Shown one piece after another: positions 1 to 64,000 of a stretch of 64,000 bases of DNA. The stretch lies in NCBI GenBank assembly GCA_027627225.1, contig CM051025.1, positions 71,401,069-71,465,068 on the forward strand. The letters are read 5' to 3'. The DNA comes from Congeria kusceri. Taxonomy: Eukaryota > Mollusca > Bivalvia > Myida > Dreissenidae. Each line of letters begins with the position of its first letter. Position 1 is the stretch's first letter. The notes below the pieces were generated by a model. It saw nothing but the letters and a program-made list of their open reading frames with translations. It was not told the DNA's origin and did not search any database. The position numbers and the translations under genes were made by a program.

Positions 1-3000
1 ACAGATATTCAATTGAAACTTCACACATGTCTTCTGAGGGTCATTATAGAAGGTCACTGATCAAGGCCCATAACTCTGGCTTGCAATTTAGCAGAATTAT
101 GCCCCTTTTTGTACTTGGAAATTTCAGGTTAAAGTTTGCGTGCAACAACTTCATATCTCTATATCTGCTACAGATATTCAATTAAAACTGCACACATGTT
201 TTCAAGGTCATAATATAAGGTCACTGGCCAAGGCACATAACTGTGACCAGCATTTTAGCAGAATTATGCCCTTTTTGTTGTGATAAAGGCCAATAACTCT
301 GACAAAGCGGTTGAATAGTCTAACTCTGACAAAGCGGTTGAATAGTCGAGCGCGCTGTCCTGAGACAGCTCTTGTTTTATTCCTTTATTGACCAAAACCA
401 TAGTTAAAGAGACAAACTTGTATGTTGCTCACGAAAAGAAAACACAGTACAGTAGTTAACCAGTAATTTAAAATACCGTGCAGAATTCATTTTGAAAGTG
501 CCCAAAAGTGCAATGTACAATTACTGGGCAGATGTTAAAAATTGCCAGGAATGTATGTCAATAATTTATTACAAAAATCATCCTAAGGTGTACTCCTTTA
601 ATTGGAAAGGCTTTTTGGAAGATTGTTTTAATGTAATTAATATGTTAGTTTAAATTGATATGTTAACATTACATTCTGATGTTATGCACTTATAAATATC
701 GCGTGTTCTTATTGTAGGACCTGCATGACTGTGTGTTGAAGTGCCCTGTATGACACTTTGCGCAAGAAGAATATCACCTTGGATCCAGTATTAGTAAGAG
801 GATGATGGACATTCCTCCCGTGTTATTGGTTAATGAAGAGGTAAGTTCACATTTTTAAACAAACAGATGACACTTGTTTATTGTTCAATACTAGCAACTT
901 GAGTCACAACAGTGTAATGGCATTGGTGTCCACCTTGCGATAAGGGATCATGAGTTTGAATTCTACTGAGGTCTCTCAAAAAGACATTAGTTCTGGTTCT
1001 TCCAAGAAAAAGATTTGCAAGTGTTGCAATAAGTCTCGAGCATTCGAGGAATGCAGACTGAAATACATAGGTTTAAACTAAAAACTAGTCACTTCAATAC
1101 AATATTTGTAGTTGCTGTTGTAAAAAAAATTAGTAAACAGTTCTATTTTACTTGATTATCTGTGACAAGTAAATATATACCGGTACATACCGGTAACTTT
1201 TTACTTGATCTGTGATTACACTGATCATAACTTATATCATTTATCTTTTTACCTAAAGCATTTAAAGTTTTCAAAAAAATGCAAACAGTCTGATAGTCCA
1301 AAGCTTGCTTATTTTAGCATGCTTGAACAATTATATGCTACAGCATTTAAAAATAATTGACTTGTGATTACTGACACAGGTGTTGCGATTTCTAGAAATA
1401 CAATGTAGGTCATGTGTTGTATATATTAAAAAAAATAACGGATGTAATGAAAATGTTCAGTATTGATTGTGTACTTTGTTTTGTGTTTTTCAGACCCATG
1501 TGTACATGTGTGTTTTACTTTTGCACGCAAAATCAGCTTGTTGGTGGTGTGAACTCCCATGTGTATGAACATGCATATTAATTATTCTCACTTTATGACA
1601 AAACTGATGAAGTTATTGCCTGGATTTCATTTTCAAAGTTTATGTGTGCCTTCAAGCACATTTAGCCTGTTCTAAACATAATTTTGTTAATTTTATTTTG
1701 ATTCATTCATTTTAAGAGTCAATTCTGTAATGTTTCTTATAAGTGGATCCGTTTTAAGCTCCATATTTCTCATAATATTCCTTTAATTTAACATTTAGAC
1801 TATTCACTTGTCTGATGTGCAAATAATTTTGAACTAGAGTATTTACAATTGTGTGAAAATGTAATATTGTTATCATATTGTTATTAATATTCTGGTTAAA
1901 ATTGCTTTAATATATATAAGGATAGTATCGACTGTGTTGCTTCACAATATACGCGAACTAATTCCTAAATATGACTTCCAACCACACAAAAAAGCTTCGT
2001 GAGAACAAAGTTTCGTACCCTGTTTTACATCAAAAAATCTCATTAAAGGTGCATGCTACACAGTCAAGATGCGGAATGTAACAGATTGTTTTCTCTGCAA
2101 ATTATTTCAGAATACTGTTTCTTGGTGTTTGCATATCATATAATTATGAGAACATGACTAATTGCTCAGTAAACAAGATAATAATAAACAAGAGCTGTTT
2201 GTAAAACAGGCATGCCTTTTTGGGTCCAAAACAGCCTCTGTAGAAAATTTCAAGTATGAAAGTAAAAAGAAACCGTTTTTTTGTCAACTTTTGGTCAGTT
2301 TGACCAAATGACAAAACAATCAATAGGGATCTACTTGTAGTCATAAATTTTACAAACCCATGCCAAAGGGTTCCATGGACAATGTTTTACAACGATTGGT
2401 CAATTTGACATTTGACCCAAGGACTCCATTATTAACAGGGATCCTTTACTAGTAATGACCAACCTAACTACCAAGTTTGACGAGCCTAGGCCCAAGGGCT
2501 GCAAAGTTATTGCCTGGACAAGCTTTCATTGAACTTAGAATTATTGGGCGTTTTCTTCGATCATATTTTATAGTCACAGGGCTTTCATTAACTTTTGAAA
2601 ACTGTAAGTTTGAACTTCCTGGCCTCTAATTTTGGAAGTTTTGCTCATAATATTTGGAAGGTACGACAATATTGTGCTACAGTAGTCCTGAGCATTTCAG
2701 AAATGTATTTTTCTTCTTACTTGTTCATCCTTACATGATGGAACTGCCTTGGCTGCAATTTTGGAAGTTCTGCAACTTCCATGGCTGCAATTTTGGAAGT
2801 TCTGTGACAAAAACTGGGAGTAAATTACTCCCAAACTTCCCTGAATGGAAGCCCTGTAGTCAGTTTGACATTGACCTTCACCCAAGGATCTAAAGCTTTA
2901 AGAACCTAGACCAAAGGGTTGTGAAGTTATTGCCTGATTATTGGGCATTCTTTGTTAATCTTTTGGTCAGTTTGACCCACAGACTCCAAAATAAATAGGG

Positions 3001-3010
3001 ATCCTCAACT
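1..3010. repeat. Left arm of a large imperfect inverted duplication
   Basis: Read on the opposite strand, this segment matches 6735-9943 nearly base for base for about 3 kb, with scattered substitutions and small indels. The right arm has roughly 110 bp extra near 7030-7140. Base 1 pairs with about 9943, so the palindrome may run past the left edge of the window. The arm holds a dispersed repeat starting 'acaagagctgtctcaggaca' (reverse strand, from about 375), a decayed exon copy at 718-840, and another dispersed repeat from about 2190 ('acaagagctgtttgtaaaac'). The duplication ends inside that last repeat, which continues to about 3165 on this side only. No intact protein-coding gene is visible. 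Confidence 0.85.
718..840 (+). pseudogene. Decayed exon copy (left arm of the palindrome)
   Basis: The segment is bounded by an acceptor (attgtag) and a good donor (gtaagt at 841). In one frame it reads coding-like peptide through QEEYH, SSISKRMMDIPPVLLVNEE, but an in-frame stop and a one-base shift break the first third, after DLHDCVL. The same break occurs in the right-arm copy at 9129-9252, so decay (or a non-coding 5' part) predates the inverted duplication. The final 13 codons starting MMDIPP are identical in both arms. If the upstream part is untranslated, this could instead be a first coding exon starting at 802. I do not recognise the protein. Confidence 0.35.
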
Positions 3011-3165
3011 TATCATAACCAACCTAGCAAGCAAGTTTCAAGAACCCTGGCCTAAGTGTTTTGAAGTTATCGCTCATACAAGGGTTTGTCTACTGACATA
3101 CAGACGGACACACGGACCGACATTTGCAAAATAATATACCCCTGCTTTTCGAAGGAAAGCATAAT
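2190..3165. repeat. Dispersed molluscan repeat
   Basis: The block starts with 'acaagagctgtttgtaaaac' and ends near a run of 'cagacggacacacggaccga' followed by the hairpin-like 'ctgcttttcgaaggaaagca'. It contains recurring phrases such as 'ggatcc...tttactagtaatgaccaacctaac' and 'gaagttattgcctg', typical of non-autonomous mollusc repeats. Open frames here (about 60-80 codons on both strands) are shadows in the repeat. A shorter inverted copy occupies about 6735-7675 in the right arm. Confidence 0.6.
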
Positions 3166-3785
3166 TAATAATAACAACATCTTAATTGATATGCTTATGT
3201 TTATTGAGAAAAGACAACTGTCATAAGAATGTTCATTTACTTAAAAGTGTGTGCAAAGTATTAAAAAGTAATAATTGTGCCAGGGCCCATATCGCTAAAG
3301 CTCCTTAGTTTAAAGTTGAGTTATATTCCTAAAACCTGCATTAAAATCCATAAGTTTATGTCTGTTTCATTAAACTTTGCTATGAAATTTATTTTTGTAA
3401 GAAACTTGGAAATTATATAGGAAAGTACCAATTTCAAATTGAAAATACTGATTTTGAAACAAACATTTTAAATTTGACTAATTTCAGTTAAAATTGTTCT
3501 TAGGGTCTGTATTGAAATGGATACCGAACGGTGGAAGAAACAATTCATACATTTACAAACTAGATTTTGGCCAATTAATCCATAAGCATTTGAACCAAAT
3601 TGATCATAAACGTATATATTGAACAACTGTACTTTTTTTTTTTGGAAAAAAAAATGGCATAAATGCCCTTCACAAAATGTCTATTCCTGAAATCAATAAG
3701 CATAAACTTAATTTTTTATCAACATGAATATCTAGCAGCTACTTTTACAATTCTATATGCCCGGGGTAACTAGGTAATGTTGATT
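3166..3785. other. Spacer DNA without recognisable gene
   Basis: This AT-rich stretch lies inside the palindrome spacer. It has short poly-T and poly-A runs near 3634-3652 and no exon-like open frame with splice sites. I see nothing else in it. Confidence 0.5.
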
Positions 3786-3789
3786 TTAA

Positions 3790-4286
3790 AGAGACTTGTT
3801 CACAGATGTTTGCATATTTTGAAATATGCCATTAAATGTCTTAACTTCACAGATTTAAGCATCTGAACTAAATAGCTCAAGTATAATAACAAGAAAAGGA
3901 TTTTTTGTAAAGAAAAGAAAAAAGGTCCCACCGGGGTTTGAACCCGGGACCTTCGGATTAAAAGGCTGTCGCCATAACCACTTGGCCAATCCTATTTCTA
4001 TATTTATCCCTGCATTATTTACTTTATGTAAGTGACGCACGTATTGTCAATAAATTTTAACGAAAACAACACAAACACTCCAAATTATTCATCGATTAGC
4101 ATTACAACCGCTTTATAATTTCATCAATTTCAACTGATGATTACTCATAAACAAAACGCTATTTACAGTATATTTATATGTCCAAAGTGTTATTTCGCTC
4201 CCTTATATACAGGGTTCTTTTATTTTTGGAATCTGTAACAAAAAGTTTTTAAAAATGTCAATTTGCCAATCTGTGAACAGGTCCCT
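3790..4286. mobile_element. TTAA-flanked MITE with tRNA-Lys-like core (copy A)
   Basis: The 497-bp element has inverted ends: AGAGACTTGTTCACAGAT on the left and ATCTGTGAACAGGTCCCT on the right, about 18 bp with one or two mismatches. TTAA lies immediately outside both ends (3786-3789 and 4287-4290). A second copy at 63137-63638 has the same ends, the same flanking TTAA and the same interior. No transposase is encoded. A TTAA target duplication is known for piggyBac and Kolobok transposons, so one of those probably mobilises it; the family assignment is inference. Confidence 0.75.
3924..3996 (-). other. tRNA-Lys(UUU)-like segment inside the MITE
   Basis: On the minus strand the segment contains a box-A-like D arm (TGGCCAAGTGGTTATGGC), an anticodon-arm-like CAGCCTTTTAATCCGAAGG matching the tRNA-Lys TTT loop, and a clean T arm (CCGGG-TTCAAAC-CCCGG, box B). 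The 3' acceptor strand TGGGACC has no good 5' partner, so this is not a functional tRNA. It may retain RNA polymerase III promoter boxes. Confidence 0.6.
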
Positions 4287-4290
4287 TTAA

Positions 4291-5004
4291 CAACTTAGTT
4301 TAGAACTACATAGAACAATATATCTATATTGCTGCTTTTTCTTAAATTAACATTTTTTGTAAATGTGATGTGTCTTAAACCGAAATTGAATCAAAACAAT
4401 CAAATCAAAAACAAATCAAAACAACAACAACATTATTCTCATTGATATTCATGGTATAGTCGATATAGTCGATATATATACACAAGTTGAAGTGCACATA
4501 TTTCATTAATAAAAAAGTAAAATGTAATAGACAACTGTATATATTCGGTCAAAAACAATATGGAAGGTAATAAATACAATTAACAACAAACTACAAGTTG
4601 GTACATTATTAATATAAGGGTGAAATTGGTTGCATATGAAACAAAAGTAACAAAAATCGTCAAAAGAAATTAAGTAAATTCTATTTAATAGAATTCGTAT
4701 AAGAAATAGATTGGATTACAACTAGAAAAAGTATACTTCGCACATATTATGCCGTAAATTACTACAATTCATTCTAAAATATTCTCTCGTATTACATGTG
4801 CATATCTATACATAATTGAAATGCGTAGTATGTCTTCTTCATAAGCTCTAATAATTTCATCGTATTAAGAACATGCTCTGACAATGGTTGTTCATCATAG
4901 TGAAAGTAATTTCTTTGTTGAACCCTGTTGTAAGTTTATAATTATTAATGCTGCACAAGTTATTGACGGCTGGAAAAATTGATTATTGATATTAAGAAGG
5001 ACCT
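4291..5004. other. AT-rich spacer DNA
   Basis: The stretch has low complexity (caaaacaacaac near 4415-4430 and TA-rich runs near 4440-4480). No exon candidate or terminal repeat was recognised. Confidence 0.4.
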
Positions 5005-5487
5005 ATACAAGAGGGCTGGGCCTAATGGACCTTGGTCGCTCACCTGAGTTTAATAAATAATACTGGATAAACCTTGTAAAAATTTCAAAGCATGTTCATA
5101 CATGTTTAAAGGAAAATGTTAGACCACTGACAACCATGTTTTTAGTAATACAAATAATTTGAAAGGAATTTTGTAGACAGTCACCCAACAAACTGTTCAG
5201 TGAAATAATTTTGAAATACAAGAAGTTTTTCAAGGTTTCAATATAGCCATTTAAAGAAAACTTTTACAGCCCTGGCCGCCATGTCAAAATAATTTGAAGG
5301 AATTTTGTAGAGGGTCATGCATGGAACATTAATTACCTTGAAATCCAGTCAGCACTTACAAAAAATATCAAGTTAATAGCTTACATACTTTTGAAGATAT
5401 AAAGGAAAAATATGAAAATGTGGACAGCAGGACGGACAGACAGGGTAAATTACTATAGGGTACCCGCAAAAACTTGTGGGGCCCTAA
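5005..5487 (+). mobile_element. Non-autonomous Helitron-like element (tentative)
   Basis: The block begins near 'acaagagggctgggcctaat' and ends with 'ggacggacagacagggtaaa', then a hairpin (cccgcaaaaacttgtgggg) followed by CTAA and a T. A 3' hairpin next to CTRR, with insertion before T, is the Helitron signature. The same hairpin-CTAA end recurs at about 27120-27141. No helicase or Rep domain is present. The 5' boundary is uncertain. Confidence 0.4.
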
Positions 5488-6734
5488 TTGAAATGTGTTA
5501 AAGGCTGTAGCGAAGGCAAATCATGTCTTGAATAATGGATCCAATCAGTTGAAGGTGCAGAAGTCATTCAAGTTTGCACAGTACTTTTGAAGTAGAAGCA
5601 TCCACTGCATACTCTGACACTGGTGTTACTGTACCATAGTTGTTGTGCTGAAATAATCATCAAGAAGGCAAATACATAACTAACTTGTATTAGGAATAAT
5701 ATTTAAGTTAAATCGTGATCTTTGTTGCCTCACCACTGTAATGAACATCTTCAATGTTTGCTTTTTACTAGGTAAGTATTTGATATAAATTTTTTAAATG
5801 TAACAGGGACTATGCTAAATATACAGTTTAACAACCAATACAGTCCTTAGCATGAACCAGGCATAATTTTATCATCCAGTAATAACATAAATATGCATAC
5901 TCCAAAAAGACAACCTTAAATCTATAAAAATTTCTCCACATGAATAATTTATCATAATCCGTTAGCCTGATGTACATTCTGTCAACAATCAAGATCTCTT
6001 TGTTGGAAAATATTTGTCAACATTATGTCACTAAAGTGTCTGAATGTTTGTTGTCATCAAGACAAGCAAATTCATGTTCATTAAAATGATTTAACACTGC
6101 TTAATGGACCTTTAAATAATTAAGAAAATAACTACTGAATCATATGATTTATGTCAGTAAGATCTTGTTTACTTCCTATTTGAGAAGTTTCATGCAATTC
6201 AGACTTGAAATTATTTTAGCAATAAACTGATTGTACACATGGTGGCCACTGAAATTTGAAGAAAAAAATCCCTGTCTTCCTGATTTTCTTTGACCAGAAT
6301 GTGATTTTTCCTGATATTTTTTTGTCAAATTGCCATTCTAATTTGTGCATATCGGTGACAGTGTTCAATTATGCCTTAGATTTTATATTTCACTTTTCAT
6401 CTGTTTTTGGAATTTTTTCCTATGACTATGGTCAAATTTCCTGAATTTTCTGATTTTTCACCATTTTTAAATTCCTTGTTTTTTAAACGCTTTCCCTTGT
6501 TCCAGTGGCCACCTTGGAATAATAGAACAAATCTATGAATGAAGCTAGTCAGGAAAAAGCTCTCTTAAATCAAGCCATGACAGAGTTAGCTCACTTTTTA
6601 CATAGACTTTGTTGTTAAAGTTTTTGTTCCAAAAATTTATAAACTATACAAGGCTACACTTAAAAGTTTTGTATTTTAACAAATTTATTCCCCTTCCACT
6701 TTCCAAAATACATACCAGCTGAAATACTTATTAT
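5488..6734. other. Spacer DNA without recognisable gene
   Basis: AT-rich DNA between the Helitron-like element and the right palindrome arm. The open frame at 6256-6444 is T-rich, lacks flanking splice signals or motifs, and is judged to be chance. Confidence 0.4.
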
Positions 6735-9700
6735 GATTATTCGAGGATCCCTATTTATTTTGGAGTCTGTGGGTCAAACTGATCAAAAGATTAACAAAGA
6801 ATGCCCAATAATCAGGCAATAATTTGATCTAGGTTCTTAAAGCTTTAGATCCTTGGGTGAAAGGTCAATGTCAAACTGACTACAGGGCAGGGCTTCCATT
6901 CAAGGAAGTGTGGGAGTAATTTACTCCCAGTTTTTGTCACAGAACTTCCATAATTGCAGCCATGGAAGTTGCAGAACTTCCAAAATTGCAGTCAAGGAAG
7001 TTCCATCATGTAAGGATGAACAAGTTAGAAGAAAAATTAAGCAATTTTTCTAAATGTATACCTTTTTCACTCTGTAAATTGGCATATAAGCACTTGATGA
7101 AAAAGAACTGGCCTTAAAAAACCTTCAATTTATACTTAATATGCACATTTCTGAAATGCTCAGGACTTCTGTAGCGCAATACTGTCATACCTTCCAAATA
7201 TTATCAGCAAAACTTCCAAAATTTGAGGCCAGGATGTTCAAACTTACCGTTTTCAAAAGTTAATGAAAGCCCTGTGACTATAAAATATGATTGAAGAAAA
7301 CGCCCAATAATTCTAAGTTCACTAAAAGCTTTTCCAGGCAATTACTTTGCAGCCCTTGGGCCTAGGCTCGTCAAACTTGGTAGTTAGGTTGGTCATGAAG
7401 GATCCCTGTTAATAATGGAGTCCTTGGGTCAAGTGTCAAATTGACCAATAGCTGTAAAACATTGTCCATGGAACCCTTTGGCATGGGTTTGTAAAATTTA
7501 GTAGATAGGTGGGTTATGACTACAAGTAGATCCCTATTGATTGTTGTGCCATTTGGTCAAACTGACCAAAAGTTGACCAAAAAAAATTGTTTCATTTTAC
7601 TTTCATCCTTGCATTTTCTACAGAGGCTGTTTTGGACCCGAATAGGCATGCCTGTTTTACAAACAGCTCTTGTTTATTATTATCTTGTTTACTGAGCAAT
7701 TAGTCAAGTTCTCATAACTATATGATGTGCAAACACCAAGAAACAGTATTCTGAAATAATTTGCAGAGAAAACAATATGTTACATTCCGCATCTTGACTG
7801 TGTAGCATGCACCTTTAATGAGATTTTTTCATGTAAAACAGGGTACGAAACTTTGTTCTCACGAAGCTTTTTTGTGTGGTTGGAAGTCATATTTAGGAAT
7901 TAGTTCGCGTATATTGTGAAGCAACACAGTCGATACTATCCTTATATATATTAAAGCAATTTTAACCAGAATATTAATAACAATATGATAACAATATTAC
8001 ATTTTCACACAATTGTTAATACTCTAGTTCAAAATTATTTGCACATCAGACAAGTGAATAGTCTTAATGTTAAAAGAAATTTAGGAATATTATGAGAAGT
8101 ATGGAGCTTAAAACGGATCCACTTATAAGAAACATTACAGAATGAATCAAAATAAAATTAACAAAATTATGTTTAGTGTGCTTGAAGGCACACATAAACT
8201 TTTAAAATGAAATCAGGCAATAACTTAATCAGTTTTGTCATAAAGTGAGAGTAATTAAATATGCATGTTCATACACATGTGAGTTCACAACACTAACAAG
8301 CTGATTTTGCGTGCAGAAGTAAAACACACATGTATACATATAGTGTCTCTTTAAAGAAACTGCAACACAATGCTCTTCAATGTCTAACAATGTTCACAGT
8401 TGGCTAACGAATCTTCAAATATAATAATGTGTCCTTGCATATTTAACCATTCAACAAGAAAATCCATCATCGTGGGTCTAAAAAACACAAAACAAAGTAC
8501 ACAATCAATACTGAACATTTTCATTACATCCGTTGTTTTTTTTAAATGTATACAACACATGACCTACATTGTATTTCTAGAAATCGCAACAACTGTGTCA
8601 GTAAGCACAAGTCAATTATTTGTAAATGCTGTAGTATATAATTGTTGAAGCATGCTAAAATAAGCAAGCTTTGGACTATCAGACTGTTTGCATTTATTGA
8701 ATACTTTAAATGCTTTAGGTAAAAATATAAATAATATCAAAAAGTTATGATCAGTGTAACAGATAAAGTAAAAAGTTACCGGTATGTACCGGTATATATT
8801 TACTTGTCACAGATAATCAAGTAAAATAGAACTGTTTACTAATTTTTTTACAACAGCAACTACAAATATTGTATTGAAGTGACTAGTATTTAGTTAAAAC
8901 CTATGTATTTCAGTCTGCATTCCTCGAACGCTCGAGACTTCTTGCGACATTTGCAAATCTTTTTCTTGGAAGAACCAGAACTAATGTCATTTTGAGAGTC
9001 CTAAGTAGAGATCACGCTCATGATCCCTCATCGCAAGGTGGACACCAATACCATTACACTGTTGTGACTCAAGTTGCTAGTATTGAACAATAAACAAGTG
9101 TCATCCGTTTGTTAAAATGTGAACTTACCTCTTCATTAACCAATAACACGGGAGGAATGTCCATCATTCTCTTACTAATACTGGATCTACGGTGATATTC
9201 CTCTTGCGGCCAAGTGTCATACAGAGCATTTCAACACACAGTCATGCAGGTCCTACAATAAGAACACGCGATATTTATAAGTGCATAACATCAGAATGTA
9301 ATGTTAACATATGTTAACAAATCAATTGAAACTTACATATAAATTACATTACAACAATCTTCCAAACAGCCTTTCCAATTAAAGGAGTCCACCTTAGGAT
9401 GATTTTTCTAATAAATTATTGACATACATTCCTGGCCATTTTAAAATCTGCCCAGTAATTGTACATTGCATTTTTGGGCACTTTCAAAATGAATTGTGCA
9501 CTGTATTTTAATTACTGGTTAACTACAGTACTGTGTTTTCTTTTCTTGAGCAACATACAAGTTTGTCTCTTTAACTATGGTTTTGGTCAATAAAGAAATA
9601 AAACAAGAGCTGTCTCAGGACAGCGCGCTCGACTATTCAACCAATTTGTCAGAGTTATTGGCCTTTATCACTACAAAAAGGGCATAATTCTGCTAAAATG

Positions 9701-9943
9701 CTGGTCACAAATATGTGCCTTGGCCAGTGACCTTATATTATGAACTTGAAAACATGTGTGCAGTTTTAATTGAATATCTGTAGCAGATATAGAGATATGA
9801 AGTTGTTGCACGCAAACTTTGACCTGAAAGTACAAAAAGGGGCATAATTCTGCTAAATTGCAAGCGAGAGTTATGGGCCTTGGTCAGTGACCTTCTATAA
9901 TGACCCTCAGAAGACACATGTGAAGTTTAAATTGAATATCTGT
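6735..9943. repeat. Right arm of the large inverted duplication
   Basis: This is the reverse-complement partner of 1-3010. Relative to the left arm it has an extra stretch near 7030-7140 and different sequence around 8340-8480, where the left arm reads 'cagacccatgtgtacatgtg'. The shared repeat starting 'acaagagctgtctcaggaca' is at 9605 onward here and continues beyond the arm to about 10200. Confidence 0.85.
9129..9252 (-). pseudogene. Decayed exon copy (right arm of the palindrome)
   Basis: On the minus strand an acceptor (attgtag) precedes the segment and a donor (gtaagtt) follows it. The frame ending in QEEYHRRSSISKRMMDIPPV and then LLVNEE is open for its last 35 or so codons, and matches the left-arm copy at 718-840. 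A single extra base after DLHDCVL separates the first part from the rest. This copy keeps TWPQEEYHRRSS where the left arm has changed, so it is the better-preserved one. A possible upstream exon sits at 10292-10344. The protein is not recognised. Confidence 0.4.
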
Positions 9944-10200
9944 AGTAGTTATAGAGATATAGAGTTTTTGCTCGCAAACTCTAATCTGAAATTTCTAAGT
10001 AAAAAAGGGGCATAATTCTGCTAAATTGCAGGTCAGAGTTATGGGCCTTGGTCAGTGATCTTACATAATGACCCCGAAGACATGTGTGAAGTTTCAATTG
10101 AATATCTGTAGTAGTTAGAGAGATATGCACTTGTTGCACGCAAACTTTAACCAGAGCATTACGGCGACACCGACGAATGGGTGAGTAGTATAGCTCGAAC
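9605..10200 (+). repeat. Dispersed molluscan repeat crossing the palindrome edge
   Basis: The repeat starts 'acaagagctgtctcaggaca' and carries three imperfect units of the kind 'gggcataattctgctaaatt...gggccttggtcagtgacctt...gtgaagttt...aattgaatatctgtag', each about 150-170 bp. It ends near 'gacgaatgggtgagtagtat'. The left arm shows the same repeat truncated by the window edge. Confidence 0.6.
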
Positions 10201-10291
10201 TATTCGGTGAATAGACAAGCTAAAAAGATTTCACTTTCCTAACAACAAAGTATAAAATGATTACAATCATTCCTTAACCTAGTAAACATAC

Positions 10292-10344
10292 CATCGTTTT
10301 TGTAAATATTGCTGTCAGCGTCTTCTATCTTTGCGAAACATCAT
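10292..10344 (-). pseudogene. Possible short exon upstream of the 9.1-9.25 kb exon
   Basis: The minus strand shows 'ttgttttcag' before and 'gtatgttt' after a 53-bp segment. One frame reads IEDADSNIYKND, coding-like, but an in-frame TAG or TGA breaks each frame from the acceptor. It could be a decayed exon or untranslated. Confidence 0.25.
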
Positions 10345-10834
10345 CTGAAAACAATGAGAAATCAGATTTTCTAGTTTTATTTTAGTGCCCAAAGTATCCA
10401 AGCCATGTGAAATAGCACTTATTTTGGAATCATTAGTTCCCATACTAGATAATAAAAATAGACATTACATTTACCATTTCAAATTGATTTTGTTTATAGC
10501 TGTAATCAAAATCATCATCATTCCTCAGACAATTGGCACACTTATTTTCATACGTGAAGAATATGAGTCATTGCATATAAAATACCAGACTGTAGATCTT
10601 ATAACAAAATGGACAGAAAATGTGAAGAATGAGACTGTGAATGTGATGTGTGAAGAATCATTTCCACACATCATCACATATGAAGAATGAGATCCCATTT
10701 CTGTGAACGATAAGATTTGTACAAATATGGTCCCACATACACTGATCCATACATTTATAACGACATCATATTATTCTGCGTAGTATAAATAATACCATTA
10801 TTTATATCAGAGCATTAATATTCTTCCGAACATT
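10345..10834. other. Short motif-rich non-coding stretch
   Basis: The open frame at 10385-10690 lacks an ATG start and ends in repeats of 'gtgaagaatgaga' and 'cacatcatcacata'. This motif family returns at 13270-13380 and 14300-14490. No gene is called. Confidence 0.35.
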
Positions 10835-10836
10835 TA

Positions 10837-11696
10837 TGGTGGCATAGAACTGCCTTACGATAACCACATAAGTTTCGCGATAATTATCACGTTAACCACT
10901 TAAGTATCGTGTTAACCACATAATTTTCGCGAAAAATATCACGTTAACTAGTTAGCGTTCGCGAAAAGATTCGTGTTACTACTTATTTATTGCGATATTT
11001 ATCTGAATATTAAGTTACCGTTTACGAAAATGTTTCTGTTAGATAATTTATTATTAAACTAAATGACCTAATAGTGCCTATAAGTGACATAAGTTACATT
11101 TTCTAGGTCTTCGATTTATCTAACTAACGCGAATTGTATCATGAAAATTATCTGCTAACGTAAACCATAACACGTTAATATTCCTGTTACCACTTAGTTT
11201 GCCCGAGGTGTTCCGCAATATGTTGCTAACGCGAACCTTAACACGATAATATTCCTGTTACTAGTTAATTATCTGTTAACGTAAATCGTAACACGTTAAT
11301 ATTCTTGATACTACTTAAGTTTGCCCGAGGTGTTCCGCAATATCTTGCTAACGCGAACCTTAACACGATAATATTCCTGATACTACTTAATTTGTTTTCG
11401 AGGTCTTCCGCAGTATCTGAATATCGCGATATTTTTCGTGATAATTATCTAGTAACGTAAATCAAAACACGTTAATATTCCTGTTACCACTTAATGTTAT
11501 GTTTTTGTTAACTGAAATCCTGGTGTCAGTTTGGGGCACTTTCAGGCCACATTTCAGTTAAGCAGAAAATAAATGACAAAGAAAACTATCGCGAACACTA
11601 ACAAGATACAAGATAAATAACACGATACTTAAGTGGTTAACGTGATAATTATCGCGAAACTTATGTGGTTATCGTAAGGCAGTTCTATGCCACCAT
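10837..11696. mobile_element. 860-bp MITE with 78-bp terminal inverted repeats
   Basis: The left end TGGTGGCATAGAACTGCCTT and the right end are reverse complements for about 78 bp (10837-10914 and about 11619-11696). TA lies outside both ends, consistent with a TA target duplication as in Tc1/mariner-type elements. The interior has diverged repeats such as 'gctaacgcgaaccttaacac' and 'gttaatattcctgttac'. No transposase frame is present. Confidence 0.75.
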
Positions 11697-11699
11697 AAT

Positions 11700-13330
11700 A
11701 TATGTTATAAAAATTTGGATTAGTGGGTAGTTAATATAGGCAGGTGCGAACCGTTTTTGGGCGAAGCGTTACTCGTATTTAATTTCCCTCTGCCCCTTTG
11801 GTTATAAGTGTTAATTTTTGCAAATAAAACTCCATTTGCCTCAATGAAAACCAACCAAATTCACATTAATAACACTATAATGAGTAATATATTTAAATCA
11901 CTTACCCTTTATTAATTCCACTCTGTGCACACAACCGACGTCTACCATGTTTAAATATAGCTTCTAGATGTATTCGTGTCAACGTTTCTGATTGGTTGTT
12001 TCTAGGTATCGGAACCAATCAAATCATTTTCGCGGGTAACCCATCGCAACCCGCTGTTTGTGCTGTGTTCAATGCTCAATTTTTCGGAAGATTTGCAAGT
12101 TCCGCGCTTTTTTAGATTCCTCTTGTTGTGCAGTATTTAACGTTCAATTGTTCCGTCGAAAGATTTGCAAAGTTCCGCGCTTTTTAGATTCCGCTTTCTA
12201 GCCGTCGAAACAAATGTCCGAGAATTTCTATATAATTAGTATCTTTCTGTCCGTCGGAAAATGTAAAAGTTCCGCGCTTTTTAGATTTTGAATTCTACCC
12301 TTTCGGAACAAATGTCCCGAAAATTACTATGTAATTAGTATCTTTCTGCCCGTCGAAAAATGTTGATTCCCGAAATTCCGACGGCTACTATATGCCTATA
12401 TTAGAGTTGTTTTTTTCGCGAAATATGAAAGTTACGCAAAATGAAATTTCCGAAAGTCCGATAGTTACTATATATTTTAATGATATTTAGCGGGGGTCCC
12501 AATCGGCTTTCCATACCAACCGGCTTTCCATTTAACAGATTAAATGTGTTTAAATGCTCTATCATAATAACGGGACTTTATCTCGATCAGGTCTTGCCTG
12601 CAAAGGTCTCTAGCTGTGTTTAGTTGTTCGCCGAGGAACTCAATGTACCACAATTTCAGAGCTGATGGTCTCAGACTACCATCACAACACATTTAGGCTT
12701 TTTGTCTAAAGTAAAATAAAAAGTGCCGTTTTGAATATTATGTACGCTTGATAAATGCTGATCAGTGTGATAGTGAATGTGATGGTAACATGAAACGTTT
12801 GGAAACGCTTTCAATGTTAGATCAAGTTACGAGTTAACTCGCGGAAGAATAAAGTACATAGTATGTTATGCGACGTTGTAACTCACGTATACAATTGCAA
12901 TGCTAAGGCATACAAATCCGAATGTTCTGAACAATGCCGATTAATTGCTAATAGAAAATTTACGGTAATTGCATTTAATTTGTTTTTCAATTAAAGTGCT
13001 ATTTTAAGACTAGTATTTAGTAAAACAAAAGATGACGTTGTTGTGGCTCCTGGAAATCTGATCCTTTATCATTAACATCTGTTTGTCTAAAGAGAAACAA
13101 ATATGTATTTTACTTTATCGGGATATTGACATATTTTCAGTCCGGATAAATCGTTTGACTGACACCGGTTTTATGGCGCGCTATTAAATCGTTTAACGAG
13201 TGAGACCTCGATATAATAGGAGTATATTTATAGCTGTTTTGGATAATATTTTTCCCAAATCATATTTTTCTGTGAAGAATAGGATCTCATTTGTCACATT
13301 TATAAGTGTGAATATTATGATTAACCAAAC
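11700..13330. other. Non-coding stretch with 3 imperfect tandem units at 12070-12390
   Basis: Three units of about 115 bp share 'ttccgcgctttttagatt', 'ccgtcgaaa' and 'attagtatctttctg' (about 12095-12390). The rest has no exon-like signal. The open frame at 13200-13403 is part of the element that follows. Confidence 0.5.
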
Positions 13331-14225
13331 AGGGGGTATGGCTACGGATCACATTTTTCACATATTTTATGGTGAAATTGTATCGATACAATCAATGAAA
13401 TAATTATTTGGAGCACAATTATACAGTAATCACCATCATCATCATCATCGTTGTCGTCGTCTTCGTCGTTGTCGTCGTCGTCGTAGACATCGTCATCATC
13501 ATCATCATCATTATCATCATCATCATCATTACCATCATTGTCACCATCGTCACCATCATCATCATCATTATCACCGTCATCATTATTATTCTCGTCATCA
13601 CCATTATTACCACTATGAGAAACTAAACCCTATTTAGGAGCTACTTATGTATGCATGCGTTAAATCGTTAGTCAATACGTTTGTACGGTCTAATTAGGAT
13701 ATAGAAATGCATACTCACGTACGTCCATACGAACGAACACCTTTTTATTGGGATTTTAACCAATGCCCGCATCAGAACGTACGTACGAACAAACTTCCTA
13801 TTGTGGGGGTATTTTGAAACCAAAATAACCAAGCATATGTCCGCCAGAACTAGAATATACGTATACATGGACGGTAATATAATGACCTAATTAAAACCTC
13901 CGCACATGGTACGTACGTTTGGACAGTAAAGTAGCGTAGTGTAGTAATGTATCGTACCGTACCGTATCGTACCGTACCGTACCGTACCTAACCGTACCGT
14001 ACATAATCGTACCCTAACCGTACCGCACCGTATCGCACCGTGCCGTTCCTTTCTATACCATAGCATTACAAACCATACCTGCCCTGCCCTGCCCTGCCCT
14101 GCCCTGCCCTGCCCTGCCCTGCCTTACCATACCAAACCGTATCTTACTTAACCGTCCGGTACCGTGCCGTACCATATCGTACCATACCATGCATACCACA
14201 CCATACCGTAAATCACCCCGTTTTT
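13330..14225. repeat. Microsatellite-cored element, copy 1
   Basis: In order: 'acatattttatggtgaaatt', a (CAT/CGT)n tract at 13428-13615, a stretch rich in 'acgtacgt' (13700-13920), degenerate (TACCG)n at 13950-14040, and (CCCTG)n at about 14080-14122. The inverted relative lies at about 56625-57960 with the same order of parts. Long open frames here on both strands come from the microsatellite. Confidence 0.7.
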
Positions 14226-14289
14226 TTGCGGGCACATACAGTGTGAAAAATAGGATTATGATGTAACAAATTCATTTTTTGGAAACTCT

Positions 14290-14490
14290 GAACACTTTCT
14301 TTTCATGTGTGAAGAATATGATTTGAGTGCATATCAAAAATTGGACTCAATCACAAATTTCACACAGAAAGTGAAGAATAAGATTGCGATGTGTGAAAAA
14401 TGAGATCCTATTTCTCACACGTGTGAGAAATTAGATCATATTTTTCACACGTGTGAAAAAAATGATTTGTGAAAAGTATGGTCCTAAGCT
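14290..14490. repeat. Cluster of palindromic CACACGTGTG-type units
   Basis: The phrases 'tgtgaaaaatgagatcctat', 'tctcacacgtgtgagaaatt' and 'ttttcacacgtgtgaaaaaa' repeat in alternating orientation, making local hairpins. Related phrases occur at 10625-10720, 13270-13370 and 57910-57970. Confidence 0.55.
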
Positions 14491-14842
14491 TGTTATTTAG
14501 AATTGTTCAGATATTTTAAGCGCACAACATGCAATAGTAGGAAGCTGATATCGCATATTAACATTCTTATGTGTCTTTTTTAAGAACTCGGGTATCTTGT
14601 CTTACATCTGGTTTTGCAGATATACTTCAGCCACAAGTATGTGCACGTAGTTTTGATGTAAATATGCGTAGACCAAGCAGTCAAAGCATAGAACAGAAGA
14701 GTATCTACTTGGTTATGGAACAGAAGAAATACTCATAGCGTTTCAGTGAATAAAACTTCGGTATTATCGGAAACTATTTGTATTTGTATTCGGGAGACTT
14801 TATTACATGTATAATGAATCTGATTTGTTGAAACTTATGCAA

Positions 14843-14985
14843 GATATTTTTCAATAATATTTCTTAAGGAATCCCCTTATATGCCGAACATACTTTCTTA
14901 CCAATATTTTTTTTTAAATATTATAAACATAAAACTAGCCAACTTGTACTTACATATGTTTGATCAGCATGTTAATTAACGTACA
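14843..14985. repeat. Direct-repeat module R, copy R1
   Basis: The segment starting 'gatatttttcaataatattt' and ending 'tatgtttgatcagcatgt' recurs at 16524-16655 with about 90% identity. Together with the 16.29-16.89 kb duplication it marks a duplicated terminal-exon block. Confidence 0.75.
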
Positions 14986-15040
14986 ATGGACAATTTTATT
15001 GGCTATTTCATAAGAAAATCAATGCATAAGACGTAAAAAC

Positions 15041-15337
15041 GTTGTTGGTTTCCGCTTATCCGACCCCCTCGATCATTAACTTTTTCTGACTTTCGGTAAA
15101 AAGAGCAGTGTTCGCTTATATGCGGCTTTTCGGTAATTGGCAAACATTTCGAATTAGTCTGCGTGAAACAGGCGCTTTGGTAATGACATAACGTAAGGTA
15201 AAGTTTCTTTGGTTGGAGGTTTATAAAACATTTTACATGCAGTCCAATATACCTACACTGTGTGGTGAATATGCTGCAAAGAAAAAGTTATTTGTTACAC
15301 CCCCAGTTGTTTGGAGACGCAAGCGGAAACCAACAAC
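15041..15337. mobile_element. Possible small inverted-repeat element
   Basis: GTTGTTGGTTTCCGCTT at 15041 is matched in reverse complement at about 15321-15337. The 297-bp span has no convincing target duplication. The open frame at 15213-15470 overlaps it and is not supported as a gene. Confidence 0.35.
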
Positions 15338-15699
15338 TGTTTTTTCGCCTTATTGTATTTTAATAGAACTGTTCATTGGGTTGCATTTTTATAGTTCCTT
15401 TTTTTCCGCAACTGATATCCTTTTCAGGGGACCGTTGTTATGTCGTACCCTTTTTCAATATGGAGCATAACCACTAGACGCTAAATAAAATATTATTGGG
15501 TTTCACAATATTGGGTTTTATTAGCGACTTGGATTAAGAACAATATCAAAACAATGTCAATACAAAAAGCAAATGCCATGTGACAGATCGAAATGGTCAT
15601 AGCAATGAGAAACGGTATATAATTAACAATATATTCCTTTGACAAACAGAAACAATGCATTTAGAGGGTGAACCAGTGAATTATAGACTATGTAGTTAA

Positions 15700-15954
15700 C
15701 ATGGAACCAAAGAATGTTTGATAAACCTAGCAGAGTTATTTAACACAGTCATATTAGGTATATTTAGCAATTCAAAAATTAACGACCTGTTTGGATGTGT
15801 GGGATGTTCAGACAGTCTACGCCTATACCGAAGAAAATACTTAAATTATTGGGACAAGTGTCAAGATATCCTTCATACTCAAATCTTTGTTGAATGTGAT
15901 AATAATTGTGAAGCAAAGCATTTCGATGAATTCCCATTGGCAATTCCTGAATGA
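15700..15954 (+). CDS. Unidentified coding-like open stretch, 84 codons
   Basis: The frame is open from a stop at 15697 to a TGA at 15952-15954, but has no ATG start, so it would be an exon or relic. The composition is protein-like and Cys-rich: LFGCVGCSDSLRLYRRKY, then YWDKCQDILHT and FVECDNNCEAKHFDEFP. No strong acceptor precedes it. It converges on the EF-hand gene, whose stop is 39 bp away on the other strand. I do not recognise the family, and chance is possible. Confidence 0.3.
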   Translation, partial: HGTKECLINLAELFNTVILGIFSNSKINDLFGCVGCSDSLRLYRRKYLNYWDKCQDILHTQIFVECDNNCEAKHFDEFPLAIPE

Positions 15955-15992
15955 ACACCTCAATAACTCGTTGGATACATGGATACGTACAA

Positions 15993-16310
15993 TTAAAAAT
16001 TCATTTCACACCTTGAGTTTTTTATATTTCGCCGTGCTTCGTCAAACACAGCGCGCCACATAAGGTATATAATCCGCTGTCGAAGTCGTATTTGTGACAG
16101 TGTGTATTCACACCCCATGGAGCTTTGCATCTCCGGGTCTACCACAGAGAGCTGCCTAGGCTTGGGATTAGACCGTTCGGACGTGCGTCCTGCTTTCCGG
16201 AGATCTGGCTTAGCCTCGTTTGCCTTCGTTTTCTGTATTTGCCTACCGACATCTCGGCCTTTCTGCAGAACGGGCTTTTTAGTGCGTAACGGTTTGTTCT
16301 GCGAATTTGT
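15993..16310 (-). CDS. Basic C-terminal exon 6 of the EF-hand gene
   Basis: The acceptor 'tttgacttcag' precedes 106 open codons to a TAA at 15993-15995, in the phase expected from exon 5. The peptide is rich in Lys and Arg (NKPLRTKKPVLQKGRD, then KTKANEAKPDLRKAGRTSER) and ends with a helix-like part (LSQIRLRQRIIYLMWRAVFD). It has no internal long ATG-initiated frame. Its first bases and acceptor are duplicated at about 16650-16690, where the rest of the exon is missing. Its inclusion depends on the weak donor after SVSK in exon 5. Confidence 0.6.
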   Translation of the reverse strand, partial: TNSQNKPLRTKKPVLQKGRDVGRQIQKTKANEAKPDLRKAGRTSERSNPKPRQLSVVDPEMQSSMGCEYTLSQIRLRQRIIYLMWRAVFDEARRNIKNSRCEMNF

Positions 16311-19300
16311 CTGAAGTCAAAAGGGATTAGATAAATGAGCCAATATATAGCATCACGCACAAATACAAACACTACATCGTATACATGTAAGACTTATTAT
16401 TTTATATACAAATGTAAATTCTTGAAAAGTAGGCTACACATTCGTACAGTTGTTAAAATATTTAAGAAAGATTTAGACAAAGATATATTCATGTTTGATG
16501 AAGAACAATGAAAATGAGGATATAAAGATATTTTTCAATAATATTTCTTAAGGAATCCCCTTATTTGCCGGACATACTTTCTTACCAATATTTCTTAAAA
16601 TATTATTAATATGAAACTAGCCAATTTGTACTTACATATGTTTGATCAGCATGTAACAGTTTGTTCTTCGAATTTGTCTGAAGTCAAAAGGGATTAGATA
16701 AATGAGCCAATATATAGCATCACGCACAAATACAAACACTACATCGTATACATGTAAGACTTATTATTTTATGTACAAATGTAAATTCTTGAAAAGTAGG
16801 CTACACATTCGTGCAGTTGTTAAAATATTTAAGAAAGATTTAGACAAAGATATATTCATGTTTGATGAAGGACAATGAAAATGAGGATATGAAATATGCG
16901 ATGTTAAACCTTCGAAACTGATGTCCCTTTTGAAGCAACGCTACCAATACTCTTTCTGTGCTTTCTATCAGATCCAATAACTGGAGCTTTTTGCAACTCT
17001 TGTTGTGACCCAGTTTGTTCTTCCAATACTTCGTGAGTTTTCTCACAGGTACAGGGCGTATTACCCTCAGTGCGGATGATGAAACTTTCTTCTCTCAAGA
17101 TGTCAGTATCGTTATATGTCTGTGTATTGAACGTATCTCCGTTGTCTGTGTTGGCTTCCGTCTTAAACAAATAAAACATCTTAGTTATCGTTGTCTTCAA
17201 TATACCTACATGCAATAGTAAATGAATTGGTATAATATTTAACTAATATGGGCGCCTGAAACAGGGTCGCCAAATGTGCTTATTTTCGGAAAATCAGTGT
17301 GCGTTTAGAAAGGTTTTAGTACATAATAATGATACCATAAGGAAAGACGGTCGTCACAACAACGAAATATGAAAACAATGTACATTTGTAATCATTATCC
17401 TACCTTATCAACATTTATATTTTGGTGATGTTCGTCAGTTTCTCTTTCCGACTTAGTGTTCAAAACGATCACTTTGACCGGATTGAATGTTTTCTCAGTA
17501 TCTGCCTTAGTTTTTTCATGGATTGGTGAAGATACAGCAGGAACGCTAGATTCACTTTTGTCCAATGCAGGTGGTGCAGGTGTTTCGTCACGAGTTACAT
17601 TATTTTCACTGGATTCTGGAACATTCTCTTTGTTGTCGTGTTTTTCGTTACCCTGATCTCTGTCATCTCCACTGTTCTTATTGCCATTGTCGTGATTTGC
17701 ATCGACGTTTAATTCAGAAATGTGGGCAACTGCAATAACATCTACTTTAGTCGATACTTCTAAAACTTCTGTTGAATTCTGTTGATTCGCTACATGCTTG
17801 CTATTGGTTTTCTGTAAGGTTTGCTTCTTTGTTATTCTTTGCTTTTCATGCTGATAATTATTTTCTTTTATTTCTTTGTTTTTTTTTTCATTTTTCTTTG
17901 GTTCGCCATTTTCCGTGATACACTGTTCTTTACCGGCGGAGCCTATAACCACGTCTGCGTCTTTATCTCCGTTTTGTGTCCCATTTGGTTGCGTTCGTGA
18001 GCGATCGTTTATTTCCTGCGCTGACACAATGTTTTTATTAGTATTACGTAATTATGTCTGGTTTTGCACAACCGTGAGCTCTTTGTGTAACATGGTGATC
18101 TCCCTCTTTAAGTCTTCTCCTGACTTGAACATGAAACATTCAAGTTTAATAACTGTTCTGAACTTATTTCATGCAAGTACACTTCTAAGTTTTCTTTCTT
18201 ATTTGTAAAGAAAACATTCATTTAATATTAAATATTAATTACTGTTTTATTCAACCATTAGCAATAAATAGAGTTACATCAAGACTGGTGTTTTCCGTTA
18301 AATTATATCTTATTGTTGTAATCCATCAATATCGCCACCTTAAAATGAAAAGGGTATATCTGCTTCTTTAACACATGTAAGATATGCCATTTTCATTTTA
18401 AGGTTGCGATAAATCGTTTCTACTCGAATAATATATTTGGGGAAAATAGTTAATAATCTTATAATGTTTGTAAATATTTGTGCAAAATACCACGATATGC
18501 CCCTTTAATAACAACCTTTAAACTCAGGTAGGCATTGCTATATTATTAAAAGTGGAATCGAACTTGCATCTGTTATTTCCTTATATTGGCATAAAATCCG
18601 ATTCCTCTCAGATTCTTTTTATTTGTTTTAATCAATTTTAAATTAATTATACAACCATTAGTTGATTGTTATCTTCTACTTACCAACTCCATAGCGGGAA
18701 AGTGCTCTGTGTTTTCATTGACAAGTTCAACGAATCCTAAACACAAAAAATGGACATTGACATGTAGATAAAGAGTGTAACACCGTATTCAACACAAAGG
18801 TAAATAATGCAACAAAGATAGCGTATTAAACATAAATACAAGCTGGTATATGTAAGCGGACATGTTGTACACAAATACAAACTAGAGTCCACATGTTGAA
18901 CACAAAATTTATGAAATGATGTAACCAAGTAATTACGTGTTTCTTAAACTACAGTCATAGTGTCGCGTTTTTGTCGCCTCGTTTAGCTGCGTTGCGCAAA
19001 TTGGCAGGTACTTAGTTTAACGTGGCCGTAACGCGCCTCTTGGCACGAGTTGGCAGGTACGTAGTTCGACGTAAACCGACAAATCTGAATTTTGATCATG
19101 TTCAGAATACTGCTACGTTATACCACAAGTACTTATACGTAGTGGCATACATGGTATAACGTAGAACAACGTGTTTTTTACGTAGCACAATGTGAGTCAT
19201 GTCTATTGCTACGACACGTCACACATCACTCTCGTTATTGTTACGCGTAGATGAACTACGTACTGCGTTCTTCCACGCAACGCTACATAATGACACGTTG

Positions 19301-20158
19301 TGGTACGTTGTCAAATGTAACGGTAGCGTAGCGATAGCGCAGTAACTACGTAGTACATTGAGAGCAGCGTATACAAAATTGAAGACATTTTGGCAGAACG
19401 TGAGTGTCAAATACATACTAAAACGGCGCGTAATAACGTGACACTATGACTGGGCCATAGGGGGTGTATAAAACGGGTGTGTTCATCAACGTTAACGTCA
19501 CCTACCTGTGTAAGAAACGGCTCCTTCTCCGGAAGTGTCCGCAATTTTCAGCATCTCCCGGATTTCTTCGTCGGTAAATTCCAGGCCCATTTTGCCGACG
19601 TGAGAGCGAAGTTTGGCCGAAGTGATTCGACCATTTTCGTCGGCTAATTCTGGGCAAAAATATACAGGATGATATGTAATGAAATATGTTGGAACACACG
19701 TTTGCAGACTGATATTATTCGTTTAAAAAATTAATTAATTTTATTTACTTGATTTAGAGCTAGAAATATAATATATGACTCAGCTATAGCTACCGATGAT
19801 TTTTAAAAAGCAATATATTCAGTATGAGCATTAATTTATATTACACATACAGGTATTTTATATGCGACTCTGTCCGCGATAGCTTAAACACAAATATAGT
19901 ACCTGTCCTAAATACATTTTGTTTAATTGAACTGCTACATTTTTGCTCTTTTTTTGTTTTTCCCTAGATTTACATCCTCCATGGTTTATATTAATAAAAA
20001 ATATATGCACAATATAATTTTCGTCTAACAGCTTAATGTCTTGATAACATCATCAAACAATATTATTTATGCTTTCAGGGCGATATTTTTGTACCTTTAA
20101 ACACTTCCTGGAGAGCACTTTCTAGTTCCCGACTTGTTCCCGGCTGAGGACTACCCAT
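15993..20158 (-). CDS. EF-hand (calmodulin C-lobe-like) protein with long disordered tail
   Basis: Six exons on the minus strand: 20095-20158, 19506-19649, 18684-18736, 17404-18015, 16910-17161 and 15993-16310. All boundaries are GT-AG and all phases agree, giving about 480 aa. The start ATG at 20156-20158 follows an in-frame TAA. Residues 1-87 resemble a calmodulin C lobe, with ISAAEL-like ITSAKLRSHVGKMG and FTDEEIREMLKIADTSGEG. The first loop lacks acidic residues at positions 1 and 12. The second (59-70, DTSGEGAVSYTG) has Gly instead of Glu at 12, so calcium binding is probably weak or lost. Residues 88-291 are low-complexity and charged (Asn, Lys, Glu, Asp); 292-375 are similar; the last 105 are strongly basic. 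The donor of exon 5 (gtttaa) is weak. If it is not used, the protein stops one codon later at 16904, at about 376 aa. Function is unknown; a light-chain-like or adaptor role is a guess. Confidence 0.75.
16287..16886. repeat. Tandem duplication of an intron-acceptor block around module R2
   Basis: 16287-16523 and 16651-16886 are about 97% identical, including 'gaatttgtctgaagtcaaaa' and 'cttgaaaagtaggctacaca'. Between them sits R2 (16524-16650), a copy of 14843-14985. The period is about 365 bp. The upper copy keeps the acceptor and the first 20 or so bases of exon 6 and then jumps straight into R2. Confidence 0.85.
18052..18123 (-). CDS. Possible alternative terminal exon of the EF-hand gene
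   Basis: An acceptor (catgttcaag) joins in phase 0 to exon 3 and opens 23 codons before TAA. The peptide has a heptad-like pattern (DLKREITMLHKELTVV). AATAAA follows 13 bp after the stop (18034-18039). Transcripts ending here would give a 110-aa calmodulin-like protein without the disordered tail. This is inferred from phase and signals only. Confidence 0.4.
   Translation of the reverse strand, partial: SGEDLKREITMLHKELTVVQNQT
18952..19452. mobile_element. 501-bp MITE in intron 2 of the EF-hand gene
   Basis: The ends CAGTCATAGTGTCGCGTT and the reverse complement of 'taacgtgacactatgactg' match for about 27 bp with mismatches. The interior is richer in G+C than its surroundings and full of 'acgtag' and 'tacgta' motifs. 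No clear target duplication is seen, so the superfamily is open. Confidence 0.65.
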
Positions 20159-21590
20159 GACATCACCGGATGGGTGCCACCAAAATTAATTCCAGAATTG
20201 TCTTTAACGCCTTCCAGATACCTAATCACAATGTCTGCGAATAATGTTTTACGAGCACTTTTCTAGAAAGCCACAAAAAAACTAATAAACTGTCAACAAA
20301 TTACAAATAATCACGTAAAAGGTTTCAGTTCTTAACAAATATCTTAATAAAATGTAAAACACTTTTTATAACTCAACGCTGATATCTTATTCTTACGAAA
20401 TAGCACGTGAAACGATATTAAACTACGTAAGTGGGTTAAAGATCTTTTTTATACATTGTACTTATGCTTAAAATTCGGAATTAAGTATGACCTTCTGTTA
20501 AGAAGGATTATTAATGCCGGTTGAACTGAACTCTTAAAGCTGTAATGTCAACAAATAGGACTTTGGGCGTACTTTAAAGTTATTTTCGTAATTCAAGGGT
20601 TAATCGCCTATTAGCACCATTTTTAAATGTATATGTTTCAGTAATATGTGTATTTATTGTATTATATATCATTTAAATATATACGTTTTTTAATGGGTTT
20701 TGCGAAGAACAACAACTAAACATGGAATGACATGTACATAAAGGTAATTAACACTGTTTTATTCCATGTGCATATGAAATTCTTCTTTGCGTTCACTAAT
20801 TATCAACATATTATAAACCACTTTTTACTTAACTGTAGATGGAATCACTAATTCTGATGCAGTTAAAAAAAATATTACCTTACAAAAATCGGAACTTGAG
20901 TGAAAATGTTTAGGTAAACTTAAGATGTTTCTTGAATATGGCCCATATTGAGAAAGTCATGAAAAACACTAATCGCTTTTGCGTGATAGCGGTTGAATTT
21001 AATTTATTTGCCTGTAAGACGATTGGAAATTATTATAGGCGTTAGATTATCAGACAGGTATTCAATAATTTCAAGGTTTGTTTTCATAATTAACAGAAAA
21101 CGGACTTTTTCGATCTATACATTTAGAGTCGATCCCACAAATTGTGTTACAGTGAGACATTTGTAATCAATATGGCCGTCTAAAAGGACATTATATTGGA
21201 CATTTGAATATTTGTTAAGCTGGTACGTGGTTTAAATATTATTTCAAAACTAAAATATCGAAACTACATACAACAAACTCTTACAGCGCCTCATAAAACA
21301 ACACAGAAACTGAAAAGAACCCGTTTTCAAAAACGTAAACAACCACCGTGGTTCATGAAGACTTCAATAACTTTTTTATTCTAGGCTCTAGAAGCTACGA
21401 AGCTGAAATAAAAAACCGAGTGTAGTTTAATAACATGACCACACATTATAGTTTAAATTTTCGAAAATAATATTAAAACCCACTTACCAGCTTAACGCAT
21501 CGTCAAATGTCCAATAAATTGTGCTTTAAGACGGTCATATTGATCATTCGGTGCGAACTGTCTCACTTAAAAATTACGCGGTGCCAAATA
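20159..21590. other. Upstream region of the EF-hand gene and non-coding DNA
   Basis: The minus-strand 5' leader of the EF-hand gene lies just above 20158. No clear TATA box or further exon is visible. The rest is AT-rich without recognisable features. Confidence 0.4.
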
Positions 21591-23265
21591 CGTTCACCCC
21601 CTGAGTAACTGACTGGCTTGGTATCTTTGGTAAAACCTGCCGAAGGTTTCCCGAAAGCGCATTCGGAAAAATCGGGATGTTTCGGCATGTCTTTGCGATG
21701 TTCTGGAACCCATCTGCGTCATTCTTTAACAATTTTGGAACCTTCTTGGCACTTCGGGGCCTGATCGGGATTGGAAAACTTCGGCATCTAAATTTTAAAA
21801 GTTTTAAACTTAGAGCGCCGAATATTTTATTCGGGACGGCTTCGGAGTCTTCGGCAAATCATCGGCAACCATTCTGGATGTTCGAGAACCCATCGCCATT
21901 GACTCGGCATCATTCTGCGAGGCTTCGTAATCGGTTTAGCTACCCCGAGCAGTCCCTGAAGGAAGCTGAATCGATGTCAAACGCTCTCCGAAGACGACGA
22001 GCGGAAGAGTTCTGATCGCGTGTACACGCGGAAGCTATGCCGATCATGTAATGAAAGAAGCCGATTGTCAGCGGAAGGGACGCCGAGCATTAGTCGTGTT
22101 TCCCGAACTATAAAAGGGCGACAGCAGAAGTGAAGCCGTCAATTTGCCGATAGTGTCCGAAGTGACAAAATCGACATTGTTCCTGTGAATTGAACACTTA
22201 TCACGGTGCAAGTCAGGAACAAGCTACTCAAAATGAAGTTTGGCGTGAGGTTACTAGTCAGTCAGCCGATGGACATTACAGAAGGTATGATCCTTTGTCT
22301 TGGTCTTGAAGGCTACAACCTTTTTTTGAAAGCCCAAGCTGAGAAGAAAAAAGTCTCTAAGGAATGCCCATAATCATCCCACTCATTTTGCTATTAAAGT
22401 AGGCAATGCCAAGTGAAAGCCAACAGTATGGGACATGTTCCACCTTCTCTCAAATTGGGCGGCCATTTCACAGGCCTTTGGATTATTTGGAATGACCAGA
22501 ACTTCATCATTATACTCCTGAAGCTAGGGAGTAGACACTTCTGGGACAAAATGGCATACACTTTCCACAGCAGCAAAGAAGTACAGAAGTCGTACACCAA
22601 GGAGGCGTACGTGTCCACAGATGTCATGTAACTCAGTGCCTTCGCAAGCTTTATGCAAGCAGGAAGGGCGTTACGGAACCGTGTTGGTTTGTTCTTTCTG
22701 AATGCGAGGCGTTGGACGCTGGGGTATGTTATCCAAAATTGTTGGCGTGATCCTTAAATACTGTTTGATCCACAATCGATTATGTCTTCTTCTCTGTGTC
22801 AGATGAAATTCCAAGACAAGCATGACATCAAGGGCAATGAGAATGCACATAAAGATCCATTGTCGGGCTAGCAAATGATAATCAGCTTGTAGTTCGGCGT
22901 CGTCCGGCGTCTTTCACATACCCCGAACTTCCAATCGGCAACGTTTCAGCATTCTGTCGACAACAAATCGGCAACTTTTCAGCATGTTCTGCAATGCTAC
23001 CTTAACCTTTCTGCACGATAGGAAAACATTCAGAAGCTAATTCCAAAACTGTCGGCATTCTTCCGCGTCGCTTTCGGTGACTCCGGATAGGTTTCCGGGT
23101 TTATACCGCAACCTGTCTTATGCCACTCCGCAAATACATGCCGAATAAGCACGATGGCCAAGCTCCGCCCATTTTTATTCCCGAATTGTTCCCGAAACAA
23201 GTCCATTGTTATCTGCATCCCTTACGCAAAGCATCGGGACTGTAGTGGACGGCAGGTATAAAACA
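21590..23265. other. CpG-dense block rich in TTCGG/CCGAA motifs
   Basis: This segment has clearly more G+C and CpG than its flanks. TTCGGCA/TGCCGAA-type words recur at 21650-22090 and 22890-23220. It may be an old repeat or a regulatory region. Open frames here (for example 21677-22015) have no recognised motif. Confidence 0.45.
22108..22117 (+). promoter_or_regulatory. Strong TATA-box-like sequence
   Basis: CTATAAAAGG is a near-consensus TATA box. A transcript starting about 30 bp downstream would reach a small frame at 22233-22373 (46 codons, MKFGVRLLVSQPMD..., preceded by 'ctcaaa'). That frame also contains a plausible donor (gaag/gtatga at about 22285). No function can be given. Confidence 0.3.
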
Positions 23266-25127
23266 TGCCTGCTCATGAGCGATGAAACACTTCTTTTTTG
23301 TGTTGTGTTTTGTTTTCTTGTTGTTGTTTTTATACGTTTTGAATGCCTCCATTAATGTTAATTTTATTACGAATGATATTTACTTAAAAAAATTTCTTTA
23401 CTGATTATTTGCCAAAAAAACCCAACTCGTAAACTATTAAAAGCAGATGTATTAATAATTTATTATTTTTCCATGTGACGACAAATAACTGACCAATGTA
23501 GTAAAACTTGAATATCTTTAAATGAAAGAGCTTCACCGTTGATGGCCATTGTACATGTAGATGAGGAACGTGCGTTTTATATATACATTTAAAGAAATAT
23601 TCAGCATATAAAACGTGTTCGTATAAAAGCTACTTCACATTATTTATAACTTTATTTATCTTCCGTTGCAGTCAATGTAAAACAAGATTTCAAATAAATC
23701 AGCATGTTAGCAGACCATTTCAACAGCAGCATTTAAGATGACGAAATATGCATGCATTTGAAAAACTCAATATTGGGTTACGTTTTTATTTATTTTATAT
23801 TTTATACCGAGTTCGACTCTTTAACCAACGAAATTTATAATGACCTATTTTTTCCAGCGCGTGCGAATTGATTATTAAGTAGGTCAAACTAAGTAGGCTT
23901 ACTGACTCTTAATGCTAAACATCTGTAAGAATCACATATCCTGACCTACACATTTATGTGTTGATTTGTAAATGACCTTGGATCCAGACCACCAAACTCT
24001 TTAATCGTTTGTTAATTAGCCGATTCCAACTTTTTTTTAAATAAATACAAATCCGTTCAAGGATTTTTTGCGAAAAGTTGCTAATTAAAGTTACGTGTTA
24101 TTGCATGATGTACGCTCTTTGTAGAAACGTTTTTATTGTAACTTAAGGTGATAAAATCATCATAGTCATCTTCAAAAGGATCACAAGGAGGCGTTCTTTA
24201 CTGCAACTGAATGCTTACTTTGACAGTTCTCATAACATCCGTAGCTTTAAAAGTAGTAAATCGCCACCTGATGTCCTAATATGTCACATACCCTTTCTAT
24301 GTCGGTCGCGTCACAGATATAATTTTAGCTCAATACGCGGCTTATATGCTCCAAATATAGTTCCAAACATTATAAATAAATATACTTCTTTAAGCCAACG
24401 TTTTTCATAAAGCGAATATGAGCTGGTGTTTGCAATGTTGGTTTGTGACTTTATTTACAATGTTATATGTTGTTATCATAATTGCTATTATCCCTGGTTT
24501 TTGCAAAAGGCTATTGTAAAAGAAATTAGATACACAGATAGCCTGAGCGAAAGAACACAGGTCTGACAATGTTCGGCCTTACATGAACCGTTTGTACAGA
24601 ACTACTGCTCTTACATACTCCTCGCTGCAGTCACTCCCCCTTTGTGGTTTACAGCAACACTTCCACCACCAGTGCACTTTTAACTCAAACTTGTACATAA
24701 CAACGCAAGGATTTTACGGTGTCCACTATTTTAATTTGCACCATGCGATCCGACAATAGTCATGTGGAACTTTGTTCCGGCAGGGATTTGAGGGGTTTTG
24801 CTCGGAATCATTCATCTCTGTGTGGAGGCTGCTGCTACCGCCGTGTTTATTATATTTCACACGGCTATAATACAGAAATACATGTAGTAGATGTTTTCAA
24901 GTAATTTTCATGTTGTTCAGGTAAGTTAGTAACAAAAAGTAATAAGATGTTTTGATTAATATCATTATTGAAACCTAGTCAAGTATCTTATTTATATTAC
25001 TGATAATGTGATGTGTGAGATTTGAAACAATTTATACACATATTTAATAAGAAGTAGTAAGAAACGACATGCGTACATCAAGCTTTGGTGTTGAATGGCT
25101 CACGAATACGATACATATTTCGGCGTA
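23266..25127. other. AT-rich intergenic DNA
   Basis: No exon with convincing splice sites or motifs was found. The open frame at 24719-24904 is short and unsupported. Confidence 0.4.
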
Positions 25128-25300
25128 GCTGTCTAAGATCACTTTTGTATGGAAGCGTCCTGGGGCCAGATGTAAAAAAAAAAAAAAAAAATTATTCAGT
25201 ATTAACAAACTTATCTCGTAATTACGACTTACTATGTCGTAATTACGACTTAGTATGTCGTAATTACGACTGTTTATCTCGTAATATCAACGTAATTTAC
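25128..25300. repeat. Palindromic TCGTAATTACGA satellite, short copy
   Basis: The block opens with 'gtatggaagcgtcctggggc', a poly-A run and 'attcagtattaacaaactta', followed by three or four units of TCGTAATTACGAC. The same parts appear in reverse order and orientation at 42615-42915, so the two are inverted copies of one element. Confidence 0.75.
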
Positions 25301-25393
25301 ATTTTACCTCTAAACGTAAATTGCATTTGTCCTAAACATTAAAACATACATTTACATGTATCATACAAATAATGTCTAACGTGTATTTTGCAG

Positions 25394-25726
25394 CGGGAGC
25401 TAGACGGGATTTCTCATTTGTGGAATAGCCATCGAATAAGACGCTCTAAAAATCAACACGCTCCTAACGGACGGCCAGCGATAATGTACACATGTTCCGA
25501 AAACTATGGAACACGGGACTATTTATGTGGTGTTTCAGACAATCAGATACTTGTTTGTGTTGAAGAATGCCTGCGCAAAGGACCATATACGTGTGATGAA
25601 ACAATATATGAACTTTGCACATTACTAATGGGTGAGGACGGTCTGGAAAAACCGAAATGTGGAGAAACAGCAGGCTTGTACCAAAACCTGCGCAATAAAA
25701 TCGTCCAAGGGCTTGCTGAAATCTAG
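25394..25726 (+). CDS. Terminal exon of an integrase-core (rve-type) domain protein
   Basis: The exon starts after a good acceptor (gtgtattttgcag) and ends at TAG 25724-25726, giving 110 codons. The peptide (RELDGISHLWNSHRIRRSKN, then GRPAIMYT, NYGTRDYLCGVS, CDETIYELCTLLM) matches my memory of the C-terminal part of the animal 'integrase core domain' family found in many bivalve, coral and fish proteins, with its W-N-x-H-x-I-R and G-R-P motifs and conserved C-x3-C pattern. The catalytic part, which lies upstream in this family, is not seen in the preceding 2 kb. The exon may be an orphan, or the rest may lie farther off. A palindromic satellite sits within 100 bp upstream. Confidence 0.6.
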   Translation, partial: RELDGISHLWNSHRIRRSKNQHAPNGRPAIMYTCSENYGTRDYLCGVSDNQILVCVEECLRKGPYTCDETIYELCTLLMGEDGLEKPKCGETAGLYQNLRNKIVQGLAEI

Positions 25727-26380
25727 ATTTCGATAAAAGAAGACTTTCCAAGTCTATAAAGTCTGATACTTATTGAACTCGTACGATATTTACTCTTAAG
25801 CATTCTGTGACAAGTGACAATCATTTTTCATTCTCCTTGAAACGAGTCCAACACGTAGTTAAATAAGCTATAGTCTTCTCTAATTATGTATGTAATGCAA
25901 TACAATACTTTATAAAACAGTGCAAAGAAACGAAAAAATTCGTTAAAACACTGGCCTTCAGTTATTCGTCGTTATTCAAGAACCACAAATTTGTTCCGTT
26001 TGATAGAAATATGCGCAATGCTCATTATTGACATACTTTATAACCATCAAGACGTAACGTGACTTCAAAGTTGTTATAATGCTAACATTTTATCAATATT
26101 ATATGTATCATCACTTCTATAAAATGAGATTAAATTCGTGTGTCCATTGTTTTAAAAATCATATTTGTATTTAAACTCTGGTGATGTGATCACCGGATCT
26201 TTAATACAAATATTTTACGATGGCTGTGGCAAACCATGGGTCGGGTGGGTTCGGGGACATATTCAGAAAAAAGTCCTTGAGTTTCTGCTTAGCCTTACCG
26301 GTAAGTCTAAAATAAAGCTTTATTTGATATCTAAAGTACTATCCAACCATGAATATCAAATTTGTCAGAATCTAAACAAA
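25727..26380. other. AT-rich DNA downstream of the integrase-type exon
   Basis: No clear AATAAA is seen in the first 150 bp. The open frame at 26165-26461 runs into the repeat that follows and is not supported. Confidence 0.35.
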
Positions 26381-27141
26381 ACTAGAGCTTTGTCACAGGA
26401 GTGGCAGCGGGTCCCGAATGATAGCATGTTTGAAGGTGAGGAACCGTTTTTTTATTTTTAGTAACGGTGATCTTGACCTTGATCCCACTCACCCCCTATG
26501 CAATCCCAAGCGATGTCTCGATAAAAGGTATCTATGTACGAAGTTGAATTACAATAGCTCATTTCGTTCTCGAGTAATTGAGCGGAAACCGTTTTTCTAT
26601 TTTTTGTAACGGTGACCTTGACGGTGACCCCATCCACCCCCTATGTAATCCCAAGCCAGGTCTCGATATAAGGTATCTATGGATGAAGTTTCATTAAAAT
26701 ATTTCAATTCGTTCTCAAGTTAGAGAGCTTAAACCAAAAGTTGACTCCGCCTGAATATGAAAAATTAACTAAGTGCAATAACTCCAGAATTATGAAGTGC
26801 AGAGTAACGGTTCTTGTGCACTGCACTTCTCCTCAATGGGATCTATCCACCTATGAAGTTTCAAGATAATACCTCTTATAGTCTAAGGGTTATGCTCCAG
26901 GCAAAAACGAAGTATGAAAAATTAACAAAGGGCAATAACTCCAGAACCATGAAATGCAGAGTAATGGTTCTTGTGTACTGCACTTCTCCTTAATGAGATC
27001 TATCCACCCATGAAGTTTCAAATTAATAGCAGAAACGGTTTTGAAGCTATTAAAGAAAAACATGAAAAATGTGGACGGACGGAGGGACAGACAGACAGGG
27101 TGATTACTATAGGGCACCCGCAAAAATTTGCGGGGTCCTAA
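26381..27141 (+). mobile_element. Molluscan repeat with Helitron-like 3' end
   Basis: The block starts 'actagagctttgtcacagga', holds two units of 'gtaacggtgaccttgac...atcccaagc...tctcgatataaggtatct', and ends with 'gacggacggagggacagaca', a perfect hairpin (cccgcaaaaatttgcgggg), CTAA and T. The same end is found at 5468-5487. It encodes nothing. Helitron origin is inference from the hairpin and CTAA. Confidence 0.5.
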
Positions 27142-30100
27142 TAACGTAAGAATTTGAGTGTGTGATAATATACCGCGCTTTCTAGTAATAAATTGTATGG
27201 TAAAGTTGTCACTGCGACTTGACTTGGGAGTTTTGTCCCAGACCACTGCCGTCGATTTTTAGTAAAACAAATTAACTTTCTGAACTTATCTGTCATCATA
27301 ACGAACTAAGACTACTATATGTTTGGTTTCGTATGCTTATTTTAAATGACATGCAGTGGTCTGTATAGAAAGTCCTGCAAGCAGGTCACTTTATTGATCA
27401 CAGTTTTTGATGAACAAGGTTGTCAATGTTAATTGGAGTGAATATCCCGCTTATGTTCATTGTATGGAACTAAAATGTGACGAAGCACGTTACTGAACAC
27501 ATTGACTAAAACACACGTACATGTAACTGCGTCTTGGAAGTCATAATGTGAAATATAAACTATAAATATAATTACCAGCAAACTTTCCTAGCCCCAAGTC
27601 TGCAAATTGTGCACCTTTAGTTAATTACATAATTGTATGCAAGATAAGTAATAAGGACATATGTAATATAAGACATATGCCGACTGCATGAATAGCCCAC
27701 AGGTGCAGATCCTGTTTTGCAGTGTCCGAGGTTATAGTCAACCACAACACGTGTTCTTTGTATGACATACTTGTCATTGTTCTGGCAAATTTTATAATGA
27801 CTACTGGGACCATATCCATAAAGCTCCTAAGGAAAATCTTAACTGACGCCATTTTTCAAAGGAAAAATCAAATAAAAAATTTCTTGCGAAAACCTATGTT
27901 TTATATTTGAAATATGGTTAAATAAGAAGGACATGTTTATTTCTTAACAGTTTAAAACAATACAAGTTAAATTAACCATCTACAGATTAATGGAATTTTA
28001 TGATCTTTAAGAAATTCAACAAGGGGCTTTGTGGATATATACCCAGGTTTGGTTTGGAATTTAAACGCTTCTTGCAGCTGCCGTATGCACGAAATATTAC
28101 CTCAAACGGTGCGCTTTAATTTGAGATAATAGTCTTATGGTGTGTCTGGAAAATATTGTACATTTATCATTGAGCGAGTCATCTCATAACTTTCCTTGAC
28201 AGTATTCAATCAACAACAATTTGGTATAATTGGAAAGGACTTCATATTTCAAATATTTTTGCATTATTAGTCGTTTTACTGTCTGATCCTAGTTGTTTAG
28301 GAAATCATAGTTTAATTGGATGTCAAGATTAAACGAAGCAAATACAAGTTCTCGCATTAATGCTATAGTAGATATATCCATATTTGTTTTGCAGTCCATT
28401 TCAACAGTAAGGAGGCTGTGCCTCACTGATATTTTCATATTAACTAATCTCAACCACACACATCTCCGAATGCTATTATGGGACCCGCGCCTGGTTCGCT
28501 GTCAGTATAGACATAGGTCAGATTTAGATCAACACTAATAAACAAAAACAACAACAACACAAGTCGATTAAACATAAATCAATTCAATTTAATCAACAAG
28601 AAACTGTAACTGTTTAACCAAATAATGACTATTATTCAACAAGACTATGACGGCTAACTTAATACTAGTCATCGCATATTCAAGCAAACATATTCTAGCA
28701 CATTTTTACATATATACTACAACAAAGCTATTAGACTCATCTGACAACCAAACATGTGACACTAAGTGAATGTGTGTGCAAAACAGATACAGGTTTTCTT
28801 CTGTATGCTAAAACGGAGCTTCCAACTGACCAGTCAAATGTCAAAATAAACCTAAATGGATAGTTTTTTTTAAACAAAATATCTTAATTTTACTGAAATA
28901 ATATACAACTGTAAGTAATCACATCACCGTTAATGAATTCCGATATTAAATATAGTAAATGCAACTTTGGAAAGATAGAATTGTTATTCTTGATGATACA
29001 TAGAACACACAATAAACGCTTAGTTGCTAAAATATCATAAGAATGCAATAATCACAAGATCTGCACAACAATGGTTTAGAGAAACAAAAACAAGTGCATA
29101 AAACATGGCATGTTTTAAGAAAAAAAAAGCACAAACTACCATGTATGGTTTGTTCATCTGAACTGACTTCCTTTAAATTAAATCATAAGCAAAGGCAAGT
29201 CAACATTCTTTTATAAGTTTATCAATAGTTAAAATAAGTAAAAAGCAGTCCTTTACATTTAAAATGAATGTTTAAAACAGGTGGCTAAAGAATGGTACAT
29301 GAATGTGTTGAACTTTTGGAAACTTTGTGGCCACATGGGATGATGTAAAAAAGTGTTTCAAACTCCTAATACACAAATGAAGAAATCCGAGATATAATGT
29401 AGCATACTTAACTGATAAGCATGTAAAAATTAATACTAAACACTTACCGTATATGATGAATGTTAAATTCAAAAATATGCAGTAATTGTCAAGCTGACAT
29501 ATCTACAGTATTTGAATTCCATTTTGCCATACTTCAAAACAATGATATTTTCTGCGATAAAAATATTTACTGTTTTGACTAAAGGATAAAACTTGGAAGA
29601 GACAACAAATATACAGTAACATAAATGTACTAAAAACAGTAAAGTAGCACCTAAAAGTAACACATAAAAAACAAAGGTCCTTAAACCCATACAGTGAAAC
29701 ACAATGACATTAACCACATATTATTTTCAAAACAAAATAAAAGTAAAACTGTATGGTAAAATGTAAAGTTATTCTTAGTAACTAAGTATTGATTAAGAAA
29801 TGAGGTCTCTATTGTGTTCACAGCCAAATGTTGACAGATGGACAAACAGTGGACAGAAGATGGACAAAGGCAATAGCAATAGCTCAATCCTGAGCACTTC
29901 ATATTCAGGTCAGCTAAATCATGCATCCAAACAACAGTCTGCTGTTTAACTAGTATTATCACTAAATGTTATTTTTACCCCCCTGTAAGGTTCTCAGATT
30001 CAGGCTTCCTATACATATTTTAGTACAAGCAACCATAAAGTAAATCAATACTACAACAACAAATTTTAATATACATGCTAAAAACAGAAATAATGACCTT

Positions 30101-30180
30101 AATTTTCTCCCAAAAGATCTCAATCCAAAAGCAAGCTCCATATAAGCAATATGTCAACCAGCTTTAGATACATGGTATCT
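27142..30180. other. AT-rich stretch; one possible terminal exon at 28395-28538
   Basis: Most of this has no recognisable content. At 28395 a good acceptor (atatttgttttgcag) precedes 47 open codons to TAA at 28536-28538 (RRLCLTDIFILTNLNHTHLR, LWDPRLVRCQYRHR). I cannot assign it, and chance is possible. The minus-strand frames at 29272-29962 are AT-driven. Confidence 0.3.
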
Positions 30181-30184
30181 ACAT

Positions 30185-30960
30185 ATGAATTTTCATTGAG
30201 CTATCTTTATTCATTCTCCAGTTATTGAATGGAAACCGGTTTTCTATTTTTAGTAACAGTGCTCATGACCCCCCCCCCACCCCCATACAGTATGCGATCC
30301 CAAGCAAGGTCCCGCTATAAGGTATCTATGCATGAAGTTTCATCACAATATCTTAATTTGTTTTTGAGTAATTGAGCAGAAACTGTATTTCTATCTTTCG
30401 TAATGGTGACCTGGACCGTGACCCCATCCACCACAGAAGCAATCCCAAGCAAGGTATTGATTTAAGGTATGTGCAGTTTTATTGTAATATCTCAATTCGC
30501 ACTCGAGTTATTAAAGGAAACCATATTTCTATTTTTAGTAACGGTGACCTTGACCTTGACCCCACCCACCCCATATGCAATCCCAAGCGAGATGTGGATA
30601 TCAGGTATCAATATATGAAGTTTCATTACAATATTTCAATTAGTTTGTGAGTTATTGAGTGGAAACTGTTTTTCTATTTTTAGTTATGGTGATCTTGACC
30701 CAACCAACCCCATATGCAATCCCAAACAAGGTCTCGATATAAGGTATCTATGTACTAAGTTTTATAACAATAGATCAATTCATTCTTGAGTTACTGAGCG
30801 CAAACTTTTTTCTATGTTTAGTAACAGTGACCTTGACCCCACCCAACCCATATGCAATCCCAAGTGAGGTCTTTATATAAGGTATCCATTTATAAAGTTT
30901 CATTAAAATATCTGTATTAATTCTCCAGTTATTGAGCGAAAACCCCAGTTGGACGCCCCC
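30185..30960. repeat. Tandem array of a molluscan 130-bp repeat unit
   Basis: About six imperfect units each contain 'tctatttttagtaacggtga', 'ccttgacccca', 'tatgcaatcccaagc', 'gatataaggtatctatg' and 'gaagtttcattacaatat'. Related units are in 26430-26720. Open frames here are repeat translations. Confidence 0.8.
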
Positions 30961-31493
30961 CACCGCCTGACCAACGACATATCCTAATCTAATAATCTAA
31001 TTTTTTTCTTAGAAAAATTTGCTTATGGAGAGCGCCATGATGGTCCAAAGGGCTAAACTGAGTACTGGCAAAAAGAAAGCCTTACTGTTGTGACAGGCTT
31101 GAACAAATATGGGAAGGTATATCATAATGTCCATAAATAGTTTGTGTAGCTGATTAAATCTCATGCATAAAGAGGTAAGGATCTGGATATATTTTCTCTA
31201 CCCTGGTATCCAACATTTCGCATGCAATTTCAGAAGAATAGTGTTAATGCTGCAGTTCTGAAAGATGATGGTGATGGCTGTGCAAAGGTCATGTCAGGCT
31301 TGCCGGCTTGTTCCAAAAAGTGGAGTGTATTGCCATTTACCCTTCAAATATTCAAATTCGCTTTAGATATTATGGTCATAGACCAATTGTGCAAGTTTGG
31401 TCCAGATTGGTTGAAAAGGAAGTCCCTGTCTTTCATCAAATTCATGTTTGCATTTATTTTCACAATTAAGGGGAAATAACTCACAGCCTGATC
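30961..31493. other. Repeat-derived non-coding DNA
   Basis: The open frame at 31222-31479 (85 codons) overlaps phrases common to molluscan repeats ('caagtttggtccagattggt'). It has no recognised domain and is not called as a gene. Confidence 0.4.
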
Positions 31494-32083
31494 TGTCTCA
31501 AATGCTGCTTGTGCCGAGATCTATGGACGTACAGAACGTTGGAAGTTTTTTCAAGATTGAATGAAAAATGAAATCTCCATGCACGAAAAAGGCAATTTTT
31601 TTTCCAACAAACAAGGGGCTATAACTCTAAGGTTTCTGGTCTGATCTTGACCATTATCAATAGGTCAAGATTGAATATAAAATGAAGTCTTTATCACGAC
31701 AATGGTCCAAACTGTTGACGGCATACGGACGACAGACAACGGACGACAAAGGAGAGGTCCCGTATACCAATAGCTCACCTAGCACTTGTGTCTCAAATGC
31801 TGCTTGTGCCGAGATCTATGGACGTACAGAACGTTGGAAGTTTTTTCAAGATTGAATGAAAAATGAAATCTCCATGCACGAAAAAGGCAATTTTTTTTCC
31901 AACAAACAAGGGGCTATAACTCTAAGGTTTCTGGTCTGATCTTGACCATTATCAATAGGTCAAGATTGAATATAAAATGAAGTCTTTATCACGACAATGG
32001 TCCAAACTGTTGACGGCATACGGACGACAGACAACGGACGACAAAGGAGAGGTCCCGTATACCAATAGCTCACCTAGCACTTC
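31494..32083. repeat. Perfect-looking 295-bp tandem duplication
   Basis: 31494-31788 and 31789-32083 appear identical by eye, from 'tgtctcaaatgctgcttgtg' to 'aatagctcacctagcactt'. Identity this high indicates a very recent duplication or an assembly artefact. Each unit carries the end of a molluscan repeat ('cggacgacagacaacggacg'). Confidence 0.9.
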
Positions 32084-33022
32084 GCGCTCAGGTGTGCTAA
32101 AAAGGGTAAAACATTCACATGCACCTTAGTATACATAAAAATGTTTATTTAACATACATTCAAGATTGTAATTGTATTAGTCCTGACATACTTTAAGATA
32201 AAAACCACAAAGTCTCATAACTCTGCTATTTTAAATTAAAACAAGAAATATAATGCAGGCGCAATACTTCACATGAGATATACTAGTAGTATATGTGGTA
32301 AGTTTAATTAAAATCCATGGTTAAAAATAGCTATACTTTTCCTGACAAACTTTGTTGACAAACAGCAGACAGACAGAATGATTCCAGCATATACCCACCC
32401 ACACACACAATATAAAACATGACTGTAACGGATTTAAATTCCAACAAGCGTTTTCACTGTAAGTAACAAATGCCCCAAAATATATGTTTTGACAGAAGAG
32501 GTATGGTCCTTATACTCTAAATATCCTCTCAAAGCCATTTATCATTATATGAAGTATCATTTGAAGAATGAGTTAAAGAATGGTCCTTGTACTTTGCACT
32601 CCCTCTGACAGGACTCTGACATCAGAAAAAACTGCGCCAAAATACACAGGTGCACAAGTTCACATGGTGATGAATATGCATATAAAGTTTCATTACTCGA
32701 GTTGTTATACTTTTCAAGTTACACGCGACACAAGTCCAAAAACGTCATTTTTTGCTAAAAAAGGGCCATAACTCCACTGATGTTGGAAAAAACTGCACGA
32801 ATATACCCAGGTGCACAAGCCCTAATGCTGATAAATATGTTTACAAAGTTCATCACTGTAGCAGTTGTACTATTTGAGTTACGCGCGACACAAAAATCCG
32901 ATGGACAGGCAGGACCGACGGACAAGGGCAAATTTATATGCTCCCCCAACACAGCACCCCTACATTTTGGTAGTGGGGGTTATAATAAGTACTCCTAGGC
33001 ACTAGACAGTGGTTGAACACTT
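32084..33022. repeat. Molluscan repeat fragments
   Basis: Fragments end in 'gacggacaagggcaaattta' and 'gggggttataataag', typical of non-autonomous repeats. Several overlapping short frames (32580-32998) translate the repeat and are not genes. Confidence 0.5.
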
Positions 33023-33769
33023 TTAAGCCAGGTGAAATTCCCCCCCATATTTGATCGATTTGGTCATTCTGTCCTCCAAGTTATCTGGGGAAACAATGCC
33101 CCTTGGCAACTCCAACACCATTCCCCACGTGTGGGGCAACTGGCAGACGATTATTTTTGTCATTATCAGCTACGAATGGCACTTCCAGTTTCTTCTCAAA
33201 TCCAACTGGTGGTACTCCATCTGCACCTGTCCAAAAACACAACAGTTCTGATAAGGTACATTCAGTACTTTCATCTGCAAAATAAAGTAAGACAGTTAGT
33301 AAAGCACTGTAACAAAATATGGGTGTAAAACAATAAGTAGGCTATGGACACTGCTGTAAATTCAATGGTAACAGACTTGTGCAACATTGTTTTTACTTGT
33401 TTTTTTTTAAATTAGTCTTAATAATAATAATATAGGCCAAATGACCGATTGCATGCAAACTTTAACTTCATCTTAAAATTGTCATTAAATAGCTATATGG
33501 CTATTACTGGCTAATTATCGGTACAAAATCAAACCTCAACCTGTTGGTTTTAAGAATGTGGTTATCAGATGATCCACATAATTTACACACATTTGTTAAC
33601 AGTGCAATGCTTTCAATGTTCAATATATAGTTATCAAACCTAACTGAATTGGCAGCCAGAATAGATATGAAAATCCATTTAAGTTTCATGGTAAGAAGCT
33701 AAATGCCCACAAAGTACTGTTTTGAACTTCACTTGCGTGATCTTAACAACCCTGGTTGGGAAAAGCATA

Positions 33770-34720
33770 TTTTTTTTAATTTAAAGAGAAAAACAAAACA
33801 TTGAAAACAAAACAAAGAACAAATAACTCTGAAATACAAAAGAAAGAGTTATGGTTCATGTAATTTGCATTTTCATTCAGTGTCCCTAATCAGTATATGA
33901 ACTTTTGTAAGAAAACCTTCAATACTACTAGAGTAATGCTCCAAAATAGAAAATTAACAAAGAACAATAACTCTGAAATACGGAAGAAAGATTTATGCTT
34001 CGTGCACTGTGCAATTCCTCTCAATGTCCTCTATAAAAATATTTAAATACAATACACTTCCTCTCCATCATAATATGAAGTTTCATTTGAGTCCCTTCCA
34101 TACTTTTTAAGTTATAATCTGGAGCAAAAAATTACACTAGGTCATTATGCTGTGCAAAAGAAAATTAAGGCAATTTAATTAAATCCCTGTAATACTAATG
34201 GAGTTATAGTCAGCACAAGAAAAATTTTAAGAAGGGCAGTAACTCTGTAAATATTTCATAATATGAAGTTTCAATCAAATCCTTTCAATACTTTTTGAGT
34301 TATGCTTTGCACAAGAAAATTACCGTAATCTATGTAGTTAAGCTTTTAAACAAGAAAAATAAGCTCTAACTCCAAAAATACTGATGAGAGAGTTATGGTT
34401 CTTGTACTCTGTGCTTCCTCGTAATGTACTCAATCAACATATGGGGTGTTACTTTAATCATTTTAAACCTAATGGATGCTCCGCACAAGAAGATAAAACA
34501 AAGGGTCATAACTTTGTAAATACTGAAGAGAGTTTTGGACATTGTACTGGAACTTTCTCTCAAAACTCTCTATCATTATATGAAATGAAGTTTCATTTTA
34601 ATTCCTTCAATAATTTTCAAGTTATGCTTTGCACAGTAAGTGGGCCGGATGGACAGATGGACGGACAGACGGATGCACGATTCGATCACTATGTGCCTCC
34701 CTTCTGAGGCAAAAAATACA
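33770..34720. repeat. Molluscan repeat array in the HECT pseudogene intron
   Basis: Units with 'aataactctgaaata', 'atatgaagtttcatttgagt' and 'ttttgagttatgctttgca' recur about every 120-150 bp. The block ends with 'gatggacggacagacggatg' and 'gtgcctcccttctgaggc'. The frame at 34384-34707 is a translation of this repeat. Confidence 0.65.
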
Positions 34721-35138
34721 CGTTTTATAAATATATCATTCAGAGACAAATGTATTTACATATTTCTGGGGATGAAATCCTGTACCTGTGCCAGGTATCA
34801 AACTTAGGCCTGTATGGAGACATGTAGGGAGACTTGTAACATCTTTATATTGGTTAGAGAGATTTGGGAGACTTTTAAAGTATTCATATTGGTTAAGCAG
34901 ATTTGTACTTGCATACAGTATCACATTAACATTAACTCAGTGAGAACCAGGATACATGTAAGTAGCAAAGCTTAGAAAATACATTAAAAAAAACTTGATA
35001 ATGCAACCATACCTTGACAATCTTGTAGAACACATTCAAATGCATATATTGTATCATTTTCCTGTAATCTCAGGTTGGATCCCTTCTCAGAAAGTTAATC
35101 AAGTATATGGACCTGATTGTGTCCGCAGTCAGTGGGAA

Positions 35139-35280
35139 TGATGATCGGACGAGCGCTGGTTGCATTTCCTCAGGGAAGGGATTTGAAAATCTGAAGAAAC
35201 CCTCCCACTGCTGATGATCGGACGTGCGCTGGTTGCATTTCCTCAGGGAAGGATTTGAAAATCTGAAGAAACCCTCACAC
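35139..35280. repeat. 72-bp tandem duplication inside the HECT exon
   Basis: 'gatgatcggac...gcgctggttgcatttcctca...gaagaaaccctc' occurs twice in a row, once with 'gggaaggga' and once with 'gggaagga'. The one-base length difference changes the frame between copies. Confidence 0.85.
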
Positions 35281-35323
35281 TGCATCAAGACCTTGCTGGA
35301 ATTGATGTATCTCTGCACTGACT

Positions 35324-37595
35324 CTATAAATAAAAGTATATGCATAATGTTAGGAAACAAACAAACAAAAAGACAAATTTCAGCGGATTTACATCCCCCG
35401 CCGATGTAAGTAATATCCAGATGTTTTTTGTGCCACTGTCTTTGCATCAATAATATTTAATAATATCCAAACTGATTTGAGTTATAACTCCAACACTTTT
35501 TGTCAGTGTATCTTATATTGCTGAAGACGTTATCTTATATTGCTGAAGACACAATCATGTTCACACACTGGTCATTACGTGTATCAAATTTGGTCCCAAT
35601 AGGTCTAATAGTTTTCGCAGCATGGGTGTTGAAGGGATATAACAATTTTTCTTAGAGTTACCTAACATCAGTCACATGTCAACACACTGGTCATTGTGAA
35701 TACCAAGATTGGTCACAGTTGGTCTTATAGATTTAGCAACGTGGGTGACCCCAGGGGAATAATTTGAACAAACTTTGTAGAAGACCTCTAGAGGATGTCA
35801 CAGATCAAATATGAAAGCCCTGTGTGTTGCAGTTTCAGAAGAGATTTCACTTTTTAAATCTATTTTTTTAGCTCTGGTGACCTACATATGCAGCGGAATG
35901 GAACGATTTGAACAATTTTGAAAGAGGGTCACCCAAGAATCATTCCTGTGAAGTCTGGTGAAAAACAGCAAAGCGGTTTAGGAGGTGTTGTTTGAATGAA
36001 AAGCTTATGATGGACACACTGACGGACGTTCTAACGAATGGATACTTATGTGGCTAAACCAACACCAACCCTAACTCTAAAATAGTCACCCAAGAGCAAT
36101 TACTCGAATTATTAGCCACCTAAGCGCAAAATCTTTGGTGGCTACCAACAGTTTTCAACTGTTTTATTCGTGTGTACGGAGGAACGCACAGACGATGGAG
36201 GACAGACAACGGGCGTTCACAAAAGCTCACCATGAGCACTTTGTGCTCAGGTTTGCTAAAAAGGGACATACATCTGCAAAAAAACAAAACACAGTTCTAA
36301 GGGTTGCTTCTCCTGGTGGAGACGTTGATAGTAAGAAATATTTTAAGTTTCAAGTAAATACCTTTGAATTTGATAGTAATTAAAATATTTTTATTTGAAG
36401 AAAAAACTTTACCCATGGCCGGACGGACTAACAGACGGACGGATGGTTTGATTTTATTATGCCGTCTTTCGCACAATGTATTAAATCAATAAAGATATCT
36501 AAATGCTCGATTGTCATTGTATATATCAACAGAAAATTAAACAGTTTTCAAATTTGTAAAGAGAGCCACATGAACATCTATGTGACATTATTTTGACACC
36601 AGGCCAATAGTGATAAGATTTTCTGCTTGGTTGCCATGGCAAAATTAATTTGCCTATGGTTCTCAGATCTTACTCAATATTCTTTCTGACCCTTTCTCAT
36701 TAAGTCAGTTAAAATTCTGGAAAATGCAAAAACAGTATATTTTGATGTCTTTTCGGAAGCAGTTTTGGAGAACTAGTTGTAATGTGATAATTAAGATTGC
36801 TGAACTACAAGGTCAAGTTTTGCTTTTTCCTTGATAATTTTCTGTCCAATGATGATAAATGATGTTAATGCACTCTCTCAAGCGATCAACATTGCATGTA
36901 CTGATAACTGCTTGCAAGGTTTGCAATTGTTGGAAATCAAATTTTATCCATTTTCAACTCAAAAAGCAAATTTTATTCTTTACAGACAGATGCCTGGAGC
37001 ATAAAAACTTAAAATGGTAATCATAATAATTATCTTTGGATTTCTTTGGAACCAACATGAATGAACATATTTATATGTATATGAGTATGAATCCTTTCAC
37101 CTTTGATTATATACTGTACACTGCCATATTTTACACTCTTAAAAAATGTTAAAATTTGAGTGTTTATTTCAATATGCACAAATTTATAATAAACTCACTA
37201 AAGCACACAAATAACAACCAGAGTCTGGCAGAGTATTATTACTTACTGATTTAAATTTCTTAAAGCCGCAGTCCATATAATATAATTCAACACACCTTAA
37301 ATTAACATTAGTTCTAATGAACGTTAATGACGTTTATTTGACCTAAAACTGTTTCGTTACATTTGGGAAGGCATTTTATTATGTCTATGTTCGAATACGC
37401 TTGGTACGAACGGAATATAAACTAATGTACACACTGATTTACTGCAGAGGCATCACCACCTATTGCATACAGAAACTGTACAATAACAAGTTACCAAAAC
37501 GTTATTATTTTACCAATTTCAATGCATTTTTTTTGTATTTTGATCGGTATAATGTCCATTAGAAATGATTTCTGCAAAGTTTTATTTTTATTAAC
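35324..37595. repeat. Repeat-rich DNA between HECT-like exons
   Basis: Contains molluscan repeat ends such as 'gacagacaacgggcgttcac' with 'agctcaccatgagcactttg' (36190-36260) and 'ggccggacggactaacagac' (36418-36450), plus a short tandem repeat 'tatcttatattgctgaagac' (35509-35556). No supported exon. Confidence 0.5.
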
Positions 37596-37708
37596 ATATT
37601 TCTGGACTTCTGCTTTAACCAGAAGTTGGCTGAACACTTCCAGCTTAATCTTTAGCATCCCCACTGAACCAAAGACAATACATGGCAATCCAAATTCAGT
37701 ACAAATTT
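37596..37708 (-). pseudogene. Possible upstream HECT-like exon
   Basis: On the minus strand an acceptor (gatttaag) opens a frame reading CTEFGLPCIVFGSVG then KLEVFSQLLVKAEVQ. The second part resembles the start of the HECT N lobe (GGPxREFxRLL), but the diagnostic Gly-Gly and Arg-Glu are changed. The donor (gttaat) is weak. It lies 132 bp below the composite transposon and on the same strand as the HECT fragments. The frame continues open to 37491. Confidence 0.25.
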
Positions 37709-37842
37709 CTTAAATCAAGGACTCCCCAATAAATGTTCATTAACAATATGGAAAACAATAGATCTACCTGGTCTTCCTTCGGTCTGTTTAAGAGAGTAAC
37801 AGGATGTCATGTGTTTACACGAAATAAAACTGCGCCCGTTAA

Positions 37843-38313
37843 GGTTACAGTATACTAAATATTTCAGGTGTGCAATGCTATACTCTCTAAATAAATCAAC
37901 ACCATTTATTTGAAGACACAATTTTCTGTATAGTCACTTGCCATGACTTTATTTTTGAATATTTCTTTGTACGTGTGGTAGGAAAAACATTGTTGTGTAC
38001 TAAAAATTCACTGTTTCGCTTGAAGGTTGGAGACTACATGACGAGACTTTGACAGTTGGCAGTATACCTTCAACTGGAGAGTATCCGATAAAAAGATGGC
38101 CGTAAAACAGTGAACTTTGATTCGCGTCGAGTTCTTTCTTACATATCACATGACCTATCTTTTTTATTGTCTAAATCAATTCGGCTCGGAATGCTCTTTA
38201 AGAAAAGGTATGGTTATGAGGGTCTCTACGAGCAAAATGTTGAGTTTATTTTTTGTTGAATTTATTGCTTTTACATTGAATTTGTTAAGGAAATCTTTTA
38301 GTATATTGTGACC
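37843..38313. repeat. End repeat R1 of the composite transposon (471 bp)
   Basis: Inverted ends of about 17 bp, and an internal hairpin formed by 'ttcactgttt' (near 38010) and 'aaacagtgaa' (near 38107). By itself R1 looks like a MITE. It is preceded by TTAA and followed by TAAA. Confidence 0.85.
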
Positions 38314-38360
38314 TAAACTGACTTTGGGTTAAAATAAAATATCGTCTGCAAGTGCAAAAT

Positions 38361-38902
38361 ATGGATGAGAAAGCAGATTTTTGGTCATTTCTGAGCAAAA
38401 GAGTAGAAAATATGTGCATTAAATGCATCAATTCAGATTGTTTGATCTGGAATGGTTGTATTTCAAATAGTTCCTTACCCTATTATGGCCGAATGAGGGC
38501 TAAATTGCCTTCGGACATAAAATCAGAGACATACTTGGTTCACCGTGTAGCGTTAATGTGCTACATGAAGTCAGAATTGAACGCCAGGGACTCTGTGAGC
38601 CACTTATGCAACAATAGCTTGTGTGTTAAGCCTGAACATGTAAACATAGAGCCCCATTCCACCAACATGGAACGGCGGACATGTTTACAGTTCGGACAGT
38701 GCAGCGGGCATGGAACTGAGCCAGCCTGCATATTTGGTAAAAACATGAATACAACAAGCTTTATCACTTCCTTTTATTCATAGAAATACACTTAAAATAC
38801 ATAAATGCATGTTTTTTTTCATTTTATATCTATTTCTATTGGGTATTTTTGCCTTTTTCAGGTAGAGGAACGCCTGATGCTGACGCGAGGGCCACTTGTT
38901 AG
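38361..38902 (+). CDS. His-Me finger (HNH-like) endonuclease of the composite transposon
   Basis: Two exons, 38361-38736 and 38862-38902, are separated by a 125-bp GT-AG intron with a strong pyrimidine tract (tttttgcctttttcag), giving about 139 aa. The start is the first ATG in the frame. The central motif SHLCNNSLCVKPEHVNIEPH (about residues 90-109) is the zinc-binding loop of the zf-His_Me_endon family: His, paired Cys, then a P-E-H, followed by N-x-E-R-R. Further Cys and His (CSGHGTEPAC) follow before the short second exon. If the intron is not removed, the frame reads on to 38783. The role in transposition is unknown; it may nick DNA or RNA. It ends 57 bp from the stop of the convergent transposase. 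Confidence 0.7.
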
Positions 38903-38959
38903 AGGTCTCTTATGCCAAAACAGGTAATAATAACAATTTATTATCAGGTACACAATCAA

Positions 38960-40918
38960 CTAAGCATATTTATGATGCTTAAGGTGTGGAAGACTGTCAT
39001 AATCAGGTTTGGGGTCACTCATGCCCTTGCCGTAGTGTAATTCCTCATGCAGTTTGTATCGATAATTCCGCGTCCTGGCACGTAAAGCTCGTGCTTTGTT
39101 GGTAGCGGATGTTTGCTTTCGGTTAAGGTCGTTGCGGTCCTCATATGCTATCTGCTTAATAATCTTTGACCCCTGGGTAAGGTTAGCATTTAGTTCAGTG
39201 GTTTTTGCAATTACAGAGTCAGCATAGCCATTGTTTAATTTGTGAACCTGCCCGTGAATTCGACCTACACAGTTGCGTGAGAAAGTCACAGTTTTAGGAT
39301 TGACAGCTTGGTACGACCTGTTTACTGCTTCACTTTTTTGGGTTGTGGTTAAAAGTTTGGTAGCGTCAAGAGCAGCTGGACCTAAAACCATTTCAATGCA
39401 TTTTTTAAGGACTTGTTGGTCACTGTCAACCATTTTAACCTTGACATTGTCTGGCATGAAATTCTTAGCTTGCCTATTTGTACCAGCACAGACATAACTG
39501 TACTTTGCACAATGAGTACCGCAGTAACCACTGAAGCATAGAACAATGGTTGCGATTACATCAACCATGACCTTCTTTAGAACCTTGATGTCACCCTGGT
39601 GTTTATTGTGGGCAGCTTTAAGCTCAGCCATACACCTAGCTTTGACCGAGAGAGCGAACCGACTCCTGATATTAGACTTGGAATGACCCTTGAGCATGCC
39701 CTTTGAGAAAGGCGCTTTGTTGAGCTCGCGCTTCAGCGAGTTGCCTAGGTGCCTCAGATCCTTAAGATGACCCACATTGTGACCGTGAGAGTTACGAACA
39801 CCTTGGAATGCCCTACTGTCCCCATCACAAGTGAAATTTGCTATTTTGATGTCCTTAGAGATCTGGTCACCTAACAACCTATTCCATTTGCCTTCATCAC
39901 CTATTGGTTCCCTCTCTGAAACATTTGCAGAACAATGCCCCCTATGATTGGGGCACTGAACAGGTTTACCCTTATTCCTAAGCATTGATGCAGTCCTGCA
40001 TAGTTTATTTGCTACTTGTACCACTACAATTTGCTTGTTTCTGGTATTGTTTTCACACATAGTGCTTATGGCAATAGTTCCGGCTTGAAAGGGTGTCGCG
40101 TCAGAGTTAAAAATTGGATTGTTGTAGCAAGTGTCCCCTTCAACATTTACCTTAGAGGGATCTTTTTGACCAATTTTGGCATTTTCAGCAACTAAGTTTT
40201 CTCTAATCTGGTACATGCTTCTCTCATTTAGGGATTTAAGGGCAGTATTGACCTTATTTGCTTGTTTTTGCATAGCAAGTGGAGAGGGAGCAATGATATT
40301 GGTTGTGTTGAGAATTCTGCGGGAACCTGTGTTCCCAATAGAAGTACTTGCAACACCTATTTGGAAGCCTACATTGATCTGAGCTGCCTTTCTGGCCCTG
40401 GTACTTGATGGAACCTCATTGTAAAGCTTATAATGCTTGCCTACATATCTGCATCTTGTACATTTTAACCTTTCCTCCCAGCCTAAGCCCCACTTTATGG
40501 AAGCACTGCCGTCAATTACCAAGTCGCCCCTACATTTATCACTTCTTAACCTATGCTTTCTATTTTCAGAGGACATCATAGACTGGAGTAGGGCGGGGAC
40601 ATAGACCTTGTTCGTAAGTAAGTCGGGATGGACTTTTGATGGAGCAGGAACCCGTAACAGGTCTACATAGCGAATCTTGTTCGCTCTCGGACGCAAGGGC
40701 TTAGCTGGGGTTTGAGAGCCGTCTACATCCCGAAAAGTAAGAACCTTGTCATTGTAAGCTACCCGTGCTTCAAAGGATGACCTTTCTAACCTTACATAGG
40801 TTGTGTTGGAATTTGACCTTCTTTCATAATTATGTTTTTTCCCCTTCACCGGACTAGTCCCACCTCGTTTAAAACCAACATTGAGCAACTTTTTCTTTTG
40901 CTTGGTTATGAACCCCAT
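38960..40918 (-). CDS. Mutator-like transposase, intact 652 aa
   Basis: A single uninterrupted frame from ATG at 40916-40918 to a stop at 38960. The basic N-terminus (KQKKKLLNVGFKRGG) is followed by a stretch LVIDGSASIKWGLGWEERLK with C-x2-C (CTRC, about residues 153-156), then RKAAQINVGFQIGVASTSIG. The centre has CDGDSRAFQGV and LKDLRHLGNSLKREL, candidates for two catalytic Asp, and the C-terminal half is rich in Cys, His and basic residues. This matches the 'Mutator-like transposase domain' proteins that are numerous in bivalves. The assignment is from memory of that family. The frame is clean, so the enzyme may be active. It lies between the two 471-bp repeats and converges with the endonuclease gene. 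Confidence 0.75.
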   Translation of the reverse strand: MGFITKQKKKLLNVGFKRGGTSPVKGKKHNYERRSNSNTTYVRLERSSFEARVAYNDKVLTFRDVDGSQTPAKPLRPRANKIRYVDLLRVPAPSKVHPDLLTNKVYVPALLQSMMSSENRKHRLRSDKCRGDLVIDGSASIKWGLGWEERLKCTRCRYVGKHYKLYNEVPSSTRARKAAQINVGFQIGVASTSIGNTGSRRILNTTNIIAPSPLAMQKQANKVNTALKSLNERSMYQIRENLVAENAKIGQKDPSKVNVEGDTCYNNPIFNSDATPFQAGTIAISTMCENNTRNKQIVVVQVANKLCRTASMLRNKGKPVQCPNHRGHCSANVSEREPIGDEGKWNRLLGDQISKDIKIANFTCDGDSRAFQGVRNSHGHNVGHLKDLRHLGNSLKRELNKAPFSKGMLKGHSKSNIRSRFALSVKARCMAELKAAHNKHQGDIKVLKKVMVDVIATIVLCFSGYCGTHCAKYSYVCAGTNRQAKNFMPDNVKVKMVDSDQQVLKKCIEMVLGPAALDATKLLTTTQKSEAVNRSYQAVNPKTVTFSRNCVGRIHGQVHKLNNGYADSVIAKTTELNANLTQGSKIIKQIAYEDRNDLNRKQTSATNKARALRARTRNYRYKLHEELHYGKGMSDPKPDYDSLPHLKHHKYA

Positions 40919-41636
40919 TTTGACCAGATTGCCACCTTAAAAAAAGTCAAAGTACTTATTTTGTGCCCAAAATATGCAATTTTGTATTCCCTTAAACCTC
41001 TAAATGTGAGCAGGCAATGCAAATTGACCACCTGCTGCAGTTTAAAGGCACTCATGACATTATATACTAGAATATATAATTGGTGGCCTGTAATTAAAGA
41101 GGCTGCGACAAACAAGGTGCTTTAAAGATTTTACACTTTATTGGTTTGAAACAAGCAATTACTGGAAGCTGATTGATTTCTACACTTCAAAGTATCTTTG
41201 ATCTCCCATTTTGACTAATTCGTTAATTGTCTTGGATGAAATTGGAATTTTTTTTCTATAAAATTTACATTTTTGGGGTGATTTTTTTTAAAAAATACAC
41301 AAAAAATACATTATCAAAATGGCTTAGAGTAAACATATCTAACAAAGTCATTCTCTCCTCACCCCACATAAGCCCCCCATACATGTTTGTTTGGTTTGTT
41401 TGGGTATTTTGTCACAAATATTGCAAATATCAGCTTTAATTGTTAGAGGGACATTTAAGCTTCAAGACGCTTGAAATCACCGGCTTCCGACCAAAATCAC
41501 CTGTGTTTGAAAATATGAAATAAAATGGCCAAATGGACAGATATACAAGCCAAACTTAATATATTGGTGCAATATGCATGGGAAGATAATTATATGCAAG
41601 AAAAACTAATTTTAATGAGAACAAATTTCTCTTATA

Positions 41637-42107
41637 GGTTACAGTATACTAAATATTTCAGGTGTGCAATGCTATACTCTCTAAATAAATCAACACCATT
41701 TATTTGAAGACACAATTTTCTGTATAGTCACTTGCCATGACTTTATTTTTGAATATTTCTTTGTACGTGTGGTAGGAAAAACATTGTTGTGTACTAAAAA
41801 TTCACTGTTTCGCTTGAAGGTTGGAGACTACATGACGAGACTTTGACAGTTGGCAGTATACCTTCAACTGGAGAGTATCCGGTAAAAAGATGGCCGTAAA
41901 ACAGTGAACTTTGATTCGCGTCGAGTTCTTTCTTACATATCACATGACCTATCTTTTTTATTGTCTAAATCAATTCGGCTCGGAATGCTCTTTAAGAAAA
42001 GGTATGGTTATGAGGGTCTCTACGCGCAAAATGTTGAGTTTATTTTTTGTTGAATTTATTGCTTTTACATTGAATTTGTTAAGGAAATCTTTTAGTATAT
42101 TGTGACC
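41637..42107. repeat. End repeat R2 of the composite transposon (471 bp)
   Basis: Same orientation as R1. The two differences are 'gtatccggtaaa' for 'gtatccgataaa' and 'tctacgcgcaa' for 'tctacgagcaa'. It is followed by TTAA at 42108-42111 and preceded by 'cttata'. Confidence 0.85.
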
Positions 42108-42469
42108 TTAACATGTTTTAAAAATGGCTAATTCATTAAGAAGGGAGGTAATCGGGTAGTTTTGCAATGTCAAATCAATACACGAATTTATAGATGATCG
42201 AACATTTGGAAGCGGGTCGGAGTGGTGGGGCATTCACTTTCTACACAATCTGTGGAGACCATGTTATCTCAACAGCACCCGATGCTAACAGTTACGTTAC
42301 AGTAGACTAATTTATTTGAAACTTAGATCTTATTTAATTGGATAGATCTATTTTGAAAATCCAATATGAAATCCACGCAGTATGTGTCCTTGGATCGAGC
42401 ATCCTTGGATTCACTAAATAAATTGTTCGTGTAAACAAACACAAATAAAAACGACAACAATATAGTTAC

Positions 42470-42550
42470 CTTGCCCTCCTTTAATCTTTTAATAACAGAG
42501 TCCGGGATGTTCAGTGATTGTAAAAATGAAAACATGTCACTTCCCGCCAT
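42470..42550 (-). CDS. Candidate first coding exon of a minus-strand gene
   Basis: An ATG in good context (gcgggaagtg just after it) opens 27 codons and ends at a donor (AAG/gtaacta), phase 0. The peptide begins MAGSDMF and ends FLQSLNIPDSVIKRLKEGK, like the short helical N-termini that start many SAM-like and E3-ligase-type proteins in bivalves. It points towards the HECT-like remains at 33.0-37.7 kb on the same strand, and the composite transposon sits in what would be the first intron. The link is inference. The open frame continues to 42323 if the donor is ignored. Confidence 0.4.
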
Positions 42551-42614
42551 ATTTGGTTTAACGCGCCCAAGTGACTTCAGAAAGAGGGGAGGTAATACTC
42601 AATGTTAAACATTA

Positions 42615-42915
42615 AGTCGTAATTACGAGATAAAAAGTCGTAATTACGAGATACTATGTCGTAATTACGACTTTTTATCTCGTAATTACGAGATTAAGTC
42701 GTAATTACGAGATAAAAAGTCGTAATTACGAGATATTATGTCGTAATTACGAGATAAAAAGTCGTAACTACGAGATACTAAGTCGTAATTATGAGATAAA
42801 AAATCGTAATTACGAGATAAAAAGTCGTAATTACGAGATAAGTTTGTTAATATTGAATAATTTTTTTATATTTTTATTTTTACACCTGGCACCAGGACGC
42901 TTCCATACTTTTGAC
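42615..42915. repeat. Palindromic 21-bp satellite, long copy
   Basis: About eleven units of TCGTAATTACGAGATAAAAAG (one in flipped orientation around 42660-42680) run from 42615 to 42842. 'aagtttgttaatattgaata' and 'caccaggacgcttccatac' follow. Each unit core, TCGTAATTACGA, is a perfect palindrome. This is the inverted counterpart of 25128-25300. Confidence 0.85.
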
Positions 42916-44393
42916 CTAGATTTCTTGCGATAATTATGCAGCGGGAAAATTGAATGCCAAACAGAATAAGCCAAATTTTCTCATTTTAGGGAATGAAAAC
43001 TTCAAACAATGGTTTAACGTATACCAATAGCTGTTGCATACTTTGGGGGATTAAAAATTTACATGATTGTTTACATGAGCGGTTAAAATGAAGTTATAAA
43101 CGTATTCTTGACATATACTCTAGAACTGAGGCTAATTATGAACGTATTTTCTCATTGTCTGCCATAAACAGAATGCTATATTCATTGACGTAACGAAATA
43201 ACTATCTTGTTTAGCCTACATTTATATAAGCGGTAGCTCTATAAATAGCAATTGTGCAATGTTCCCATTCATAAATCTCATGTCATAGAGTTGCCGTTCC
43301 ATGTAGCCCGTTGATTCTACCGAGTTTATCACATTCCAGAACTGTAGTGTCATTCTAAAAAAAGCGCGCGTAGCTAGCAGCCGTTGTATAGCTGTGTTAA
43401 TATACTCGTACATGCAGCAATAATAGCGTTCAGGAGAATCATAAACCTAAAATTTCAATAAATGTGGAATTTATATTGTTAAACTTACTGTTAATTTGAA
43501 TTAAAATTGTGGTTACGATTTATTAACGATTATTTATAATTACATCTTTCTATCAACTTCTCTAGTAGATGTTATTTAATCTGTAAAAGGATGCTACATT
43601 TTCTATAGATAAAATGTTATGAAAGAAGAATCGGAATACGCCGAATTGTTATTCGCGTAGCATGAATACACAATTTGCATTACTAATTATACACAGGAAC
43701 CCTTGATATATCATAGTTCTACTAATATAATTTAAAATCGTCATAGTCTAATGATTTTTTATGTTTGCGTTATCAAAAGTCTTAACATTTGAAAAATCGC
43801 TGAATGTTCCATGGACTATTGCTTTTTATTGGGATACACAGTATAAATGCTTATTTGACTTCAAATCGTTTTTATATTAGATAACTAACATGATTGGTTT
43901 ATTACCGGTACTATAAATAACTAGGTAGACTCGTCTGATACATAATAATTTTAATTCATGCCCGAAATGATTTTCCTACATGGTTAATTTGTTAAATTGT
44001 CTTGACGAATTCAGATAACAATTATGTATACTAAATTATTTTGGTTATTCATATACCATTGGTGGAAACATGGAGCTGTATGATTGGTTTATTCACGGCA
44101 TAGATATTAACGATTTAACTTTTGGGTCCGAGAAGTTTTCTTATAGTGTCCGAAAATTCTGGGGTCCAATAAGTCTCCTAATATTGGTGGGTACCAAAAA
44201 ATCGGGGGTCATCTTGGCCGTCTGTTTAGGTAATTTTTCAATGACATCTCAATATTAATTTCAACGCCGATTGTCTTTTTTTAAAGACATTTCTTGTTTC
44301 TGTATAACCTAGCTAGGACCCGTAAGGTATTGCAGATAAAACTGCAATATACATGTCTATTTATAGAAATCTGGCTTTGTGTTGTGTATCAAT
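42916..44393. other. Non-coding DNA with one weak exon candidate
   Basis: 44070-44258 opens with an ATG in good context and 56 codons (MELYDWFIHGIDIN..., then a hydrophobic stretch) up to a possible donor (tttag/gtaatt). Nothing else supports it. The rest is AT-rich. Confidence 0.25.
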
Positions 44394-44557
44394 AAGGCGT
44401 ATCGTGGGAAATTCGGGCTTAATGCATGTGCGTAAAGTGTCGTCCCTTAATAGCCTGTGCAGTCCGCACAGGCTAATCCGGGACGACACTTTCCGCCAAC
44501 AGCGGATTTACGTTTGGAAGAGACTTCCTTGAAACAGAAGTCCCATGACACGCCTCA
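44394..44557. mobile_element. Fold-back MITE of the AGGCGTGTCGTGGGAAA family, copy 1
   Basis: The ends 'aaggcgtatcgtgggaaat' and 'catgacacgcctc' are inverted. The core contains 'gcctgtgcagtccgcacagg', a perfect hairpin, and 'gggacgacactttccgc'. Three further copies lie at 50305, 53416 and 55426. Confidence 0.75.
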
Positions 44558-45699
44558 AATTATAAATATCTGATTCTCTATAACGGTTGTTTCTTAAAAT
44601 GTGGATTGTATTATGGAGCTCTGTCACACAATTTGTCGATATTTCTGACAGATAATAGATGCACTATTGGTTTGATGTTGAACTAACAGCCTTTTGAAAG
44701 CATTTCTAGGTAACCGAGACAGGCATGTGTTTAATAAAACATTCAATTCAACAAGAGATGCTGTGAATTATTCCAATTTGACAACAACATCAACAACATG
44801 TATCAGCATATAAGCATGATACAATGCTTTTCTGCCACAAGATTTATTGATATCTATTTTAAAGCCATGCAAAAGTTGAAAGAACGGAAACTTAAAACGG
44901 TCATCGTGTAGTCCGTCTTATCATGTGTTTAGGTTGGTATGTATCCTTCAGCAGGAACATTTGGTTTGCCGGATACTGTTTATTAAAGAAACAACACACG
45001 AATGATATCCGATTATTAACAGTTCACATTCGGAGACATGCACGATGTTCTACACAAAACTACACATCGGCCATTTTCCTAGTGTAAGTAATGTTAACAC
45101 AAAACAGAATATCAAACCATTTTAAAACAGCAGTTTTTATGGACATGTTTGGAGGCTTTTTGCTTTGATGCAGTATTTCATGTGAGTGTTCTAAATTAAA
45201 CTTTAAATGTTAAGTATCACTTTTCAGCACCTTAATAGTGCCTTTAAATTGTTTACTTGTATTTAGCTTGACAATCATCTTATATTACTTTTTGGATCAT
45301 TTCAACACAGCAAAGCTAGAACTGACTAGATGAAACCTGCGGAAACTGCCTTCCGTGCGTTGTTTAAAATAGTTTCTCGCCTAATTGCAGACAAAAACGT
45401 CGGAAAGAAAAAAATACGACACTGCGAAATATATTAGCAACGGATTAGACTGGCAAGTTGAAGTTTGCCCATCTTCTCGCAGGGATATTGTAAATCAAAA
45501 CGCTGACAGCGCAGAAAGACTGTTGGTGTCAAAAAATTAAAACGCTGACAGCGTAGAAAGACTGTTGGCAAGAAAAGAAACTACATGTAAAAACAAATGA
45601 AGTTTGAGAGTATTTTCATCACAAGGAACATTTATTGAAGTAAGTCATCTGTCTGTTAGATCATTTCTACAAAACAAATATCGAAACTCATAACTACGT

Positions 45700-46800
45700 T
45701 CGCAACAATTTGGTCCATTTTTTTTCTAACGACAGATTTTCTTAAAACATTTGCACAAACATGTGTCAATGTATACTAAAACTAAAACAGTCTTAAAAAA
45801 TTGGGGTCACCGGCCTTGTTCCGGAAATATTGGGGTTTAAATACGCTACCTGTCGAAGCCTTTTTCAGTTTGTGTGACTAGCAATGTTCAATTACATAAA
45901 GCGTTCATATTCAAACAAGGACGGAGATTTTTAAATGCATCTTTGTTTCAATATTTCGTTTTGCAATATACAAGTGCAGTTTAACGATAAAACGCGCTTT
46001 ATCTATTGTTACCATTAAAAAATGAGTTTTATTGGACACTTAATGAGGTTAATTATGCATTTTATATGCCTTTGAAAACATCAATTAATAATCAAATATT
46101 GGAATATATTTTGTTCCAAACGACAGATTTTGTTAAAAAAATCCACATACATGCGTCATTGTATACTGAAACTAAAACTGTGTTAAAAATAGGGGTCACC
46201 GGCCTTTGTCCGGAAATATTGGGTTTTGAATACGGTTTCTGTTTTTTAATAAATGTTTTAAGTATATGTATGGGAGCTTTTTTTTAAACAAGGTTATGGT
46301 TCTTTCAACTGATATGTTTTCACATGTCTTATTTGGCATTATACAAGTGCATTTTGATAATAAAAAACGCTTTACCTATATTTACTGTTTAAATAATGAA
46401 TTGGCTGGACATTTAAGTAGGGTACTAATAATACCTTTTGAAACGTCATTTATTATGCATCAATATATTTTGTTCCAAACGACAGATTTTCATAAATTTT
46501 CGCACATACATGCACTAATGTATACTTACATCAAAACATTAATAAAAAGAATGGGTCACCGAACTTGTTTGGGAAATATTGGATTTTAAATAGGGTACCT
46601 GTGTAGCTTTTTTCATGTTTCGTGTTTACGTAAACAACGTATCAATTGCTCAAATCGAATGAAGATATTTAATGGATCTTTTTTTTACCAATTTGTTTGA
46701 CAATACATTGTATAGTGTGGTTTTGATATTATAATGCTTTATGAACTTTTAACCATTGACTGGAACTTAATGACTTACAAAGATTTATATTTATTGATTG
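45700..46800. repeat. Three imperfect tandem units of about 370 bp
   Basis: Each unit contains 'cgacagattttcttaaa', 'acatgtgtcaatgtatact', 'ggggtcaccggccttgttcc' and 'ggaaatattgggtttt', at about 45730, 46120 and 46480. The open frames 46006-46287 and 46266-46589 are translations of the units. Confidence 0.7.
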
Positions 46801-49800
46801 AAATTAGTATATTGTAACCTATAAACAATAAAGAAATAATGAAGCAAAAGGAGAAATTAACCCAATTATTTTCTTTTTGTTGCAAACGTCTTTTAGTCAA
46901 CGAAACATGTGAATACATTTAATTGTCACTGCTAGTGTTGCAAGTTATAATTTAAAAAGAAGATATTATTTACTTATTATTTTATACAATATCTGTTGTT
47001 TGATTAAATTTGTATTAAAATAATAAAGTTTGTTAAATTACTATAGTTTATCATTATAAATGGAAATTGCTTCTCTAAAATGCGACTACATGCCCGTCAG
47101 ATGTAATTTCGTAAGTCAAAATGGAGTTAAGTTGAATTTCCAACGTATAAAACGTTGTTATAACATAATGATTGGAAAGTTGAGGAATCGGAAAGGGAGA
47201 GATTTATACACGAGAGCTTGTGCTATACTAACAGTAAACAATATCATATAGGACGGTTCCCTGTATACTTAATCACAAATAATAATTTACGAATAACATA
47301 TTTGGAACTTGTCTAAAAACAACTGGTCACCGGACCGGTCGTCCTTCGAAGACAACCGCTCCGAGCACAAATTCATAGGTCACGGACCGACGGACACGCG
47401 TTAAGGTCGAGCCCTGTAGACTACTTAAATAAATTGTTATAAGCTGGTATTTCACCTAATTGAAGATGGAGATCCAGGCCACTGTCTTTTGCAAATTTAA
47501 ACGTATAGAGCGCACGTCTAATTCAATGCTATTTATATACGACATTCTCATCGTTTTTTTGTAATTCGTGAGAGGCAAATATTTTTGTGCAAACTATTTC
47601 AAAAGCAAACAGAGTTATATGCATACAAGTCAATCTACAACGGGTAAAAATAGTCGATGAACCGTACAAGTTCGAATCAATTGTCAGTGCTTTTTATCAC
47701 AAGCGCTATGCTCGGTAAATACCGATTAAATTAAAAATATGTTATATTAGTAAAATACACTCAAAACTATCTTTAGAAGTACAATGCTTTTCCACAAATC
47801 GTATGCATACTTTAAAAACAATAGCAATCGTCAATCGAGTGGTTACGATTGCTCCGCTATATGCACTGAGTCAATACACTGTTGTTAAAATTACGCAATA
47901 TGATGTAACACACGTCTGCAGTTAACTAGTAAACAGCACAAACAGATACACTATCATACCTATGTGAATAGACATAAGATGAATTCACTTGTAGATGTGG
48001 ACTAACTGGATTATTATTCTTGTTTATTAGTGTTTAAGTCGGATCTATTTCTTGTCATCTATTCATGAATGGAAAAGTAGCATCGATAACAGGAAGCCTC
48101 ACTGCTCAATGAGCAAAGCGGAGTAATTTATCGATTTACTGACTCGTAGCCTTCAGAGTAAAGAAGTAGTTCCCTCAAGACCGATTTCTGAATACAACTA
48201 CTAAATCCTGTTGGCTTGCGCCAACAGTCTAAAAACTATGTATAAAAGCAGGTGAATTATGAGTGCATTTTTGCTAAACAGGAAACATTTGTTAGAATGA
48301 TGTTCAATTTACCACCTTTGACTTGATAATATGGCTTCCTTATTCTATAGATCATAACACATCATAATAAAAATTCATTTGTAAGTAATACAAACGGAAT
48401 TATATACATGCCAGTTAACAAGTGAATCTGCAACGAGCCATGCAGAATAATCGATTAAGCGTGGTAGTTAGGAACATCGATTGTTAGTGATTCGTAGCCT
48501 ACTGAGTCAAAAGTAGGTCATACGATGTGTGCTATCGATCTTCTAAACTATAAACTAAGAATGAAGAACGTTCATAATTATTTTCCACTTCGACATATCA
48601 AGAACTGCGACTTAATCGAGTTCGATATAACGAATTTCAGCTGCATCACACCCTTCGCATGTGGTAACATGCATTTCTAACAGTAATGTGTGACGTTTAC
48701 TATGATCACATGAAAATTGTTTTCGTCTGTATATTGCCATGTTGTGTTTTTTTTTTCGTCGTTTTTAACAGTATTTCAGTCATATCACGGCGGTCAGTTA
48801 ACCTACTCACACTTTTCCTGGGCAAGCTTAACAAATCTAAGCGGTTTACTAGTACTACTTGTACATACCTACGCCAGTAACTGACAACTGCCCTACGTGA
48901 ATCAGAGGAAGGGGGAGAATGGCCGTAGAAATATAAATATGACGAATCTCCATACAAGTTATGTGGCCAGGCTGGTATTCGAACACACGATCCCGAATTG
49001 ACAGTCCAGCTATGCATGACGATTGTATTACAGTGAATGAAAGACAACTCTTTGGACTTGCTTTATTTCTTCGGTTGGCAGTTATCTTTCCTTAAATAAC
49101 TTTTAAAATTTAGAAAGGCACATCCGTAGAGAAATTCGTGTTCAGCAACACAGGGTTGTTTATCTAAAAAAAGTGACCAGTTGCCTAAATTGGGTCTTAA
49201 ACATCACGGAAAATGGAAAAAACAACAACATAAAAACCCATAAATTATTAAAAACTTATGAGAAAATGTCAATGTCACGCATTTGTGTTTTAACCCGGTT
49301 TAAAGCCGAGACAAACCTCAAACTTGACACAGATTTAATCAAATCTATATAAAATGAAATTTCAAAAAACATATAACACAGCTCATTAATTCAAATGATA
49401 AGGTTCTAATCTTCGTGTTCAATGAGGATGTGATCAATATTTTTTTCTGATAAAGTTCTTTTTTGTTAATTATTGATCACTCGGCTTTTACCATGTTGGG
49501 TTCAGTGGTTTTATAATAATCGACATCACCTACTCTTACATGAAGGGTCCCAATACAGTGAATTTTACAGCATTTAATCAAATTGTTGTAGCATCTTGTA
49601 ATATTCATTCTAAGATGATACTCGCTGAACTTTCTATAGAAAAACAACAAAATCATCGTTGTTAAACTACCCATAAACAACGCGGAGCATAGTAACAAGA
49701 AGTTTCAATTACAATTGCAAAAATATTTGTCAAATTATGTTAGAATCAAAATAATTTTCGCATTCTCTTTGTTTATCGGCCAATAAACAACTCTTTGTCG

Positions 49801-50304
49801 TTCTGGTTCTTTGTCGTTCTTTGTCGTTCAACTCGGGCTCACGCTCTCGTGGTTTAATTCCTACGCATCAGCGAAAATTACTTCTTAAATATACGATTTT
49901 GCCCCGAAACTGGCATACACGTAACACAACCAAACTTCACCTTATACGGTGAGTTGAAATAGTGTATGCATTGTTTGAAATCCAGTGTTTACCTGCCAGT
50001 CTGTCAAGAGGAAGAGTGTTGGACACCGCGACCGACGATTAATAGACCTTTACAGCATTTGTCTACTAACATTTATACTCGTGCCAACTAATGTTAAAGG
50101 CACATAATTAATGTTCTTCACAAACACTTCACAAGCATTTACACTTTTGTGTAAAATAGGTTCACAGTTTAATACAGAATATTCGAGTATATTCACTGGA
50201 TAAAACACGAGATTAATTTGAAAACAGTTGACATTTGTTGAAACGTTTATTAGACAAATTGTCCGCATTCCACCTTGTAGGAACCAATGTGGATGAAAAC
50301 TGTA
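46801..50304. other. AT-rich non-coding DNA; tRNA-like remnant near 48965-49025
   Basis: On the minus strand, 48965-49025 shows a box-A-like 'catgcatagctggac' and a box-B-like 'gtgttcgaataccagc', suggesting a tRNA-derived SINE remnant. The rest shows no convincing exon. The frame 47060-47251 (63 codons) has no splice support. Confidence 0.35.
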
Positions 50305-50515
50305 TGAGGCGTGTCGTGGGAAACCCGCACAGGCTAATCCGGTAGAAACTCTTTCCGCTTTTATGGTATTTTCTGTTGCAAGGAAGTCTGTTCTAAACAT
50401 AAATCGGAGACGTAAAAAAGTGCCGTCCTGGATTAGCCTGTGCGGACTGCACAGGCTGATCCGGGACGATACTTTACGCACATGCATTAAGTCCGGTTTT
50501 CTCACGACACGCCTC
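50305..50515. mobile_element. Fold-back MITE of the AGGCGTGTCGTGGGAAA family, copy 2
   Basis: 'gaggcgtgtcgtgggaaacc' and 'ggttttctcacgacacgcctc' bound 211 bp with the core hairpin 'gcctgtgcggactgcacagg'. 'gtat' or 'tata' flanks both ends. Confidence 0.8.
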
Positions 50516-51011
50516 GTATATATTTTAATTTTGTCAGTATTCTATTACATACGGAGCCTTCTCAATATGGTTCAACCATGCAACCGTTTTGTGTCATACT
50601 ATACGTTGCCCACAAGGTTCATATACACGTACATAATTAAAAAAAAACAACTTACGTAACTAACAAAACACGTGCAAAAGAAGCTGAATGAAGCTTTCGC
50701 CACCAGTCATCACTATTTCTGCTTTTAAGTTATATTTGTACAATCGCTACCATAAATCTACAAAAACTAATCCGACAATGTTACGAAAATACCGCATGAA
50801 TGATTTAAATAATTTAATAATATGTATGATATTAAAGTCGAGACACAATAAAAGTCTTATTGTCTTTTACGGGACTTCCCCATTTCATTTTCTTTCCAAT
50901 CACAACGTGCCGTGAACGCGAATATACGACGAAGGATTATATAGGTATATAGATCGGTTGTTGGTATGAATGGTTGGTCTAGTATGTTTAAATCTGTTAA
51001 ATTCAAGATAG

Positions 51012-51137
51012 CTGAGCCGAAACGTTCAAAACTTCCGTCTTAAACTAGTTGGAGATATTTTATCAACGAAAGCTGTGCAGAAGCGAGTAGAAGATGAAAA
51101 GGATCCGTTTGTTGATAAACCTGTGATAACATCTTAG
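51012..51137 (+). CDS. Weak candidate terminal exon, 41 codons
   Basis: An open frame after 'gatag' reads NFRLKLVGDILSTKAVQKRV then EDEKDPFVDKPVITS and a stop. The composition is protein-like, but the acceptor lacks a pyrimidine tract and no partner exon is known. Confidence 0.2.
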   Translation: MSRNVQNFRLKLVGDILSTKAVQKRVEDEKDPFVDKPVITS

Positions 51138-52594
51138 AGAGTCAACTGTTTTCCGGGTTTTTACGGAAATAGAGGTTTGGACGTACGTTTTATTATTATT
51201 GGTTTCAATGATAATTTATTTACGAATTTCATAATTGTATTAGTTTATAGGATTTTTAATAACTTATAAAACAAATGAAATAACATATATAACAAACACA
51301 ATGCATACGACTCGAGTGTATGACTTCCAACAGTTACAAGTATACATAAAGGGGTCATATTTAAATGAAAAATGTCTGTTTACAATTGTCAGTAACTTAG
51401 TGGGAAGTTGCGAATGGTAGTATGAACTATAGATGACCTTAATAGCGGATACATGCTGGGGTATTTTTGAGGTGGTGACTGTAGCCATATCTTCCTTACT
51501 TGTCATTGTCAGCGCGATTGTTATACATGGAGATCAATGTTAAATGTGGAGGTAGCGTTTATAGTCGTAAACACATATGTTTGGCGTGTGGTAATTTTTG
51601 TTCGAGTGCCCCGGGATTCTCTCCCATATGGCCATCGCGCGCAGAAAACTTGTTAGCTGGGTTACGGGGGATAGCGCATTGTACAGGAGACGCTCGAATC
51701 CAGAGGCAAAGATAGTTATTCTAGTGCCCGTGTGAAGAACTTAGTACACTGCACTTTGGTTAAAGTCTAATGCGAAAGACGAGTTAGTAGGTTAGGGTGT
51801 AGCGGGGGCTCGAACCTGGTTTCAACATATGGCCTGAAAGATACTACACGTATTATAGCATTACAACCACATAATAAATAGGTTATAGCGTTTACAAATG
51901 TTTTAAATGAGTACCAGAGAAATATGCGTTGAAGAATTTTGCAAAAAATAATTATATATATTTCTGCATTTTGTCTTGGATTGAACTCGTTCACTTTAGA
52001 CTTATAAACATAAACACATTATTAATTAGAATAGTTTCCTCATACATATTAATGTATTAAATTTATTAGATGTACCATATAGTTCAATATCTCTATATTG
52101 TCGGGCAGTTATAATATAGGCCTCAATATATTTTGTTTTCTTTCGCCATTATTTAATCAGCCATTAAATGATACGACTGTTAAAATGTACAACGGTTTTG
52201 TTCTAAATCGCACATGTGTCCTGTGTCGAAGACCATCGCGGGTAAGATGACATTAAATAATCAAACAGTTGATAACACTTTTGTTAGATGTGCAAATCAT
52301 TTTACCATGAATCGAAATTAAAATAACCCAAGGTTGTATAAAAATTATATACTTGATTTCAGCAGTCGTATTTTAGCAATCGTATAATGTATTGCGAAAC
52401 TGAAATACACCAAAAACAAACTTATATTAACCTAAGCTCTTTCAGTTTTCTTCGACCACTGATATTAAATAAGATCTTGTACTGAAACCAATAAATATCC
52501 TCCTTCTTGTTGTTATCTTTCCCTAGCATGTGACTGGTGAATGGTTCATTTCTTGAAGTGCCTTGTCTAAAATTTACAAAATGCTTTATTTCAG

Positions 52595-52725
52595 CGTTGA
52601 TATTTGGAAGCTGTTATCCATGGATCGAACAAACGACAGACCAGCAGATCTATCAAGACTTTGAAACCACGACAAAGACACATGAAAGCCAATCTACAAC
52701 CATGAAAAACTCTGATAAATCGTAG
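52595..52725 (+). CDS. Terminal exon of an unidentified plus-strand gene
   Basis: A strong acceptor (atgctttatttcag) precedes 43 open codons to TAG at 52723-52725. The exon begins in the middle of a codon, so an upstream exon ending with one extra base is expected. The peptide starts LIFGSCYPWIEQTTDQQIYQ and is then hydrophilic, rich in Thr, Lys and Ser (ETTTKTHESQSTTMKNSDKS), like a cytoplasmic tail after a membrane segment. No upstream partner exon could be identified. It lies only 217 bp before the ATG of the next gene on the same strand. Family unknown. Confidence 0.45.
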
Positions 52726-52794
52726 TGTTTAACAGAAGATTTGTTAAAACAAATCCGTTGTTAATTAACGTGTTACGTGACGGACTTTGTAGTT

Positions 52795-53210
52795 GCTTCC
52801 ACGTGAAACGCGAAGCAGTTTGTCTTCGTTTCCACGTGCAACGTGACGTAGATTCCACGTGCGACGCATAGTGACGCACTTTGTCGTTGTTCCCACGTGT
52901 AACCTGACGTAGTTCGCCGCTGCTTCCACGTATCACGTAGTATGACCGACGGCAAGATGTCAGGGGACAGTCTCTCGCTAGTGTCCGGCACCTCTGGACT
53001 CACCATACGGCGCAATTTCTGCGAAGGCTGGGTTGAGCACAAACAGCACACACAGGTAAGCACGTGTCAGTATACATATACGCTCGTAGTTAAACACGTG
53101 TCCGTATAGTTTATTGCACGTGTCAGCATAGATGAGCACAAAACAGTATGGTTTAGGCACTCAATATTTGTTTGTCAGTGTAAAGTGCCAATATAGTTCA
53201 CCACGTGTCA
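52795..53210. promoter_or_regulatory. Cluster of eight CACGTG E-boxes in two minisatellite-like arrays
   Basis: CACGTG occurs at 52800, 52833, 52856, 52894 (upstream of the ATG at 52942) and at 53061, 53095, 53117 and 53202 (in intron 1). Chance would give about one per 4 kb. The upstream four sit in imperfect units of 'ttccacgtg.aacgtgacg', the downstream four in units of 'cacgtgtcagtata'. E-boxes bind bHLH factors; whether these are used is unknown. Confidence 0.6.
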
Positions 53211-53788
53211 CAATAGTAACAGCAGAGCCATTGTACGACCGGTTCATTTCAGAGTTGTTACGTCTGTTTTATTGTACATGTAGTTACGCCGCATTTGTCA
53301 GTATAATAATGATTAGTTTAACAGTTGTCAGTGTAAATTGTTAGTATAAATGTTGATGTTATACCGGTAATATATAACACACGTTTATGCTACCGCAAGA
53401 CAGTTAGGTTTCAGATGAGGCGTGTCGTGGGAAACCGGGCTTAAAGCATATGCGTCAAGTGTCGTTAAAAACGACTTGGATTAGCCTGTGCGGACTCCCT
53501 AGGCTAATCCGGGACGACACTTTCCGCCTACATTGGATTTATGTTAGAAGAGACTGTTTGGAAACGGAAAAGACCATAAAAGCGGAAAGTGTCGTCATGC
53601 ATTAGCCAGACTGGCACAGACTGCAAAGGCTATTTCGGGACGACACTTAACGCACATGCATTTAGCCCGGTTTTCCTACGACACGCCTTATATGTTAATT
53701 ACATCCTAAGTCCACATTTAACCCCCAATTCCATTTCTTTAGAGCTTTTAAAAAACGACTTCGAAAAGGATGCGCGCATCGTCGACAG
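52942..53788 (+). CDS. First two exons of an unidentified plus-strand gene
   Basis: Exon 1 is 52942-53055 (ATG to donor CAG/gtaagc, 38 codons, phase 0). Exon 2 is 53745-53788 (acceptor ccatttctttagag, donor AG/gtaatg). In phase 0 the join reads ...WVEHKQHTQ/LLKNDFEKDARIVD. Exon 1 starts MTDGKMSGDSLSLVSGTSGL and continues TIRRNFCEGWVEH. There is no signal peptide and no recognised motif. Exon 2 ends with two bases of a codon, so another exon must follow. Intron 1 contains a fold-back MITE (53416-53688) and part of the E-box cluster. A later exon at 63781 may belong to the same gene. Confidence 0.55.
53416..53688. mobile_element. Fold-back MITE of the AGGCGTGTCGTGGGAAA family, copy 3
   Basis: 'gaggcgtgtcgtgggaaacc' and 'ggttttcctacgacacgcc' bound a 273-bp element with two internal 'gggacgacactt' motifs. 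It lies in intron 1 of the plus-strand gene. The open frame at 53589-53792 starts inside it. Confidence 0.8.
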
Positions 53789-54277
53789 GTAATGTGACAA
53801 CATGTGCGTCAAAATTTTGTTTTTTTGTTGTCCTAGGCTATTTCGACTGTAGTCAGATAAACAATTGATTCATAGTCTTTAATTAAAATATTTGACATAA
53901 ATTTAGCCACTTCCTTGCAAATATTATTCCCCTCCAGCCCAAGAAATTTTACACGATTAACAAAAGATTGAACATTTTTAATAAAACAAGCATTACGTTA
54001 CAATTATAATTATGTTAACCAGTCATTTACAAAAACGTAAATAAATAAAAACTAAATAAAATAGTAAAAAGGTAGTTAATAGAAATAATAAAGCAAACAA
54101 CGCATACCTTTAATTCTTTCAATATACCTGACTTGACGTTAATTCATTAAAAACACCAAGGGGATTTTGTTGATTGAGACATATAAATAGTGCAGCACCG
54201 GTGATTTATTCGTTTATTATTTTGAAACAATCATAACATTCATTGAAGTACGAACGACTGCATGTTGCATAATTTCT
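53789..54277. other. AT-rich intron or intergenic DNA
   Basis: No exon with good splice sites was seen. The stretch is AT-rich with simple A and T runs. Confidence 0.4.
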
Positions 54278-54379
54278 TTAACTTATGATTATTATTATTA
54301 TTATTAGTAGTATTATAAGTAGTAGTAATAGTAGTAGTAGTAATAGAAGTAGTAGTAGCAGTAGTTGTTGTTGTTGTAA

Positions 54380-54425
<46 letters not shown>

Positions 54426-54690
54426 TGTTGTTGTAGCAGTAGTTGTAGTAGTAATAGTACTGTAGTATTTTGCTAACTTGCTCCGTCCCTCCGTCCCTCC
54501 CTCCTCCCTCAGTCCCTCCCTCCCTCAGTTCGTCCCTCTCCCTCCCTCCCTCCCTCCCTCCCTCCCTCCCTCCCTCCCTCCCTCACTCACTCACTCACTC
54601 ACTCATTCACTCATTCACTCATTCACTCATTCACTCACTCACTCACTCACTTACTCACTCACTAACACAGTCACTCACGACGACGATCAT
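54278..54690. repeat. Compound microsatellite
   Basis: (TTA/TAG/TTG)n at 54285-54470 is followed by (CCCT)n and then (CACT/CATT)n at 54485-54665. Poly-Ser and Pro/Ser/His frames here are artefacts of the repeat. Confidence 0.95.
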
Positions 54691-55425
54691 TTTAACTTTT
54701 CTGAATAATAAAGTCCTATTCATGCGCAGAATTACAGTCGAGACAATGACAACATTTTGCTTATAAATTTGAAATCTGATTGCATTTAAATATTATCATA
54801 CAATGTCGTCACGCATGTACTAAATATTAGATTATTATGAAGATCTTTAAATTAAAATGTCTACATTTATCTAAAACCACATTACTTGTATAGTAAAATT
54901 TGATTCATGGCAGACGGAAATAATTCTTGTTACACGATTTAAATATTTATATCTGAAACCACAAAACCGTTCTCTAAGTTAACACGTTCCAATTACATTA
55001 TTAATTAAAATTTACTTATTCACTTATTAAATTAATGTCAATTAATGCCATCCCGCCACTTTACAGCCGTAATTTTCGACCATTAAGGACTATATTGTAG
55101 ATTGTCTCATATTTTCTGTCGGTCAGCAGTTCGAGTTTCTCAAAATTGGCATTTGAATTTTTTTTGTCTTTTTGTTTTGAAAGTGTTTGCATCATTGGAT
55201 TCCACGGCATTTTTTAAACAAAACAAATAGGTCATTTTTATATAAGTATATATTCATTTTTCATCTAACCTGTTGTATTTCTGCCATTTGGGGTATCTGA
55301 ATAGCCAAGTTACTCGCGCCAGTATTCATGAAACATACTGAAATGTAATAATTGAAGCTTAAATCCATTAAATTCATTACAGATATTAATACATGTGCAA
55401 TAAGTTGGAAGGATAGAACCATACA
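54691..55425. other. AT-rich DNA without recognisable content
   Basis: No exon, terminal repeat or RNA gene was recognised. Confidence 0.35.
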
Positions 55426-55604
55426 TGAGGCGTGTCTTGGGAAAACCGGGCTTAATGCATGTGCGCTTTCCGCTTTAATGGTATTTTCTGATTCAATGAA
55501 GTTACTTCTAAACATAAATCCACTGTAGTCGGAAAGTGCCGTCCTTGATTAGAGACGACACTTTACGCACATGCATTAAGTCCGGTTTTATCACGACACG
55601 CGTC
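55426..55604. mobile_element. Fold-back MITE of the AGGCGTGTCGTGGGAAA family, copy 4
   Basis: 'gaggcgtgtcttgggaaaac' and 'ggttttatcacgacacgcg' bound a 179-bp diverged and shortened copy. Confidence 0.75.
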
Positions 55605-56624
55605 ATTCATTATAATTTAAATTCTTGAAATATGAAATCTGCAACAATTTTGCCATGTTGGTACTAAAGATTGAGGATTGATTAAGCAAAAACTGAAGTA
55701 AAGTAGACAGAAGTTGTACAATATCGTCATTTCAGTCAGGAATACCAGTCAGTACCAGTAGAATAATTACCGTACCTACATGTACCCACTGTATGTCGCA
55801 TGGATGGTTGTTGACGTTTATGAAACACACGGACACGCGCATTATATAAAAAAAAGTTGTCCAGGGCCGGTATTCACAAAGCTCCTAAGGAAAATCTTAA
55901 TTTAAGGTTAACTGAAGTGAAAATTTCATATAAAATGTTCTATTTAAAATCCAATTATACTTGTTTTTTCCAATTAGTATAATATGAAAGACATAAACAA
56001 TATTAACTAGTTTGGACCTTTTTAATGTAAAATGACCTTTACATAAAACGGCCATAGAAATAAGTAGTTTGATGAATTTAAGGTATTTCCTCAAGATTTC
56101 CCTAAGGCACTTTGTGAATAGGGGCCATTTATCTTTAAAAATTCAAAAATGTTTGGATGATTTATCTGCTATCCAAATATATAGCGATCAAAAGCTAAAG
56201 ACAAGTGAATGCCGATATGTGTTCATAATAATGAAAATTATTTTTATGTACATCGTGTGCTCTGGTATGACCGCATGTTTACCATGACATTAGCTTTCAA
56301 TTATTTATATTTGACAAAATGCATTAGTTTTTAAAAAATTACTTGATTGTATGCTTAGTGGACACATATTGAATTGAATCAAATGTTTATGAAAGAAGTG
56401 TTGTAATTAGGGATGTCTCAATATACCGGTATATTGGTATATTGCAGTATTTGATTCTGCAATAACATATTGCAATATAATTGTACATACCAGTATATTG
56501 CACAATTTATGTGGTCTTTTGTGTCCTTCCATTTTTATACATTCAGTGGTTACATAATTTTTTAATTAATTCAAGCACACTTATTGTCAATGACAGAAAA
56601 TTGAAACACTGTAACAGTTGATAG
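55605..56624. other. AT-rich DNA with one imperfect inverted repeat
   Basis: 'ggtattcacaaagctcctaaggaaaatctt' near 55872 recurs in reverse near 56090-56130 ('caagatttccctaaggcact', 'tttgtgaataggggcc'), marking a fold-back element at about 55865-56130. A related phrase is at 27812-27842. No exon is supported. Confidence 0.5.
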
Positions 56625-57960
56625 TTGTGTGATTTACGGTACGGTATAGTATGCATGGTATGGTACGATATGGTGCGGCATGGTATGGCATGGCATGTAT
56701 GGTATGGTACGATATGGTGCGGCATGGTATGGCATGGCATGCATGGTATGGTACGATATGGTGCGGCATGGTATGGCATGGCATGTATGGTATGTTTCGT
56801 TATACTATGGTATGGAACGGTACGGATAGGTACGGTACGGTTAAGTACGGTGCGGTACGGTACGGTACGGTTAGGAACGGTACGGTTACGTACCTTTAGA
56901 TACGGTTAGGTACGGCACGGTACGATACTGTACTGTCCAAACGTACGTACCAACATGTGCGGAAGTTCTAATAAGGTCAATATATTAAAATCCGTGTATA
57001 CGTATATTCTAGTTCGGGCGGACATATGCATGGCTATTTTGGTTTTAATAATCCAAAATAGGACGTTTGTTTGTACGTACGTTCGGATGCGTGCATTTGT
57101 TAATATCCCAATAAAATGGTGTAAGTTCGTATGGACGTACGCGAGTATGCATTTCTATATCATAATTAGAGCGTACAAACGTATTGACTAACGATAAGCG
57201 GGGCCTCTGTGGCCTAGTGGTAAAACACTGGACTTGAGAGCGTAAGGTCCGGGGTTCAATTCCCGGTCCGGAACCAGGTCCCCACTTTCATCCTTCACTT
57301 TCTTCACCAATCAGTACACACATTTATCATCAATAATAAAACACCCTGGACTGTCAGAAATGCCTAACACTAAATTCCTGAATAACACGTTGCTGACCTG
57401 TGACAAGGTTTGTCAAGCAGACTGCATGAGATCAAAGTGGTTACAAAGAATATGCAAAAAAACGTAAGTGAACTTGAAAGTAACCCCAGACTCTGCATCC
57501 GATTGTTGTGAGGTATAAACTGGTAGTACCTGTAAGCATCCGGACCGCTGCAGGAATATTAAAAATGACGACCATATGCCCAAACGACAAGTCACAATAA
57601 ATCATACTGACCACGAGGAAAAGTGTTACAAGTGTTAAAGTTCCATGTCTAATTATGTGACTTATAGTTATCAGTACGATTACGCGCATGCAAACATCAG
57701 TATATAGCTCCTAAATAGTGCTTAGTTTCTCATAGTGATGACAATACTGATGATGACGTTAATTATAATGATAATAATGGTGATGAAGAGAATCATTGAT
57801 GATGATGATGATGGTGATTATGATAATAATGATGATGATTACTGAATAATTATGCTCCAAACAATAATTTCTTCGATTGTCGCGATAGATCTACAATTTC
57901 ACCATAAAATATGTGAAAAATGTGAACCGTACGCATACCCCTTTTTGGCGTGTGAAAAAT
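56625..57960. repeat. Microsatellite-cored element, copy 2 (inverted), with a SINE inserted
   Basis: The parts of 13330-14225 appear here in reverse order and orientation: degenerate (GGTAC)n with three 44-bp units (56651-56782), the 'acgtacgt' stretch (56940-57190), then (GAT)n (57740-57840), and 'aatttcaccataaaatatgt'. At about 57195-57690 an extra segment starting with a tRNA-like head interrupts the match. The frames here are repeat translations. Confidence 0.75.
57195..57690 (+). mobile_element. tRNA-derived SINE inserted in the microsatellite-cored element
   Basis: The head 'ggggcctctgtggcctagtg' with box A, and 'ggggttcaattcccggtccg' with box B, form a tRNA-like 5' part of about 75 bp. 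A body of about 400 bp without coding potential follows. The insertion is defined by comparison with copy 1, where 'gactaacgat' continues directly into 'ttaacgcatgc'. A short 'acgat' flanks both sides. Confidence 0.6.
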
Positions 57961-60120
57961 ATGATCCTACAGTGCTATGTTGATAGTGCTGTTTTCAGTC
58001 TTAAGTATATTAATAACATAACAACAAAAGTGGCGATATATCGCAATAAATATTGTGATAAATTACAAAATATCGTTATATATTGCAATAAGGAATTCTA
58101 ATATCGTGACACCCCTAGTTGTAATTAAATCCTCTCCCATATTTACTTCAATATGAATTCTTCAGCTTTGAGATTGACATTTCAGTAGACAAAAGTGTAT
58201 AAACAACGGAATTACGATGAATAAATCTGTCACAAGACGAATACTCAAATATCCAATCGCTACTGGCGATCGTCCAATAATGCAGTGTTTATCAATTCCG
58301 ATGCCAAAGCTTGAGCTACTGAGGCAGGAGTTTTTTTTTTCTCGGTTTTCGGATCCGCCGAACCGATTTTTTCCAACAAGCAAAAAAAAAAAAGAAAAAA
58401 AAGTAGAATGTACCAGATATCGTAAAAATATCTTGTGAAAGGGTTTCGACCTGTTACACGGAATGCAAGATAAAGATCGTTGAAGAAATTACTAAATTTT
58501 ATTTAACATGCATTGTGTCTGTATATCGCTGTATGATTCATATGATCTGCTTTCTGTTATTTTATAAATCATGCAACACTTAAAGTCAAAAGAAAATACT
58601 CAGTAAAAACAAATTAAGATCTTAGAATCATTGTATTAAATACACATTTATAATTTTATATCAATATTATAATTAACAAATTTCATTGGTGTAAATTGAT
58701 TTATTAATAGGATATTTTCAGTAAGTTTTCACTTGACTAAACAAGCTGTTATACATATAATATGGCCATTTTCCAGCGTGATCTGACGTACTGTGTTTAA
58801 GTGTTAGCATATTTGAACAGTAGTTTTTATATGATAAGCACTGCTATTTACTGTTACTATTATTGGCATTAGTGTCATGTTTTTCATGCAGTGATTAAGT
58901 TAATCTTGTGTAATGTGATTTTTGTAAGTAATAATGCATACAGAATTTAATATCACTGCCCATTTCCATTTGTGACATTCTAGTCATTAATTTACTCAAC
59001 TCTGTATTGTTGTTTTGTTGTTGTTGTTTTTTTCCCTCCTCCAACCGGACACTCTTCCAAAAATGTCCGAGAACCAAGAAATAAAAAAACTCTGGCCTGA
59101 TCAACGCAAAGCAATAACGCTGTGATAAATTACATGCTTATAATATTTATGAGACGCTTTAATGTTGATAGGGCATTCACCACAAGTAAAATGACACTGG
59201 TTATAACATTATTTAACAGTTTATTTCATTATTTCATTATTTCGGCGACTTAATTTATTCGCTTAAATGCATGAATTGACATTGACATGAGTTGAGTTTG
59301 ATTACTAGTATATCTGCAATATGTATCTGCAATAATACTTCACAACCTGGCCTGCCTCCAAAAGTAGTTATTTTATTATAATATTGCTACATATTTTGGA
59401 TGAATTCCCAAGTTTGAATGGTTATTAAATAAGCAATTATCGGTAAAGGTTATATATTCTGGGGATTTACCTAAGTTTGTGGTTACAAAATTGCCGAATC
59501 ACATGATTGCTCTGTAGAATTGGATGCTACCATAATGTGCGTTATATAATTCTTCCTCATCTTCCATTTTGAACATTGTTTAAGTCTGAACTGAAAATGT
59601 AATCAAAAGCATATTGCGTTCGTATTCGACACACTTCCACTGTCTGTAAACAAACAAAATCTCCAAAGGTATCATCTGCACAGTTACTATCAATACGCCG
59701 ACTTTAAAATTGCAAGTGGGCACAAAATACTTGCGTGCATAAGATGTATTCCGACTTTCTATTTCAACATTCTTGACATGCTTATCTCTGATTTTTGCTC
59801 ACATGATACCGCGTACATGATATCACATAATTTCATAAACCATTGTTTAAATAAAAAAACGAGCTCAACACGTTTGTTGTAATACGAAGCTACACTCGAA
59901 TAAAGCTATGATGTATTTGTAATCATATGTAAGTATTTTTGACCATGTTGGCGTCCCTGTCAGCTTTAGAACTCAACGTTTAGTCGTCATATATCCGTAT
60001 TGTTTTGTTTTGTTGGAACACCCAGTGTTGGCACATTATATGGATAAAACATGTAAAATTTCACACAATTTAATATTAAATTGAGAGCATATCCACGTAT
60101 AAATGAAAACAAGGATTGTC
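57961..60120. other. AT-rich DNA without recognisable gene
   Basis: Poly-A and poly-T runs occur at 58330-58400. Short frames (58162-58438, 58895-59104) have no splice support or motifs. Confidence 0.4.
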
Positions 60121-60862
60121 ACAGGATGTGACGTATGGCCGGAAAGGATATGATTGTAAGAGGTAGGCAACACAATGTTACAAAAAAGTACATACATGAT
60201 ACGACGTGGACAAATATTTTGCCATTGAACAGTGACCTTGACCTTTCAGCTACAGACCTGGTCTTTGCGTGCGACACATGGTCTCATAATGATCATCATT
60301 CAGCCAAGTTATGTTAAAATCCTTCCATATTGGACAAAATTCTGCTTCCTACAAAAATTTATTTGTTATATATGACCTTTCAGTGTAACCATGGACCCAC
60401 AGATGGGGTCCTTGCCTGGGTGCACATCCTCGCATAATGGTGATAAGTTTTTCTAAGTTATAGCAGAATTCTACTTTGCATGTATAACACATGGTCCAGT
60501 TATTAAATCTAGTATTGATCTTTTACATATAAGTGTGACCTTGACTTGTAAACGAAAGACCTGGTTCTGTTGCGCAGCTCCAGACAAATGTTTGACATTT
60601 GACCTTGAATTGTGACCTTGACCTTTGACAGACAGGCATGGGTGATGTACGCAACGCATGATCTGGTCATGGGTAATACTAATCTGAAGAAATATGACAA
60701 TCCTTTCAGGCATTTGTAAGTTATGGAGCGGTAACGAAAATCCTTAAGTTAAATTTAAATCTGTCAGGCATCTAGAAGTTATGGAGCGAAAACGAAAAGT
60801 GTGACGAACTCAATTAGCTCGGTCGCTGCAATTGCTTTATCCCCCCCCCCCCCCCCCCCCCA
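60121..60862. repeat. Molluscan repeat fragments ending in a 20-bp poly-C tract
   Basis: Phrases 'gtgaccttgacc', 'ggtcatgggtaatactaatc' and 'aagttatggagcg' recur, and a run of 20 C lies at 60841-60860. The frames at 60135-60713 are repeat-derived. Confidence 0.55.
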
Positions 60863-63132
60863 TAAAAACGATCTTGTATAGTTTTATTTGATCTTTAAAT
60901 GATAAATCGTTTGTTGTGAGAACGATGTTGCACTTGTAATGCATTTTGATAAATGCATTGGGTTATTTTAATTATAAGTTTAAAGGAATTGGATTCAGAA
61001 CTTGAAAACGATATAGGGTCTGTGTCGTTGTTTAAACCGTGTCTAAGTGCACGATTTTGTTTCACGAAATATTGCGACTTTAATGTTTACTACCGGTTAA
61101 GTTTAAATAACTTTCGCTTCCTCGCGTCTTATGCGTTATGTAGTCATTTTTTCAGTCCATACGTACGCATCGCCATTGTTCTTTAAAATGCGGCCCCCAA
61201 TTTCTTAGTAAACACGCGAGTTGACAACTTGACACTTTGCTATAGTAAAGTAAGCATAGGTTTTAGTAAACCTATTGACGATTTTCGTAACAAACCTATC
61301 ACATAAAAGGCATCGTTTAATAATTCATATCTTGGGAGCTCAAATATTGACAATACCACACATAAAACATGCTGTGGTTACTGGCTGTTGCATGGTTTCT
61401 GTATGATAGTGGTACTTTTGTTTTATGTTACATGCATTACTTTTGTTATTTGTAACACTAGTTTTAACATCACCCACACACATTATGTTGAATATGGATT
61501 CTCTTAAATGCGTTTTCGTACTGACATCATCAAAATCAACGACAACCATCGGGCGGTGGTATAGGCACAATAGGCAAAAATAATGTAAAAACCTGTACAT
61601 GTTGCTATTCCTATAATATGCTGTGCACGAGTGTCTCGAAGGCTGGCATAACCATCTTTAAGTTAGTTGCGTAACATGTGAAATGAAACATAATTTGCTG
61701 TTCAGTATTTTTGTTATTAAATGTATAGCACTTAATTTCTTATATACACTAACAAATTGGTTTTTAACATAAAAAGAAAAAGCTGAAAAAGTGCATATAC
61801 CAGAAGTTTTTTGAATCTATAGTTCAATAGGTTATCCAATTTGCATGAACACGAAAATATAACGCTGCAAGCTGTTAAAATCAATGTTCGTCTACGATGG
61901 ATGTAGAGCGTGTCGCATGATATCGCAAATTTACTTGCCTGTTGGTTTTTATAGTGTTTTTCATATTTCACGTCGTGTTAGCGACATGGAGTCCATTATA
62001 TGATCATTTAATACTATATATTATATAGTAGGTTTGGGAAGATTTGGCGTCACATTTTGACACACGCAGCACCTTTAAAGTGTATTACTTTACACAATCG
62101 CAGTTATCTTTACCACCGAGCGAAATATGTTTGGAATCGCATCAAGTTGTTGATGGGGAATAAATAATGAATGCATTGTTCGAAATCTGTTAAAGCAAAT
62201 CAACATAAGGCTTTTGACTTTTTTTGCCCAACACGAATAAAATTTTCCTGAAACAAAGCACTTCACAGAAATCACGGTTTTAGATATAGCATGGTTCACA
62301 GTTATATTTTTTTATTATTTACGATTTGTTCATCATTCACCAGAAAATGAAAAAAAGTGTTGCTTTTGTGAAGGTATTTACCTAATTATTAATAAATTAA
62401 TGTTAAGGAAGAAAAATAGAAGCAGAAATAAGGAAAATGCATAATTATATAAATGCACTAAAAACAGTCTGGTATCTAGCTACCAATCTGTTGACAAACC
62501 GCATATACATGTACAATGTTTCACATCTTTATAACTCATTCGTTTGGAAACCTTTCGTCGCATTTGTACAAGGAAGTAGTGATGATCCATTATATTTTCT
62601 TTCACCCGGCAGCAGTTAAGACTTATCATTGACATATCACGTGATAATCTACTACACAAATATGCAAATGTCAAGTGAATTTGGTATACAAGAATTTAAA
62701 TCTAGGCGCCGTGATAAAGTGAAATGTTTAATGATTCCATTGGCTACACAACACATAAAAAGAAACCGTGGACTATGGAAAGCCACCCACGCTTAAACCA
62801 TAAAACATATCGCAGTGCATCACTGTTGGTCATAATTTAAATGTTTGGCAAAAATTGACAGTTCAGCAAAAGTAGTCCTGTGACACGTCTTTCTGCTGTG
62901 TGTAATCTAGTTGTAATTTAAAACAAATGAAGTATATCTATTAAAACATCTTACTTACTCATAAAACATGTTAACGTCTACAGTGTCTATTTTCAACGAT
63001 GGATACAGACGTCAACTGAGTGACAAGTGTTTTCGCTTTCACAATAATTTCACTTTCACAAATTTAATTAATACATATATGCAGATGTTGGAGGTATATT
63101 TCGTCACAGAAGTTCTCTGTTTTGCAAAGATG
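60863..63132. other. AT-rich intron or intergenic DNA
   Basis: No convincing exon was found on either strand. Several frames of 60-86 codons (60953-61186, 61340-61600, 62090-62299) lack motifs and splice sites. Confidence 0.35.
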
Positions 63133-63136
63133 TTAA

Positions 63137-63638
63137 AGGGACTTGTTCACAGATTTTCGAATATTTTGATGTATGTCATATTATATCTTATCCTGGCAGA
63201 TTTAAGCATCGAAACTAAAAAGTTCAAGTATAATAACAGGAAAATATTTAGAGAAAAAAATAAATAAACAAAATTGGTTCCACCGGGGTTCGAACCCGGG
63301 ACATTCGGATTAATAGGCCATCGCTTTAACTACTCGCCCATTCCGTCTTCTATATTTTTCTATGCATTATTTGTTTTATGTAAGTGTTCCACGTAATGTC
63401 AACAGTTTCAACGAAAACAACAGAAACACTCTTAGTTATTCCATTGTTTAACGTTACAAACGCTTTATAATTTTATCAATTTCAAATGATAATTACTTAT
63501 AAACGAAACGGTTTTTACAGTATATTTCTAGGTGCACAGTGTTATTTCTCTCCATTGTATACACTGTTCTTTTATTTTTGGAATCGGTGACAAAATTTTG
63601 AAAAAATTGTTAATTCGTCAATCTGGGAACAGGTCCCT
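63137..63638. mobile_element. TTAA-flanked MITE with tRNA-Lys-like core (copy B)
   Basis: The ends AGGGACTTGTTCACAGATT and 'aatctgggaacaggtccct' are inverted repeats. TTAA lies outside both (63133-63136 and 63639-63642). The interior aligns along its whole length with copy A at 3790-4286, including the tRNA-like part at 63284-63350 (minus strand, box B GGGTTCGAACCCCGG). The order and orientation are the same as in copy A. Confidence 0.8.
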
Positions 63639-63780
63639 TTAATATTCGATAATGAATTTGATTAATTATTATTAATTTCAAATGTGTTCACAAGAATTCA
63701 CTATTTCACATGCCGGTATATAATATTTGATAATGAATATGTAGAACTTCCCAATTATTCCTCATTTCTCTCTTCCCCAG

Positions 63781-63867
63781 AGCGGTGTTCGCTACATACG
63801 CCTCTGGATACTTCTAGAGAACAATATCATCTACATCTTCTCCGAGAACAAACCGTGCAGCGCAAAT
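63781..63867 (+). CDS. Exon with PH-domain-like sequence
   Basis: An excellent acceptor (ctcatttctctcttccccag) and donor (AAT/gtaagt) enclose 29 codons in phase 0. The peptide SGVRYIRLWILLENNIIYIF followed by SENKPCSAN resembles strands 2 and 3 of a PH domain (xxRYWVLLxxNxLYYFxxx). A PH fold would bind phosphoinositides or proteins at membranes. It lies on the same strand as the exons at 52942-53788, but the phase after exon 2 (two bases) requires at least one further exon between, which I could not find. So membership of that gene is a guess. Confidence 0.5.
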
Positions 63868-64000
63868 GTAAGTGGATGTATCCTAGAGCATCATACATAC
63901 ATACTCATGTTCTACAATATTTACATAGTACATATAATCGCGCGATGGAGTAAAAAAAAAAGGACGTTCGCTTGTGCTTTATGTCGAACTTTGATCATCA

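What the first reader, a model, noticed from the sequence alone, without database searches (positions are those of the whole stretch)
37839..42111. DNA transposon shaped like a composite element: 471-bp direct repeats, each with inverted ends, around transposase and HNH-type genes
Seen directly: two 471-bp repeats in the same orientation, differing at two positions, TTAA outside the pair only, and two intact genes between them. DNA transposons normally have inverted ends; long direct end repeats are typical of LTR elements, which encode reverse transcriptase. Here the inner gene is a Mutator-like transposase. Each repeat alone looks like a MITE with its own inverted ends, as if two MITEs had captured a transposase, like bacterial composite transposons. 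The near identity implies recent movement or gene conversion.
Basis: partly seen in the sequence, partly recalled or inferred. Interest (0 to 1): 0.9.

Follow-up and report, generated by a model that had tools for sequence, protein, structure and literature searches.

The report
KolobokP transposon with paired direct ends
This is a copy of KolobokP, a published kind of animal DNA transposon whose two ends are long direct repeats; in this genome it also forms tandem arrays, some with runs that lack the end repeats, and these arrays likely grew in place by unequal exchange.

Summary
Two 471-bp direct repeats (two differences, each with 17-bp inverted ends) flank a 3,323-bp interior, with TTAA only outside the pair. 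The interior holds an intact 652-aa DDD/E transposase and, convergent to it, a 140-aa His-Me finger nuclease. It is not new in kind: it matches KolobokP (Kojima & Bao 2022, PMC9587614) in the features of that family that I could test. The "MITE capture" origin is not supported, and TTAA is only one of several T..A target duplications. The host is a 1.55-Gb genome; the nearest named transposases (up to 87%) are from Dreissena polymorpha, so it is probably a Dreissena-like mussel.

Beyond the paper, the genome shows how the element multiplies. There are 1,916 repeat|interior and 667 interior|interior junctions. On contigs C1 and C2, 14 of 56 loci are multimers (2-22 listed junctions). Units within four arrays differ by 0-2 substitutions, between arrays by 9-18. 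One deletion lineage sits at five loci with 7, 3, 2, 1 and 1 units. Runs of interior units lack the repeat, so nuclease cutting inside the repeat cannot be required for their growth. One locus carries two copies of one hetero-dimer, suggesting that whole multimers move.

The parts
37839..37842 (.). left target-site duplication TTAA
   Evidence: sequence; exact 4-bp duplications of type T..A at 11 of 13 independent sister loci in which both ends were seen
37843..38313 (+). left long terminal direct repeat (LTDR, R1), 471 bp
   Evidence: differs from R2 at positions 246 and 389
37843..37859 (+). left inverted end of R1, starts GG (Kolobok 5'-RR)
   Evidence: I19, I21
38297..38313 (-). right inverted end of R1, ends CC (Kolobok YY-3')
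   Evidence: I21
38314..41636 (.). internal region (INT), 3,323 bp, starts TAAA, ends TATA
   Evidence: tandem INT units elsewhere in the genome
38361..38783 (+). His-Me finger (His-Cys box, I-PpoI-like) nuclease ORF, 140 aa
   Evidence: PF05551 E 2.7e-10; S80 H81 C83 C88 H93 E97 N102 at the spacing of I-PpoI S97 H98 C100 C105 H110 E114 N119; homologues of 140 and 141 aa
38960..40918 (-). DDD/E transposase ORF, 652 aa, convergent to the nuclease
   Evidence: PF20700 E 8e-41; invariant D262, D365, D387 and H390 (DxxH), C307/C322/H325/C329 (CCHC), nearly invariant E530; AlphaFold2 pLDDT 82.9; ISCth4 and Hermes folds
41637..42107 (+). right LTDR (R2), 471 bp
   Evidence: identical to the six LTDRs of the C59 locus
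42108..42111 (.). right target-site duplication TTAA
   Evidence: sequence

Best explanation
The element is a KolobokP DNA transposon (LTDR-INT-LTDR) that likely moves as one unit when its own predicted DDD/E transposase joins the two outermost inverted ends to a short T..A target, and likely multiplies in place by unequal exchange between its tandem copies. Shown by sequence: paired 471-bp direct repeats with their own inverted ends, 4-bp target duplications outside only, intact transposase ORF and convergent His-Me nuclease ORF, solo repeats, tandem arrays sharing repeats, and interior-interior junctions, most of the listed ones 4 bp short. Inferred: (1) the inverted ends of a single repeat are also cut by the transposase, so a repeat can leave an array and leave an INT-INT scar; (2) INT homology alone then lets the array grow, because INT-only runs exist and the units of an array are nearly identical; (3) the outermost ends of a multimer can be used together, so a dimer can move whole; (4) the nuclease may start exchanges by cutting element DNA, but cutting inside the repeat is not needed for INT-only growth.
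For: Identity: the KolobokP features of PMC9587614 that I tested are met. Arrays: R|INT junctions 1,916; 97 of the 100 listed exact R|INT junctions lie on contigs C1 and C2 and, together with the INT-INT junctions listed there, form 56 loci, 14 of them with 2-22 junctions. Local origin: INT substitutions within arrays A1, A3, A4 and A5 are 0-2, between arrays A1-A7 9-18; A1, A3, A4 and A5 each carry 5-6 INT changes private among the 8 loci compared; the 18-bp-deletion lineage has 7, 3, 2, 1 and 1 units at five loci, with spacings of 3,776, 3,758-3,759 and 3,778 at the three multi-unit ones. INT-only growth: 667 INT-INT junctions, runs of up to 9 consecutive junctions at INT spacing among the 100 listed. 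Scar: 77 of 100 listed junctions have the length expected after loss of 4 bp. Whole-dimer copy: TTAA-[R-Ia-R-Ib-R]-TAAA-[R-Ia-R-I-R]-TAAA at C59, both dimers sharing a 750-bp deletion and one base change, all six R identical.
Against: No activity was measured. Unequal exchange, sister-chromatid repair and integration of circles leave the same arrays, so in-place growth is inferred from locus-specific variants. Concerted homogenisation of an older multimer would look similar. The assembly may hold duplicated haplotypes (L024/L025 are one insertion twice) or mis-joined arrays, and the units of array A2 differ by up to 10 short gaps, so counts and identities are not exact. Four of the seven fetched arrays (A1, A2, A4, A6) break off inside a unit at one or both sides, which simple insertion plus exchange does not explain. 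Some flank pairs do not match (noticed items). Placement inside KolobokP by a tree was not done.
Confidence: 0.9

Rival explanations
1. Two independent MITE insertions happen to flank a separate transposon, or two MITEs recently captured a transposase, as in bacterial composite transposons.
For: Each repeat has its own inverted ends, and solo repeats with TTAA on both sides exist (8 places).
Against: The inner borders are the same (TAAACTG and CTCTTATA or its last letters) at the junctions read (one array, L012-L018, has a 7-bp duplication just inside the left end of R); no target duplication lies inside the window pair; the combination is at 56 loci on contigs C1 and C2; the same architecture is published from 7 phyla (PMC9587614).
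Confidence: 0.03
2. Arrays are inserted ready-made (concatemers made by rolling-circle or circle-dimer replication) and move whole, instead of growing in place.
Confidence: 0.2
3. The His-Me nuclease drives multimer growth by cutting inside the LTDR (the induced unequal crossover model of Kojima & Bao).
For: The nuclease ORF is open in 25 of 26 INT units examined, against 16 of 26 for a transposase ORF of 646-652 aa (by locus, 8 of 8 against 5 of 8; units of one array are not independent), although it is a much shorter target for damage. I-PpoI DNA-contact positions R61, K65 and T74 are kept (R44, K48, T57), Q63 is not (R46).
Against: INT-only runs without any LTDR between units exist. The best match to the I-PpoI site inside R is no better than in Markov-shuffled sequence (10 against a mean of 9.4, maximum 12).
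Confidence: 0.25

Closest known systems
KolobokP (Kolobok superfamily), Kojima & Bao 2022, PMC9587614
   Same: LTDR-INT-LTDR, ~450-bp class LTDR with own inverted ends, RR/YY termini, short target duplications, DDD/E transposase with DxxH and CCHC, convergent I-PpoI-like nuclease, solo LTDRs, (LTDR-INT)n-LTDR multimers, INT-INT junctions with micro-deletion; the INT of one Mercenaria family also ends in TATA.
   Different: Scale: 667 INT-INT junctions and INT-only runs of up to 9 listed junctions (four abutted INTs is the most I saw in the paper's text), a locus with 22 listed junctions, and a duplicated hetero-dimer. INT-INT junctions without deletion were read at one locus (A6) and indicated by length at a second (C4:53.64 Mb); the paper describes a deletion as almost always present.
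Bacterial composite transposons and IS26 pseudo-composites
   Same: Direct terminal repeats that are mobile themselves; tandem arrays sharing a repeat (likeness drawn in PMC9587614).
   Different: Here the repeats hold no ORF of 70 aa or more; the transposase is in the interior.
IS256 family (ISCth4)
   Same: Closest solved fold by Foldseek; copy-out/paste-in goes through a circle with abutted ends, a form like R-TAAA-R at C59.
   Different: No circle was seen; Hermes (hAT) ties in the structure comparison; sequence identity is 10-13%.
LTR retrotransposons (including tandem TRIMs)
   Same: Direct terminal repeats, solo repeats, arrays sharing a repeat.
   Different: No reverse transcriptase among the Pfam matches of the two long ORFs; the repeats have 17-bp inverted ends and the element has a DDD/E transposase.

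Membership tests
KolobokP | Two long terminal direct repeats of ~450 or ~660 bp | tested here: met
   471 bp, two differences
KolobokP | Each LTDR has its own short inverted ends (11-18 bp) | tested here: met
   17 bp, 15 of 17 matching
KolobokP | Termini 5'-RR ... YY-3' | tested here: met
   GG ... CC
KolobokP | Target duplications of 3-4 or 4-5 bp outside the element or multimer | tested here: met
   window TTAA; of 17 monomer loci looked up, 14 right ends found, 13 independent; 11 exact 4-bp duplications, one 3-bp, one mismatched pair
[quoted passage not shown]
   D262, D365, D387xxH390, C461/C466/C470/C477, E530, C307/C322/H325/C329 in a 30-row alignment, all invariant or nearly so; RNase H-like model
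[quoted passage not shown]
   (PF05551); spacing of S, H, H, E and N residues; I-PpoI itself only at E 1.5 in a profile search; the AlphaFold2 model was too poor to use
KolobokP | Solo LTDRs and (LTDR-INT)n-LTDR multimers in the same genome | tested here: met
KolobokP | Transposase clusters with KolobokP in a tree | not tested
Kolobok superfamily (original definition) | TTAA-specific target duplication | tested here: not met
   this copy has TTAA, but sister copies have TATA, TAAA, TGCA, TGAA, TTTA; PMC9587614 states no strong target preference for KolobokP, so KolobokP as defined there is not excluded
LTR retrotransposon | Reverse transcriptase | tested here: not met
   only Mutator and zf-His_Me_endon matches in the two long ORFs of the element
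Bacterial-type composite transposon | Transposase encoded by the flanking elements | tested here: not met
   no ORF of 70 aa or more lies in or over R; the transposase is in INT

The most novel reading that the evidence does not exclude
A DNA transposon here turns itself into satellite DNA: once the transposase has removed one LTDR from a multimer, the scarred INT-INT junction spreads by LTDR-independent tandem growth, while the outermost LTDRs still let whole multimers hop as composite transposons of any length, so arrays are both locally grown and mobile.
Probability: 0.45. Interest if true: 0.6.

Novelty: new member of a known kind. Interest (0 to 1): 0.42.

Why it matters
KolobokP is described by its authors as unlike any other DNA transposon in having paired long direct ends, and how its multimers arise was left as an untested model. 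This genome holds many young, nearly identical arrays in which that question can be read from sequence: arrays carry locus-specific variants, INT-only runs occur without the repeat in which the nuclease was proposed to cut, and at one place a dimer appears to have been copied whole. If the reading holds, it links a cutting DNA transposon to the birth of tandem satellite DNA.

Tried and rejected
Considered and rejected: two separate MITEs (shared inner junctions at the loci read); LTR retrotransposon (no RT match); piggyBac (PMC9587614 sets Kolobok apart from it by the 5'-RR and YY-3' termini, seen here); Mutator proper (Pfam label only; the transposase has the Kolobok features of PMC9587614).

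I-PpoI site lead: abutted ends with TTAA (GTGACC-TTAA-GGTTAC) match a palindromised I-PpoI site at 12 of 16 places (best of 400 Markov shuffles 11), but the natural 15-bp site at only 9, and Kolobok ends must start RR anyway. I keep it as a weak lead. The natural site was read in passages of PMC6294500.

Structure: the nuclease model failed (pLDDT 31.4, 3 sequences) and was not searched. The transposase model fits ISCth4 and Hermes about equally, so the fold does not decide between cut-and-paste and copy-out.

Viral contigs: no relative. Paper searches: ('KolobokP') gave one paper each, PMC9587614; one search gave it and PMC12750733 (listing only). Of PMC9587614 I read text parts 1-5 of 6 (part 5 ends inside the reference list; part 6 not opened), not its supplements. 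PMC7780238: outline, abstract and passages. PMC13015404: passages. PMC6294500: passages.

Not completed: counts of all LTDRs and of internal LTDRs, the spread of the 41-bp (A4) and 15-bp (A5) deletions, and the protein search of the whole genome, because the genome tool was mostly busy. Unanswered: (answered later).

Dropped rows and limits: 3 of the 100 listed R|INT junctions (on C3) were left out of the locus count, which used exact junctions only and joined those under 12 kb apart. A2 is left out of the 0-2 statement: its units differ by 0-1 substitutions but by up to 10 short gaps; A6 gave one complete INT by my length filter; the window against A7 differs by 0-3 and is not in the 9-18 range, which is between arrays. 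Three of 17 monomer loci had no right end at the expected place; one of them (L028) runs into an INT-INT junction. INT-INT scars were judged by match length; letters were printed for 8 of the 100 listed.
Full report
WHAT IS THERE. R1 (37843-38313) and R2 (41637-42107) are 471 bp and differ at two positions; R2 equals the six repeats of another locus, so both changes are in R1. TTAA stands outside both repeats and not inside. Between them lie 3,323 bp (INT) with a 652-aa ORF on the minus strand and a 140-aa ORF on the plus strand, tail to tail.

WHAT IT IS. Pfam gives 'Mutator' (PF20700, E 8e-41) and zf-His_Me_endon (PF05551, E 2.7e-10). A paper search found one paper that describes this very layout: KolobokP, 'Kolobok with Paired ends' (PMC9587614, read). 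Its defining features that I tested are met here: repeat length class, inverted ends within each repeat, RR/YY termini, short target duplications, solo repeats, multimers, a transposase with DxxH (D387-H390) and CCHC (C307, C322, H325, C329) in a 30-sequence alignment, and a convergent I-PpoI-like nuclease whose S, H, C, C, H, E, N residues fall at the I-PpoI spacing. The transposase model (pLDDT 82.9) has an RNase H-like core; the nearest solved folds are ISCth4 of the IS256 family and Hermes. A family tree was not made.

HOST. The nearest named proteins are from Dreissena polymorpha, up to 87% identical. The genome has 1.549 Gb in 1,071 contigs. A quagga mussel assembly has 1.61 Gbp and 16 chromosomes (passages of PMC13015404), and Dreissena rostriformis is in the KolobokP paper's species table. 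That the window is from a Dreissena-like bivalve is an inference; if it is quagga mussel, the family itself may already be catalogued.

AGE. Between loci, R differs by 0.56% and the first 1,490 bp of INT by 0.47% on average (30 and 28 loci), with few shared variants (2 and 5 columns with a minor letter in three or more loci). The window INT is identical to five other loci over the 1,496 bp read. This family expanded recently.

TARGETS. At 17 single-unit loci on contig C1 I looked for both ends: 14 right ends were at the expected place. L024 and L025 are one insertion present twice (flanks 99.8% identical over 1,043 bp), leaving 13 independent cases: 11 exact 4-bp duplications (TTAA 3, TATA 3, TAAA 2, TGCA, TGAA, TTTA), one 3-bp duplication, one mismatched pair (TATA/TTTA). 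So TTAA is not the rule of the target. Solo repeats with TTAA on both sides number 8; solos with other duplications were not counted.

ARRAYS. The R|INT junction occurs 1,916 times (up to 2 mismatches; the reversed control pattern 0). Of the 100 exact places listed, 97 lie on C1 and C2. With the INT-INT junctions listed there they form 56 loci: 42 with one junction and 14 with 2 to 22 (exact junctions only, so units with altered junctions are missed). Seven array loci were fetched and read. Inside arrays A1, A3, A4 and A5 the INT units differ by 0-2 substitutions, between arrays by 9-18; the window differs from the C59 units by only 0-3. Each of A1, A3, A4 and A5 has 5-6 INT changes private among the 8 loci compared, and A3, A4 and A5 have a deletion present in every complete unit. 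The 18-bp deletion of A3 occurs 14 times at five loci, with 7, 3, 2, 1 and 1 units, and each multi-unit locus has its own spacing. The 15-bp deletion of A5 (three units) also lies in a single-unit locus, L023, whose two ends were read. The reading is that one unit inserts, gathers local changes and is then multiplied in place.

INT-INT JUNCTIONS. A pattern spanning INT end and INT start finds 667 places. The 100 listed fall in 21 loci; judged by match length, 77 have lost 4 bp, 14 have lost 2, 5 have lost 3, 1 has lost 1, and 3 have full length (two of these three were read, at A6). Several loci show different scar lengths side by side, so repeats were likely removed more than once. But loci with long runs carry one scar length: 14 of 14 junctions at C1:15.46 Mb, 7 of 7 at C2:72.24 Mb, 18 of 18 at C5:1.6 Mb. 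Within the runs the spacing is that of INT alone, so the scarred junction itself was likely multiplied. The most abutted INTs I saw in the paper's text is four, and it proposes cutting inside the LTDR as a motor of multimer growth. Growth without any LTDR in the unit would mean that this cutting is not required in general.

WHOLE MULTIMERS MOVE? At C59 the order is TTAA-[R-Ia-R-Ib-R]-TAAA-[R-Ia-R-I-R]-TAAA. Both halves share a 750-bp deletion in the first unit and one base change in the second; all six repeats are identical. The simplest reading is that one hetero-dimer was copied and inserted beside itself through its outermost ends, or joined through a circle with abutted ends; Ib then lost 1 kb. 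Abutted ends with 4 bp between occur at three places in the genome, of which only this one was read.

NUCLEASE. Its ORF is open in 25 of 26 INT units examined, including arrays whose transposase ORF is broken (16 of 26 have a transposase ORF of 646-652 aa; by locus 8 of 8 against 5 of 8). This fits, but does not prove, a role in array growth: the gene is short and units of one array are not independent. Its target is unknown; the resemblance of abutted ends to the I-PpoI site is weak.

AGAINST THE READING. Four of seven fetched arrays break off inside a unit, the assembly holds at least one insertion twice, and several flank pairs do not match. None of this is explained by insertion plus exchange alone.

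VERDICT. The value added is the size and state of the arrays here, which speak to the open question of how they form.

Noticed in passing
42611-42841: Tandem array of 21-bp units built on the perfect palindrome TCGTAATTACGA, about 500 bp right of the element; a shorter array of a like motif at 25212-25285.
   Followed up: no
C2:54.84 Mb, C2:108.37 Mb, C59:0.92 Mb, L006, L024/L025: Mismatched 4-bp flanks (TTAA/TAAA, TATA/TAAA, TTAA/TAAA, TTAA/TAAA, TATA/TTTA): in all five, left is TATA or right is TAAA, the same letters as the INT borders, as if 4 bp were sometimes carried over from a donor inside an array. Small sample, and these letters are common targets anyway.
   Followed up: partly
C1:17.08 Mb (A1), C1:75.13 Mb (A2), C2:107.13 Mb (A4), C2:111.06 Mb (A6): Arrays that break off inside a unit at one or both sides.
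   Followed up: no
L012-L018 (C1:15.49-15.54 Mb): The repeats of this array carry a 7-bp duplication inside their left inverted end, so single repeats there may no longer be excisable.
   Followed up: no
L024 and L025 (C1:29.78 and 34.16 Mb): The same insertion with 99.8% identical flanks at two places on one contig: a segmental duplication or uncollapsed haplotype.
   Followed up: partly
31494-32082: Exact tandem duplication of a 295-bp unit, 100% matches.
   Followed up: no
3931-3988 (-): tRNA-like match (RF00005, 34.1 bits), possibly a tRNA-derived repeat.
   Followed up: no
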